Shown piece after piece: positions 1 through 64,000 of a stretch of DNA of 64,000 nt. The notes under the pieces were generated by a model. It ran no database searches, was not told the origin of the DNA, and was given only the letters and a program-made list of their open reading frames with translations. The DNA comes from Undaria pinnatifida. Lineage: Eukaryota > Sar > Phaeophyceae > Laminariales > Alariaceae. Numbering within the stretch: the first letter of the stretch is position 1; each line of letters opens with the position of its first letter. The position numbers and the translations under genes were made by a program. Where the stretch lies: positions 15,702,129 through 15,766,128 of the forward strand of contig JABAKD010000002.1 in the NCBI GenBank assembly GCA_012845835.1, given 5' to 3'.

Positions 1-904
1 CACACACAACAACCTGGCAACATCCGTCTGCCGTATTATGGAGTCACATGTACTCAAAGGACACTACATCTCTACAAAACGGGCGGCCGGTGTATCACGT
101 AGCTTGCAAAGATCAACATGGCCCCTACAAATTTAAAATTTATACCAGGTACTTCGAATAGACATTATTTATTATTGGCGGTGATTGAATGGAGCGGAGC
201 GCTGTGATTGCGCCGCGTCTCTCAGAGAGAAGAGAGAAGAGAGCACCGCAAGCGGGAACGCGCGCAGCGCAGACACCAGACAACCGACACCACAGCCGGC
301 GCCTCAGCACCATGCTGATGTGGCGGCTATGTGGCGGCTATCTACGCTTTGGTATGGTCAATTGCGGTTCTCCTAGCCTGCGACCGCCAGGCTCGTTTCC
401 GTGGTCCCGAGCCAAGGCGCCTCCTTTTAGCAGCGTTGTAGTGTGGCTAGTTTCCTTTCTCGGACCCTTCGATCTGTCGATGCGACGAAGTAGGTAGTGA
501 TGGCGGAGGCAGGGGTGGGGGCATTGGAGGCAGCAATGGCGGAGGTCGTGATGGTGTAGGCAGCGATGGAGGTAGCGGTGGGGGTAGGGGTGATGGATTC
601 GCTAGGGAGAGCGAACCTCAACCAAGTGCAACTTCATCTATTTTTTGACACCAGCGAACCCTATCGAGATCAAGAGCACTGTCAACGCCAGCAGGGAGCA
701 TGTCAACAGGGGGGTCAAGCGGGTGGAGTAGTTTCCTTACAGTCCTCTACCTACGCTGCACAAGGCCGGCTGTGAGTGGTTCTATCGTAGATTACTGTTT
801 ATTACCTGGTACTTGCTGCTTGCTGTACGGGTGAATCTTATACCTGGTTAAAAGCAGTACAGGACACCAGATAAGACACATACCACACTCTGTACAATTA
901 TGAT
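1..904. other. Unassigned repeat-like flank
   Basis: No gene is supported here. The first 130 bases hold a partial copy of a dispersed repeat (GTATCACGTAGCTTGCAAAG near 94-113) that recurs at seven or more other places in the window. Bases 500-600 are GGT/GGC-rich low-complexity sequence, and short reading frames across it look compositional. Two TACCAGGTAC-type motifs occur near 143 and 803. I see no domain. Confidence 0.4.
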
Positions 905-1184
905 AGTTATCAATTATGATAGTTGTCAGTTGTCTGGCAGACACCTACTCTTTGAAAAAGCTGCGCAACTAGTTGTCCTGGACAACTTCTATTTGAAGAA
1001 GCTGCACAACTAGTTGTCCTGGAAAACTACTATTTTAAACAGCTCCGCAACTAGTTGTGGATAACCACTATTTAAGAAATCTGCGCAACTACAATGTAGT
1101 TGTCCTGGACAACTACGTTTTGAAGAAGCTGCGCAACTATTAATAGTTGTCCTAGACAACTAGACTACATTTTTAAAAAGCTGC
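905..1184. repeat. Palindromic minisatellite array A
   Basis: Degenerate tandem copies of a unit of roughly 43-60 bases. Its core is CTGCGCAACTAGTTGTCC followed by GGACAACTAC and a TTTGAAAAAG-type linker. GTTGTCCTGGACAAC is a near-perfect palindrome. The array is interrupted by the transposon at 1185 and resumes at 3498-3508, and again at 10993-11010, after two nested insertions are removed. A second array of the same unit lies at 12790-13110. The function is unknown. Confidence 0.75.
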
Positions 1185-1194
1185 CACACCCCAG

Positions 1195-1680
1195 ATGGAT
1201 CAGCTCACCGTAGCTCCAGCTAGCTCTTTTCGACGGTAGCTCACCGGTGAGCTACGGGAGCTACATGAGCTGCACATGTTTTCCTGGCTTGAGCTACAGA
1301 AGGTAGCTCATCTGTAGTACATGTTTTGGAAGGGTGAGCTACTATGACCGATAGCTCATCTGCACATATTTGCCCAGGATGAGCTATACGAGCTACGTGA
1401 GCTAGCTTATTTGGCCCTGGATGAGCTATAGGAGCTACATGATCCGCACATGTTTTCAATGCTTGAGCTACAGGCGATAGCTCATCTACGCATGTTTTCA
1501 AAGGGTGAGCTATGGTCGGTGGCTCATCTGCACATGTTTTCAAAGCTTCAGCTATAGACGATAGAGCTCATCTGCACATGTTTTCGACGCTTGAGCTATA
1601 GAGGATAGCTCATCTGCGCATGTTTTGAGGTTGTGAGCTATAAGAGCTATACGAGCTAGCTCATGAGCTGCTGCTAATCA
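1195..1680. repeat. GAGCTA subterminal array, left
   Basis: Degenerate tandem repeat built from GAGCTAYANNNGATAGCTC plus CATCTGCACATGTTTT spacers, about 40-60 bases per unit. It opens frames on both strands (for example 1241-1543 minus, an apparent repeat of KTCADELSPIAQA), which I regard as by-products of the repeat. The matching array lies at 2880-3480 in the same orientation, inside the same transposon. Confidence 0.75.
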
Positions 1681-1944
1681 TAGGTACAAGCACATACACA
1701 CCACACCATGAACACAAACATCCATCTGTTTTTTATATACTGTACGAGATCGGAGCTTTTTCTGTTCTTAATATGCCAGATAGACAAAGTACCGGTGGAT
1801 TTGTTTTTCGGCACAACCATAACCATCAACCAAGCTCATGCATCACCCGACCAAGTACAACTCAACTCAACTCAATCGAGGCACCTTCTACCCACAAACA
1901 AGAGCTCGCACGCATACACATACAACACCACACAACACGCCTAG

Positions 1945-2385
1945 CATGACCTGCTCTCGTTTTGGGCCAACGAGGGGCAGCCGATCTACGCGAACATGGC
2001 CCGCGTGGCTCGCGTACTGCTCTCTGTGCCGGCGTCTTTTGCCGTCCTGGAGAGGGACTTTAGCGCGGCCGGGCGTCCCATTACGAGTTCCCGGAGCAAC
2101 CTATCCGCGGCCTACGCGGAGATGGTCATGTTCCTCATCGGAAACATCGAACACATGCCCATTGAAGTGCCGGCTCTCTCAACTGAGCAGGCGCTTCAGG
2201 CGGTACCTCGCCGTCTTTCCAACCCGAAGGCGGAGGTGTCCGCCCTTGCTGCGGGCGAGGCGGGGTCTGCGGGCGAAGCGGGCGTGGACACCACCTGTGA
2301 TGAGTACGCAGGGGAAGCGGGGTCTGCGGGCGAAGAGGGCGTTAACGCCGGCTGCAGCGACTCCGCAGGGGAAGGCTCGGAATAG
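1945..2385 (+). pseudogene. hAT transposase C-terminal (dimerisation) fragment
   Basis: The reading frame from 1945 to the TAG at 2383 shows a hAT family dimerisation region. LLSFWANEGQPIYANMAR is followed by VLLSVPASFAVLERDFSAAG and RSNLSAAYAEMVMFLIGN, the conserved W, P-A-S, E-R-x-F-S and N-L positions of that domain. An in-frame TAG at 1942 precedes it. It overlaps a plausible splice acceptor (GCCTAG|CAT), so this may be the last exon of a former gene. The zinc finger, the catalytic DDE residues and the insertion domain are missing. The C-terminal tail (residues 75-147) is an imperfect Gly/Ala/Glu repeat (EAGSAGE units). The gene is not functional as seen. Confidence 0.85.
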
Positions 2386-2879
2386 AAGCCTTGCGGATGA
2401 ATGGGGGGCAGCGGTAGATATTATGTGCTGTTGTTATATATGTATCTGCTTGTTCGTCTCTTTTTTGCCTTTTATTGGGCGATGCAGATGGCTTTTTCTT
2501 TCTGTCTCATGCGTTTCTTTGTTCTGCACCTTGTGGTAGGCTACGCGAAGCCGTGTTGGAGGGATGGGGATGCACGGATTTCAAACGCTGCTGCTTGTCA
2601 ATATGGCCGCATTGACCGACTGCTGTTTTTGTTATGTGTTCAATAGAGGTAAATGCTAATGCTGTGATAAGATGCGTAGGAACTACGGTCTTAATATCCA
2701 TATACCTGGTGGTATTATCAGCTACACAGTATCAGGTAGGTATACTTTTTTTGGCGTTGAAAGGGAGTACGATCCTGTCGCACGTACCGACGTTGAAGTT
2801 TCGCCTGAATGGCGAGCTGTATAACCTACATGCGCACTCGTCCCGGAGGCCAGGTTTGTTCATCTACAATCTAAGCACC

Positions 2880-3480
2880 TGCATGTTTTGCCCTGAAAGA
2901 GCTACAATGAGCTATGTACATGAGCTAGCTCGTGGGGTGAGCTATAGAGGATAGCTCATCAGCACATGTTTTGAACGCTTCAGCTATATAGGGTAGCTCA
3001 CCTGCACATGTTTTGCCGGCTTGAGCTATAGGCGATAGCTCATCTGCACATGGTTTCCCAACTTGAGCTCTAGACGGTAGCTCATCTGCACATACTTTCA
3101 AAGCTTGAGCTATGCAGGATAGCTAATCCGCACATATTTCACCAAGGTGAGCTTTAAGAGCTACATGAGCTGGCTCACTTGTCCCGGAACGAGCTATTTG
3201 AGCTACATGAGCTGCACATGTTTCCCCGGCTTGAGCTATTGGCGATAGCTCATATGCACATGTTTTGGAAGGGTGAGCTATCATCGATAGCTCATCCGCA
3301 CATGTTTGCCCAGGATGAGCTATACGAGCTACATGAGCTAGCTCATTTGGCCCTAGATGAGCTATACGAGCTACATGATCCGCACATGTTTTCAATGCTT
3401 GAGCTATAGGCGATAGCTCATCTGCACATGTTTCCAATGCGTGAGCTATACACGATGGATGAGCTAGCTCATGAGCTGTC
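2880..3480. repeat. GAGCTA subterminal array, right
   Basis: Second block of the GAGCTA...TAGCTCATCTGCACATGTTTT repeat, same strand orientation as the left block, ending at the right terminus of the hAT element. The frame 3123-3566 minus runs through it and out past the transposon end, which argues against a real protein. Confidence 0.75.
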
Positions 3481-3508
3481 CAGGGTGTGAAACCTGCGCA
3501 ACTAGTTG

Positions 3509-4079
3509 TGTTATAGAGTGTCAGTATAGCTGGCAATAGATTCGGTAGGATAGTCCGCAGATTCATGGTCTATTGGCCACAAGAAGGTTCTCTTAAACGG
3601 AATATTCTGAGTGAAGCGGATAACCCGTAGAATCTAGCTAGTTTGTACCACAAGAGCGTTCTCGGAAATGGAACGCTCCTCCTCTGGACAAGATAGGTAG
3701 AAGTAAGCGCGTTAAGCGCTCATGGGAACATTAGGACATCCAGGAGAACGTTCCTTGTACGTTCCATAGGAAAAGGTCCGGAACAGAGCACAGTAGCAAT
3801 GCTGGGGTGAAGCGAACTCTGTGAGCTTCACCCCACCCCCGTGCTCTCACTACCTGCTCTACCAGCTCTACCTGCTATGCTTGCTCTGCCCTGCACTACC
3901 ATGTGCCAAGGGCCTGTGTTGTCTGTCTTTTAGAGTCCAATGAAGAGGAAATAATGTATAAGCTTTTGAGTCTATCCAGCGAGCCACGAGGAGAGACCAA
4001 ACAAGGGCACCGGAACCCATGAGGAGCACGCTTCCCAACACCGACCAACCACGCATCCCCCACTCGGAGTACCACCACA
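3509..4079. repeat. 5' LTR of LARD-like element
   Basis: 571-base terminal repeat, TG...CA ends. It differs from the right copy at about three positions (for example GAGTGTCAG against GAGTTTCAG near the start, and GAGCCACGAG against GAGCCATGAG near 3984). Left/right naming assumes transcription on the plus strand, supported by the primer-site-like TGG just inside this copy. Confidence 0.85.
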
Positions 4080-7000
4080 ATTGGCGACGTCGTAGCAGCG
4101 AACGTGTCGACCTTGGGTTTCGTGACCTTCTCCCCGGTGCTCTTCTCTCCCCAAGGCAAGCTCTTTTCGGCTTGCACAGCTTTGCATTTTACTTTTCCCG
4201 TTTTTTTTAGGTAGCTTTTCTTTTTTTTATTTTTTTTTCCTCTCGTCTTTTAACATACCAGGTACTCCCTTTCCTCCAGTAGCGAACTTGGTTATCTATT
4301 TGCCTCCCTTTTTATATCGAACCTCCGTGTATCAACCACGTACGAACTGCACCTGACAGCTCATAGATTGGTCATATAGTATAGACCCGAGTACAAGCAG
4401 TTGAGTGCCGTAGGCAGTCGTCTCGTCTCCCTCTCGTATCCCCCCCCCCCCCCTCGTAGGTAGGTATAGCACCGACCGGTATTGCGCCGGTACTGTGCTA
4501 CAAACGATCTCCTTTGTTCCCTTTGCTTCGCACCAAGCGTATAGAACATCGTCAATACATACAAGTCCTCCGGTACGGGATATCTCTGGACGTTTTCGTG
4601 TCACCGTACTCCTGCTGTTGCAGTAGTACGTCCGTCACCCCAAAAGCGCTATACCATCCCCAAAATACACTCGTATGTACAAGAACGACCCAATCCCTGC
4701 GACCCCACAAGGACCACGTAACAAAAGGAGAGCTCTCTGTTGTGTTCTCCACTGATTGAGGTATAGGCCCTCATTTGCAGGAGATAGACACAAGTGCCAG
4801 GGAGGTACCACGCCCGCTTTTCGTAATTATCGTTTCTTTTCTTTTTCTTTTTCTGCCCGCATACTTAGCCGGTGGTGTCATTTTTACGGCGTGTGATTGG
4901 CATCGGGTACGACGTATTAGTAATATTTTTGCTTGCGTACCTTTGGTGAGACAGCGGCTCATAGATAATTTGCGTACCTCGTACACAGCACAAGCAGTGG
5001 TACGTACACACGTATGGGTTGACACGTACCTTACGGGCGTGGCACACCCTCATAATCGTAGAATACCTACCACCCCACCAGGTACGGAGTTGTACCGAGT
5101 CTGACTCCCAGGGTTTCAGGCCTGTATGCACGGTTGCGTCTTGTCCTGATACTCCCGGTAGTACCCCGTTTCCATCGCCATCCCAAAGTCGTTTTGGTCT
5201 GCCCCTGGTTTGTTTGTTCTTTTGTTTTGATGCATTTCCCTTGTTTGCTTTATTGATAGCTACTTTGTTTTCTTGTTTCTTGCATGGTTAACAAGCACGT
5301 ACGAGTAACTGCTGCTTAAATTTGTCATTGGGAATTTCTACTTGTTGTACTGTTTTTTTTTTTTTTCTCGTGCAAACTTTCGTTTTGTTTTTATACACTG
5401 ACTGGTGGTGTCGCACGTACCATCTCTCCAGTTAAAAACATATCGTACGCGGACCCTACACTGCTATGGCGAAATTACCGTTGTCCAGTGTGCAATTCTT
5501 ACCAGCTTATGACGTACAGAGCTCTATGTTGCCGTTTGTCACCATGCTGCTGTTTAGCGTACACTTCGTACATTTTGGCCATTGCATCGCATCTACCGCA
5601 TCTACGCTGTTAAAATTTGACAAAATACTGCTGTAGTACGTGTATCTCGCCAGCCTTCTGTCATACACAGGCTTTATGCTGCCTTAATTTGTCAGGATAC
5701 TAGTGTCATACGTGAATTCCGTCGGTTTTGTCTCACGCACGGCCCCCTATGCTGCTCACATCATCCGAAATGCTGCAGTAACCGTGCCTCTTACCAGTTT
5801 TGAGCCACATATGGGCTCTATCATGCCCATATGCATCTGCTGTAAGATCATTTTGCCAGTATATTTGTCGTGCCCGAGCTCTACGCTCTGTCTAATATTG
5901 GATTATTCCCCCCCCCCCCGCGTTCGGCCAGCTTTTTACGCCATAACAAAAGCAGGCTCTACGCTAACATTTTTTTTTTTTTTGCGACAAAAAGCATCAA
6001 AGTCCCTCGCATCTGCCCCATCTCGTATGATGAAGTGGAGTAGACGCTGCTCAGATTTGCCCAATTATTGTCACCTGACCGAGTTTACTTTTCCCCGTTC
6101 CTGGTGATATAGGGTAGATGATGCCCAGATTTTTAACGCATTTTCCGCTTCAATTTTACGATAACGCAGGGTCTATTCTGCTCAAAATTGTATCGTTGCT
6201 GCGCAAGCTTGAAAGTCAACAACTGTTTCTTTTTTTTTACTCTTCATTTTTTTGGTTTGAAGGCATTCATTTCTGCTGTTAGTGGCTTGACAATAATTTT
6301 GCGAGCGACCACGGGAAATGCCCCCCCTCCGTTTTTATGCCGCACGTGTTGCTTTCATCATGCTGGCGCACATCTCGTCTTGCAAAAATGTTCGGGCAAC
6401 CATGATCGTCTTGTCACGAGCATCAACACGCGCTGCACATGATGTTGACTTACACAATTGACAATGATTGTGCTCTGTCACGGTGCAATTTTTTTAGGGG
6501 TTTCAACCCCATAATGCGCGAACGGCGGTATTACATGCCGAACATCCCACTATATCATATTGGTACGATTTTATAAAATCCTCTCACGGTGCACTGTGTT
6601 CTATTTGGAAACCTCTGTGAGGGTGGAGACTCAACGTGCCACGAGCCTCGTCAATACGCTCAATACCCCACGCGTGTTTGAGCTATTTTCATGAGGCTTA
6701 CGTTTTTGCTGTTACGCACCCCCGACCTGATGCAGCGTTGGAGTGACCCGAACTGTATTAGGATCGTGCTTGAGCAAAAATACGGTTGAGTAAAACCGCA
6801 CCCCGAGTGCGTCGCGCTCCGAATGCCGTCTCTCTCCCTTTTTCACGAGTGTCCTACCTGTGTTACACGGAACCCCCCCCGGTATTTTTATAAACAGTGC
6901 ACCCCCGAAGTATACCGTCATTTTTAGGTCCGGATTTTTGCTTCGGAAACCTCAAACATAGCTTAGGTTATCGACGGGTACAAGAGGTACACATTTTTTC

Positions 7001-10000
7001 CGCGTTGTAAGGTCTGATTTTGTTTTGTTTTCGACTGGATAACTCGGTGGTTCTAACCATCTCCCGAGCACCACGCTCCTCCCCCGGGAATATCTACAAT
7101 CATCCATCACCCTCCGGTCTTCTTGGTGACGTTCGAAAACTACTGGTACTGCATCCTACCCCTCTACTCCGGTGCGTGCGATACCTCCCTATCCATTCCA
7201 GACCAACATGGATCCCCCCCCCAACCTTCGCGGTATATCCCGCACCAACCAGGACCCAACCTCCAAACCCTCACAATGAACAGTGAGCTTCGCGTTTTTC
7301 TCCTGCTGTAGCCATGGGTGGTACAGTTACGGTGAAGGGCCTTGTCATTCTGTTCCAATAAAATCGAAATAATGCCCGGAGCGCATTTTTGCGGCCAGGG
7401 TCGTTGACGGCATTTCCACCACCGCCACTGACCCCGACCCATTTCAGTCAAACCGGATCCCTCGACGTTTGGTACGGCCACCTTACACGCCGAGACTAGG
7501 GAGGACGAATCCCTCTACGGGAGACGCCCACCTGATGCGACTGCGATTTTTGTTTAGCGCCTGAGGGCAAGAGGTTAATTTTTTTCCCGTGGGGAAGCAC
7601 AACAACGCCGCAAGTACAGCGACGACTACCACAGCGTGTATCGCCGAAGCGGCACCCATCAGGCCAGTGCCGCGGTCGTTACCGAATATCATGCCACCGC
7701 GACTGCAGCCCTTTGTGCCCCACCCCCCCCATCTGAGCCACGGCTACCGTCCCAACCGACACGTTGCTGCTCACATCCCTACCCCGGCTCCCATAGCCGC
7801 CCACCCCACGCGGCCGCGTCTATCACCACAACGGTTTTTCGCCCGCCCATCACCGCGCTTAACCCCCTGCGCCCAATCGCCCCTGCTTTTGTTTGCTGGT
7901 ACTTGCTCACAACTGCATCCGGCGCGCCCACGGTCTCGACCGGGCGGCACCCAAAGACACCCCAGTCTGCGGTAAAATATTTTTTTCGGTTATCGGCCAC
8001 GTCGTACCTACCCAACTACGACTCATGTCGACATCGTTAGACGCTCCGTCTGCGGTAATCTGCGGGTTCGGTCTATTTCCTTGAAATTCCGACCCCCCTC
8101 CCGCCGCTACTAAAGTTGTCAAAACGGCCACAGAGCCGCCAAACCAACTTTGTTGCCGCATTTCCCTACGCGCTCCAAGCCCCAGCACCCACCTCCCGTG
8201 AACCCACGGCTAGAAAACGCCGCACACGCCCTCCGCAACCAGCCCCCAAAAACGCCGCACGCACCCCCCCGCATCACCTAACGCTCGGGTCAAGACCACC
8301 GTTCTTCTCCGACTACTACCTACGCCATCATTCTTCTCCGCCTACCACCTACATCACCGATATTGACCGTTGCAACAGCGACAGCAAGGTCGCCCAACGA
8401 CGCAGACGCCATCCTATCCGTAGTGGCCGCGACGGCGGTCGCGACCACCCGAATTGTGACGCCCATGACGCCTGCGTCTGTCTCACGAACCGCAAAAAGT
8501 GGTGGCTCGCAACCACCACATATTGCGATACGGGACACAACCTACGACGAGCATCATTGTCAACTACCTGGCCATCGAGTACCACTCCGCTGGCTTTCGG
8601 GCGTTCTCCCTGACGTCTGCATCGTGCCGGCGGCACTCTCCCACTGTAGCAACACCGCTACGCCTCTGGTGCGCTCAACCCAGGTATGGGCATACTTCAG
8701 GATGTTGGTTTTTACTTTAGGTATTTACGGAAACGTGCGGACCATACACCCGGCGCCATCACCCGGCAATAACCAGCGACAACCAACGCCGCTCGTTGTA
8801 AATGCCGTGGCAACTATTTTTTGGGTCGAAAGCGCCATGATCGCCTTTCTTCCGCGGGCAACTACTGCGACAACGACGACAACATCGGCAGCAACAGCGT
8901 GGCCGGCCGATACCCATTGCGGCAAAAATCCCTGGACGCTACACGCTGATCAACCGATACAGCACTACCAGCGCCAGGCCATCTAATTGCGGGACGAGGT
9001 TCCAGCTCCAACTTTCAAAGGACGAGCTCCACCGACGCCCCCGCCCCCCAACAATCTACCTCCCCCGCCCAGCCCCATACATGCGATATCGCTTGTCCAA
9101 GCCTGATCCCCTTGTTCTAGCGATGGTCTTGAGGTGTGGGTACGAGGAGGCCAAGACGTCGAGCCCTACTGGGATGCTCCACTCGACGCCTTCTACCGAT
9201 GAGCAACGCTACTTGCCGAAGACCACGGCTACCAGCGGTTCCGGACTACAGCACGAAACTTCTGCTTCCAATTCCGGGCCATCGCATCCTGAGCCCGCCT
9301 CGCCTATTTATCGGCGGCTCCACTCGCGCTCGTCCTAGGACGTGCGCGTTTTTCAGTGACAACGTTGGGCCCGCGAACGACGGATTCCCACTCGCTGCCA
9401 CGGTGTTGACAGCACCACTGCCCCTGGGCCCAAGGGACAGTCCCGTCATGACGACGGAAGACTCGCGATCATAGTTGACCAGGATATGCCCTGAGCCCCC
9501 TGCCCCGTCTTCCCCGCAACTCTCGTGGATTGCGCGGACACGGACCACAGGTACGGCATTTCCTAGCGAGTTCTATCCTGCTCATCCAACGCCGCTTGGA
9601 GACAGGACCCCCAGGGTATCTTCGCCCCGCTCCTTTAAACGCAACCCACGGAGACCCTCCCAGAGCCTCGGTGATACAATACCGAGACTCCCTCTGGGAT
9701 CACGTTAACCCAGCCGCGCATGTTCTCCAGATCAGCCAGCTGCACCCTCGCCATCGCCACGCGACAGTCTTACAGACAGCCGCAACTGACCACTGCTTGG
9801 CGGCTCACCGCAGCCAGCCTACACCGGACTACCTCCTCTGGGATGTTCGACCTTTAGCAGTGCCACCCTTCTGGATTCTTCTTCTACGTTTTTTCTTATC
9901 ACCGTGTGGAGTAGTTTCCGACATCGCCCGATACCGACATTTTGAGCGACACCACGACCCCTCAGCTTTCCCGGCTTCGACCAAGTATCGGAACCGTTCC

Positions 10001-10417
10001 TACGACAGCCATGGACATTGGTTCCGAAGTCAACAAACGCCGGAGCTCCTTCATTACCTACCTGGGACAATGGTTCCGAGGCCGACAAACGCCGGAAATT
10101 ACTCCCGTACCACCACCCATTCGCATCCTTGCGCTCAGTGGCCGCGCCCTTCGTGTTATCGTAGGCCGATTGCTACTGGTATACCGTAGGTACATACCCT
10201 TTCTCGAGCTCTCACGGTTGTGAGCTCCATCATAGGGTTGTATATCTTACAATGAGGCGTTTAAGCCTCATTATTACGAGGTGTGGGGGAATCTATAGCC
10301 TCATTTTCGTTTGTTTCGAATAGCCGCATCTTCGATCCCCCTCCCAATTTTTGATGTTTTGTTGACATCATTTAATGGGCAGGTGATCTGAATCTACGAC
10401 TATTCAGGGTGGGCTAA
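4080..10417. other. Internal region of LARD-like element, no coding capacity seen
   Basis: The left half (about 4100-7000) is T-rich on the plus strand with long T and C runs. The right half (about 7000-10200) is C-rich and opens many overlapping frames of 100-220 codons in several frames (for example 8363-8986 and 9530-10189). Their products are Thr/Pro/Ala-rich without recognisable domains, and none continues long enough for a polyprotein. The stretch CTATTCAGGGTGGGCTAA just before the right LTR is only weakly purine-rich. I call no gene here. Confidence 0.6.
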
Positions 10418-10988
10418 TGTTATAGAGTTTCAGTATAGCTGGCAATAGATTCGGTAGGATAGTCCGCAGATTCATGGTCTATTGGCCACAAGAAGGTTCT
10501 CTTAAACGGAATATTCTGAGTGAAGCGGATAACCCGTAGAATCTAGCTAGTTTGTACCACAAGAGCGTTCTCGGAAATGGAACGCTCCTCCTCTGGACAA
10601 GATAGGTAGAAGTAAGCGCGTTAAGCGCTCATGGGAACATTAGGACATCCAGGAGAACGTTCCTTGTACGTTCCATAGGAAAAGGTCCGGAACAGAGCAC
10701 AGTAGCAATGCTGGGGTGAAGCGAACTCTGTGAGCTTCACCCCACCCCCGTGCTCTCACTACCTGCTCTACCAGCTCTACCTGCTATACTTGCTCTGCCC
10801 TGCACTACCATGTGCCAAGGGCCTGTGTTGTCTGTCTTTTAGAGTCCAATGAAGAGGAAATAATGTATAAGCTTTTGAGTCTATCCAGCGAGCCATGAGG
10901 AGAGACCAAACAAGGGCACCGGAACCCATGAGGAGCACGCTTCCCAACACCGACCAACCACGCATCCCCCACTCGGAGTACCACCACA
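10418..10988. repeat. 3' LTR of LARD-like element
   Basis: Right 571-base terminal repeat. It is followed by GTTG and then by TCCTGGACAACTA, which completes the minisatellite motif broken at 3508. Confidence 0.85.
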
Positions 10989-11010
10989 GTTGTCCTGGAC
11001 AACTATTTTT

Positions 11011-11931
11011 GATTATTGCTGTGTAATGCATTAATAGTGTTTTGGGGGGGTCGGAGGAAGCCTAGCCTTGTGCCATCATGTAATGGAATGGGTATGTAGC
11101 AGGAAAGTACATTATCACATCATGGCAGAATCAAATGCGTGCATGCATGGGAGGCACCTTCATTGCGGGGGAAACAAACCAAGCAACCGAGAAGATGACC
11201 GAAATTATCGCGATGTGGCAACCGCTCCGTGAACCGAGCTCCTTACGTAGTGCAAATGCACGGGAAAAAAACACCATCATCATCAGAGGGGGAAAGAACA
11301 CAAAGCACCACACAAAAATTATCTGCGATAACCAAAACGAGCGCGGATATGTGCAACTGACTGCGGATCGCCGCACCAAAAAACCAGCGCACCAGTTAGT
11401 TGTCGTCATTCCCCTCAACTTGTTTCCCACGTGATTGCGTCTATTGTTTACGCGAGTCTGATAGGAATTCCGCAAGAGTTGAAGCCACCCGGAACGCAAA
11501 CAAACAAAACAAAACACCCAACACCAAACACCCAACACCCACCAACGCCGACACCCCCGCCGTTCTCGTCATGCCGCATATGACAAGAGATTGCGTCAAC
11601 TCCTGTCGACAAGCACAAGCAAATGTCCGCTTCCAAAGGCCACGCAACAGGTTTGGACTGCACTCATTCCGCGTCAGTTTGCAGACAATTTGCTTGGTCA
11701 TTCACAGCTGACATGTTGACTTGTAGCCCTATCCTCTTAGCCGTGTGTTTAGTTGCCCGTGCCGTGGCGTGCTCATGTGTGGACTGATGATGTGGTGTTG
11801 TGTGCAGCACCGCTGGGTCTTCGTCGACTGTTCTGTTCCGAGTCTCAAGAGGTCATATTCAATAATTGCTGTGCACTACTGCTGTTAGTGGGTTCTGCAC
11901 CTCAAGAGTCGTATTCCACAACTGGCTGTTA
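11011..11931. other. Unassigned interval
   Basis: Frames 11135-11434 plus and 11131-11538 minus span this stretch, but neither shows a recognisable domain or splice structure. It separates the LTR element from the first Harbinger-like copy. I see nothing else. Confidence 0.3.
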
Positions 11932-12725
11932 GGCCATTTCTTATGCAGTCGGATTCCGCCAGTCGAAAACGGCCCTTTTCGACTGGATTTTTTTTCGACT
12001 GGATTCTTCTGGTCCTTCTTCTTATCGTCAGTCGAGTCGATTTTATAGTTTTTGTGCTCTTGCTAGAGGCGGTTGGTGTGAGGGAGTATTGCTGTACAGC
12101 AGTCGACATCGGTTGGCAGCTCTGTGCTTCGCTCTTTCTCCGCGAGCAACGGCTCGGCGAACCCTCGTCCCAGCGAGTTGTTGGCTTGGGCTTAGCCGAC
12201 AGCCGCCAAAGCTACGTTCGTGGAGTTGCATTCAGCCGAGAGCCGCCAAAGCTACAGCAGCCGCAGCCGTTGTTGGCAGCATGGGATCGAGACCGCGCGC
12301 TGCTGCTGCCGTCGTGTGATACACGCTGCTGCTGAGCGGAGCTAGGAGTGCGCCACGCTGACTTGCTGCGAGAAGAAACAGCTGGGATAGCCAAGCCAGC
12401 GTCACCGCCTTGTAATATACAGTACTGCAGTGTGGTACTTGGTATGGGTGTGTGGCCGTGTGGCCGTGTGGGTGTGTGTTTGGTGGTGGGATGAGCGATG
12501 CGATCGGTTCAAAAAACACGTGTAAAACTTTTTCGACTGAGTTTTTCGACTGGAGGATCCAGTCGAAAAAGTCGAGTTTTTCGACTGGATCCGCCAGTCG
12601 GAATTCTCAGTCGAAAAAAGTTGAGTCGAAAAAGCCCTTTTTCGACTGCGTAAGAAAGCCTGATTTGGGATTCAGTCGAAAAAGGCCGTTTTTGACTGAC
12701 AAATCCGACTGCATAAGAAATGGCC
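11932..12725. mobile_element. Harbinger-like non-autonomous element, copy 1
   Basis: Terminal inverted repeats of about 40 bases begin GGCCATTTCTTATGCAGTCG at the left and mirror at the right (GACTGCATAAGAAATGGCC). TTA flanks both ends (11929-11931 and 12726-12728). A 3-bp TTA duplication and GG-starting termini are typical of PIF/Harbinger elements. Both subterminal regions are dense in CAGTCGAAAA/TTTTCGACTG, probable transposase binding sites. No transposase is encoded. A second copy lies at 36644-37789. Confidence 0.8.
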
Positions 12726-12789
12726 TTACTGTTCTGAGTCTCAAAAGGTCCCTTCAACTATCTCCGCATCTCCGCAGTTCACTGAAACT

Positions 12790-13110
12790 AGTTGCACCAG
12801 TTGTCTGAACAACTACTTACTGTAAATGCTGCGCAACTAGTTGTCCTGGACAACTACTCTTTGAAAAGCTGCGCAAATAGTTGTCCTGGACAACTACTCT
12901 TTGAAAAAGCTGCGCAAACAGTCCTTCTGGCTGCGCAACTAGTTGTCCAATTCCCAACTAACTACGTTTTGAAAAAGCTGCTGGACGACTACGTTTCAAA
13001 AGAGTTGCGCAAATAATAGTTGTCCTGGACAACTGCGTTTCAAAAAAACTTCGCAAATAGTTGTCCTGGACAACTACGAGTTAAAAAATCTGCGCAAATA
13101 GTCGTCCTGG
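12790..13110. repeat. Palindromic minisatellite array B
   Basis: About seven degenerate units of the same CTGCGCAACTAGTTGTCCTG / GGACAACTAC motif as array A, linked by TTTGAAAAAG-like spacers. It starts about 65 bases beyond Harbinger copy 1. Confidence 0.75.
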
Positions 13111-13579
13111 ACCACCATACGCAACTACAAGGTTCCCCTCCGGGAAATGCCTAGGGGAGTGGCGCAAGAACGAAATCCAAGCCTCCAATATCTGACTGCC
13201 TGTGGGCAAAAACGATGTACCTCGTGGTAGTGAAAACTATGTTCTTGTCCGCAGCTCGAGAAGCGGAGTGTGGGGAGGCGCCCTCCCGAGGACGGTTCGC
13301 TCTCTCCCCATCGTGGTGGAGAACCGTAAAGAAGTGGTAATCCCATCAGTACGTGCCCAGCACGAATACTCGTACGATGCGGACTTTTTGTACGGGCGAC
13401 TCTTATGCAGTAAAATTTGCGTGGTAAAAAAGACGTGGACGAAAGGTGGATTTGCAACCGGCAAAAATAAATAAGTCACCAGTTGTTCCGTGCGCCGTCT
13501 TTCCATCGTGGTTTTGATGTTTTTTTCTTTGTTTCCTGTTGTTTCGTATGGGAAGCAGCAATTTCAGAAAAGGTACTCT

Positions 13580-13823
13580 TCTTGTCTTGTTGAGCCAGAT
13601 ATCGAACTTCACGATGATGAGTGATCCACGCCAGGATGGGCAATCACCCCCCTTCACCACCAGCTCGTTGCAGAGAGTGCACCGAATGAGGAACTGTAGG
13701 GCTTGTTGAGCCAGATATTGAACTTCACGATGAGTGATCCACGCCAGGATGGGCAATCATCCCCCTTCACCACCAACTCGTCGCAGAGAGTGCACCGAAT
13801 GAGGAACTGAAGGGCTTCTATTG
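13580..13823 (-). repeat. Tandem duplication of about 122 bases with short shared frame
   Basis: Two units (about 13580-13700 and 13702-13823) repeat GAGCCAGATATTGAACTTCA, CCACGCCAGGATGGGCAATC and CGAATGAGGAACTG. On the minus strand both copies keep a common frame (LQFLIRCTLCNELVVKG, then SLIVKFDIWLNK), so the unit may come from a former coding exon with a CTLC motif. No family is recognised. Confidence 0.5.
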
Positions 13824-13860
13824 CCGCTGAGACAGAGAAGCCCTCTCTCATGGAGCGTCA

Positions 13861-15025
13861 GCGCCTATGTCCACTGCTGTTTTCTTCTTTGATTCAAGAA
13901 AAATTACGCTGGATTGTTTTGATCGTCGTCCGATCCAAAATCGTCCCGTCGTGGAGACGAAAACAACTCGCCGAAGCGTAGCGAGGACTCGCCACGCGCA
14001 CGTACATGATGTATCCTACTACTACTGCTGCCGTACTGCTGCTGTGCGGCAGGGTTGTACGCGTAGCGTTGTGCTGTTCTCATGTTGTCTGGCGCCTCTC
14101 ATCTGTGGTGTGAGCAAAAACGACACACAACATGACCCCTCTGTTGAGTGCGTAAAAATACTCTCTTTGGACGTTAATGTAAGGATGGGTTGGTATATAA
14201 ATTACCATAAAAAATGTTCCTATATTACCGCCCAGATTGGCGCGATCTATGGACATGCATGGGAGCTACGCACGAAGCGGCAGCACAGCATGAAATATGG
14301 GGTATGGTGGAGTGACAAATGGCACGCTCCGATCAAAGAATCAGCTTTTTCAACAGCAGCCACACGTGCATAGAGTTGCAGGCTGCTGCTGCTAGGGGGC
14401 TGGACCGCTGCTGGGCGGCAGGATCGTAGCGTGGTGCCCTCAGCGCCTATATCCACTACTGTTTGCTTCTTAGATTCAAGAAAAATTACGCTGGATCGTT
14501 TTGATCGTCGTCCGACTCAAAATCGTCCCCTCGTGGAGACGAAAGCAACTCGCGCCAGAATAGCGAGGACACACCACGGGCACGTATATAATGTATCCTG
14601 CTTCTGCTGCTGTGCCGCAGGGTTGTACACGTAGCGTTGTGCTTTCCTCATATTGTCTGGTGCCTGGCATCTGTGGTGTGAGCAAAATCTCCAACACAAC
14701 ACATTACCCCTCTGGTATGTACCAGGTATGTAAAAATATACTGCCTCTTTGGACGTAAATGTAAAGGATGGGTTGGTATATAAATTACCATAAAAATGTT
14801 CCTGTATTACCGCCCAAATTGGCGCGATCTATGAACATGCAACTGAGATGCGTCCGAAGCGGCAGCACAGCAGAAATATGGGGTATGGTGGAGTGACAAA
14901 TGGCACGCTCCGATCAAAGAGTCAGCTTCTACAACAGCAGCCACACACGCATAGAGTTGCAGGCTGCTGCTGCTGGGGAGCTGGACTGCTGCTGGGCGGC
15001 AGGATCGTAGCGTGGTGCTCTGTGC
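13861..15025. repeat. Tandem duplication of about 582 bases
   Basis: Unit 1 (13861-14442) and unit 2 (14443-15025) share GCGCCTATRTCCACTRCTGT at their start and GGCGGCAGGATCGTAGCGTG at their end. The repeat is offset by 582 bases and has small indels (for example ACCAGGTATG inserted near 14721). Each unit contains TTGGTATATAAATTACCAT, a TATA-like box. Frames such as 13867-14373 are not conserved between units, so I call no CDS. Confidence 0.75.
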
Positions 15026-15357
15026 AAGAAGAGGGAAATGTGCGTGTACCCTCTAGCAGAAGAACCCTGTTTGCATCCAATTTTTACGTGCGTACACAGG
15101 GATAGGGGATGCCGAAACCCAATCCCCGGGGATGTTGCGGAAACCAGGGGGTTTGCCTTATCCGTGCCCAAGTCCAAAAAAGTTTAAAAGGCTTGCCACG
15201 CGCTGGACGCACTGCACGGATCGCGCCCAAACCTCGGGCAACGTGACCGCATGGGTCGAATTGTGCCCACCCCATCTGACGTTTCGGATAAAAGTGCGAG
15301 CGCGAAGAATTGTGCCCGAAGGAAAAAATCAATGACAATTATACGTGTGCATACAAG

Positions 15358-15548
15358 GCTTCCCTTCGGGGAGTGGGGTGTTCCCCACGGGGCGACGCTA
15401 GCTGGCATGCCGGAGGGGGGCATGATAGCTGAAGTCGCCCAGAGGGGCACACCCCACTCCCCGAAGGGGAAAGTTGTCATCATGGGGGCATGACAGCTGG
15501 CGTCGCCCAGAGGGGCACACCCCACCCCCCGAAGGGGAAAGTTGTCAT
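15358..15548. repeat. GC-rich inverted repeat (foldback) with partial tandem copy
   Basis: CCCTTCGGGGAGTGGGGTGT near 15361 is mirrored by ACACCCCACTCCCCGAAGGG near 15456. The right arm is duplicated in tandem to 15548. Related single arms occur near 13130, 15790, 16025, 47700 and 49710 (CCGAAGGGGAAACTTGT), so this is a dispersed short element, probably MITE-like. Confidence 0.55.
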
Positions 15549-16860
15549 GCGCTGAGTGGTTTGGAGTCACAAGAATAGGGAAATGCATATGACTGATCAT
15601 GCGGCATCGTAGCGAAGTGTTGTGTAGTTTCGACGCGGCGTTTTAGAGTACACAGCATGTGTCCGGTTGGCCAAGCTGTGGAGGTAGCGGTAAGGGGGAA
15701 TTGGAAAATATGACATTTATAAACATGTTACATAATTTTTGCGCGGCAGCGATGTCGATGTATGAAGCATAGGCGTTGGGATGGAAAGTGGGGGGTGTTC
15801 CCCGCGGGATGACGCAAGATGGCATGCCACAGGGAAAGACTGACCAATCATCCGCGGTAGTATGTGGGTCATACCTTGCATACGTAACATAAACTTGTGA
15901 ATTGACGTTGTACCCTGGTTAAAAAAACGCACATTTTTTTTTGTCTCGAAGCGCGACGTCCATATTTCTGGCGTTCGTCAAAACTTGCGATTCGCACGAT
16001 TTTCATATCGAGTATACGACCTCGGAGAGTGGGGTGTTCGCCGTGGAGTGACGCAATCTGGCATGCTGTAGGGAGGCATGAGTTAAAACTTGAGGTCGTA
16101 CACAGCGACGGTCGAGGTCTCAGGATGTCGGACGATATCTAGCAAAGCTCAAAGACCGAGGTGGAGCGACCGAGCGACCGGGCGCCGGTAGCGGACCGAT
16201 CGGCGATTCCTTTGGCGGCGAGACCAAGCTCTCCTGCCTGTGTGGGCTCCCCTTCTGTACTGGGTGTCCACCACATCCCCCCTCGTTACAGGTACTTACG
16301 TAGTACACTGGTGCAACAGTTTCTACGCATTATTGAACGCAGGAATGTGGAAGATCTGTGTGTAAACGTATTTCTTGAAAAATAATGGAACTATCGGAAA
16401 AAAAAAATGATTATGATAAAACGATCGTCGCAAAAAAACTGATGCATCACACACATCGTATACATAAAACGATGTTGGAACAAAGAGCAGAAATTGAAAA
16501 AGGACGCCATTTGAAAATGCGAACAAAATCACCGCCACCCATGCAGAGCCCTTGAAAAAATAGCAGCATGTACTCGTACAATATGTGATTTATACACAGC
16601 AGAAGAGTACCGGTGGCAGCATCGTGCAGCAGAAACAATCCTTTCACAGCAGCACTATTAATAGAGCAAATGGAAAACACAAAAAAGGCAAAAATCGAGG
16701 ATAAATCGCCGCCCTCCATTAGGAGCCCTTGTAAGCTCTTGTGAATGCAACAACTGGTACGTGATCGAAAATTTTGGGTTTCGTGATTTGGACGGAAAAT
16801 AGCGGCACTGAACAGCAGTACTGTTAAACGAGCAATCACAGAGAACACCAAATGGTCAAG
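15549..16860. other. Unassigned interval
   Basis: AT-rich stretch with two further single arms of the GGGGTGTTC repeat (about 15790 and 16025). A short Cys-containing frame near 16215-16292 (LSCLCGLPFCTGCPPH) ends at a possible GT donor but stands alone. The frame 16447-16851 minus lacks features. I call no gene. Confidence 0.3.
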
Positions 16861-16868
16861 AAAATGAA

Positions 16869-16932
16869 AAACGTCAATTGTGAGTACGACCGATTCAATG
16901 GTTGAAACTCAACTTTGCGAGCTGCTTGGTAC
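16869..16932 (+). repeat. Dispersed repeat X, single end
   Basis: Contains ACGTCAATTGTGAGTACGAC followed by TTGAAACTCAACTTTGCGAG. It matches the arms of the element at 47973-48136 and copies near 39275, 53189, 55010 and 55514. Confidence 0.6.
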
Positions 16933-16945
16933 ATCCCTACAAGGG

Positions 16946-17525
16946 TTTTGCTCCGCGGGCGGCTGACGCCCCCCGCTACGCTCGCGCAAGGTGGAAGCTC
17001 TCAACTAAATGTGAAGGAGGCAGAAAGAAGGGGCCCATTATTTAGTGCAACTAGCGATTTGATAATGCCAAGAGCTCCTTGTGCGGAGCTGATTGCCCTG
17101 TCTGTGCTGTGCTGTATGTTGGCGATGTCACGTTCTGATCGGCAGTAGTACCGGGTGAAATTTGCGAAGAACAAGTCGTGAAGAGGACCAAGATGGAGGA
17201 CAAAACCAACGACGAAAGAACAAAGGCGAGTACACACACGTACAACTGGTACCTGGTACCTTGTACTTCGCCTAGTACCTTGTGGTACTCTGTGTGTTCT
17301 ATAGGATGCACAGGACTCCGCTCCGCGGGCGGCTGACGCCGCCCGCTACGCTCGCGCAAGGAAGAATGCAACTGGAACATGTAAAGGGGGCAGGAATAAG
17401 AGGCCCGTGATTATTTGGTGCGAATAGCAAATTGATATTGCGAAGACAAGGTGCTTGTGCAGAGCTAATTGCCCTGCGCTGTGCTGTGTGCTTGATGTCA
17501 CGTTCTGAACGGCAGTACGTGTGAT
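16946..17525. repeat. Diverged direct duplication of about 200 bases
   Basis: Blocks at about 16946-17148 and 17318-17515 share CTCCGCGGGCGGCTGACGCC, GCTACGCTCGCGCAAGG and GATGTCACGTTCTGA. The spacing is about 370 bases. No coding sequence is conserved across the two. Confidence 0.6.
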
Positions 17526-17582
17526 ATTTGCGGGGGGGCGGAACATGGGGACTGTATTGCGGTTTGGGATCGTTCGGGTTTA

Positions 17583-17682
17583 ATTCATGCATGAGTTCTC
17601 TGCTCGACTTGCCTCTACCCTGTGGTTGGGAGACTTAATACAATGACTTGAAACCTACCCCGCTTGGAGCTAACGAACACTT
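17583..17682 (+). repeat. 95-base direct repeat, left copy
   Basis: CTACCCTGTGGTTGGGAGAC and CGCTTGGAGCTAACGAAC recur at 20378-20471 in the same orientation, 2.8 kb away. They could be ends of a further LTR-type or other element, but I could not confirm TG/CA ends or a target duplication. Confidence 0.55.
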
Positions 17683-20377
17683 TAGAGACGAAGCGATTTG
17701 GTCTAGCCTCACGAGGGGTCTACGGGCCAGCATTATTGGAACAGGGCCATGTTTTCGTCGAAGCTTGGTAGGGAAGAAAGGACCATGTTTGTGGAGCCAA
17801 CCTTTTTCGAGATCAGCGGAGACAAGCAGGCAAAGCGCAAGGAGGAGTCCGGTGAGGAGAAGGAGAGAGCCACCGCTGGTATGGCAGGGAGAGATGCTGT
17901 ATGTACTGCCATCGTCGGAATTCTCCGATGGTGGGAGAGGGAGGGCAGCTTGATAGGCGAGTTATCTTCGGACCCGGAGATGATGTTTTTGTGGAGACGT
18001 CGTTTTCAGGGAGGGCCGCTGCTGCTGTAGATTACGTACAGCAGTAGTAGCTAAAGCCCTACGGTGGAACATGACCGTAGGCAAGGAGTAGCAGCAGCTT
18101 ACGTCCATGGTCATAGCGTAACCTAGGACACCCTCACCGTATAAAGCGGATAGGGGGGTTTACAGCAGCAGCTAAAAGCCCTATGGCGGAAGTACAGCCG
18201 TAGGCACCCTCGCCGTGTGTTGCGAGCGGGGGGATTTAAGTCGCGCGGCATTTATTTTGTTATATATTCGCCTTCCGCCCTCTTCTTCAGAAGGTTGGTT
18301 GTGGAGGCAGCAGGTATGGGCTATCTGCATTTTCCGCGAGAGGTCACATGGCCGCCAGCCGTATGCACCCTACCATGGGGAGTGATTTGGTAGGGCAAAG
18401 CCGCGCGGCATAATAGCCGCGTGCTTCCTGCTGCCGGTAACAGTAAGGACGTCGGGTAATCGTAGGCTGCCTGCAGCAGTACGAAATAACAATGGGGTTT
18501 CGTCCTGGCAACAAGTCAAGCGGCATGGCCGCACGCACTCCATGATATGCAGCAACAACAGCAGCAGCAGGAGAGGTCATTGAGGGAGCAGATCGGTTCA
18601 TTATTTCTTCGGCCGGAGCGTTGTGGTTCTGCAACATCGCGGGGCGGGGGGGGGGGACCAAGTCTGGTCAAAGTGGTCAACTTATTTCTAGGATGGATTC
18701 ACTTCTCGATCGAAACATCGTTTTTGGTCGAATATGACGTTTATTTATTTACGGCAAGAGTGAAGACCCGTTAAAAAGTAGGCGATTTATTTGCGGTTAC
18801 AGTGGAGACTCGCAGATAGTATCATCTAAAATTCGTTCTGGATGGTATACGTAGCCTTTTTCTCCTGGTAGTTTTGAAGTGTGTTTTCATGTTCAAAACA
18901 AATAGTCTTTGTAAATGCGAAAAACTTGTAGTGTTTTTCTGGTTCAGGCAGGGCCAGAAGAGAACTGGTGGAGCTGATATTCATACTATAGCGCCTCGTA
19001 GTTTCGAGTGTGTTCTTTTATGTTCAAATCAAACAGTCTTTGCAAATCCGAAAAACTTGTAGTGTTTTTCTGGTGTAGACAGGACCAGAAGGGACCTGGT
19101 GGAGCTGATATACATACAATAACGATTTGGAGAAAAGGATACATAGGTGAACCATATTGGGAGGTGTGCCGCTAATGTATGGTATTGATGGTGGCACTGA
19201 TTGTATTGAATTTTGCGGGTATCTCGTGTTTTGGCAGTAGTCTTCTGATTGATTGCAAAGTAGAGGTGGGCATATTCATTATTGATTGGTTGTTTTACCA
19301 CAGTATCATTTTGCGAATGCTTGTTCGCAAAAGGCGAGTGAAACACCAAATGTTTTTGCGATGGTCGAATAGTTTGCGTAGCTGGGAGGGCTTGAGCTGT
19401 TCGTATCGACAGTGGCGGCATTTTAATTGTTTCTCTATGCGATTATTTGGAGCTATAGCAAACAAAAGCCAAAATGAGAGTATTTTCGGTTTTATGGTGG
19501 TTTGCAAATGACCAATATTTCGGGTAATCACGCTTGTTGGCGAGGATTGGTTACACTGGCTTATGAGTCTTGCTGGTATCTCTTGTTTATGGTTGCCTAC
19601 GTGAGTTGACGAGATGGGGTGGGGCATCATGGGGTGGGGCATCCTTGTGACCGTACAGTACAGGACATACTAGTCTCAAATGAGAAAGGGGGTGCAAAGT
19701 CACAATTAGTCATTGGATTGCCGATGTTGATTTTCCGAACTATATGGGTGGTTGCAATCTTGTTTGGGAATTCGAAGGATGAGATATGTTCAGAATTCCA
19801 TTTAATTCTCAAGCAAGTTTTCGCATTTGTGTTGCAATGAAAAACGGGGTGGCTTGTGGATGGTCAGATACTCCTTGTATCAGGGAGGGCGTAGGCTAAT
19901 TTTCGCGTCCAATAAATTCTGTGTTTGCGGACAATAATTTATGGTATATTTTTTTACCGGTATGATCTGTGTATGTATCTATGGCGGTAGTAGGGGACAA
20001 CGGGAGACCTTTGTCCGGGTGACCTTGCGATCTCTGGTATTTTATCTGTCGCACTTAGTTGTTGCCCTGAAGGCGCGGCTGTTGTAATCTCTTCTTGTGA
20101 GAGTATGGAAGAGGTTTTCGCTCATGGAGATGAGTTTCCTCTTGCCATTTTTAGTTGTTTTAGGTGATGGAATCGAGTCAATTGTTGATTCGTCACTGTC
20201 TTGTGAAAAATCCAGGAGGGTGTTGATCTGGGATTTTCAGTATGACAGTTACGTATCAGTTTCGTGCCAGTTCGGGCTTCTGGACTATTATTGGGTACTT
20301 AGTAGTACCTGGTTGGCGTTCTTGATGGTAGACTGCTGTGCGCTCTCGCTCGGGAGCTCACTCTTCTCTTAACTCTC
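17683..20377. other. Interval between 95-base direct repeats, with local duplications
   Basis: No gene is supported. There is a tandem pair of about 135 bases at 18870-19135 (shared GAAAAACTTGTAGTGTTTTT). A loosely repeated AGCAGCTAAA/GCCCTACGG block lies at 18030-18210. The rest is T/G-rich sequence whose short frames carry no recognisable domain. Confidence 0.35.
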
Positions 20378-20471
20378 ACGCATGAGTTATCTGCTCGACT
20401 TGTCTCTACCCTGTGGTTGGGAGACGTAATACGATTACTTGAAGCCTACCTCGCTTGGAGCTAACGAACAG
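20378..20471 (+). repeat. 95-base direct repeat, right copy
   Basis: Partner of 17583-17682. It is followed to 20850 by two diverged copies of a block containing GAAGGCAGGC and CTCGAATAATTCGGGAAGCG. Confidence 0.55.
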
Positions 20472-20850
20472 ACCATGCCATCGAAGGCAGGCGGGGCTTG
20501 GAGCTGGGCGCAGAGGCGTCTGTGCTTCCCACATACATCAACAGCGGGTCAGTACAAATGTGCTCGAATAATTCGGGAAGCGGAGCCCGACATTCATTGG
20601 GTTGAAATGAGTTGACCGTGGATTGATTTCATCTCGACCACGCCATTGAAGGCAGGCAGGGCTTGGGGCGTGGCGCAGAGGCGGGGCGACCCTGTGTGCT
20701 CGCGACATTCATCAATATATGGGCTGCGTACGTGAAAGCACTGCCGCTGCTGTCATAGGCGAGCACACGCCACACGCACGGTAACTAAGAGCAGAGGGTC
20801 AGTATGAGTGCGCTCGAATAATTCGGGAAGCGGAGCCTCGCTCGAAATGG

Positions 20851-21223
20851 TGTTAAGGTATTAGTGGGGTATTAGTCCGTTTGACCACTTGCAAAAGGTT
20901 AACCAATAGCTTACCCAAACTAAGCCTTATAACACTCTCCCCCCCTGAAACGGCGGGATAGCAGGTCGGCCGGATATACGGGCGGACCTGTCAATTATCC
21001 AAGCCGTTTCATTCCCTGGGGATACCAGGAAGAGTATTTTTCAAGTTCGACATGGGAAAATCTGAAAAGTTTATTATTGTGGATGGTGGGGATCGAACCC
21101 ACGACCCAAAAAACCCATGGTCTGTCGACGACGCCATTTGTTGAGGAATTTATTGGGGTATTAGTCCGTTTGACCACTTGCAAAAGGTTAAACAATAGCT
21201 TACCCAAACTAAGCCTTATAACA
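20851..21223 (-). mobile_element. TRIM-type miniature LTR retrotransposon, copy A
   Basis: 373-base element with direct terminal repeats of about 85 bases. In element orientation (minus strand) the LTR starts TGTTATAAGGC and ends CCTTAACA. ATGG flanks it on both sides (20847-20850 and 21224-21227), a 4-bp target duplication. Just inside the 5' LTR is AATGGCGTCGTCG, a candidate primer-binding site, and just before the 3' LTR is an AGGGGGGGAGAG polypurine tract. No coding capacity. These are the defining marks of terminal-repeat retrotransposons in miniature. Confidence 0.88.
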
Positions 21224-21540
21224 ATGGGTTGACCGTGGGTTGGTTATACTTGATAATATAATTGAAAAAAGTGCGCTCAAAATCCCATGCTATAATCCTA
21301 TTAATAGTGGAAAGTGCCCCAAAAAAAGTGCGCTCAGAATTTAAGTCCGATTTTTTCATCTCCCTGGCGGAGTACCAAAGAGTTACACTCTTAGAAAAAG
21401 TGTAAAAGCTGGATAGAATCACTCCTGCTAAGGTGATAAGTTATTAATACTGTTGGGTTTTATTAGTAATCTGATAATGCCAATCTGATTTTATTACGTG
21501 TGCTACCCACAACAACAGTTGTAATAGGGATGATTTAGAA

Positions 21541-21640
21541 AATATAGCTTAAGCTCACGACACTTACTTCCACATGTTTTCGTGCACATCGTGTGTCAAG
21601 TTAACTCCTCCATTGTATTCGCAAAATCATCGTATTTCAA
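21541..21640. repeat. Diverged copy of the 148-base SINE-like repeat
   Basis: GCTTAAGCTCACGACACTTA, then CACATGTTTTCGTGCACATC, matches the element at 63067-63214 and the copy at 49870-50005. The ends are not resolved here. Confidence 0.5.
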
Positions 21641-21709
21641 TTGGCTGTTGATGCTCACCCTGCCAACATCGGTAGGACAAACGAGCGGCAAGTGCATCAC
21701 GCAGCTTGC

Positions 21710-22473
21710 TGTTATAAGGCTTAGTTTGGGTAAGCTATTAGTTAACCCTTTGCAAGTGGTCAAACGGACTAATACTCCACTGATTCCTCAACAAATGGCG
21801 TCGTCGACAGACCATGGGTCTTTTGGGTCGTGGGTTCAAATCCACAACAATAATTTTTTTCAGACTTTCCCCATGTCGAACTTGAAAAATACTCTCCCCT
21901 ATACCCCCAGGAAATGAAACCGCTTGGATATTGGCAGGTCCGCCTGTATATCCGGCCGACCTGGTATCCCGCCATCCCGCCGTTTCAGGGGGGGGGGGGT
22001 TAATAAGGCTTAGTTTGGGAAGCTATCGGTTAACCTTTTGCAAGTGGTCAAACGGACTAATACCCCACTAATTCCTTAACAAATGGCGTCGTCGACGGAC
22101 CATGTTTTTTTTGGGTCGTGGGTTCAAGTCCTTGGTTAACCTTTTGCAAGTGGTCAAAACGGACTAATACCCCACTAATACATTAACAAATGGCGTCGTC
22201 GGCAGGACCATGGGTTTTTTGGGTCTTGGGTTCAAATCCCACCATCCACAATAATAAATCTTTTTCAGGCTTTCCATGTCGAACTTGAAAAAATATACTC
22301 TCCCCGGTATACCCAGGAAATGAAAACCGCTTGGATATTGACAGGGCCGCCCGTATATATGGCCGACCTGGTATCCCGCCGTTTCAGGGGGGGGTGTTAT
22401 AAGGCTTAGTGAAGCTGTTGGTTAACCTTTTGCAAGTGGTCAAACGGACTAATACCCCACTAACACCTTAACA
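21710..22473 (+). mobile_element. TRIM copy B, tandem array of four LTRs
   Basis: Four LTR copies (about 21710-21793, 22000-22081, 22132-22191 truncated, 22395-22473) alternate with two complete internal regions and one truncated one. Only one target duplication, TTGC (21706-21709 and 22474-22477), flanks the whole array. The joined flanks rebuild a copy of repeat X. This is best explained by template switching, or by unequal recombination between LTRs after insertion. Confidence 0.85.
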
Positions 22474-22601
22474 TTGCAAAGATGAGTATCGACCCTAAAT
22501 TTATCGAACTCACAGCTGACGTGTTTAGAAAAAAAATCGAGCTATTGCACCGACGCGTCACGATTATTGTTCAAGTATGATATAATAATACGTGTGGGTG
22601 C

Positions 22602-22974
22602 TGTTAAGGGCTTTAGTGGGGTATTGGTCCGTTAGACCACTTGCAACTGGTTAACCGATAGCTTACCCAAACTAAGCCTTATGACACTCTCCCCCCCTGA
22701 AACGGCGGGATAGCAGGTCGGCCGGATATACGGCGGACCTGTCAATATCCAAGCCGTTTCCTTTCCTGGGCATACCGGGGAGAGTATTTTCCAAGTTCGA
22801 CATGGGGAAAGTCTGAAAAAGTTTATTATGGTGGATGTGGGGCTTGAACCCACGACCCAAAATACCCCTAGTCTGTCGACGACGCCATTTGTTAAGGACT
22901 TTAGTGGGGTATTGGTCCGTTTGACCACTTGCAACTGGTTAACCGATAGCTTACCCAAACTAACCCTTATAACA
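22602..22974 (-). mobile_element. TRIM copy C
   Basis: 373 bases, same structure as copy A. Flanked by GTGC at 22598-22601 and 22975-22978. Its two LTRs differ at about four of 85 positions by eye. Polypurine tract and primer-site-like sequence are in the expected places for minus orientation. Confidence 0.87.
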
Positions 22975-23103
22975 GTGCGTTGCTCCCCTGTCCACCGTGG
23001 CAATTTCTGCGGATAGTACCTAGCTGAGCCCGCACTGTCCTTTTCCTCCGTTAGGATGGTTTCCGGATATCGGAAGACGCTCAGTCCATGTCCCTGAACC
23101 TTG

Positions 23104-23214
23104 AAACTTGCTATCAGCGGCATGTAACGCCCGGCAAACTGCTAGTCTAGACATGTAGGAACTTGCTATCAGCGGCATGTAACGCCCGGCAAACTGCTAG
23201 TCTAGACATGTACA
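23104..23214. repeat. Perfect 55-base tandem duplication
   Basis: The unit ACTTGCTATCAGCGGCATGT ... CTAGTCTAGACATGTA occurs twice back to back with no visible difference, so the duplication is recent. Confidence 0.85.
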
Positions 23215-23832
23215 ACAACACTCGCAACAAGTTGGGCACCGTGTCGACTAATTTTAAGAAATAAGGAATGGGCGAACCTTTTTGGAACTTCTGCTCAGGT
23301 GACAATTGCGTGCCGTCGGGTAGGGTAGTAGCAAGGGCCTGCTGCGGTTAGTTGCCGATGGTTGGAGGTGCACGCAGTAGTACCGGTATCAGTCTGGTGC
23401 TTGCTGCGTTCTGCCCTCACTGTAATTTGAAGTTGTTATATATGACCAGGACCGCAGCAGTTTTGTGTTCGTTGCTGCTGCCGCTTGTTGCCGTGCACGC
23501 TCTAATATGTGGCAGCGATGTTGTTATTCTTGTGTCGAGTCTGCATATCACGTATAGTCTAAGTGCTTTCTGCTTAGTCTGTTTTCATGCACCAGACGAA
23601 TTTACCTGACGCTTCTTGAATTTACCTGATGATGCTTCTTGTACGCCATGTCGCCACACCTTTTATATTATCTGTCTACCGGTAGTCTGCCCCGTGCTTA
23701 CTGCCGTGTGTCCCCTGCTCGCTCCTGCTGCTCCCGCTTTATGCTTGTTGGTGCTGCTCCGTTGCTGCTTTAGTGCGTGGTTTGTTTCTGCTGCGCTGCT
23801 GCTGAAGGCTGCATGCAGTATAGACTTTATAT

Positions 23833-24535
23833 GGTGTTGATGTTTCTTGTCGCTGCTGCTTGCGCAGAGGCCATTGCAGTGATAATGGTGCTGCTTATTG
23901 TTTGCCGGGTCGCTATATCGCCATATGGACACTCTCCGCGTAGCCTGTTTTTCAACAAGAAGATAACTTGTTTTGGTTTCTTCTATGACATGCCAAGCCT
24001 ATACATAAATATGTGTCTGATCTTCTCCTTGCTGCTGCGTCATGCCGCGTGTCCATGCTGCGCTGTTGCTTTAGAAACGATCCCGCTTTATGCTTCTTGG
24101 TGCTGCTCCGTTGCTGCTTTAGTGCGTGGTTTGTATGTTTCTGCTGCGCTGCTGCTGAAGGCTGCAGCTTAAATACCTAGACCTCGACCCCCTCGGAGGT
24201 TTCGCTCGGCATATCCTCCCCCCTCTCAGCCCTTCTCAGTCCGTAAAGGTGTTGATGTTTCTTGTCGCTGCTGCTTGCGCAGAGGCCATTGCAATGATAA
24301 TGGTGCTGCTTATTGTGTGCCGGGTCGCTATATCGATGTACACTCTCCGCGTAGCCTATTTTCAACAAGAAGATAACTTGTTTTGCTTTCTTCTATGACA
24401 TGCCAAGTCTATACATAACCATGTGTCTGATCTTCTCCTTGCTGCTGCGTCATTCCGCGTGTCCATGCTGCGCTGTTGCTTTGGAAACGATCCCGCTTTA
24501 TGCTTCTTGCTGCCACTCCTTGCTGCTGTAGAGGC
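23833..24535. repeat. Direct duplication of about 290 bases
   Basis: The blocks at 23833-24125 and 24249-24535, offset by 416, share GTTGATGTTTCTTGTCGCTG, CTCTCCGCGTAGCCT and CGTGTCCATGCTGCGCTGTT. They are rich in CTG triplets, and open frames across them (such as 23777-24172) are compositional. A third, single related segment lies at 23740-23820. Confidence 0.7.
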
Positions 24536-24539
24536 TGGA

Positions 24540-25260
24540 ATTCAATTTTTGTTGACTTTGTTTGTCAAGCAGCCATGATCGCCCATTTACTCTCTTGAGT
24601 AGTCTTCTTTGGAGTATTGAAGGCCTTCGCGATTGTTTGTTGCAGAAAAAGTATCGCAACCTACTCTTCGTCTAGTCTCCTCATTGCTGCTGCCTATTTT
24701 CGATGCGTGTCATTTCTTCATGCTGCTTGCCCATATGTACCTGTTGCGGCTGAAATAGTCTTGTCATGTGTTCTCGCTGCCGCTGTGTTGCTGATGGTAT
24801 CATATGGTTGACGTTGCTGATTTCCTATGCCCAACTGTTGCAGGCATATTACACTATCGGTCTCGCAGTCTGCCGCCGCTGTTGCTTCTTTTGTATCACA
24901 TGGTAGCATCATGTTGTTGCTTCTTTCTTTTCAACTAGCGTCACGTACTCTTGTGCTTTGTTACAACGTCGCAACGGCCGTTATGATGAGGGGAGCGACG
25001 TGGCGGGTACAACTCTGTCGTGTTGTATGTGGTGTTTTATCTACAGCAGTGCATGTACTTGAGGATGGGGCCACGATGTGGTCTTAGGGATAGGTATTGG
25101 ATGATTCTCTCCCTAGGGTATGCTATGGCTCCTTTATACGAACACCTTTTGTATTGTACTGGATTCAGTTCACCCCCCCCCCCCCCCGCTCCCCCCCCCC
25201 TTCCCCTGCACTCGCGCCTACACACACGTGCGCTTGAAAACTCCAGGCGACAGTGACGTC
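24540..25260. other. CTG-rich interval ending in a poly-C tract
   Basis: No gene is seen. The sequence is CTG/TGC-rich up to 25080, then has C homopolymer runs at about 25171-25200. Short hydrophobic frames result from the CTG/TTG bias. Confidence 0.35.
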
Positions 25261-25263
25261 CTC

Positions 25264-25587
25264 TACTCTTTCTTGATCGACTCGAGGGCATCGGCTGCGG
25301 CTTATTTTAGCACCGCGATGAATGCTTCATCGCCTTCAGCTTCCGCCTCCTCTTTTCGGATATCCTCGCGTAGACGTTTGTACTCCGCTCTTGCCTGCCG
25401 TCGATTTTCTCTCGTCTGCGTCTCCTTTTATCTGCCTCTGCTTTCCCGGTTCGAGCTTCCTGGATCTTCGTTTCCGCTCCATGCTTCTTAAGTGCACGTT
25501 CGGTGTCGCCTATTAATAGTCCAGACCAGGCGGAGCATCTGTGGTAGCAGTCGACTTTGGCCGTACAGCCTCAAGTTCGCGCCGCAA
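25264..25587 (-). pseudogene. Left arm of inverted repeat: C-terminal coiled-coil ORF remnant
   Basis: The arm is about 90 % identical to the reverse complement of 26218-26537. On the minus strand a frame enters from the TRIM side (25786 leftward) and encodes a highly charged peptide with EEAGMISSGDGGEESSG, then KRREKKAKESIADYMPAL, ending RRELEAVRP...PGLDY at 25513. After the stop a second frame continues with a Lys/Arg/Glu-rich helix. This resembles the C-terminal coiled coil of small DNA-binding proteins encoded by some DNA transposons, but no defining motif is present. Confidence 0.5.
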
Positions 25588-25807
25588 AGCCGGCATATAG
25601 TCCGCAATCGATTCCTTCGCCTTCTTTTCACGACGTTTAGTTGCTTGTCGGGCTTTTGACTTGGCGTTCAGTTTGTGCGCCTCCGCTCTAAAAGCGTTGC
25701 GCTCTCCGCGGTTGTCTCCGTAGTGGTCGTCATCCCCACTCGATTCCTCACCTCCATCGCCGGATGAAATCATTCCCGCTTCCTCGGCAATATCGTCTAT
25801 CGTCTAT

Positions 25808-26184
25808 TGTTATAAAGCTTAGTTTGGGTAAGCTATTGGTTAACCAGTTGCAAGTGGTCAAACGGACTAATACCCCACTAAAGTCCTTAACAAATGGCGT
25901 CGTCGGCAGGACCATGGGTTTTTTGGGTCGTGGGTTCGATCCCCACCATCCACAATAATAAACTTTTCAGATTTTCCCATGTCGAACTTGAAAAATACTC
26001 TTCCTGGTATCCCCAGGAAATGAAACGGCTTGGATATGGAAAGGTCCGCCGGTATTATATCCGGCCGACCTGCTATCCCGCCGTTTCAGGGGGGGAGAGT
26101 GTTATAAGGCTTAGTTTGGGTAAGCTATTGGTTAACCAGTTGCAAGTGGTCAAACGGACTAATACCCCACTAAAGTCCTTAACA
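25808..26184 (+). mobile_element. TRIM copy D, in the loop of an inverted repeat
   Basis: 377 bases, TGTTATAAAGC start and CCTTAACA end, flanked by CTAT at 25804-25807 and 26185-26188. The GTGGGTTCGATCCCCAC stem-loop sits between the primer-site-like sequence and the rest of the internal region. A GGGGGGGAGAG polypurine tract precedes the right LTR. It lies in the spacer of the 320-base inverted repeat. Confidence 0.87.
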
Positions 26185-26217
26185 CTATCGTGTGACGCCA
26201 ACGTCTGGGTTAACTGC

Positions 26218-26537
26218 TTGCGGCGCGAACTTGAGGCTATACGGCCAAAGTCGACTGCTACCACAGATGCCCCGCCTGGTCTGGACTATTAATGATCGAC
26301 ACCGAACGTGCACTTAAGAAGCATGGAGCGGAAATGAAGATCCAGGAAACTCGAGCCGGGAAAGCAGAGGCAGAACAGGAGACGCAGACGAGAGAAAATC
26401 GACGGCAGGCAAGAGCGGAGAACAAGCGCCTACGCGAGGATATCCGAAAAGACAAGGCGGAAGCTGAGCGGGTTGAAGCGTTCATCGCGGTGCTAAAGTA
26501 AGCCGCGGCCGACGCCCTCGAGTCGATTGAGAAAGGC
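26218..26537 (+). pseudogene. Right arm of inverted repeat: coiled-coil ORF remnant
   Basis: Frames here are CLRRELEAIRPKSTATTDAP...GLDY (stop at 26290-26292), then an open frame 26292-26501 of 69 codons (MIDTERALKKHGAEMKIQ ... LREDIRKDKAEAERVEAF). It is strongly helical and rich in Lys, Glu, Arg and Ala. The two frames are joined across a stop in both arms, so the stop either predates the inversion-duplication or was copied with it. Product unknown. Confidence 0.5.
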
Positions 26538-26539
26538 AA

Positions 26540-27447
26540 CGCTGCGCCAGATGCGTGAATGCAACCGTTGCTGTGAGGTGTTCTCGCAATTCGTATTTCG
26601 TTGATTTCCTTTGAGGTATCGTAACGTGATCTTCGTTGCACGTATTAACAGTGTGTATACTAACCCGGAAGCACGTATTGAGTAGGGGCTGTCTTTCAGG
26701 GGCGTGCAGGGGGGCGGCTCGTGGCTGGACGTTGATGTCATGCAACCGCACCTGTCATCTAAAGACTGGCACATACATGTGTGGTTCTTTGGTTCATGCT
26801 TTTTTGGCACACATAAAGTGCAAGTCACCGTGTTTGTGTGTGGATCATGAACGTCGGGGCGAGGAGAGGGGGAAAGGGGAGGGCGGATACTTACTGCGCG
26901 TCACCGTAAATGCTGGGTCAGTCCATGAACGGACTCGCTTGCGCTGGCGTTTTGGTTTGATCAGTTTTTTCCAAGTATCTGGCATTGACGACACAGACGG
27001 CATATCGGTGTTTTTGTCTGCAGTATGTACGACTCTTGGGGTGAGAGGGGGATGGGTTTTCGGTTTGTTTGCTCCCTTTTAGTGATGCCGCTGTCGGTTA
27101 AAGGTGTGGCATGTTTTTTTTTTCAGGGTACGGGGTCAACACTTTTTCAGGGTACGGCGTCAACATAAAAGCTCGATAAACAAGATCGGGAAAAAACAAA
27201 AAGGGAATTGCGGCTCGACTCGAACCTACCAGGTGCAATGCTATACGTGGTAATGTACTTTCCGCATTTACTTCAAGATCGAAATCCCGACACCAATTTC
27301 AAGACAAAAATTCCAGACAAAAATCAGTATGTGTCCTTTTTTTCATACGTACCAGTGCGTGTTTAGGGTAGTAATACACAGTACACGTAGTTTATTATAA
27401 CATGTACTTCGAAGTGTGCTTATATTTGCTTCTTTCTGCTCGAATCA
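26540..27447. other. Unassigned interval
   Basis: Frame 26636-27082 plus (148 codons) has no recognisable domain. GACTCGAACCTACC near 27212 looks like a reversed Pol III B box, but no tRNA fold is possible around it. No gene is called. Confidence 0.3.
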
Positions 27448-27455
27448 CCCAACAA

Positions 27456-28443
27456 GAGGGATGTACTTGAACGTTATTTGTCTTTTTGGCAGAGCTCCGC
27501 GGCAGTGTCCACGGACCTCCACGGCATTTCACGGACATGTCCACGGCGTTCCGCGGAAAACCGCGGATATTCCACGGACTACCGTGCACCTTCCACGGGC
27601 TTCCGCGGAAACTCCACAGGCTTCCACAGAATGCCGCGGCAAGTAGCGGGACATCGCAGAGGCCCATGGCACTAGCCATGGCACAAGCCACGGCAATTTC
27701 CATGGCAACGTCCACGGTAATGACGGAAAATTCCACGGCAGCACCCACGGCCAGCCGCGGCCACCCTCGGACGTCCACGAAATCACCCGCGGACACCCGC
27801 GGACATACTCACGGAAACATTCACGGACACGCTAACCCTGACCCGCGGACATACCCACGGAAACATCCACGTACACCTACGGACACGTCCGCGGGAAACA
27901 CCCGTGGACATACCCACGAAGACCCACGGACACTTCTACGGAAACACCCACGGGAACATCCAAAGTGCGCGGAAACAGCCGTAGCAATCGCCGCGGACTT
28001 CCGCGGACGTCCGTGGTATTTGTCGCGCCTCGGATATTTGCCATGCCAATGGCCGCGGACGGCCGCGGATTGCCGTGGAACTAGCTCCGTTTGAAAGTCC
28101 GCGGAAACAGCCGTGGAAATTGCCGCGGACTTCCGCGGACGTCCGTGGTGATTGTCGCATTGCCGTGGCAATGGCCACGGATGTCCGCGGAAACTTCCGT
28201 GGCAATTGCCGCGGACTTCCATGAGTTGCCATGGTTGGTACCACGGTGTTTGCCACGGACAGAGCCGCTGCTCGTGCCGTAGCACAACCGTGACATTTAG
28301 CGTGAAAGTGTCATGAGCCATGGCCCTTGCCGTGGAATCGCGGAATTGCGCGGTAGCCCGTGGCAACACCCGTGGAAGTCCGCGGAAGTTCCACGGTCAT
28401 CGCCGCGGACCGCCACGAAAAAGTCAAATAATGTGCATCCCTG
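27456..28443. mobile_element. Foldback hAT-like element built of CCRCGG motifs
   Basis: 988 bases flanked by a perfect 8-bp duplication, CCCAACAA (27448-27455 and 28444-28451). Left end GAGGGATGTAC and right end GTGCATCCCTG form terminal inverted repeats that continue through ATTTGTCTTTTT / AAAAAGTCAAAT. The right terminus reads CAGGG inward, as in hAT elements. The interior carries CCACGG, CCGCGG or CCGTGG roughly every 10-14 bases, mainly CCACGG on the left and CCGTGG on the right, so the whole can fold back. Long frames through it (27486-28094 plus, 27821-28369 minus) are repeat artefacts. No transposase is encoded. Confidence 0.85.
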
Positions 28444-28451
28444 CCCAACAA

Positions 28452-30140
28452 GAACACCCACCTCCTGAGCTGGCATGTTTAGTTGTTTTGTCGTCGACCA
28501 TATAGTGAAGCACAGCGCAGCCAGCGCAGTACAGCAGAGAAAATAATTTAGTACTTGCCGATCATAGCATGCAAGCGTAAGCAGACAGAGTTGTCGAGGG
28601 ACTCACCATGTCGTCGAGCGTTTTCTGTAGCTCGCTGTTGAAAAAATAAGCATAAATCGAAATTCGACCGGCCAAAAAACGTACACAACAACGTAATAAG
28701 TAGCATAAGCTAGCTAGCGGGGGGTTAGGGTTGGCAAGCAACTAAGCAACGGAGTTTGCTTTGATTATTGCTCATTCACTGTTTTGAAAAGTTGCTTAGC
28801 TTAGTTGCTTAATTAGTTCGTAAGGCGTTTAGTTTGTGCATACTAAAACCTTTATACATATAATTATATGGAATTTCAGTACGGCCATACTAAAACTCGA
28901 ACCATTATGTGTGCACTAAACTTCGTACGCCGGATACCTTCTGACAAGAAGGGGGCGGGCTCATCTCATTCAGGCAGGCGATAACGCTTGCCCGCCAGGA
29001 AATAACGTAAAACGTACCACAAGTCATAACGCCAGGACGGGGGAGAGGGGACATCATGACATTTTTGCGGCCCAAGTCTCCGATACGAATAATACCTCGC
29101 ACCATGAACGATGGATGTGGATTCATAGGATGGAAACCACAACGGATAATGTCGCATGCACGCAGAAACGCCGTGTTTCATCATGCAAATTGTGCTCAAA
29201 AATGTAAACTTCATGCGGGTGCGCGCGAAAGCGCAGCTTTTATGTTTCGGACCGATATACCAGGGTACGTCGGTACCTGCCTGGTACTCGTAGTATTAAA
29301 AAATACCCTGGCAAACAAAGTAGACCGCCCGTCCGGCCACAAGCATGCATGCGCATCAAAATCTTAACATGCCGCACCGTGCACGTAGTTCCAAAAGCAT
29401 CGCCAACCCCCATCGCCGGCAACATACATCGTCGACGCCCGTTGTCTACCAAATACATCGCCGATTCCCATCGTCTACAGTGATCCCAGGTGTAGCCCAT
29501 GTCGTTGAAGTTGCCAAAGGTTCTTCGGTTTTTAGATATGATCTTGCTGCCTGAAAACGAACGTTGCATACGAAACGTTGTTCAGGATGTTTGGATACTC
29601 GCCAACCCTGGACCGTGAAAAAAGAAATCGGATTTCGGCCAAGAATAACAACCAATAAATGCTGGTGACCAAAACATGTATACAGGGGACCAAACAAACT
29701 ACTGTGCGAGTAGCAAACAGGCCAATCGGCTTGCGCAACCTGCGCTCCAATCCTCGAGTCTGTTTCTAACATAAAGTCCAGAAAACCATATCCAGTCTGC
29801 TGCCGTTGACGAAACGTTTTTGTTGCAATGTGGCGTATTGTACCAAACACAATAATGTGGTATCAGCTCTCTGGCTCGTCATCGGAGTTCCTGGGTAGTT
29901 AACTACAAGAATATAATTACGATCGGATTCATGGGGTATGCTTTTCTTCATCTCCGACCTCACTGGTTGAAAAGCAATCATAGGATGAATCCATCACGCG
30001 AGTAAGAGCCGAGAGACCGAGGCACCATGTCCGTTGAACAAGGATGTATTTGCATGGCAATTACTAAGCGTAAACATCCAGGCATCTACAGTAGACATCC
30101 TTCGAAGCTTCAAAGCAGGCAATACTACTGTAGTACTTTA
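28452..30140. other. Unassigned interval with a short hairpin
   Basis: An imperfect inverted repeat (GCAAGCAACTAAGCAAC near 28733 and GTTGCTTAGCTTAGTTGCTT near 28791) could form a hairpin MITE. Minus-strand frames at 29446-29850 and 29766-29981 show mixed, protein-like composition but no domain or clear splice pair. Confidence 0.3.
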
Positions 30141-30198
30141 CTGGAAACGTCTCTCCAGGCAAACCGAATGCGGCAGGTGTCTTTCTCGCGGATCTTGC

Positions 30199-30452
30199 TT
30201 ACCTCATCGGCGGCCTTGGGAGTAATGTAATTTCTTCCTTTATAATCTGAGCCATTCCACCAATCTGTCTTTTCTGCGCTATCGACAGTTTTCTCCTTGT
30301 CCTCTGCAGCAGTAGCTTGTACCTGGTATGCAGCATGAACGTGATGGCCGACGGGGAATTGAGCACACGGACGTCAACAAGCTTTACGAAACTACGGCCA
30401 TGCGGTTTTGTCAGATACAACAAGCGATTTTCGGTTAGGTATTTTGCGATGA
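30199..30452 (-). CDS. Candidate internal exon, unknown protein
   Basis: A minus-strand open stretch of about 84 codons is bounded by a possible acceptor (GATAAG|CTCATC near 30452) and a good donor (CCGATGAG|GTAAGC near 30201). It encodes KYLTENRLLYLTKPHG, then SFVKLVDVRVLNSPSAITF, then RRKLSIAQKRQIGGMAQI, a balanced composition unlike the neighbouring repeats. Without splicing a TAA follows at once. No family is recognised and no partner exon was proven. Minus-strand frames at 31631-31846, 32054-32323 and 33048-33389 might belong to the same gene. Confidence 0.35.
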
Positions 30453-30459
30453 GCTTATC

Positions 30460-33400
30460 AGATTCAGATCGCGAAATACGTCAGAACCGACGGCGCCATG
30501 TTCAGCTCACGGTTTGCGCATTTTCCTGCCCTGCTTCAGGATATCAGCTATATCCAATACTGCGGTCGTTGTCACTGTATCGACGTAGCTGGCGCATTTG
30601 TGAACATTACAGCAGCACTGGTTATCAAGGCGTGAATGGTATCAACCCCAATTGAAGCTCGAATCACCTGTTTATCTTGCCATCTGCTCGGCCGCCGGCA
30701 CCACCAAGCCTGCGCACCACCGTCAAAATGGGAGCAGACGAACATGTGGCTTGGGCTTGGGGGTTACTGGACGGTGTAGAGCGATGGGTCTGCGGACACA
30801 CTGGGCCCATCAGCCTCGTGATGCGTTGCTGGTTCTATGGCATCTGCTACCAAAATCCCTGTCACCACCAGACTTTGAGCTCACCTCACTAATTGGCGAT
30901 TTCCGCTGTGCAGATCCCGATGAATCAGCTTCGAATTTCGAACGGTATAAGTGTATATCCTCCTCGATTGCCCGCTTCAGGGTATCACAACGCCAATAGC
31001 TTGCCTCCCGGTAGAGCTGTCAAACGAAATGACATGTAGGGGGCAATGTGAAGGAAGTCCGTGGTAATCAACGGACCAGGCACCCTACGCATGTCATGCG
31101 TGACGCGACGAAGATGGTCGAGAAAGTACGGCTGCCTCATAGGCATCTAGCTTCGCCCGCACCTTGGTGGGTGGTCGAGTCCTGCTGTCAGTGACTCCCT
31201 AAGCAAAATCAATTTCCCTTATGTACGAGCCCACGTTTCACAAATAACTGTATTGTCGTACGGTTGCTCGACCCCTAAACTAGTGCTTCAGACACCACCT
31301 GTCACTATAGGGTGCGTACGCAACAGTCACACATTAACTTTGGTAGAAATATTACTACAGTTGTATGCAACGATTGTTTCGACGGTCGCACGGTGGTAGC
31401 TAGTCCCACTCTGTGGCGGTTGAGTTGGGAAAGTTAACATTCATCGCGACGTTGGAGGGGGTCATCTGTGAGAACGGCGTAAAAAGAATGCGTTTAAAGC
31501 GGTAGGAACCGAAAACAAAACGCGATGGATCACACGTAAACCTTTCTATCCTGCTGGTGATATAGCACTATACCACCACAAGGATAGGGAGAAACCAAGT
31601 GTCTCCATCAATCGATTAATGTTCTTGGTCCTACATTGCAGATATTCGCATGCTGTAAGACGGAGAACGATTCACGTCTATTGACCAACTCGACCGTTGG
31701 CTGATTAGCCGGGTGTTGCGATTTACCAGGGTATTGTCCGCACATTGCCCCCGTTTGTCGGCGGTTCGTTTTGATTTGGGTTCAAGAGGCAATACTACTG
31801 TACGGCGATCACCGGAAACTTTTCGGTGAATGGCCGGGATGAACACGAGCGCACCGTCAAGTGGGACAGTATCGACAGCCTCCTAACGCGCCAATCTCTT
31901 GCACAGTACGAATGCTCTTAATGGGGAAAACAACATGCGATTGGTCTCTCACACAAACCTCAAAAGGGCGCTCACTCACCTGGGTAAGCAATGCCCTGTC
32001 TGTAGGCAAAACCCCGTCGCGCAGGAATTTGATAACATATCGAAACGTCCACCTTAGATAGGCCGGTCGAAAATGCAGCGAAAGTTATACGAATGCAAAA
32101 GGGCATCAACGGCAGAATTAAGTGAAGGCCGGAGCATGGTCGTATACATAGAGTGTTGATAAATGGCGGATAACACACATGTATAGGGTAACTCCACGAG
32201 GTCGCGCCCAAAGCTCGCACCAGATATCGCATACGCTTGAGAACAGCTGGTCAAACAGTTCGTCAAAGTCTTCAACATGTGCTTGTCTGCCTCTGAGGTG
32301 AACCCTTTACCAGGCATAATCACAGGGATGCCAGAGGTGGGTCACACAAATGTACGTGCTTCCTGCCAATGGCACACAAAACAATCAGATGTATAGTACC
32401 AAGTAATCCTACCCACTACCAAGATGTGATGACGTTTTTTATTGTGGGCGATCTGAAAATAAAAAATAAACCCTCAGGTAGTTGACGATACTTCGGCGGC
32501 TGATAGTATGTCTTTTTCATAGTAATACAGTAGGTCAAGAGGGAGAGAAAAGAGTCGCTAAGGAGGTCGATTTCAAAACAGACGAGGGGACGACACAAAC
32601 CACTCAGAATCCCTCAATGCTAACACACAGGGAACGGGGAATATTACTATGCTGGTTTACTTTGGAGCACCAACACTTTTCATTTTTTTACCTACAGAAA
32701 AGTTATCGTGTAGTGTTTGGTTTGACATGTGCCACCAAGCAGTGACGCACGCTTTCGAATGTTTTCCCGGTGCAATCTTCTACCAGCCGCTTGTATGCTC
32801 GTTTCAATTCTTAAATTCCACATATCCGAGCATCTTTCGTTGCGCGCTGTAGTTAGACTCCCTCCAACACACTCACCAATCTCTATCAACTTGAACGGTG
32901 CCATCACCGTCCACAATCAGTGGCCCGTTGTTCTCACAAAGGGCAGCCAGAAGACATTCGGGGTCTCGCCTGAGGACTGCACTCGATGCCTCAAACATCT
33001 GCGGTTGTCAATGTGATCGTCAGAACCGGTGAGGTGCACAATACTCGTCAAGGTTCAAGCAACCCTTGCAAAAATATGCCAGGGATATTTTGACGGTAAA
33101 CCATAAAACCAAAGACAGCTATTCCAATATTAGGCAGGGTCGTTCCTAACGAATAATTAAACCCGAACGATCCCAAACCGCAACACAGGGGGTTATAAAT
33201 CCTGCGAGGGGGGCTCTTTGGTTGAAGTTGATCCTTAATCCTGCAAGCAGCAAGCCAGTTTTCATTGATTGCCTCACACACCTCACCCGCCCCACACAAC
33301 GATATCACCTTCCCCTCCGAACGCTCTACATCAGTCACCACCCAGCCCTGTAGGGCACGGACACGAGGTAGATGAGGCTGCGTCACCATAGCTAGGCCGG
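30460..33400. other. Interval with possible minus-strand exons
   Basis: No repeat family dominates. Minus-strand segments with non-repetitive composition include 33048-33389 (GWVVTDVERSEGKVISLCGA between a CTACAG acceptor and a GTGAGG donor), 32054-32323 and 31631-31846. I cannot chain them in phase with confidence and recognise no domain. Confidence 0.25.
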
Positions 33401-34990
33401 GAGGGCCCTCTCTCGGCTGTGCTGTGGTGGGCTACTACTACTACAGCTGCAGCTGCTGTGTCTTCTTCGCGTTTGTCGCCATACACATCCGTGCTCTTGT
33501 CTTTGGTTGTGTGTGTCGCCACACGCCCGCCCTTGTTTTACTCATCATGTATGTGTCTCGCGTTTTCCGTCACAATCGTGCGCAGCCGCGTCCTAGCGGA
33601 AGATGGCAACCACGTGTGAAAGGCTGCCGGACAGCAGCACGGTGTGAGGGCGCGCACGTGCGTGCGCACACGGTGGCACTACTCCAATGCATCTCGAGGA
33701 TTGCCCACACAAGATGAATGCCGTATGTCCCGCAGTTTTTAGGACACAACATCCCGATCTACGAAGAAGGCGCATTGGTTTCTGCTGTCACAGCAGTTAT
33801 GCAAGAATGTTGCCGGAAATTTCCGCCAAGAATTTTCCCAGAAATTCGTGGTGGGCATACTTTTATAGTGATGGAAAAAAAAGGTTTCCAATTACATTGC
33901 AGGCATTATTCCTATCGGACCTGGAAGGCGTTATACACTCTCGATTTACTCTACAACCACCCCGTTATCTTATTTCGGTTTCTACCGGAAGCTCGATTTC
34001 TCCCGAAATTGGGAAAAACCTAAAATTTTCACCCCCGGAAAAACTGGCCTTCAAGTTTTTCAGTTTTTGTCGTAGGAAAAAACTAAAATTATTTAGGTAC
34101 AACGGTATAGAGGACCGGGCAGCGGCACCGCTCGAGCTGTGCCACCACTTGCGAGCGCACGAGACTGAGCAGGGTCGTTCCCAAGGTCGTCGGCAGGCCA
34201 TGGCTGATCGCAGAAGGCGCAGAAAGCTTCTGAGCTCTCGTCGTCGAGTTGACAAAGTGACCGCACCGAGGCGGCCGACCGAACGAGCTCGCTGACGGCA
34301 ATAGCTGGGACTTTTGTCACGTTGGGCGTTGTAGCGCGACGAGTTGGTGATGGATTTCACTCACCCCAAGGCACCGACACGTGCCTACGAGTAAGACCGA
34401 CTCCAGCGAGACAACCACGTGGGTATCTTCCGCGAGCGTTGCTGCTGTAGTGACGGTTCTGTGCTTGGTGGGCGATTGTTTTGCGAGCCAACTGAGGCTC
34501 GTACTTGTGAAGATTCGACCTTCGCAGATTTCGGTAAATGCCGAAATTTCGTCAAAAACTGAAGTGCTGTACGTATCGTTCGGACCGACCCTACCAGCGA
34601 AGTTCCTGACGCCATTTCTAATTAAGGACCGCGCTAAATAATAGGGGTATCGCGTGCCCCAATCTCTGTGTCCAGTCCAGGAGATTTCCAGAAAGAACAA
34701 ACTGAGGAACGGGTCGAGTCTTTTTCGTCGTCCTCACCGTGCGGCTACTGCTTGCATCGTGTTCGACTTTTCGTTTCCCACCAATGCGCACAGCTGACGG
34801 CATGTACAAACATCCACCAGCGAGAGTTCCTAGGGAGAGAGCTCGCAGTGTCCATATACGAACTCGTGCACAATTAACACTGCCCTCAAACACACGTTTA
34901 AGTAACTGCTCGCGATAGTTTACAAACCATATTGCCAAAACCTTGCGCTGGTGATGCTATAGTCTACACAGGAAAAGTTTGACGTACGAA
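33400..34990. other. Unassigned interval downstream of the coiled-coil gene
   Basis: Plus frame 33687-34295 (202 codons) and minus frame 34093-34320 (with SSEAFCAFCDQPWPADD, two CxxC-like cysteines) overlap. Neither has support beyond openness. The minus-strand 3' UTR of the gene at 35011-35849 probably lies here. Confidence 0.25.
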
Positions 34991-35010
34991 CTGGCCATCG
35001 TACTTCGTCT

Positions 35011-35849
35011 TCAGACTGCCTCATCAATCAAGTCTTCCAAATAAACAAACTGCGCCAAATTGCCTGTATCACGCGTACCTGCCCCCCTACATTGAGTCGT
35101 ACTCGTTTCCCTCCAGCGTGTGGCGAGCTTCCCAAGGGCATCCAGTCGTCACCTTTCATCAGGCTGAAGTCGGTAATTTCCTGTCGAAGCATTTCCTCCT
35201 CCCTGACCAGCGAAAAAACATTCAAACGACGGCGTTTTCTGTGCCAAACAAAAAAGCCCGGCGTACTTGACTCGAGTACTTCCATGTTTTTCAAGCATGC
35301 AACAACGGGCGTACTTACTTGACTCGTCCGAAGGAATCCTACGGTACGATGTGCGAGCGGTACGGCATGAACGTAGCAACTCTGTCAGGCTCGGCCAGAA
35401 AGACAACAACACGCCACCACAGAAGCAGAGTAGTTTTAGGTACTGTACCAGGTGTCACGGGTATCAAGCAATCACGGAAAAACCTCACATGCGAGCCCGG
35501 CGCCGCTCTTCCCGAAGAAAAGCACGTTGGCGAGCGAGCTGAGATACGAAAAGGTAGCAACGGAGCATGGCGGAACCGTATGGAATTCAGCAGGGAAATA
35601 AACAAGCAAGGCCAAGGGTGAGACAGTGTAGTATGCGGAATATGGAGACGGGCCAACCAACACCTGCTGTACTGCTGTAGATGTTTTCAGTTTGCGTTCG
35701 TATCATGTCATCATACCGACCTTTTGTGCCTCCTCACGCAGCTCGCTCGCTCGCTGAGCGACTACCGTGCCCTCAAGACTAAGGCTTTCCTCCATCTCTT
35801 CGGTAATTTTATCCACATTTTTCAACCAGCCACTCGATCCGATGTCCAT
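35011..35849 (-). CDS. Small coiled-coil protein, four exons
   Basis: Four exons join in phase on the minus strand: 35849-35721 (129 nt, start MDIGSSGWLKNVDKITEE), 35538-35489 (50 nt), 35202-35153 (50 nt) and 35078-35011 (68 nt with TGA). Introns begin GTCGGT, GTGAGG and GTGACG and all end AG. The split codons AT|G and G|GT rejoin cleanly. The 98-residue product is strongly charged and helical: VVAQRASELREEAQK, then LARQRAFLREERRRARM, EEEMLRQEITDFSLMKG, and an acidic tail NLAQFVYLEDLIDEAV. It looks like one long coiled coil with a hydrophobic N-terminus, as in golgin or cytoskeletal adaptors, but I cannot name the family. The start lies 243 bases from the divergent TPR gene, suggesting a shared promoter. 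The last intron (74 bases) has a poor pyrimidine tract and is the weakest call. Confidence 0.6.
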
Positions 35850-36092
35850 GGAGATCCTTGCGATTCCGCCGACCCACGTGCAATGCTACTGGGCGCGTAC
35901 GTGTAGAGACGAGGACGCCACCTCGAGACAAAATAGAAAACGTTTCAGATATAACGCTTCAAAACCACTGTAACTCCACACACTCGTTTTGTTGAACGTG
36001 AGAGTGCCTGGGTGAGAGTGGACTGCTCCCCCGGTACCCTTTGCTATACTTGTACTTTTGACGTGCTTGTTCGTTGCACAAGGACAGGGAAA
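35850..36092. promoter_or_regulatory. Probable bidirectional promoter
   Basis: This 243-base gap separates the start codons of the two divergent genes. It contains no repeat element. No TATA box stands out. The call rests on gene arrangement only. Confidence 0.4.
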
Positions 36093-36554
36093 ATGGCAGA
36101 GGCTAACGTTGCAGATGGAGCAGAAAAGCCTGTCATCGCCACACCTGTGGCTGGCGATGAGCAGGAAGATGCGGAGGAAGGTTGGAGGATCCAGGCGGAG
36201 GCGTTTAAAAGTGAAGGTATGTATAAAGCAGTACTGCTACGTAGTAAATAGTGACCTATCATACCGGTACGTGGTAATGGGGATACGTACGGGGTACCTT
36301 TACTGCTGCGCCTGGATTTTGTGTCCAGTTGTGACAGGGTCCCGCGGTGTCGACTTGTCGATGCGATACATACGCGTGCTCTTATCCCACGTGCCATTTT
36401 GTATTCGCAATATGCAGGCAACGACGCGTTTAAAGCTGGGAAGTGGACGGAAGCAGTCGAAGGTTACACTCGGGCGATCGACCTTGATCCAGACAACAAG
36501 GTACTGCTCTACTGCCGCACCGCCTGTACCTCTGACGTAGACCCAGAAGAATAA
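36093..36554 (+). CDS. TPR co-chaperone-like protein, 5' part, truncated
   Basis: Exon 1 (36093-36216) begins MAEANVADGAEKP, runs through an acidic linker to AEAFKSEG and ends at AAG|GTATGT. Exon 2 starts after ATGCAG at 36418 and completes the codon: GNDAFKAGKWTEAVEGYTRA, then IDLDPDNK. Together they form a typical first TPR motif of STI1/Hop-, SGT- or TOMM34-like proteins (G-N-x-x-F, A-I-x-L-x-P positions), which bind the C-termini of Hsp70/Hsp90 in the cytosol. After DNK the frame continues VLLYCRTACTSDVDPEE to a TAA at 36552, where family members would read VLYSNR and further helices. The remaining repeats are not found before the Harbinger-like insertion at 36644. The gene is either broken or continues through introns I cannot follow. 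Confidence 0.65.
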
Positions 36555-36643
36555 ACCACAAGTAAGCACCAAATGTCTTCGATATTTTCAGCTGGATATT
36601 TTCAATCGGAATGCCGATTTTCGTTTTTATTAGATTACTCTAC

Positions 36644-37789
36644 GGCCATTTCTTATACAGTCGGATTCCGCCAGTCGAAAACGGCCCTTTTCGACTGGAC
36701 TTTTTTTCGACTGGATTTTCCCCCGTTCCTCTCCTTACAGCAGTCGAGTCGATTTTATAGTTTTTGTGCTCTTCCTAGAGGCGGTTCGTGTGAGGGAGTA
36801 CTACTCTGTACTGCTGTACTGCTGAATGGCAGTCAAAAATCGGTTGGCAGCTCTGTCAGCTGTGCTTTGCGCGTTCTGCTTCGCGCGCGACGAACCTTCG
36901 TCCAAGCGGATTGGTGGCGTTGGGCTTAGCCGAAAGCCGCCAAAAATTAAGGTATTAGTGGGGTATTAGTCCGTTTGACCACTTGCAACTGGTTAACCAA
37001 TAGCTTACCCAAACTAAGCCTTATAACACTCTCCCCCCCTGAAACGGCGGGATAGCAGGTCGGCCGGATATACGGGCGGACCTGTCAATATATCCAAGCC
37101 GTTTCATTTCCTGGGTATACCGGGGAGAGTATTTTTCAAGTTCGCCATGGGAAAATCTGAAAAAGTTTATTATGGTGGATGTGGGGATCGAACCCACGAC
37201 CCAAAAACCCACGGTCTGTCGACGACGCCATTTATTAAGAAATTTAGTGGGGTATTAGTCCGTTTGACCACTTGCAACTGGTTAACCGATAGCTTACCCA
37301 AACTAAGCCTTATAACACAAAGCTATGCCCGTGGCGTTGCACTCAGCCGAAAGCTGCCAAAGCTACAGCAGGCGTAGCCGTTGTTGGCAGAATGGCATCG
37401 ATAACGCGCGCTACTGCTGTCGTGTGATACACGCTGCTGGCGGGCGGAGCTAGGAGTGCGCCACGCTGACTTGCGGCGAGAAGCAGCAGCAGTGATAGCA
37501 AAGGCAGCGTCGGCGCTGTTGTATGATACTGCTGTGTGGTACCTGGTATGGGGGTGTGGGGGGGTGGGGGTGTGCTTTGTGGTGGGATGAGCGATGCGAT
37601 GGGTTCAAAAAAAGGGTTAAACTTTTTCGACTGGAGGATCCAGTCGAAAATAGTCGAGTTTTTCGACTGGATCCGTCAGTCGGAATTCTGAGTCGAAAAA
37701 GCCCTTTTTGGACTGTGTAAGAAAGCCCGATGTGGGCTTCAGTCAAGAACCGTTTTCGACTGACATATCCGACTGTACAAGAAATAGCC
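36644..37789. mobile_element. Harbinger-like non-autonomous element, copy 2
   Basis: Same termini as copy 1 (GGCCATTTCTTATACAGTCG at the left, GACTGTACAAGAAATAGCC at the right) and the same CAGTCGAAAA-rich subterminal zones. Flanked by TAC at 36641-36643 and 37790-37792. It is 769 bases without the TRIM inserted at 36945-37317. It lies 90 bases beyond the stop of the truncated TPR gene. Confidence 0.8.
36945..37317 (-). mobile_element. TRIM copy E, nested in Harbinger-like copy 2
   Basis: 373 bases with LTRs of about 85 bases. CAAA flanks it (36941-36944 and 37318-37321), and Harbinger copy 1 shows the empty site (GCCGCCAAAGCTAC). The outer two bases of its left end are AA instead of TG, a small decay. 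Confidence 0.88.
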
Positions 37790-37792
37790 TAC

Positions 37793-38586
37793 GGGCCCAG
37801 ATTAACGAAGAGCACGGAAAATCGTAATTCGTTTTTTTTTTCATTATTTCATGAAAAACACACGAAAAAATCAACTCTGCTTCTTATTAAGGAACGGCGT
37901 AGTGCGTTCTAGAATTAAAAAAACGCGAAAAAGTCAACGAACACCCGCGTGGGCAACGACCGAGGCGAGTGATGGCTCGCGTCCTCCCCGGATAGCGGCA
38001 GATTGTTTCTGCCGGCAGCGGCTAGGAGACTATGGCTCTAGGCGTCTCTTGGATGGGCTGGCGTCACCCCGCCGCCCGACACGGGCAGCAGCGACGGGGA
38101 TATAGCGGTCGAACTTCTGAGCGAAGTCGTGATGTGATAGTTTGTCGTGAAACTTTCGAGGTGCAGGGCGACGAAAAACTGGGTTTGCGGCGGTCTCGAT
38201 TGTTTTCGAAGCGTTGCAGGCGGTCTACGCTGTGCTAAGGACCTTCGGAGGCCGCGCTGCGCTGCTCCGGTGGTCCTACCAATGGTGGTTCCTCGCCTCT
38301 CAATCAGCCGACGACATGGCACCCATTCGCGTGGCCGGCTTCGGTTACATGGTACATGCCATCCCTCGGTGCACCAACGCCCGAAAATTGAATATCGATT
38401 TTCGACTATATTCCACCGAGAAAGTATTTTTTGACCTCTTCGTTGAATTTGATTTTTCGTACTCGTAATAATTCTGAGAATGCCTGCTTGGTGATTCATT
38501 TTCTTATCAATCAGATACAAATTAGATTCCGTTCTAAAAAAAAAAAAAAAAAAGTCGATTTGTCAAGTTCCTCGTTAATTCGGGCC
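37793..38586. mobile_element. Candidate element with GGGCCC termini
   Basis: The left end GGGCCCAGATTAACGAAG is mirrored at the right (CTTCCTCGTTAATTCGGGCC-like, ending 38586), an inverted repeat of about 30 bases with mismatches. A further single end, GGGCTCAGATTAACGAGGAA, lies at about 43486. A target duplication is not clear. An open frame at 38145-38468 (about 107 codons, with RKTGFAAVSIVFEALQAVYA and LLRWSYQWWFLASQSADD) lies inside and may be a remnant, product unknown. It directly abuts the Harbinger-like copy. Confidence 0.45.
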
Positions 38587-39271
38587 GTAAGACCTACTGT
38601 TATGGAATTTTTTGAGCGATTACTTTTGGCGATTATTTTTGTAGCATTGAGGCTCCAGAAAATACTGCATGAGAAATACGAGTAAAGGATGTCCATTATG
38701 GCTTCTGATTTTTGGAAAGTGGTTTTATGTTTAATTGGCAGGTCTTGTTTTCCCGTTTGCCTTTATTTTTGAAAATCGGGCACGTACACTGTCGCCCGCG
38801 ACGTTAGGTCACCACCGCCTCTGCTGCTGTCTCTGCTGCTGTGCTGCTGGTGTGGTCGTGCTGTGGTGGTTTCCATGGTGCTGCTGCTGCTGCTGTCGCG
38901 TTTGTGTGAGGACAAAAGCTCTGTCTCGCACACAACAAGCGCGGTGTGCTGTCGTATGTGTGTTTGTGATTCTTTGTTGTGGGTGATGGGTGACATGTAC
39001 AGCAGACAGGTATCTTACCAGGTACAGAGTAGGCACTGGTGACATGTGATACTTGGTACGAGGTAGTATCCGAAAGTCAAATAATCCCAGTTCTGAGAGG
39101 TTGGAAGAGGTGTTATTTCTGGGCTCAGAAATCACCAGATCCGCCGATTTGTGGCCTCGATTATTTCTGATTTCTGGTCCAATAGTGGATGGTTTTTATT
39201 GTTGGCGTTGGAGGTCCCTGTTGAAGAGAGAAATAATCGCTCAAAATATTTCCCATAATAGTTGGTCTAAC

Positions 39272-39328
39272 GACGTCAGCTATCTCGACGAATTTAGGGT
39301 CGATACACATCTTTGCAAGCTGCTTATT
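39272..39328 (+). repeat. Dispersed repeat X, copy
   Basis: GACGTCAGCTATCTCGACGA, then GGGTCGATACACATCTTTGC and AAGCTGC, matches the other X copies. It lies within the open frame 39053-39553, which is therefore doubtful as a gene. Confidence 0.6.
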
Positions 39329-39559
39329 ACTACTGCTGTACATCGATCGCCCGCTTTATATGGTAAGTTTGTGGATACCAGGCCCTATTTCCTAGATCGT
39401 ACCGCCTCCTTATCACTACAATCCTTCAAGACGATTCTGGCTCCTCCAGAAGCAGACTCTGAGGTGTTCCCTCATCGTTGGCCCTCGAGAGTGCGGTTGC
39501 TAAACGAACATCTACGCTGTTTGATATTTACGTTCTGTATTTCAGAGAGATAAATAAGT

Positions 39560-41080
39560 CATCGATCAACCTCCTGAAAATAGGTACTCGTACAGCAAGC
39601 AACACGCTGCAGCATAACAGATTTTTATAGTGCTCCCCCTTTTTTCGGATAAATTGTTGAAGGCTCACAATCTGCATCTCCGATCACAAAGACACGATCA
39701 GCGTGGGAGAAACCCATACTGTACTCGTATATAACGTAGCCCAGCAATGTCAAATCACAACATGCCGCACACCCAGTAGTGTCTTCCGAGAAAAAATAGT
39801 CGGTACCCGTACGACTGACTGGTGGGAGCAGCTGGACTCGTAGCAGGGGCAGCATTAGAATCAGCAGCAGCACAACAGAAGCAGAAGCAGGTGTATGTAG
39901 CAGCGGTAGTGAAAGCAGCACGGCACATGAGACCAGAACCGGATCAGTGTCGCTGTGCGTGTGTCTCGTCGATCAACCTCCTGAAAATAGGTATACTCGT
40001 ACAGCAGCATTCTGCAGCAAAATCCATACTGTACTCGTATATAACGTGGCCCAGCAATGCCTGTCAAATCACAAAAATGCCGCACACCTAGTTGTTGGTG
40101 CCTGTGAAATCGCACGTTGCCGCTCCCATCTCGACGAACCCTCAACGACTTACAGCGAAACCAGCACGAGAAGAGTTGTCTGTCATTTGTGCGCGCACAG
40201 GACCCATCGGAACTAGCCTTGGTGCCGTGTACGCTGAGTGCGGTGCACAAACGTGGCCGAAGAACTTGATACAAACAAACATACAAACATACACACATAC
40301 GGAAAAAGTAATTCGAGGCACCCTACCCTCGTATGCGATCCGATATGAAAAGGCTTTTTTTCCTTGGAAAACCGAGAAAAAAAGGCTCAGCGCTGCGCGC
40401 GTCGCGCGCCTCATTATAATTTACTCGACTCAGGTATTTTATCAAGAACAATACCAGGCATATACCAGGTACCAGGTATACACATAATCTCTCACATGCT
40501 TCATTACGTAAATGACACTTATCATAGTTACCATAGTAATGCCTAAACTAAGTAACAACAGCGTTGTTAATCGTAGTGACTTTATAACAAAATCATTCGT
40601 CCTACAGTATTCCCCCGTCTATTCCAATTGTAATAATAGCATTAGTGCACAGAATGGTTATTATGCAATATTATACACCTACTTGTACAACGATAACTAC
40701 AATTCACCTGTTGATCATAAACATAGTTACCTTTATCTCGGTCGCGGTCGGTCGTTAAACTTTCGTTTTTGGACTTTTGGGCTGTACAGACTTCCAAAGG
40801 TGCACCTGCTGCTGGACCCTTCGAACAGCTTCCACAGCTGCTGGACCATTCGAACGGCTGTCCCAGAACGTCAAAACGTCAACTATGTTTTGTAATTTCA
40901 ATGCTGGTGGTGGTGATCACGTTGAAAATCTGTCGTACGTAGCCATCCGTTACTCTTCATGTACTTCGTATGTAGATATCAGACGTTTGACAACCAATGC
41001 ACCACCAGCACCACACAGAGCTCACATCCTTCAAACATCGGTCCATCTGCGAGACACCCTCTCTCTGCCCTCCTCTGGGA
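39560..41080. other. Unassigned interval
   Basis: Two diverged copies of a block (about 39555-39780 and 39968-40095) share TCGATCAACCTCCTGAAAAT and CATACTGTACTCGTATATAA. Bases 40440-40480 hold three overlapping TACCAGGT motifs. A possible gene start at 41083 (MNTRKSSNNGGSG...) has no convincing continuation. No gene is called. Confidence 0.3.
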
Positions 41081-41279
41081 TAATGAACACGCGCAAGAGC
41101 AGCAACAACGGTGGCAGTGGTGTGTGCTATGACCAACATCTTGACGAGGTGACCAAGCAAAAGACGCGGCAGGCTGCAGATAGTCGGGAGCTGCTCTTCT
41201 GGTGTGTGGGGGGGTGGAGGGGTGATTCTACCTGGCGACAAGAACTGCGTCTTCTGCCTTAGGGCCATCAAGGCCAACA

Positions 41280-43110
41280 CCGTCTGCCTTTCGTTGCAGA
41301 CTGGCCCCGGCGGTGAGTGCAATTATGCCCCTGTTTGCGTTTTGCGCGCTGAGTGCTTGCTGCTGCTGTTGTTGCGCCTGTGCCATGCATCATCTCCGTG
41401 TGTTGTGTTTTTTTTTTCACCTGTTTTATCACCAGGATCTATGACGCCGCGTGTTTTACACGTCTGCCTCTTGCTGCACACCGGCCCCGGCGGTATGTGC
41501 GCAGTTGTGTCCCTGTTTGCGTTTTGCGCGCTGCGTGTTTGCTGTTGCTGCTGCTAGTTGTTGCGCCTGTGTCATGCATCTCCGTGTGTCGGCCCCGGCG
41601 GTGAGTGCGCAGTTGTGTCCCTGTTTGCGTTTTGCGCGCTGAGTGTTTGCTCTTGCTGCTGGTGGTTGTTGCGCCAGTGTCATGCATCTCCGTTTATTTT
41701 GTCTGTTTTAGCACCAGTATTTTGACGCCGCGTGCTTTGTAAACGTTTTCTTTGTCGACTTGGTTTTCATTTTTTTTCGTGTGGTACCACATCAATCTGT
41801 TTTTGCACACTGCTGCTGCAATGTGACCGCCGTAAATTTGGGCCCCCGGACAATCCCGGTTTGGCGCTATGATGCTGCTGCTACTGTCTGTCTTTCGCTG
41901 CAGACTGGCGCCGACGGTGCGTGCAGTTGTGCCTCTGTTTTCGTTTCTCGCGCTGAGTGCTTGCTGCTGCTGCTGTTGCGCCCGTGTCATTCATTTATCT
42001 CTGTGTGTTGAGTCTGTTTTGTCAACTGTATTTTTTACGCTGCGTGTTACGTGTCCGTGTCCGTTTGTTTTTGTTGACCAAGGTTTCTGTTTTTTTCATG
42101 TTTTTTGGGGGGTACCAGGTACCAGGTATCCAGCTCGAGGTATCCACCGGGTATCAATCTGTTCTCTGCACACTGCTGCTGCAATGCTGCCGCAATGTGA
42201 CCGCACTACATTTTGACCCCCGAACAATGCCGGTTTGGCGCTTTTTTTTTTTTTTTTTTTTTTTTTTCTTTTGCACACTTTTACTTTCCAGCTTCTGGAC
42301 AAGCCGTGGTCACAGGTGTCATCCCTTCTCCTCCCCGGTTGCCTTCAATTTTTATCGCGCATAGGGTTCAGCAATCCCACTGCTCGTCGATTTTTCATCG
42401 AACGTTGCTAACTCACGCTCTCGCGCTTTCCGCAAGTCAATTTGTCCACAAGAAAAAGTCCCCCCGAATTTAATCGAGTATGCACTCGGCGGGGCTCGAA
42501 CTCACGAAACTGACCTATACCAGGCTCGAGGATAACCTGATACGCCACCGGGGCGACCGGTATGATACTGCAGCTACTGCCATTGCTGCTGCTCTGTTGC
42601 ATGACGCTCCTGTTGGTGTTGATTGCTGTTGTATTGTTGCCTCGATTTCAATGTCTTCCTGTTGTGTATCTATCAATCTGTTTTCACTCTGTCCAGAAAT
42701 ATACGTTTTCGTTTCGGTAAATTTGAATATAGGGTACTTATATTCATGGGCACATTGGTGTATGCTGCATTTGCGCTGTGATACTGCTGCTACTGCTGCT
42801 GTGTGCCTTGCGCTTAAAGAATGGCCCCGGCGGTGAGTGCGCAGTTGTGTCTCTGTTTGCGTTTTGCGCGCTGAGTGCTTGCTGCTGCTGCTGCTGTTGC
42901 GCCTGTGTCATGCATTTCGCTGTGTTGTGTCTGTTTTATCACCAATGTTTTTGACGCCGGGTGTTCTTCATCCGTTTTTTCTGTTGACTTGGTTTCTGTC
43001 TTATTTTTTTCATTTTGTGTGGTTTCAGGAATCTATCAATCTGTTCTCTGCACAGTGCTGCTGCAATGTAACCGCACTAAAAGTCTGACCCCCGAATATT
43101 CCCGGTTTGG
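41280..43110 (+). repeat. Repeated CCCCGGCGG-GTGAGTGC modules
   Basis: A module of about 100-130 bases, GCCCCGGCGGTGAGTGCGCA, then CCTGTTTGCGTTTTGCGCGC and TTGTTGCGCCTGTGTCATGC, occurs about five times (near 41307, 41487, 41590, 41905, 42825). A second module (CCCGGTTTGGCGCTATGATA, CTGCTGCTGC) occurs near 41855, 42232 and 43105. A SINE is inserted in one of them. Confidence 0.6.
42242..42560 (-). mobile_element. tRNA-derived SINE, copy 1
   Basis: On the minus strand a tRNA-like head begins GGTCGCCCCGGTGGCGTATC, with an A-box-like TGGCGTATCAGG and a B-box-like GAGTTCGAGCC about 45 bases apart. A unique body follows, and the element ends in a 26-base poly-A (poly-T at 42242-42267 on the plus strand). 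The empty site is visible at related modules (TTTGGCGCTATGATAC). No target duplication is clear, so a target deletion may have occurred. It is nearly identical in body to the copy at 47305. Confidence 0.75.
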
Positions 43111-43489
43111 CGCTATGATACTGCTGCTGCATTTACGCCATAGCTGTTGCTCTGTTGCTGCTCTTTTGCATGACGCTCCTGTTGATGTTGATTGTTGTTG
43201 TTGTTGTTTTATTGCCTCGATTTTCATGTATTGCTGTTGTGTGTCCATCAATATATGTTCTATACCACTTTGTCCCGAAATATAAGCATTTTTGTCGGTG
43301 AATTTTTGTATATATGGGGTGCTTATATTTTTGTCTCGATTTTCATGTGTTGATGTTGTGTACCAGAGAATCTATCAATGTGTTCTATACCACTCTGTCC
43401 AGAAATACAAGCAACCTTTTCGGTTAAATATTTTATGTAGGGTGTTTATTATCATGGAAAGCGTGGTATATGGTCACGAGTATTACAAG

Positions 43490-43940
43490 GGCTCAGATTA
43501 ACGAGGAACTTTTCGTTTTTTTAATCGAATTTAATTTAATTTGCATTTTGTTTAAAATATACTTCGAAATATGGAATATTGTAACTTGGTTAAGTAATAC
43601 TCTTTGTAAAACTAAAATAACATCCAAGTACACCGATCATTTCTTTTGGTGCTGATTGTACACACCGCGACACTTGCTTTGCTGCTGCGGTGCGTCTTGC
43701 AACATTCTGTGTGCTGGTCAATTTGTGTTTGTGCAGAGTGGATTAACCCCCGCACCTGGCACTGCCTCCGGGACACCAAGGTCGACAGCACCGTCTCTGC
43801 AGTAGCGGTCGTCGCCGCGAAAAAGGACGTGAGTTTTCTCCCACTGCCTACCTTTGGTATAGAAGAGTTGCTACTACTGCTTTCGGCGAGGATAAATCAA
43901 TAGATGTGTGGGATGATCGCAACATATGCACAGCAGTACA
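43490..43940. other. AT-rich interval with single end of the GGGCCC element
   Basis: Begins with GGGCTCAGATTAACGAGGAA (see the element at 37793) followed by AT-rich sequence to 43640. The exon candidate 43737-43828 lies inside. Confidence 0.3.
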
Positions 43941-44779
43941 GTAGTAATCTATGGGCAGTATTTATATTAATCTACTACGGACAGCATTTATACTAGCCTA
44001 CTACTGGCAGTATTTATACTAACCTACTGTAGTTATCTATTGATACGGCATATCTAGCTTCAGAAGCGTGAGCATTTTCACAGTAGGATGTATACTGACA
44101 GTATTTTATCTACTGAACCAGTAGAATATTGCAGTAGTAATCTACTGATCCAGTACTTTTATCTACGGTCGGCAGTAGATATATGTATTTATATATATTG
44201 TAAGCAGTGAGCAGTGTAATATGCTGGCTGATCCATTAGATAGCTGCATCCGCCTGCTGCATACTGCAGTAGTACAGTAGGTTACTGCTTTACGGAAGGA
44301 TATTGGATCAGTCTTCTGCCACACAACTGCAGCAGGTTTCACGGAAGGGTACTCGTTGCAGTTGTGTTAATGCTCAACCCTTTAGGTACCAAGAAAATAA
44401 CTACTGCCAGCAAATGGCTACTGCTACGGTATTAAACGTTAGGTTACTACTTAACACAAGGATACTGATCAGAAGGTTGCTGTCGACACGCACCAATTTA
44501 ATACAGATCGGGAGAAAGTGCTACGACTGCATGCACACCCCGCCGGACAACGTAATCACCGAAAAGGACGTGATCATCACGAACGACGCGATAACGCGGC
44601 ACTTCAAGTGCGCGGTGAACGGGCGCAAAAGTATACCTGGCGAGCGTTCACGCCAATCGAGACCGTATCATCCAGGCTTCCAGGCGGTCGCCAAATTGGT
44701 CAAGGCCCAGCAGGACAAGCTGGACAACACGCGTGCGGCAGTGGACCTCAGCGCCCTCTTCGACGCCGATCCGGACTGA
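43737..44779 (+). CDS. Two candidate 3' exons of an unknown gene
   Basis: Exon at 43737-43828 lies between TTTGTGCAG and GTGAGT. It encodes (x)WINPRTWHCLRDTKVDSTV, then SAVAVVAAKKD, and ends in phase 0. The last exon starts after AATACAG at 44507 and runs in phase 0 to TGA at 44777-44779: IGRKCYDCMHTPPDNVITEK, DVIITNDAITRHFKC, and a helical, acidic end KLVKAQQDKLDN...FDADPD. Four cysteines and several histidines could bind zinc, but no family is recognised. The sharp splice sites and lack of repeats favour a host gene. Upstream exons are not secured. Confidence 0.45.
43945..44045. repeat. Short tandem repeat in intron
   Basis: Three units of about 28 bases, GGCAGTATTTATACTAACCT followed by ACTAC, with a few changes. 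It lies between the two candidate exons. Confidence 0.65.
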
Positions 44780-44894
44780 ACCTCTACGGTTGTGTTGTCG
44801 TTGTCTTGGTTTTCGGCGTGTGCTCGTGACTTTGCGGTTGCCTGCGCCATAAATAAGTTGACTCTTTGCCTGTGCAAAGATTCCCAACGTACCC

Positions 44895-45125
44895 TCTTTG
44901 GTGTGTGCCATGGATATTTGGTTCTGTCGCTGCACCTGCTCTCTGAGAGTAGGTCGCAGTTATTTGTGCGTCTCGGACTTCACCGACCTGTTTTTTTTAT
45001 TCGCCTTGGCGTGTGTCATAAAGAGGTTTTACTTCTGCCGCTGCACCTGCTCTCTGAGTAGGTCGCTGCTATTTCCGCGTCTAGGACTTACACCGAAATT
45101 TCTTACTCGCCTTCGGTGTGTGCCG
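44895..45125. repeat. Tandem duplication of about 115 bases
   Basis: CGCTGCACCTGCTCTCTGAG and TAGGTCGC occur twice, with TTCGCCTTGGCGTGTGTC-like partners. It lies downstream of the unknown gene's stop. Confidence 0.6.
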
Positions 45126-45420
45126 GAGATACTGCACAGAGTTGAATATCATATTTCAACTGGCTTCTTTCTAATACAAAACAACTTCCTTCAATAATGG
45201 CTAATAATGTCCCTCAACGCTTAGGCGTGGTTTCTTTCGGGGATGTGACGGCCTCTTGGCCATAGACGTATATTTTTCGTCTACCGTCTTGCTTCACTAG
45301 CGCAACAAACAGTCTTGGCATTGCGGAGCGTGGGAATGGAAAGAGGAGACAACCAATTGTTGCTCTAATGGCGACTGCGCTGTTGAGCCTTTTCAAGACT
45401 CATCCCTTGGCATTGAACTC

Positions 45421-46383
45421 ATGTTTACTGAAAGACAATTTTTACGTAATCATCGTAAATACAACGGCTTATTCAGTTTAACTATGCTCGGAGCTGCACC
45501 GACCCCCACGTGGACACAGCCCGCCTACCCTAGCATGTTTCAGCTTCATGGCCGAGCTTACCACCGTTTATTGGATGCCTTCCGTGGACAGTACGACGAG
45601 CGTACGCCTGTTGTAAACAAGGCTCGCATGTACATTTACGATGCCGAGATGATGCAGCAGGCCCTATCTGTGAACGGTTTGAACATGGACACCGTCGCAA
45701 CTTTGTCAGCTTCATTCACAACCCACAACTCATGGATAAGGCAATACAAATCCATATTACTAGATCTGAACAACAACGACGTGTCCGCAGATAACGTTGG
45801 CATCGAGTTTGCGCAAGTTACTAGGCAAACACACGGTTCGGTTATCGGTGACGCCCCACCTCCAACAGGCAAAGAAATCACCGCGCTCATTTTCGAAGAC
45901 GACCCCAAAACGCGCGCACAAAGATTTGTGTACACTTTCTCCCGTGCCGGACCGGACAACCTATGCCGCCGCCCTCGGTTTGTCCCATTGTGGAACCCTG
46001 CTTACGAATTACTTCAATACAGCTTACTTTTTTTCAACGGAGAATCCGGCTGGAGTCCTGGCAGCAGCAAAGAGATTCCGTTCAAGAAATCACGAACGCT
46101 TTCAGTCACAAGTAACAAACATGTGAAGATATTTTTTTATGCGCGGCAACGCCTTATGTGCGAGAAAGTTTTCAAAATTTTGTCTGTCGTTAGTCAAGAG
46201 TGGGCATGTCATATCTATTCGCGCCAAGAAGAAAACAAACTATCCTTCTTTGGGTCGTCGCAGTGCCAAAAACGAATTACAACTTATAGCGCCCTTAACA
46301 GCGCCGTCAGTATGCACCCACAGATAAACGCCTCCCGGCGTCTTTCCACGCATCTCCTGCTACCCGAAACAAAAAACAGCTAG
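45421..46383 (+). pseudogene. Helitron Rep/helicase, N-terminal domain remnant
   Basis: An open frame of 320 codons matches the Helitron-like N domain: YNGLFSLTMLGA, FQLHGRAYHRLLDAF, ARMYIYDAEMMQQA, then PAYELLQYSLLFFNGESGW and HIYSRQEENKLSFF. These are the conserved H-G-x-x-Y-H, Y-I-Y-D, L-F-F-x-G-E-x-G-W and Y-S-R-x-E blocks that precede the HUH endonuclease. The HUH motif, its catalytic tyrosines and helicase motifs I-V are absent: the frame ends at 46383 and the next frame resumes near the end of the helicase. A large internal deletion is the simplest reading. Confidence 0.85.
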
Positions 46384-46821
46384 ATGCCATGAGTGTTGTC
46401 GCTCGTAAAGGCAACTTTGACACTGGCATCGTTAACGGTGAAACATGCGTTGTGCGAGCCGTATCCCCACGCATTGTTGACGTTGAGGTCATAGCTCCAG
46501 ATTCCCCCCTCATCAAAATACCACAAACTTTGTTAGAAGTTAAAGTCGGGTCCAAAGGAATCACATTCCATCGCAGACAATTTCCCCCACGCGTTTGCTA
46601 CGCAGTTACCGTCAACAAAAGCCAAGGCCAGATTTTGTCTAAAGTCGGTCTCGACCTTCGAGATGACGTCTTCTGCCATGGTCAGCTATAAGTCGCATTA
46701 AGCCGAACTACGTGCAGTGCCAACATCATGTGTCTAGTTCGCCCTGAACGTTTAATTAACGGTGTACCTCTCGTGGCTAATTGCGTCTTCAAGCCGTTCA
46801 TAACCGCAGCTACAGGACTCT
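46374..46821 (+). pseudogene. Helitron Pif1-type helicase C-terminal remnant
   Basis: In a different frame from the Rep-N part, it encodes QLDAMSVVARKGNFDTGIVN, then GETCVVRAVSPRIV, RRQFPPRVCYAVTVNKSQGQ and SKVGLDL...FCHGQL. The R-R-x-Q-F-P and N-K-S-Q-G-Q blocks are Pif1 helicase signatures. A TAA at 46689 breaks it, and the frame continues with VALSRTT, the expected next motif, to TGA at 46821. No intact Walker A is present. Confidence 0.85.
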
Positions 46822-46823
46822 GA

Positions 46824-47270
46824 TTGCCCCAATTCAGTCCGCTCTTCTATCGACCACCGCTCCTTCCATACGCTGTCACTTCAGCACAACTGCCACCTTC
46901 ACGGCGCCATCCTCCTGATAACGGCTGGAACATCGTCGACGAAGTAGGCGACGGCGCCTGCCTTTTAAGAACTATTGCACGACGAGTGTTTGGCAACCCT
47001 GAGCTTCACCCCCAAGTTCGAAGCGAAATCGTTTCGCACATAGCACAAAACTCTCAACAATACATCAATACATCATGCACATATCCAACGGGTTCGGGAA
47101 CCAACCAATCCACATCCTTGGGAGCGCCCCACGTACTTACCACAACCTGCAAGACTACCTCCTAATTATGTCACACCCAAACGCTTGCGCCGGCTGCATC
47201 GAAATTGCTGCTCCAACACAATTGTATAACATTGCCATGAACATTACATTCTCAGGGTCGTCCCTGCCTT
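46824..47270 (+). pseudogene. OTU cysteine protease domain remnant, C-terminal to the helicase
   Basis: In the same frame as the helicase tail, NGWNIVDEVGDGACLLRTIA, then RRVFGNPELHPQVRSEIVSHIA, matches the start of OTU domains, with the D-G-x-C catalytic cysteine block. After about 47080 the match shifts to the next frame: YLLIMSHPNACAGCIEIAA, then LYNIAMNITFS, corresponding to the second half of the OTU fold. OTU domains are known in some Helitron relatives (Helitron2/Helentron groups). Position, frame and order support a former Rep-helicase-OTU polyprotein. The frameshift makes it non-functional. Confidence 0.75.
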
Positions 47271-47304
47271 CGTTTCCGATGAACCCCAGCCATTTACATA
47301 TTCT

Positions 47305-47613
47305 TTGTTTTTTTTCTTGTCGCACACTTTTACTTTCCAGCTTCTGGACAAGCGGTGGTCGCAGGTGTCGTCCCTTCTCCCCCCCGGTTCTTGACTTCAA
47401 TTTTTATCGCGCATAGGGTTCAGCAATCCCACTTCTCGTCGATTTTTCATCGAGTGTTGCTAACTCACGCTCTCGCGCTTTCCGCAAGTCAATTTGTGCA
47501 CAAGAAAAAGTCCCAACGAATTTATACGAGTATGCACTCGGCGGGGCTCGAACTCTCGAAACTGACCTATACCAGGCTCGAGGATAACCTGATACGCCAC
47601 CGGGGCGACCGGC
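47305..47613 (-). mobile_element. tRNA-derived SINE, copy 2
   Basis: Same head, A and B boxes and body as copy 1, with a shorter A-rich tail. TATTCT flanks both sides (47299-47304 and 47614-47619), a short target duplication. It lies about 35 bases beyond the OTU remnant, probably within the old Helitron. Confidence 0.75.
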
Positions 47614-47619
47614 TATTCT

Positions 47620-47972
47620 ATACCAACCCAACTCCATGTATTATTCTACTCTGCTTCCACTAAACAATGATGTTAATAGTTGAAAACCACGACACTTGCG
47701 TCACCCCACGTCCGAAGGGGAAACTTGTATCATGTACTAATTCTTCGCCTTTTATGTGGGTTCTGTTGACCACATGTCATACAACAATATCATGTTTAAT
47801 ATTATAATACCTACCCTTTATGCGGGTACAGAATGGTTATGTAAAATGGTCCTGTTGACCCTGAAAACATCCAGGGGAGTCTCCGACCTATATCCTTCAT
47901 GAGGACAGAATATAGAACACGCGCTAACGACCTTCCGTAAAATTTGTGAAGCTGTGTATAAACCTGATGAAA
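47620..47972. other. Unassigned interval
   Basis: Holds one arm of the CCGAAGGGGAAACTTGT repeat near 47712 and two short TATGYGGGTACAGAATGG-like segments. No gene is seen. Confidence 0.3.
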
Positions 47973-48136
47973 ATATGAAAAACGTCAGTCGTGAGTACGA
48001 CCGATTGAACGGTTGAAACTCGACTTTGCAAGCTGCGTGGTACATTAGATCTGTGTTTCATTTATGATATGGTGTTTGTGTTTTGTAAATCGAAACCATT
48101 CAATCGGTCGTACTCACAGCTGACGTTTTTCAATTT
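47973..48136. mobile_element. MITE-like element of the repeat X family
   Basis: About 164 bases with inverted ends: GAAAAACGTCAGTCGTGAGT ... and ... ACTCACAGCTGACGTTTTTC, each arm about 45 bases (CGACCGATTGAACGGTT mirrored by AACCATTCAATCGGTCG). Single arms of the same family occur elsewhere in the window. No target duplication is certain because the flanks are A/T runs. Confidence 0.65.
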
Positions 48137-48150
48137 TTTTTAATCAAAAC

Positions 48151-48390
48151 CTAAAGCCTAATAAAGAAAGTCGTATAAGATGACATTGCAGAACTAAGTG
48201 CTAATTCGATGCGGCTGGCCGGTGAGGCTTCCGTGCCTGCTGGCGGGCCTTTCATAGTGTTGTTGCCTGCTGGCGGGCCTGTTGTTGGACCTTTCTTTCT
48301 TTTTGGGCTGGTCTGCAAAAGTTTCATCAGCTGCTGCCGTTCGTTTTTTCCCAGCAAACGCTGCTGCTCACAACGTCAGCACATTTCGTG
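48151..48390 (-). CDS. Possible 3' exon, unknown
   Basis: The minus frame QQRLLGKNERQQLMKLLQ, then SPKRKKGPTTGPPAGNN...RIELALSSAM, follows an AG (TTGTGAG) and ends TAG/TAA near 48151. It contains a nine-residue GPPAG-type duplication (TTGPPAGNN / MKGPPAGTE). Upstream on this strand is a long CAG/GCGGCT tract. Low support. Confidence 0.2.
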
Positions 48391-48681
48391 TCGCACTTGG
48401 AGCTGAATTTTCACCGCTATACTACATCGCTGTCCCCGAAGCGTCCAGCGTCCAACGCCACCGCCAGCCCCCCCGCGCCGCCGCAGCCGCCGCAGCCGCT
48501 GCTGCTGCTGCTGCTGCCGTTGGTGTCTACTGCGTAAGTTTCTAGAGATGAAAAAATCAGCTGTCTGTGGCCATGACTTCGCCTAGCCTATCTTCCTTGC
48601 TACACACTCGTTTCATGAAGGAGTGTCTGTGCGTGGGGAGCATGGGGGGCGGGAGCTGGCTGTGATTATGGCACTAGTGCT

Positions 48682-49113
48682 TTGACTGAGCACCTTAGGG
48701 GAAGGCGCTCAAGTGCTGGCTGCGGCGGTTGCCGTTGCTGCAGCAACGTGTTGCGCGAACTCGCATCGTTTGTGTGGGAGCACCCTACACAGCTAGCTGC
48801 ATGCAGCTTCGAGTATCATGATAACTACTTGCCAGAAAACTTGATGCATCTGATGTCTGATGGGCCTGGAGGTACATTGTTTTTTTGCTGGTTACACACA
48901 AGGTTACACAGCATGTAGTATTACGTGGACTGTTGTAATCGCATCAAACGTGATGAGCACAGCAACAATCAGTTTGAAGTTGCATTCGAATGCTTATTCG
49001 CCGGGTACATGAAAGTCGCAGCTATTACTGCACACTCTGTAGATTCGGTAAACTTGCACTGGTATGGCCAGATGTGGTGGAAGAACGAGTTTAGAAGGAA
49101 ACAACTCGAGTAG
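48682..49113 (+). pseudogene. Possible interrupted ORF, unknown
   Basis: One frame runs 48682-49113 with a single TAG at 48916. It encodes RELASFVWEHPTQLAACSFE, YHDNYLPENLMHLMSDG and, after the stop, CCNRIKRDEHSNNQFEVAFE. The composition is protein-like and the stop isolated, so a decayed gene or transposon ORF is possible. About 85 bases of its end (ATGTGGTGGAAGAACGAGTT ...) recur at 49406-49488. Confidence 0.3.
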
Positions 49114-49117
49114 CATT

Positions 49118-49860
49118 TGTTGCGGAACATTTTTAGTCTACTTGCTCACAATGACGTTGCAGACAGGATGTGGAATTATGAACAGTGAGGTTGCTGGTTC
49201 GATTCTCTTCGTCTTGCCCGTAAAAAGAAAAAAGAAGGGGTTTTCTCACGTTCAAGAACCTGTAAAACTCAACCACTCAAAAACAACGATGAGAGCAATA
49301 TAGAATCATTGCATGTCACTCCAATACCGAAAAATGCATTGGACACTGGCTATCTCATCGGGGTTCTTGGCATAATCTGGGAAATATGTCAGGTTTAGTG
49401 GGGGAGAATGTGGTGGAAAAACGAGTTTAGAAGCAAGCAACTCGAGTAGCATTTGTTGCGCAACATTTTTAGTCTACTTCCTCACACAGAACATTAGTAG
49501 TACTCGTACAAGATACCTGGTAGGCTACATCAGCGTCATCAGCATAATGTATTTGGGCCGTTCTTACAGCAGTAGTACCTTCATTTCCGATACACCCGGA
49601 TCAATTACATTGCAGTATACTCCGTAGTATATAGCTGCATGCTCTACAGTAAGGATGCGGGCGAACGCACGGGGGTGCAAAATGCGAAAGCATTAGCCTC
49701 TTGCGTCGCCCTTCATCCGAAGGGGAACCTTGTATTCTGTTACTTATCATGCATACTTTTGTATCCAATTAGCACACCAATACGTATCTGAACACTTTGA
49801 TGTACGGATAATCTCTCATTAGTTGATGCTTTATTAGGTACTAGTAGGGTACCGGTTTGT
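49118..49860. other. Unassigned interval
   Basis: Contains the repeated 85-base segment at 49406-49488 and an arm of the CCGAAGGGGAACCTTGT repeat near 49718. GGTTCGATTCT at 49197 resembles a B box without a tRNA fold. No gene. Confidence 0.3.
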
Positions 49861-49865
49861 TTGTT

Positions 49866-50008
49866 TGTTTTTTTATCCTCCAGCGGATGCGGAAATAAAA
49901 GCGTAAGCTCACCACACTACCACGTATTTTCGTACACGTCGTGTGTCGGTTTAACTCAAATGCATTCGCAATCCAGCGCTAGATGGCGTGTCCTTCGGTT
50001 CCCGCAAT
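49866..50008 (-). mobile_element. 148-base SINE-like element, second copy
   Basis: ATCCTCCAGCGGATGCGG, GCGTAAGCTCACCACACTAC and GCGCTAGATGGCGTGTCCTT match the element at 63067-63214 through its whole length. A T-rich left end corresponds to an A-tail on the minus strand. The target duplication is not clear. Confidence 0.65.
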
Positions 50009-50104
50009 AGCGATAGCGCGAGCTATCCCTATCGGCGGTCCCCGTTACTACTCCGATTTTCTATTTTACTAAAGCAGTAGTAGGGTACACTTGTGTAGTT
50101 GGGT

Positions 50105-50545
50105 AATTGTGTGCTTTAGGTGGCGAATTTTGAACAAAATCCAACACATGTGTTTCTTATTGTACTTTCTACTATACTGCTGTAGTATACGAGTATACGT
50201 GGCGGATGGTTTGTGGGTGGATGGTTTGTCGGGTTTGTTGGTACTTGTGGTACATGGGTGAGTTTTTCACTACGTATAATGGCGGGTTCTGGCATACTTC
50301 AGGATCTCAACGAAGTTATCTGTCCTTTAGGTAGCGAATTTTGAACAAGATCCAATACATCTGTTTCTTACGGTATTTTCTACTATTCTACTGCCCCAGC
50401 TTATACATGGCGGATGGTTTGTGGGTGGATGGTTTTATCATGGTTGTTGGTACTTGTGGTATAATACGTGGGTAAGTTTTTTCGGTTGATGAAGGTGGTT
50501 CTGTTGTTTTATTTTTTGTTTTTTGTTTTATACAGCGTTTACCTT
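50105..50545 (+). repeat. Tandem units of a 220-base repeat
   Basis: Two units share GGCGAATTTTGAACAA, GGCGGATGGTTTGTGGGTGG and TTGGTACTTGTGGTA. Further units lie at 52079-52345 and, more diverged, 55206-55490. The GGGTC element at 50554-52021 is inserted within this series. Confidence 0.7.
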
Positions 50546-50553
50546 ATTTTTTC

Positions 50554-52021
50554 AGGGCTTTTCACGGGTCATGACCCGACCCGCGGGTCGGGTCAAGGGG
50601 GTTTCAAAATCTCGCGGGTCGGGTCGGGTCGGGTCATTACGTTCTAAAATCTCACAGGTCGGATCGGATCAGGTCAAGAGGTTTTCCAAATCTCGCGGGT
50701 CGGGTCGGGTCGGGTCAAGAGGCTTCAAATTCTCGCGGGTCGGGTCGGGCTGGGTCAAGAGGTTTCAAAATCTCGCGGGTCGGGTCGGGTCGGGTCAAGA
50801 AGGTTTCAAAATCTCGCGGGTCGGGTCGGGTCATGACCCGCGAGATACGGGTCACTTCGCGGGTCAAGCCATAATGACCCGTGAGTTGTTTTGGACTGAC
50901 CCGCGGGTCAAACCCGCGGATCTGGCCGGCGGATCCGCCTTGTTCAAACTTACAGCTGAGAGCCACAGTGATGCCGCGCAGGCGCCGCGGGTCGGGCCCG
51001 CGGGTCCGCCAATAAAATACAAACATTTCCACTTCCTGCCTTCCTCGTGCCGATGCTCCGATCATATGTCATCACAGCGTGCGGAACAATCACCAGGCAG
51101 TACCCCTAGCTACTCGTACCAAGGCATACAGCAGTGTGACGCGAATCCCGTACCTACTGAAGCCGTAACAACAGTAGCAGTAGTAATATTACGGTCATAC
51201 CAGTACGAAATGTGACCAAACGTGAAACTTTGGCAAGGAAGGGCAGTCGTCGTCGAAGCAGCAGCAGACAACGCATCCTCGCGGATCGCAGCCCCTGCTG
51301 ACACATTCGCCCCCCCAGTTGTGGGTTGCTGCCGGAGGCGGCTCAGCTAGGCTGCTTGCCGGGGCCGGAGATTGCACTTATAACTTATAACTTATAACTA
51401 GCTCGCTCGTCGGGTCGCTCGTCGGGTCGACCCGGTGATCTAGCGGTACGGGCAAGTCTATGCATGTTGGTTTCTCTCCTATTTCTCGCGCGCACACCAC
51501 ATGACATAATCATCAGCTGCAAACAATGCCGGTAAAAAACGCAGAGAACACGACATACTGGGAAAAGTACGAGGGACCAAGGACCAACCGACCGACCGAG
51601 GTATACATGCTTTGACCCGTGACTTTTTGACTTTGACCCGCGAGAAATGTCACGGGTCAAGTTAACGTGACCCGCCAGACGACCCGAATCTCGCGGGTCA
51701 CCCGGATTGTCGCGGGTCGGGTCGGGTCGGGTCAGGACGATTTCAAAATCTCGCGGGTCGGGTCGGATCGGATTAAGACGTCTCGAAAATCTCGCGGGTC
51801 GGGTCGGGTCGGGTCAAGACGTCTCGAAAATCTCGCGGGTCGGGTCAGGTCGGGTCAAGACGTCTCGAAAATCTTGCGGGTCGGGTCGGGTCGTGTCAAG
51901 ACGTTTCTCGAAAATCTTGCGGGTCGGGTCGGGTCAGCTGACCCGACCCGACCCGACCCGACCCGACCCGACCCGACCCGACCCGACCCGCGAGATTTGA
52001 CCCGACCCGTGAAAAGCTCTG
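50554..52021. mobile_element. hAT-like non-autonomous element made of GGGTC arrays
   Basis: 1468 bases flanked by ATTTTTTC at 50546-50553 and 52022-52029, an exact 8-bp duplication. The left end AGGGCTTTTCACGGGTC is mirrored at the right by GACCCGTGAAAAGCTCTG, giving hAT-like CAGRG termini. Two arrays (about 50570-50850 and 51640-51950) consist of units of about 35-40 bases, TCGCGGGTCGGGTCGGGTCA plus AGACGTCTCGAAAATC, and the right one ends in inverted GACCC repeats. A non-repetitive core of about 590 bases lies between. Frames through the arrays are artefacts. The AT-rich target means the duplication deserves checking. Confidence 0.78.
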
Positions 52022-52029
52022 ATTTTTTC

Positions 52030-52345
52030 ACTATAATGGCGGATTTTGCATACACTATAAGACAGTAGTTATCTATACTCTAGGCGGCGAATTTTGGGCA
52101 AGATTCAAGATATCTGGTTCTTACTGTACTTTCGTTTTATTATACTGCTCTAGCGTATGCATGGTGGATGGTTTGTGGGTGGATGGCTTTGTTGGGGTCG
52201 TTGGTGCTTGTGGTATAATATGTGGGTGAGTTTTTTCTACTCAATGGGAGTTGTTCTGTTGTTGTTTTTTGTTTTTTACTACTTGAAGCATCTAATTTAT
52301 TTATTTTTTCTCCACTATAATGGGTTTTGTCATTCTTGGATTTGT
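52030..52345 (+). repeat. Continuation of the 220-base repeat
   Basis: Begins CTATAATGGCGGATTTTGCA and carries GGCGGCGAATTTTGGGCAAG and GGTGGATGGTTTGTGGGTGG, continuing the series broken by the GGGTC element. Confidence 0.65.
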
Positions 52346-52349
52346 ACGT

Positions 52350-53600
52350 GAGTTGTATGATACGTACTCGTACCTCTGGTAGGTTTTAGGCAGAGTTTCA
52401 ATATTTGAACATTAAGATTCGGGTGTTACGACCGTTGCTAATGGCAAGGCAATGTTGCACAAAGAAGTTGAAGATACCAGCGAAATAGACCGTTCTGGCA
52501 CAAAAATCTCTTCATAAAAATGGACCGTTGGCAAAGTCACTGCTTTTGGTACCCCGATCTAGGTCACAGACGTTCCTGGCATTCTCGTTTCGCCGCCTAT
52601 AGATCAAGATGCTGACATATGATTTCCAAAAAATGTGTACGTCGTATGGTAAAAACGAGTCTAGATGCAGAAGTTAACAACAATGTTCGATATATTCGGT
52701 GGCATTATTTAGGGGGGTGGTTGTGCGATTTCGAAAACCCGAAACACACACAAACGCGCCGCAGTGCCACAGCTCGGCAAATGGCCCAGGGGGCTGCCGC
52801 ATCTTTGCGAGTTGCTGCTGTTCTGTGTGTGTGCGCGCGGGAGGGGAATGCGGCGTAAACCTCGAGATAGCACCTGGAGAAGTTATACCTTGTCCCGATC
52901 TCCGCCGAAATCCCCCTTTTCGCTGGATTTTCCGATTTTGGAAATTGTCAAGACCCAACATTCGTCTCCACATGCAGTGTACAGATCTTACGTAGGGCGG
53001 ATCTTGATGAAATCAAGATCTATGACCTACATCGGAGTACCATAAACTGCGGCCTAATGGCAAGGCGATGTTGAAAAAAATGTTTCCAACTTTGTTTCGA
53101 AATTTGCTGCAGGCCAACTCTTATAATAGAAAGTTTCGGCAGTGGTTTTTAATTTTCCAGAATCAGAATGAACAGTTTATCAAAACTTGATAAACGTCAG
53201 CAGTGAGTACGACCGATGGAATGGTTGAAACTCAACTTTGCAAGCATTTCCAGAACCAGAAAAAAAAAGACAACATGACGTTTTGTGCTGATTGGTGTAA
53301 ACATCGGCCGCGTGCAGAGAGGTTTCAAAATGTGTTATTTTTTTCGTGTTTTGCTTTTTTGCTTTTTTGGCCGAGCGAACGAACAGCAGCAAACAGCAGC
53401 GGGCAGCTAGCTACACAGCTAACCGGACTGTCTGTGCTTCGAAGTACGCAGCTGTAGCAACGGCACGTGGCCAGGACCTACGTCCCCGTGGTCGGATCAA
53501 ACATAAAATAAGGCAGCGGCTCTGTGTCAGTGGTTGTCAGCAATCAAAATCAACTCCCACATAGCTGTGGGTGTGTGCGAATTCGGGTCCGAGGTACCAG
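52350..53600. other. Unassigned interval with one copy of repeat X
   Basis: Repeat X occurs at about 53189-53250. A minus-strand stretch near 52740-52835 (EQQQLAKMRQPPGPFAELWH) follows an ACACACAG acceptor-like site but has no partner. No gene is called. Confidence 0.3.
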
Positions 53601-53624
53601 GTGTTTCTTTGTTACGCGCACGCT

Positions 53625-53950
53625 AGGTCACGAAATCGACGACCCTGCCAACCATAAGCTTGTGCGGAGACTGCCAGAGCAACAGAGCACGCAGCAGCAA
53701 CACGCAGCGGCAGTGCGCGGCGAGTAAGTACAATTCCCGCACGTTCAAAGACTCTTGCGCCTATTGGTCGCTGTAGCTGGCCGTCTTGGTAAGCCTCTCT
53801 CCCTAGCACCCTGCACCAACCACCCCCTCCCCGGAGTCTCCTCTCCTTTGCCCGTGTGGCATGCCAGCACCGATTCGAACTTTGGAGGAGGGGGCCCACA
53901 TTGTTGCGGCCGTTCCCTACTGCATGCGTGTCTCGCTGCTGCTGCTGCTG
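53625..53950 (+). CDS. Two candidate exons, unknown
   Basis: One stretch after CGCACGCTAG ends at GCGGCGA|GTAAGT (about 53723) and encodes GHEIDDPANHKLVRRLPEQQ, then STQQQHAAAVRG. A second begins after GTGGCATGCCAG (53865) and can encode PIRTLEEGAHIVAAVPYC. The splice sites are good, but the phase between the two does not fit the second frame, so they may not be neighbouring exons. No family is assigned. Confidence 0.25.
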
Positions 53951-54639
53951 CTGTGGCTAGCTACTAGTGGTATGGGTTGTTCTTTGGTTGTTGGTTGGAG
54001 CGCTATTTGTGTCCAGGTAGGTAGGCGGTATAGGTGTGTGGGATTCGCATCAGAGCGCTATCTACATTATAGCACTGATACATCACATCTTGGGCCCTGT
54101 TCACTCTGGTTTTGAACCGTCCAGGGCGGCTTCGCGGCGGGTTGCCGCCCGCCTTGGCTCCGCGCATGCCCGTATTTTTCGCGGATGCATGACATGTATT
54201 ATGGGTGTAGGATTATAGGTAAATCGAGGCTGTACATGCGACAGCACTGCCAAGGGGGACATTTGAATGTACCGTCTTTGAATTCAGAGAAAGAAACACT
54301 GGAATCAGGTGCAATAAACCACGGCTACAAATTGCATCATCCGTCAGACGATGACAACAGAGCAGCAGCAGCAGCCCCCGCACAACTCTTATGTCCGTGT
54401 ATTTTCAACAAAAGCAGGAGCGGCAGCTGCGGCAGTTTGACATCAGCAAGTAGCAGTTCTAGTATAATATAAATAAGCATTAATGGTTATGCTCTACTTT
54501 GAACCGGTACATAAAGAACGAAAAAAGAGGGGGAGAGAATAAAAGTACTAGAGAATCGGATAATGTACACACATACACACCCAGACTCGAACCCAAAGGC
54601 AGGAGCACAAAGAAACTAACTTGAAAACAAAAGTGAATT

Positions 54640-54710
54640 CACCGAGATTCGAAATCTCGGCTAACGATTAACAATCGTTCGGGGCTACCCTGCAAGCTAC
54701 TGTTGTACGA
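54640..54710 (-). other. tRNA-Asn(GTT)-like 3' half
   Basis: On the minus strand AACGATTGTTAATCGTT forms a perfect 5-bp anticodon arm with anticodon GTT, followed after AGC by CGAGATTTCGAATCTCG, a perfect 5-bp T arm. The following GTGAATT finds no partner upstream, and the D-arm region fits poorly, so a complete cloverleaf cannot be drawn. It is a tRNA pseudogene or a tRNA-derived repeat head rather than a working tRNA. Confidence 0.45.
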
Positions 54711-55009
54711 TTACTTTTGGGGCGACATTTTGTGTTCTCATACGTACGACTACGCACTTGATATTTCGCGACGGCAATTTGGCAAAACACACGATTTTGC
54801 AGGGGCTGTCACGCCACGAAGCGAGAACGGTCGAGGCCACCCTCGGCACAATCGGGAGGGGCGACTAAGGTAAGGCATGTCCAGGAAACGGCTCGCCGAG
54901 AGGTGGATATCAGCTCGATTTATCTCGAAGACGGTTGGAAACGTGGTGTATATCGAGGCTCTCGATCTCTGAGACGACAGGGCCAACTTATTTAATACAA
55001 TTATTCTTA

Positions 55010-55581
55010 CAACGTCAGCTGTGAGTTCGGGGAACAATACGGTCGATACTCATCTTTGCAAGCTGCGTACTACACCGGTCGGTCGTTTTTAGTAAGTTTT
55101 CACGAGTCGAAACCTAATACCAGGTATAAGATAACACTGTAATTCAATACTTGCCATGCATGACTAAGTGTTAGAAAGCAGCAGTAGGGTACCAGGCTGC
55201 TGTAGTCGGCGAAGTTTGGGGAAAAGTTAACACATCTGTTTTCTTACTGTACCTTCTGCTACACTGCTATACCACATATACATGGTGGGTGGGTGGTGGG
55301 TGAAGGGCCTGGTCGGGGGTTGGTGCGTCTGGTGTACTATGTGGTAAGTTTTTTCATGCCTGCGGGAGGTGGTACTGTTATTTTATTTTTTCAAGTTGTC
55401 CTATTATTTTGTTTTTAATACATTCATAATTAATTTATCGGTTTTTGTCCGCTATACGGACGGGTTCTGGCGTATCATAGTTGGCGAAGTTTGAGGAAAA
55501 AACAATAATTTCTTCTAACAACGTCAGTTGTGAGTTCGGCAATGGTCGATATTTCTCTTTGCAAGCTGCGTGATACATAGG
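55010..55581 (+). repeat. Two further copies of repeat X and a 220-base repeat unit
   Basis: X copies lie at 55010-55076 (ACGTCAGCTGTGAGTTCGGG ... TTTGCAAGCTGCGTACTACA) and 55514-55581. Between them, 55206-55490 is a diverged unit of the 220-base repeat (TTCTTACTGTACCTTCTGCT). No gene. Confidence 0.6.
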
Positions 55582-55584
55582 TCA

Positions 55585-56020
55585 CCTGGTAAGACAACAA
55601 TAGTAGCCTGTATATCTATCAGCAAGACCCGCAATAACTACATCTTGTCAATATGTCTAGTAACAAATGCAATGAACGTTACATAAAAAGTTACCAGGTA
55701 AAGGCTGGTTCACGTTAAAAACTCCAAAGTTATTCCCCGGCGAATGTCCAGGCCGTTTTTTCGATTCAGACCGCGAAATTTTGCACACGTCTTCCATGTG
55801 CCCTGGCGAAGACCTCACCTGTTTTTTGTTATTGTTTTTTTTTGCCTGATTTTTCGTCAGTTAAGAATTGTCGAAAATTGTGGACCGCCTTAGCCCAAAC
55901 TTTTTGGCGGCAAAAATAAAAGAAAAATGGAGGTCAGACCTCGGGATGGGCATGTAGAACACGTGTGCAAAATTCAGGGTCTGTCTCTCAAGAACGGCGC
56001 GGACATTTGGACTTTTGTGT
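55585..56020. other. Unassigned interval
   Basis: AT-rich, with one TACCAGGTA motif at 55692. Nothing else is recognised. Confidence 0.3.
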
Positions 56021-56021
56021 G

Positions 56022-56190
56022 TAAAATCGAGTTTCCAGAAAATACAGACGCCGATGGTACAGAGGTGCCTCCATGAATTGGAACCCGTGAAGCACTTGAA
56101 GAATCTAGGCCACCCGGATCATTGTGTCTTTTTCCTACGACCCCAAGCCAGAGAACATACATTGTAGGAGAAATACTGAGAATACGAGGA
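56022..56190 (+). repeat. 165-base direct repeat, left copy
   Basis: TTTCCAGAAAATACAGACGC, ATTGGAACCCGTGAAGCACT and CCAGAGAACATACATTGTAG recur at 58990-59150, about 85 % identical by eye. The frame through both copies differs, so the coding status is unclear. Confidence 0.6.
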
Positions 56191-56510
56191 GACTGTCGTC
56201 CGCGTCGTCCCAAGCGGCTCGGTCGTTGGGCCGGACGGCCGCCACTCGTGCCGTGGAGTGGACTTCGCGGACTCCGTGTCGCAAAATTCCCAATGCCAAG
56301 AAGCACACGTACGAAAGCATTCTTCGGAACAGGAAGGAGCACAGACCCAAGCAACTTTGGGAGCTCCTTATATGGGACTTATCTCGGGAGCTAACCTCCG
56401 TGGCGGGAACTGGCGTGGATTGTGACATGTGTACCCGGGCGGGGCTCGCAGGTTTGCTTGCGTCCGTTTACGCAGTAAAGCCATTCGTAGAGGTGGAGGT
56501 ACCGCTGTAG
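56124..56510 (+). CDS. Hypothetical ORF
   Basis: 128 codons. The second half (KIPNAKKHTYESILRNRKEH, then PKQLWELLIWDLSRELTS) is protein-like, with a charged helix and a Trp-rich segment. It begins inside the 165-base repeat, so it may be a transposon remnant. No domain is recognised. Confidence 0.25.
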   Translation: MSFSYDPKPENIHCRRNTENTRRLSSASSQAARSLGRTAATRAVEWTSRTPCRKIPNAKKHTYESILRNRKEHRPKQLWELLIWDLSRELTSVAGTGVDCDMCTRAGLAGLLASVYAVKPFVEVEVPL

Positions 56511-56659
56511 ATGGTGGTGGGCCCTTTCATAACATTGTAGAGCAAATCAACCCGAATAAGACATGTTTCCATGGTTTGAGATGCGATAATAAAAGGAGTA
56601 TGACACCGCCCTTCCGAGGCATTGTGTTTGTCGGGGTAGTCCGTAGGCTGCAGGACCTA

Positions 56660-58340
56660 TATTAGAGGCAGGCCGCCAGGCAACAGGCGCAGTCTGGGGG
56701 GCGTGGGTTGCATGCTACCCTGTCCTCTGCCCTACGAGTATACAAAGTATACACCAAGATACGCGGCCCTAGCTACGAGTATAGGCACCAGGATACCACG
56801 TACCAGAGGCTGCTGGGACGCACGTTGCGATCGTGGACGCCTTTTGTTCCGTATACCTGGTACCTTTAGTGTATGTTGTTTTATTTCCTGGTTTTGGAAA
56901 CAATCAGTACCAACCTCGGCACTTGTACGTATCCGAAGAGACCACGCCCTACACTTCCAAGTACCAAGCACGGCTATACAGGGTATGGTGTCCCGACGTT
57001 ATCTTGTGTCTTTTGTATGATCTGCTGTATCAAGCCACACCCCACGCCTGCTGAGTAGTACCAGGCCCCGTGCTACTGAGGGCATTTCGCGCATGACATT
57101 GCTGGCATTTGGTATATGATAATGTATTTTCACATGCAGGCACCGGCAGGGGTGTAAGCCGCCACGGGTTGGTGGGCGCATTGCTAGCCGAGCAGCCCCC
57201 CGCCCCGATCAGGGCGCCGCAAGAAAAGGCACGCAACTGCGGCGCGCCAGAAGAGTTGGTGGTCGGGGCGGGGTGGGGGTCGCCGGGGAGGAAGCGGCGC
57301 GGCCCTACTCGCTTCTCCCGCTATTCCGCCGCCCCTCCCCTGTCGGCCCAGACGATAGCTGAGCAGGCCGAGCCGACTATAACTATCGGTTGCACGCCCA
57401 GCAAGAGGCCATCCAGGTTGCCCCCCGGGGTCACCGATGCAACGCCTGTGTGAATCGGGGCGGAACCCCCGCCGTTTTCCCGAGTCGCTTTTTCGGAATA
57501 CCGCCTCAATAAGAGGGGCGGTCACCGTGCGGCCAAGTGCCCATTCCCGGCCTTTCCCGCGCAAGGGTACGGGCGGGAGCCTAACGTATAAACGTGGTTG
57601 AGCGCGGGGGGGTGGAGCATAAGAGGTTGCGGGGACATGAGGGTAGACATTTTGGAATCGCTCCAAGGCGACGCATCGACGGGGGAAGAGTTGGCACTGC
57701 AGCACGTTGACGCACCGATACAGGGACACTGGAGCTGGCGACCCTGTGTGTGCATGTAACTACTCTTCGATAAGTCTTCTGTGTCTTTGCTGTTGGCCGG
57801 GTCATGGACGCCGAATGCATATTGATCCCCCCTTGTGACGCACCAACACGGGACTACATGGTTACACACTACACACACGAGGGACTAGAGATAGCCACCA
57901 GTTTGGTAGTCGATTGTCGGTCAATTGGTAGTTTTGTCCAACCTACCCTTCCCCCCCATACGACGCATATACCTGTGTTTAAGCCTCCTGGAGATGGACA
58001 GCAGTCACCTATAAGTTATGTCTTTCCCCATGGCCTAGCCTTCCCGGGTTATCTCAGACACGTGCGTGCCTCGTGGCAACCTTTTCCTATATATATGTGC
58101 ATCCGAATTTTGCTGTTAGCTACTGATAGTATCGCAGACACATGCGTGACTCGTGGCAGCTTTTTCCTATTTTCGTTGCATCCTAATTTCGCTGTTAGGT
58201 ACTGGCAGGTAGGAGTGGCCCGGTGTCGCGCTGTTAGTGTCTGCTATCGTCAAGTTTTCTCCCTGGATCGGCCGGACACACAGCATCGCATCGACGTTCG
58301 CTTAGTTGTTTAGCAGCACAAGGGTCGTGAAATTGATTGC
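56660..58340. other. Mixed interval, GC-rich centre
   Basis: Bases 57130-57600 are GC-rich and open long frames on both strands (57184-57729 minus, 181 codons). They carry no domain and I attribute them to composition. A tandem duplication of about 74 bases lies at 58048-58200 (GACACRTGCGTGMCTCGTGG). Confidence 0.3.
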
Positions 58341-58359
58341 CCCCCGTTTCTAGCGTACG

Positions 58360-58674
58360 ATGCGTGGACGCGGCGAATGGCTCCGGCACCTAGATCATCG
58401 CCAGGCTTGCGTGCGGCCTATTCTACCCTCGATTCCACAGTTTTCCGCCGACGAACGCCGGTGGGTGGACACATGGGCGATTCTCCACCCCTCGCCCACA
58501 TTTCCGGTTTGCGCAGACGTATTTAGGGACCCGATGCAATGGCTGCTCCGGCAGTTTCCGTGGCATGCCCCCGCGTGGGACGCCGGCGCGGGTGGGAGCG
58601 TCTTTGTGCCGGGTCTCGTGCGCATATATATCGTTTTTGGGATAAAGTCGTCCTCAGGAACACCCACTTCGTGA
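58360..58674 (+). CDS. Hypothetical ORF
   Basis: 104 codons starting ATG (MRGRGEWLRHLDHRQACV) with a Trp- and Pro-rich middle: FSADERRWVDTWAILHPS, then FRDPMQWLLRQFPWHAPAW. The composition is more protein-like than the surroundings, but there is no family match and no splice evidence. Confidence 0.25.
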   Translation: MRGRGEWLRHLDHRQACVRPILPSIPQFSADERRWVDTWAILHPSPTFPVCADVFRDPMQWLLRQFPWHAPAWDAGAGGSVFVPGLVRIYIVFGIKSSSGTPTS

Positions 58675-58989
58675 CAAGCTTCTACGGTGAACGCTGCTGC
58701 TCTTGCAGGGAGCACGTATCAAACGAGTGACGGTTCTTCTAAGCGGACTCAAAAATAGGCTAATCCGCATTGGTTTACCACACCCGCCGGTCCTTCGCCC
58801 CGTGCACTCCACGACATGGTAACAATTTAAATATATTCAGGGTGAGACGACGACCCCAGCCCGGTACGTACCCGATGAAGAGCGTAAGAAACTATGGAAG
58901 TATGGGTAGGCACACCGGCTGGGGAAGGAGGCCTCATCTATTCCAATACTTAGTTTAAATGACCGGTGAAGCCGCAGAAGAATATTACA

Positions 58990-59150
58990 GTAAAGTCGGG
59001 TTTCCAGAAAATGCAGACGCCGATGGTACGAGGGTGGCTCCATGAGTTGGAACCCGTGAATCACTTGGATATAGGCCACCCCGATCATTGTGTATTTTTC
59101 CTACGAACCCAAAGCCAGAGAACATACGTTGTAGGGAAAACACTGACCAT
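58990..59150 (+). repeat. 165-base direct repeat, right copy
   Basis: Partner of 56022-56190. It is preceded and followed by GAGGCCTCATCYATTCCAAT-like segments that also recur near 59525, suggesting a larger decayed element between 58900 and 59650. Confidence 0.55.
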
Positions 59151-59199
59151 CCCACCCACCCAGCTTATGAATTCAGTAGTTTCGTGTTTTACATCATTT

Positions 59200-60440
59200 G
59201 CGGACCGGAGAAGGCTGCGAGCGCCTTGCCACATTCAGCCCCGTGCGGAAGCAACTAGGGATCTTTAAATGGATCCGAGATTGGGACAAAGCTGTTGGTT
59301 CCGGTCTCTCTGAGCCGGTCTGAGACACAGCACCGGAATCACAACCATTGGCTTGGACCTCTGCCCAACGGGCTAGAACAAGAGGAAGAAGAAGCAATTT
59401 CAGACCACCCTAAACATCCTGCGTGCTGAGTAGCTTCTGTGCCGTGTTTTTATTTCCAGGATTGCTGCCGCGCTGAGCGCTCAGCGCGGAGGTACATCCC
59501 GGGTAAGACCCTCCTGCTTCGTTCGGGGCAGGAGGCCTCATCCAATCGGATACTTTCTTTACATGATCGGTGGAGCTGCAAAAGAAAATTACGGTGAAAA
59601 TGCGTAAGATACGTGATTTCCTCCAAATTACTTGTTTTTAGTGTAGGATCCAGTTTTTTCGCTAGATTCCGCTCAATGTTGAACACACACAGGTCAGATC
59701 TTCGTTTTTTGGGAGTTTCGGATTGGAGCTCTAAAGAGCCATAAACAAGGAAATGTAATTAGGAATAAGGGCCACCAACAGCCCGCCTTGGAAATTTCCC
59801 GAGAAATTTAAAAGCGGCGGAATCGTCAGGACGAAAATACGGCCCGGGGAACAGGTGGTACAAACCGTGCTGCACAAATCGATACGGGCTGCCGACTGCT
59901 ACACATACACGGCGGGTTCAGGTGCTAGCTGTGTCGATGCGCGCCTTTTTCCCCCCCTTTCGCGGTGCGATCTCTGTATGTCGTACCCAATTTCCGTAAC
60001 CCCAAGACGGCTACTGCTGCAATACGTACACATCCTGCCGCCCCCTTCCCCGGTCCGTCCGTCTCCGTGTTCAGGCAACAACTTTTTTTGGCATGTGAAG
60101 GTCGTTTTTGTTGTGCACACAAGACAGTCGTGATCTGCGCGCATCGTTAACACTGTGCTGCACGTAGAACGCCCCGAGGTAGGATGAATGTAGTACGGTT
60201 GCCATATTTTACGTCCTGTGCGAGATACAAGTAAGTCCACTTGATTTGTCACCGTGATGCTGCTGTGCGGCGGTTCTACATACATGTAGACTAGTGGCCT
60301 GGGGATCGTGAAATTCGATTTTTTTCCGTGCTTCTTTTTTTTTGAAGGGCACAGACAGCGCAAAGCTTTTGCGGGCACCTTTGCTACGCGGGTGGAGGCG
60401 TCTAGTCTACAACCACACACCAGCGGCCCCACCGAGACAC
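59200..60440. other. Unassigned interval
   Basis: Minus frame 59899-60447 (182 codons) and overlapping plus frames show no domain. No gene is called. Confidence 0.25.
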
Positions 60441-60454
60441 CTAGCACATTCGTC

Positions 60455-60904
60455 CTAAGCGTACTGCTGTTGTTTTTCCTGTGGTTGTGTGTGCACTCGG
60501 GACATACAACTGAGGGAGGAGCGGCATGTATGTATGTGTTTCACCAAAAAACAGAACGAAGAGGCTCCCCTCTCTCTCTCTTTCTCTCTCGCTCTGTCAC
60601 CCTTCTGCGCGAGCACCAGGTCATGGAGTGTGTTCCACTTCTTGCTGACCCTCGTCTCCTTCGGCTTCGGCTCAGTCGGCTGGGCCGCGGCTGCTACCTG
60701 CTTGCCGAGTACCACGGTGACTTCTTCCACCTCCTCGTCATCATCGGACTGCTCCTCTCCTCCCCTCCTCTCAACCTCCTCCGCGTGCCGCTCGCCAAAC
60801 TCCCTAAACCCCACACAGCCCGTGGACCGGGTCGCCTGCTGATCCCCGGCCCCAGCCTCTCTAGCCTTTTGGCTAGGGTTGCGTGCTCTAGCACTGGCGC
60901 GCAT
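60455..60904 (-). CDS. Hypothetical charged protein, possible first exon
   Basis: From an ATG in a good context (AACATCATG) the frame encodes MRASARARNPSQKAREAGAG, an acidic run (GGEEQSDDDEEVEEVTVVLG) and TRVSKKWNTLHDLVLAQKGD. A possible donor (CAGAAGG|GTGACA) follows about residue 107. The remainder (REKEREREGAS-type repeat) may be intron. The opposite strand frame (60308-60955) is longer but hydrophobic and rich in Ser/Leu, as expected of a shadow. No family is named. Confidence 0.3.
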   Translation of the reverse strand: MRASARARNPSQKAREAGAGDQQATRSTGCVGFREFGERHAEEVERRGGEEQSDDDEEVEEVTVVLGKQVAAAAQPTEPKPKETRVSKKWNTLHDLVLAQKGDRAREKERERGASSFCFLVKHIHTCRSSLSCMSRVHTQPQEKQQQYA

Positions 60905-61212
60905 GATGTTTTTTGTAGCAGACCGTGTCTGGGCGCGTTAAATCTGGAGAGCTAAAAGAACTCCAAGATTTATCGCGCCCTCACGCGGCTTATTTCTAAA
61001 AATTACGCTGTTGACTCTTTAGGACTACGGGACTGTCGACTATTTGTAGATTTAAGCCGGCTAATCCCTAATTATTGTTCCTTAGTTGTAGGTTTTGACG
61101 ACTCCGAAACTCTCTTTTTTGCGCGAAAAAATATACGTATGCCTTGGAGTACGTCCAACCGGATCGTGCATTCGCCCCCGTTTGGAAAAAGCCTGAATAT
61201 TATTGAAAATAT

Positions 61213-63796
61213 TTAAGGCCTAGCATCGGTCGAAACAAGTGCCGCTCCTAGAGACAGCCCGGGGCCCTTAAGAAAAACTGACCATGTCACCTTCCACCGG
61301 TCATGGGGGGGGGGGGGGGGGGGGGGGCGTACTCCTTTGTTGCTTGCCTTAATCATTTGACCATTGACCACGCATTCCTTTCGAGACGGAGCACCGTTCC
61401 TACTCCTAAAAGAGACACCTCCAACACTAGGGCGCTCATTACGCTTCTTCCATATACTACATAGAAAGTGTTTGCTCATCCTATCCCCGTCCTGTTTCGC
61501 CGTCTGCGGCCACCATCTATCTTAGGATAGCGATCGTTTTCTCGCTACTCTCTAGTCTACCAAACTCTTCCATGTCACATACGTCTACTGTCCTCATCTC
61601 CTCCTCTAACGCATCCCGTTCCTCCATGTATATTTCACATTATCCTACTAGGTGAGTCCTACTCTCTATTGTGCCACACGGGCACCTATTTGTATCCACG
61701 TCCTCCTGCTCGACTACTCGTATATCTTTCTGGTAGGTCCAGGTCCCCTACACGAAATCGCAGTTTCAGCTTTTTCGTGTAGTCCGTTGGGCCGTGCGCA
61801 CACATTTTCATTCCAATATCTTCCCTCAACCCCGCGTATATCTCTTAGTGCTTATATGTCACCTTATTTTTGAGCGCTTGCCTTTCCCTTTCTTCCATTA
61901 TTCTTCGTTTTACTTCTGTCTTGTACCCGCCAAACTTTTCTGTAGACAGTACCTCTTCTTGGTCTCCCGCTACATCCTTCCATATTTTCTCGACTACGAT
62001 ATCCCATCTTATTCCAGCTCGCCCTTTTGTTATTTTCTCCCATACAGCATTATCAACTATGGCTGGCAACCTCTTCTCTGGCATATTCTTTACTTTGTAT
62101 TGCCATTTGAACTTTTCTCACGTCTGTATTTGTTTTAAGTGGGTACATTCCTAGTTCTGCGTTTAATACTGTATTTCTCGTCGTACTTGAGCATCCTTAT
62201 ATATTTTTAGCTGCTGTCATCTGCACTGTTTCCCGTTGTTTTACTAACTTTGGTACAATCTCATTAATCAGAATACACAGTTTAATCCTTGTCAAGGTGC
62301 GGGTATGTTAGGATCGTATCCATGTTGCGTGCTTGTGATTCACCCTTTCCTGTCACTTGCGCTATGCGTGCATCCCAAGAGCAGTCCTTTGAGATCTCTA
62401 CGCCAAAGTACGTATATTATTGTACGATCGGTAGTTCATCTCCCCCCCACCTCCATTTGAAATTGACCGGATTCACCTTATCTTCGTTACGCATAACTAC
62501 TGCGCATTTTTTCACGTTCGCTGTCACTCTCCATTTCCTAGTGTACTCCAGTGCTTTCTCTATATTTTTCTGCAATATTTCGGGTGTTTCTGATATCCTC
62601 ACGAAATCATCCGCTAACACCAACCCCGACACCGTATCTTCCTCCATCGTGACTCATTGCTTTGCTCCTTCGACTGCTGCTATCATGTCATTAATACATA
62701 CCTTGAATGGATTGGTTGATAGTGTACATCCCTGCGCAACTCCTTGTAAACATCAACATATTTTTATATTTCCCCGTCCAGCACCACAGTACTTATCGCG
62801 CATTCCGTCATATCTTTCATCATTCTTCACATCCTTCCTCTGATCCCAATTTCCCACATCTTTTTCCACAACCCATTCCCCCATACTGTGTCGTAGACCT
62901 TCTGTACACCTAGGAAGAAACAGTACGTCGCTTGCCCGGCGTCTTGCCTACCTTGAATTATCTTACCTAATGTGTACGCATGGTCTACGCAACTACGGTT
63001 TGGCCAAAATCCTGCTTGCCCTTCGCGTATTTTTTCGTCCTTCTCCAACATTGTTCCCGTTCTATCTTTTTTTAGTCAATTTTTTTTTATCCTCCGGCGG
63101 GTGGGGCAAAATAAAGCTTAAGCTTACCACACTTCCACGTATTTTCATACGCGTCGTGCGCCGATTAAACTCAGTTGCTTTCGCAACCCAACGCTAGCTG
63201 GCGCACCCTTCGGATCCCGTTCTATCGTTCAAAATCTTACTGAATGATTTGCCTACGGTGCTTATGGTGCTTAACAGCGTTATCCCTCGGTAGTTCCCCG
63301 GGTCAGCCTTTTCTCCTTTCTTGAATGAGTTTACTACTACTCCGTCTCTCCACATCTTGGGTGTGTACTCGTTTTTCCATATCCAATTATACAATATAAC
63401 CATCATGATAAGCATACCTTCTCCCCCGTACTTCATTAATTAATTCACGAATTTATCTGCCCCTGCCGCATTTCTATTCTCAAGTTTAGCTACACAGTTC
63501 TTTCCTTCTTCTCTTGTGAACTCTCTCTGTAACCCGTTTGAACCACGGCCTTGCCTTTCTGATGCACCTACGTTCGACTCTGCCCACGCGTTGATTTCCT
63601 TCTTGAATGCTGCGTCGAACGTTTCATTAGCTGTGGGCGTTCCTAGCGTGCGGTAATGTTCTACAAGTACTTCCCTCTCCCCTTTCAAGCTACTAACCAT
63701 TTTACCGTTCTGTGCTCTTAATGTAGCTATTCCCGTGTCTGCCTCGCCTGCTTGTTGGCCCAGTATCCCCTTTTTCCCTACCCACATCTGCTTCAT
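61213..63796 (-). pseudogene. LINE reverse transcriptase ORF2 remnant
   Basis: Recognisable RT blocks are: WRDGVVVNSFKKGEKADPGN and YRGITLLS (blocks 1-2); EGQAGFWPNRSCVDH, then YCFFLGVQKVYDTVW (block 3, fingers/palm); QGVAQGCTLS (block 4); LVLADDFVRISETPE (block 5, the F/YxDD-type ADD catalytic pair); and KWRVTANVKKCAVV. Damage comprises a TAA between KFVN and MKYGGEG (63440-63442), a TGA and a TAA before block 4 with a frameshift around 62740, a stop after ELPIVQ (62417), and the SINE-like insertion at 63067-63214. Downstream, AIVDNAVWEKITKGRAGIRW and FLCSIWKKRNERPSVGG are conserved C-terminal segments of the same family. The intact form would copy its own mRNA at nicked chromosomal DNA. Confidence 0.88.
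63067..63214 (-). mobile_element. SINE-like short retroposon inserted in the LINE RT
   Basis: 148 bases with TCCCGTTCTATC on both sides (63055-63066 and 63215-63226), an exact 12-bp target duplication. On the minus strand it begins GGATCCGAAGGGTGCGCC-like and ends in an A-rich tail (poly-T at the left on the plus strand). Removing element plus one duplication (160 bases) restores the LINE frame exactly (ILNDRTG joined to TMLEKDEKI). Copies at 49866 and 21541 define the family. No clear Pol III boxes are seen. Confidence 0.87.
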
Positions 63797-64000
63797 CCCG
63801 CCACCAAAGTCTTCGCTTGTTTTATTGATTACGCCTTTTCATAATCCCCTCTTCTTTTCTTACCTTTTATTTTACTTTGTAGCCGTAGCATACTCCTCCC
63901 ATCCCGCCGTAGTTTTATTCGATGTTTATCTTGCGTAAGCCTCTCTCCTTACTCTTATGGCCTCTTGTACTTCCTCGTCCCACCATTTTACTGCTTTATT

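Follow-up and report, generated by a model that had tools for sequence, protein, structure and literature searches.

TRIMs and TA-TRIMs of plants are small noncoding LTR elements, with a single target-site duplication (TSD) around tandem arrays and a helper that is rarely identified. In the available text of the plant survey, related larger elements are given for 11 of 289 subfamilies, four of them with full proteins, and the examples have TSDs of 5 bp (PMC4717578). Helenus (Helenus/TRIMp3) is also a TRIM, and animal Helenus elements have 4-bp TSDs; according to the accessible portion of that paper, the Helenus LTR carries a tRNA-like sequence (PMC10886601). Dead-end plus-strand strong-stop DNA is known from Ty3 particles, and tRNA sequence is usually not inherited, as described in the accessible sections of PMC5371799. 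In HIV-1, m1A58 constitutes the plus-strand stop, as stated in the available excerpt of PMC13191261.

The elements described here are found in a brown alga, the edible kelp Undaria pinnatifida. They share with the plant TRIMs the small noncoding structure and the single TSD around tandem arrays, but their TSDs measure 4 bp and their probable helper has been recognised through chimeras instead of sequence homology (examples in PMC4717578). Unlike in Helenus, no tRNA-like sequence was called in the Undaria TRIM LTR, and the tRNA copies beside some Undaria LTRs look like primer read-through (PMC10886601, in part). The partner element encodes Ty3-like RT, RNase H and integrase; in contrast to Ty3, dead-end strands of this kind seem to have entered the genome by integration (PMC5371799, in part). 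As in HIV-1, six Undaria junctions leave the tRNA at nt 59, whereas read-through past the m1A58 block would be frequent enough in Undaria to give many genomic copies (PMC13191261, in excerpt).

All results come from one assembly, in which a window of 64,000 nucleotides was analysed. Five repeats in this window are confirmed as a genuine family of tiny LTR retrotransposons. The initial annotation had assigned them to the TRIMs on the basis of LTRs of about 85 bp, a primer site, a polypurine tract (PPT) and exact 4-bp duplications at all five insertions; these features were confirmed, the duplications being exact both by direct reading and by script, and the LTR ends, primer-binding site (PBS), PPT, duplications and LTR-pair similarity support the assignment. 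Copies a (20851-21223, TSD ATGG), c (22602-22974, GTGC) and e (36945-37317, CAAA) have their sense on the minus strand, and copies b (21710-22473, TTGC) and d (25808-26184, CTAT) on the plus strand. Single units measure 373-377 bp in total, and the script gave LTRs of 84-85 bp and an internal part of 203-207 bp for copies a, c, d and e. The LTRs of copy a occupy 21139-21223 (5' in the sense direction) and 20851-20934 (3'), while those of copy d, at 25808-25892 and 26100-26184, are 99% identical. Located 2 bp inward of the 5' LTR, the PBS core TGGCGTCGTCG is found on the minus strand of copy a at 21126-21136, and was read directly at 21796-21806 (+) in the first unit of copy b, at 22877-22887 (-) in copy c and at 37220-37230 (-) in copy e. 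The PBS of copy d (25895-25912, +; TGGCGTCGTCGGCAGGAC) matches tRNA-Ser over 18 of 18 nt, and its PPT GGGGGGGAGAG (26089-26099, +) lies immediately 5' of the 3' LTR.

Two of the earlier claims needed amendment. The TGTTA...TAACA ends, attributed to all five insertions, hold in general, except that one end of copy e has lost its outer TG: its plus strand begins at 36945 with AATTAAGG instead of TGTTAAGG, so that the outer two bases at the low end are AA. The CAAA duplication fits despite this replacement. Copy b is a TRIM insertion flanked by TTGC, as proposed, but it is built as a partly deleted tandem multimer, LTR-INT-LTR-INT(1-49)-LTR(30-85)-INT-LTR, all within one duplication. The initial annotation was silent on this tandem structure, as well as on the two-LTR chimeras elsewhere and the tRNA copies.

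The element is a new TRIM family, and its unusual part is the scarred and chimeric by-products. Its terminal repeats have TG..CA ends, its length is below 1 kb and no coding capacity was seen in its units, which are too small for RT or integrase; ten long frames of the window gave no Pfam domain. The LTR pairs within 53 single elements are more similar (0.966) than shuffled pairs (0.953, reached by 0 of 2000 shuffles). A PPT adjoins the 3' LTR, and the PBS is complementary to the 3' end of a genuine tRNA-Ser plus CCA. The primer of this TRIM and of its partner family is tRNA-Ser. The PBS-derived pattern TTCRANTCCTGCCGACGACG occurs at 64 exact genome sites versus 0 for the reversed control; the sampled sites are mostly non-gene, and two, L083 (C24:6754056) and L109 (C18:10351564), are tRNA-Ser(AGA) genes according to ARAGORN, which called no tRNA in the window. 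Of 118 internal copies, 104 have the 11-nt core without mismatch and only 8 have the 18-nt match, which agrees with the usual lack of inherited tRNA sequence in Ty3.

Genome-wide TSDs were counted in the window plus 78 fetched loci, which are the best-scoring matches and not a random sample. After removal of duplicates, 102 chains of pieces were obtained (copy a was dropped by the script as an overlap), of which 75 consisted of three or more pieces and were bounded by an LTR on either side; 65 of these had TGTT as well as ACA ends. The duplication statistic put forward in the initial annotation extends to these intact-end insertions: 58 of 65 have a TSD of at least 4 bp, where 4-6 bp is expected of TRIMs, and 56 have exactly 4 bp. 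The others comprise one of 6 bp and one of 8 bp (both in repetitive flanks), one of 2 bp and six with none. Among the ten chains with a changed or unplaced end, one has 4 bp, four have 3 bp and five have no duplication. Among 4160 mismatched pairings of flanks from different insertions, 1.0% matched over at least 4 bp. The high local density noted earlier is real as well and fits a tendency of insertions to neighbour each other in the sampled loci. Of 75 loci, most of them roughly 3.4 kb long, 13 contain more than one chain, counting the window's own cluster (L009) and some single arrays interrupted by an insertion; an even spread of the 3430 first-look candidates, a loose count, would give about 1.5 such loci.

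Tandem arrays, in which neighbouring units share an LTR, are recurrent in this family. Unequal crossing-over between LTRs subsequent to insertion could be their sole source, as proposed for other TRIMs in the accessible parts of two reports (PMC4528315; PMC11899658), and one array on C13 contains 17 scarred (tRNA-copy) units at 359-bp spacing that must have multiplied as a unit. However, in 24 arrays, four of which share a locus, the similarity among internal copies does not exceed that of shuffled copies (0.962 versus 0.9615; 794 of 2000 shuffles reach the value), which argues against crossing-over after insertion, since a fresh duplication would make copies alike. As the sole origin crossing-over is the less likely model, and many arrays may have formed before or during integration. 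The outer LTR pairs of arrays stand above shuffles (2 of 5000), yet the direct paired test gave p 0.21, and a test of rare-variant sharing, weak in itself, yielded few shared sites. A single 4-bp TSD surrounds 17 of 18 intact-end arrays and is compatible with both array models.

The initial annotation had asked which LTR family supplies the integrase. The candidate, recognised by common ends, PBS and PPT and by chimeras, is a large Ty3/gypsy element with LTRs of 269 bp (LTR2), whose machinery probably copies the TRIM. LTR2 is unrelated to the TRIM LTR (LTR1) except at the ends, and is present in 16 of the 78 loci fetched for LTR1. Both families have TGTTA..TAACA ends, the 11-nt PBS, a similar PPT and the 4-bp duplication; these common features are those that RT and integrase need. 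The LTR2 family encodes both RT-RNase H and integrase. The copy on C22 has LTR2, the same 11-nt PBS as the TRIM, ATAT on both sides, a gag-like zinc knuckle seen by eye and an integrase (H2C2, E 8.9e-12; Ty3 IN, E 1.5e-28; rve at 2.4e-6 did not reach its cut-off); the portions read gave no RT, about 3.5 kb of the copy lying outside them. The copy on C30 has an open frame of 2473 aa at its integrase, and the piece read there gave RT-RNase H (RVT_1 5.2e-27, Ty3 RT 2.6e-67), located upstream of the integrase, which is known as a search match at C30:12257565. The Ty3/gypsy assignment combines the order RT, RNase H, integrase in the C30 copy with the LTRs, PBS and TSD that flank the coding region of the C22 copy. 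Integrase matches are situated 2000-2008 bp from LTR2 matches in four places. A tail resembling a chromodomain, the domain that marks the chromovirus branch of Ty3/gypsy, was noticed by eye, and Pfam gave no chromodomain call; an RVT_1 family search did not locate the partner's RT among the 150 of 3526 candidates scored.

The gypsy pieces read have no internal homology to the TRIM, so the identity of the helper rests on the common ends and the chimeras. Five insertions start with LTR2 and end with LTR1, and four of them have exact 4-bp duplications (L040 ACTA, L070 ATAC, L024 TATG, L003 ATAT), the fifth, L071, being flanked by CATC/CATA. Given these chimeras, TRIM and LTR2 gypsy were probably reverse-transcribed together. 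Plus-strand strong-stop DNA from one partner would transfer onto its counterpart's minus-strand DNA, and in the clearest chimeras the transfer would run through the shared PBS. The 18-nt tRNA-like PBS is at the junction in only three of the five (L040, L024 and L071); L070 carries the TRIM's own PBS behind an LTR2 end that is already LTR1-like, and the LTR2 of L003 is interrupted at position 160, so that PBS transfer alone is insufficient for these two. A further candidate, L045, was rejected as a TRIM inserted into LTR2. The main mobiliser of the TRIM might instead be a different autonomous family whose LTRs resemble LTR1, the LTR2 gypsy being an occasional co-passenger. The lack of common sequence beyond ends, PBS and PPT in the pieces read would agree with this, as would an additional LTR-like type with the same PBS (L080, L082, L112). 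However, no pair at the spacing of a coding element was seen among 40 scored LTR1 places of 1567 candidates, and LTR2..LTR1 chimeras recur, which makes such a helper rather improbable.

Many junctions between LTR and primer site continue into a copy of tRNA-Ser. A 31-nt pattern of these copies occurs at 204 genome sites, with 0 for the control. Relative to the gene, the copies are altered chiefly at positions 58, 34 and 26, the sites at which m1A, inosine and m2,2G would be expected. Judged from the genomic letters, the altered positions apparently are traces of the chemical modifications of the tRNA primer, and the copies are read here as integrated dead-end plus-strand strong-stop DNA. Not every copy is altered at position 58: among 100 listed of the 204 sites, the cDNA letter there, counted by eye, is A in 63 (17 of them from one array), T in 29 (real genes included), C in 8 and G in none. 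Twenty sites were fetched (17 with A and three with C at 58); nine lie behind an LTR1 end, nine behind an LTR2 end, and L102 and L104 matched neither LTR. Copies with the unchanged T are likewise placed behind LTR1 (L108, L113) and LTR2 (L110, L114). Thirteen sites extend through position 26 into the 5' half: six keep the gene letters at 34 and 26, seven are changed at both, and none is mixed. In the changed copies position 34 is C six times and G once, and position 26 is T five times, G once and A once. Position 26 falls at or close to the end of the copied stretch in L037, L087 and L096, where it reads C, and in L082 and L111, where it reads G. Six LTR2 junctions (L007, L024, L040, L042, L050, L071) follow the tRNA through nt 59 and then diverge, and the LTR2 of L005 leaves the match slightly before nt 59. 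L005 also contains LTR1-PBS-tRNA-INT(133-201)-LTR1-INT-LTR1, with TATG on both sides.

Alternatively, the tRNA-like stretches could derive from isodecoder genes or from one amplified founder, the changes being inherited. The C24 cluster does contain a sequence like a tRNA gene whose anticodon loop is changed (L107, with the same loop in L103), some copies were amplified, as in the 17-unit C13 array, and G at position 34 implies a CGA isoacceptor whose gene was not identified. However, A, T and C occur at position 58 and T, G and A at 26 while the neighbouring letters are constant, the copies stand behind different LTRs with different end points, and the sequences called by ARAGORN as tRNA-Ser(GGA) in L112 and tRNA-Ser(CGA) in L092 and L099 all follow an LTR-like end and primer site. 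Inheritance is a very doubtful explanation. No report of tRNA scars in integrated copies was found in a narrow search of the open-access literature.

The chimeras and the tRNA copies are strong, if indirect, evidence that the TRIM would move via RNA with the enzymes of an autonomous LTR element. The joint reading, a TRIM with a Ty3/gypsy helper, tRNA-Ser priming, and chimeras and tRNA copies from failed plus-strand transfer, deserves good confidence. TRIM RNA would be packaged, primed by mature tRNA-Ser and reverse-transcribed by the enzymes of the LTR2 element, which would also integrate the DNA with 4-bp duplications. Plus strands passing the m1A58 block may copy the tRNA primer, and the resulting dead-end strands would later be joined, often near the 3' LTR, and then integrated. 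More tentatively, at slightly less than an even chance, miniature LTR elements may regularly be born by aberrant plus-strand transfer in the Undaria genome: a strong-stop strand (LTR plus at least 18 copied tRNA bases) would be joined to minus-strand DNA made only from close to the 3' LTR, giving a short product that would then integrate. L050 could be such a product: flanked by TATA on both sides, it has LTR2, 18 bases matching the tRNA, the terminal ~340 bp of the gypsy interior, and LTR2. If so, these joins would also preserve in genomic DNA a record of how past tRNAs were modified. Recurrent chimeras point to a TRIM helper without sequence homology. The genome sequence by itself reveals the primer through its tRNA copies, in which positions 58, 34 and 26 show the behaviour expected of modified bases. 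The Ty3 model would gain a visible fate for its dead-end plus-strand DNA, and the origin of miniature elements and the way in which plus-strand transfer fails become testable questions.

Ginger-like elements have TGTTA ends. A retrozyme with circular RNA, or a cut-and-paste unit of the Ginger type, might be suggested by the 288-nt tandem units, strong RNA folding (z -5.2), 4-bp TSD and TGTTA ends, but has a negligible probability, and both readings were dropped: the window has no Rfam family at gathering scores and a permissive 5.5-kb scan gave no ribozyme among the known Rfam families, while PBS, PPT and tRNA copies fit tRNA-primed reverse transcription. The permissive scan (20801-26300) gave only tmRNA-like matches, which come from a T-arm-like stretch inside the element. 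An A/B-box-like stretch is visible by eye in the internal region only, and a T run between the boxes argues against a pol III promoter.

The element is a TRIM, a known kind, here found in a brown alga, and its record of a likely helper, a primer and failed reverse-transcription products is an unusually clear one. A narrow search of the literature on brown-algal TRIMs returned no such family; a table in the Undaria pinnatifida genome paper gives 8.7% LTR elements and 36.1% unknown repeats (PMC7058681). Base-by-base reading and a script located the LTRs, the 4-bp duplications, the PBS-like TGGCGTCGTCG and the purine tract of the initial annotation at all five window insertions (starting at 20851, 21710, 22602, 25808 and 36945). 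The ends had been described as TGTTA...TAACA, which fails for the copy at 36945, where the outer TG is missing at one end. The copy at 21710-22473 does have one duplication around it, and is internally a partly deleted multimer rather than a single element. A T-arm/B-box-like GTGGGTTCGATCCCCAC lies at 25930-25946 and at equivalent places, 35 bp downstream of the PBS start.

The searched genome comprised 511,146,479 bp in 68 contigs. Searches with two whole-element queries returned 2740 and 3430 first-look candidates; 40 from each were scored, and 78 loci near matches were read in addition to the window. Once duplicates were removed, these yielded 102 chains of LTR and internal pieces: 53 simple LTR-INT-LTR elements (INT being the internal part), 15 LTR-INT-LTR-INT-LTR, three containing three internal parts, with assorted fragments making up the rest. 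At least three pieces with an LTR at each end were present in 75 chains, 65 of which retained both TGTT and ACA. The 4-bp duplication noted in the window was borne out genome-wide in this sample, as exactly 4 bp were duplicated in 56 of these 65; of the other nine, six lacked a duplication, one had 2 bp, and two matched over a longer stretch within repetitive flanks. Among the ten chains with changed or unplaced ends, one had 4 bp, four had 3 bp and five had no duplication. Of 4160 pairings between flanks of different insertions, 1.0% agreed over at least 4 bp. Around the duplication, the target showed a palindromic bias in the sampled insertions. LTR pairs within the 53 single elements were more identical than shuffled pairs (0.966 vs 0.953; 0 of 2000 shuffles reached it).

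The primer could be read from the copy at 25808, in which two spacer bases are followed by 18 nt, TGGCGTCGTCGGCAGGAC, the complement of a tRNA 3' end with CCA. The pattern for that tRNA end occurred at 64 genome sites, against none for the reversed control, and ARAGORN called two loci (L083, L109) as tRNA-Ser(AGA) genes. Among 118 TRIM internal copies, the first 11 PBS nucleotides were exact in 104 and all 18 in eight. The match was likewise limited to 11 nt in a gypsy copy on contig C22 (L086). Both elements resemble Ty1 and Ty3, whose primer sequence is reported not to be inherited either; Ty3 particles are also described as accumulating dead-end plus-strand strong-stop DNA (PMC5371799).

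This gypsy copy belongs to a second, 269-bp LTR type (LTR2), which precedes the TRIM interior at some loci. The LTR2 search gave 1233 first-look candidates (40 scored). LTR2 was present at 16 of the 78 TRIM-fetched loci, where by our own arithmetic about 0.6 would be expected if it were evenly spread. On C22, a gag-like zinc knuckle, recognized by eye, and an integrase closely resembling Ty3's lie between LTR2 copies, and the element as a whole has ATAT on each side. The parts of it that were read, all but some 3.5 kb, contained no RT. Among the matches listed (147 integrase of 3652 candidates, 41 LTR2), integrase lay 2000-2008 bp from LTR2 on C22, C57, C1 and C30. In the C30 copy a frame of 2473 aa is open at the integrase, and a 2.4-kb piece upstream encodes Ty3-like RT and RNase H. 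The PPT contexts compared between TRIM and LTR2 were TCAGGGGGGGAGAG and TCAGGGTGGGCTAG. The LTR family supplying integrase, which the initial annotation proposed to identify, is likely the LTR2 Ty3/gypsy element, by the shared ends and PBS and the chimeras; no internal homology joins the TRIM to the gypsy pieces read, and the window holds no LTR2 or gypsy piece.

Normal reverse transcription leaves both LTRs of an element identical. The chimeras begin with LTR2 and end with the TRIM LTR (LTR1), within exact 4-bp duplications at L040 (ACTA), L070 (ATAC), L024 (TATG) and L003 (ATAT); a further chimera, L071, is flanked by CATC and CATA. We infer a plus-strand transfer step, in which LTR2 strong-stop DNA would transfer to TRIM minus-strand DNA via the common PBS and so give the LTR2-LTR1 order. 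As such a transfer predicts, L040, L024 and L071 carry the 18-nt tRNA-like PBS. L070 and L003 require a different crossing point, because the former combines the TRIM's own PBS with an LTR end that reads like LTR1, and the latter retains only LTR2 positions 1-160.

At L005 and L037 the PBS continues into the remainder of tRNA-Ser. A 31-nt pattern with position 58 open matched 204 sites (control, 0). By eye, position 58 in 100 listed sites was A in 63 (17 of them in one C13 array), T, the gene letter, in 29, C in eight and G in none. Twenty sites were fetched, selected by letter (17 with A, three with C): nine lie behind an LTR1 end and nine behind an LTR2 end, and L102 and L104 match neither. 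Joins are mostly dissimilar; L090, L093 and L100 all enter one gypsy 3' region, each at its own point. Copies with T58 occur at LTR1 ends (L108, L113), LTR2 ends (L110, L114), behind a third LTR-like type (L082, L112) and behind an unassigned end (L111); L107 is a tRNA-gene-like sequence. The third type (L080, L082, L112) ends in ACCACCACA or ACCACTACA, has the spacer AT and shares the tRNA-Ser PBS; its tRNA copies have the gene letter T at position 58 in all three read.

With position 34 open (counts by eye), A58 gave 79 sites (C 46, 17 of them in the array; G 32; T 1) and T58 gave 45 (T 5, C 17, G 23), two of the T34 sites being verified tRNA genes. Judged from sequence, G34 fits a putative CGA isoacceptor. 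Thirteen sites extend past position 26 into the 5' part: six have the gene form T34 and C26, and seven are changed at both (at 26, T in five, G in one, A in one). C26 is kept at L037, L087 and L096, where the copied stretch ends; L082 and L111 have G. At 20 loci the copied stretch ended around nt 37-30, around nt 26 or on reaching the tRNA 5' end, with a few ends in between; six LTR2 junctions depart from the tRNA after nt 59. Published accounts have m1A read as T (PMC11019740), m1A58 determining where plus-strand strong-stop DNA ends (PMC13191261), and m2,2G at 26, m1A at 58 and inosine at 34 as misincorporation sources (PMC12140624). By analogy with other eukaryotes, Undaria tRNA-Ser would be expected to be modified at these positions; because 58 is unchanged in part of the copies, some tRNAs were faithfully read or unmodified.

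L005 is a single integrated unit, LTR1-PBS-tRNA-INT(133-201)-LTR1-INT-LTR1, with TATG on each side. L050, flanked by TATA on each side, is a short LTR2 element built from LTR2, the 18-nt PBS and the terminal stretch of the gypsy interior. Both look like miniature elements that arose in a single step. Joins recur near INT 137, 64 bp upstream of the 3' LTR, a breakpoint joining truncated or tRNA-bearing units and adjoining a strong predicted hairpin.

Tandem arrays with intact ends carry the 4-bp duplication in 17 of 18 cases. Internal units within 24 arrays resembled each other no more than shuffled units did (794 of 2000 shuffles reached the observed likeness). In 22 arrays, outer LTR pairs exceeded shuffled pairs in likeness (2 of 5000) and inner-to-outer pairs did not (589 of 5000); the outer and inner likeness did not differ significantly within arrays (p 0.21). 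We favour an origin of the arrays ahead of integration or in its course, some of them having expanded afterwards; the 17 units on C13 are an example. There, 17 tRNA-Ser copies are spaced exactly 359 bp apart (868352-874126). In the member read (L094), TRIM interior comes after an LTR1-PBS-tRNA unit, so the array looks like tandem repeats of one scarred TRIM.

Automatic tRNA annotation of the Undaria genome may be inflated by full-length primer copies beside LTRs; L092, L099 and L112 are such copies, called as tRNA-Ser genes by ARAGORN. L107 (C24:6755710), which resembles tRNA-Ser, lies within a tRNA cluster and has an unusual anticodon loop, the same as that of the LTR1-linked copy L103.
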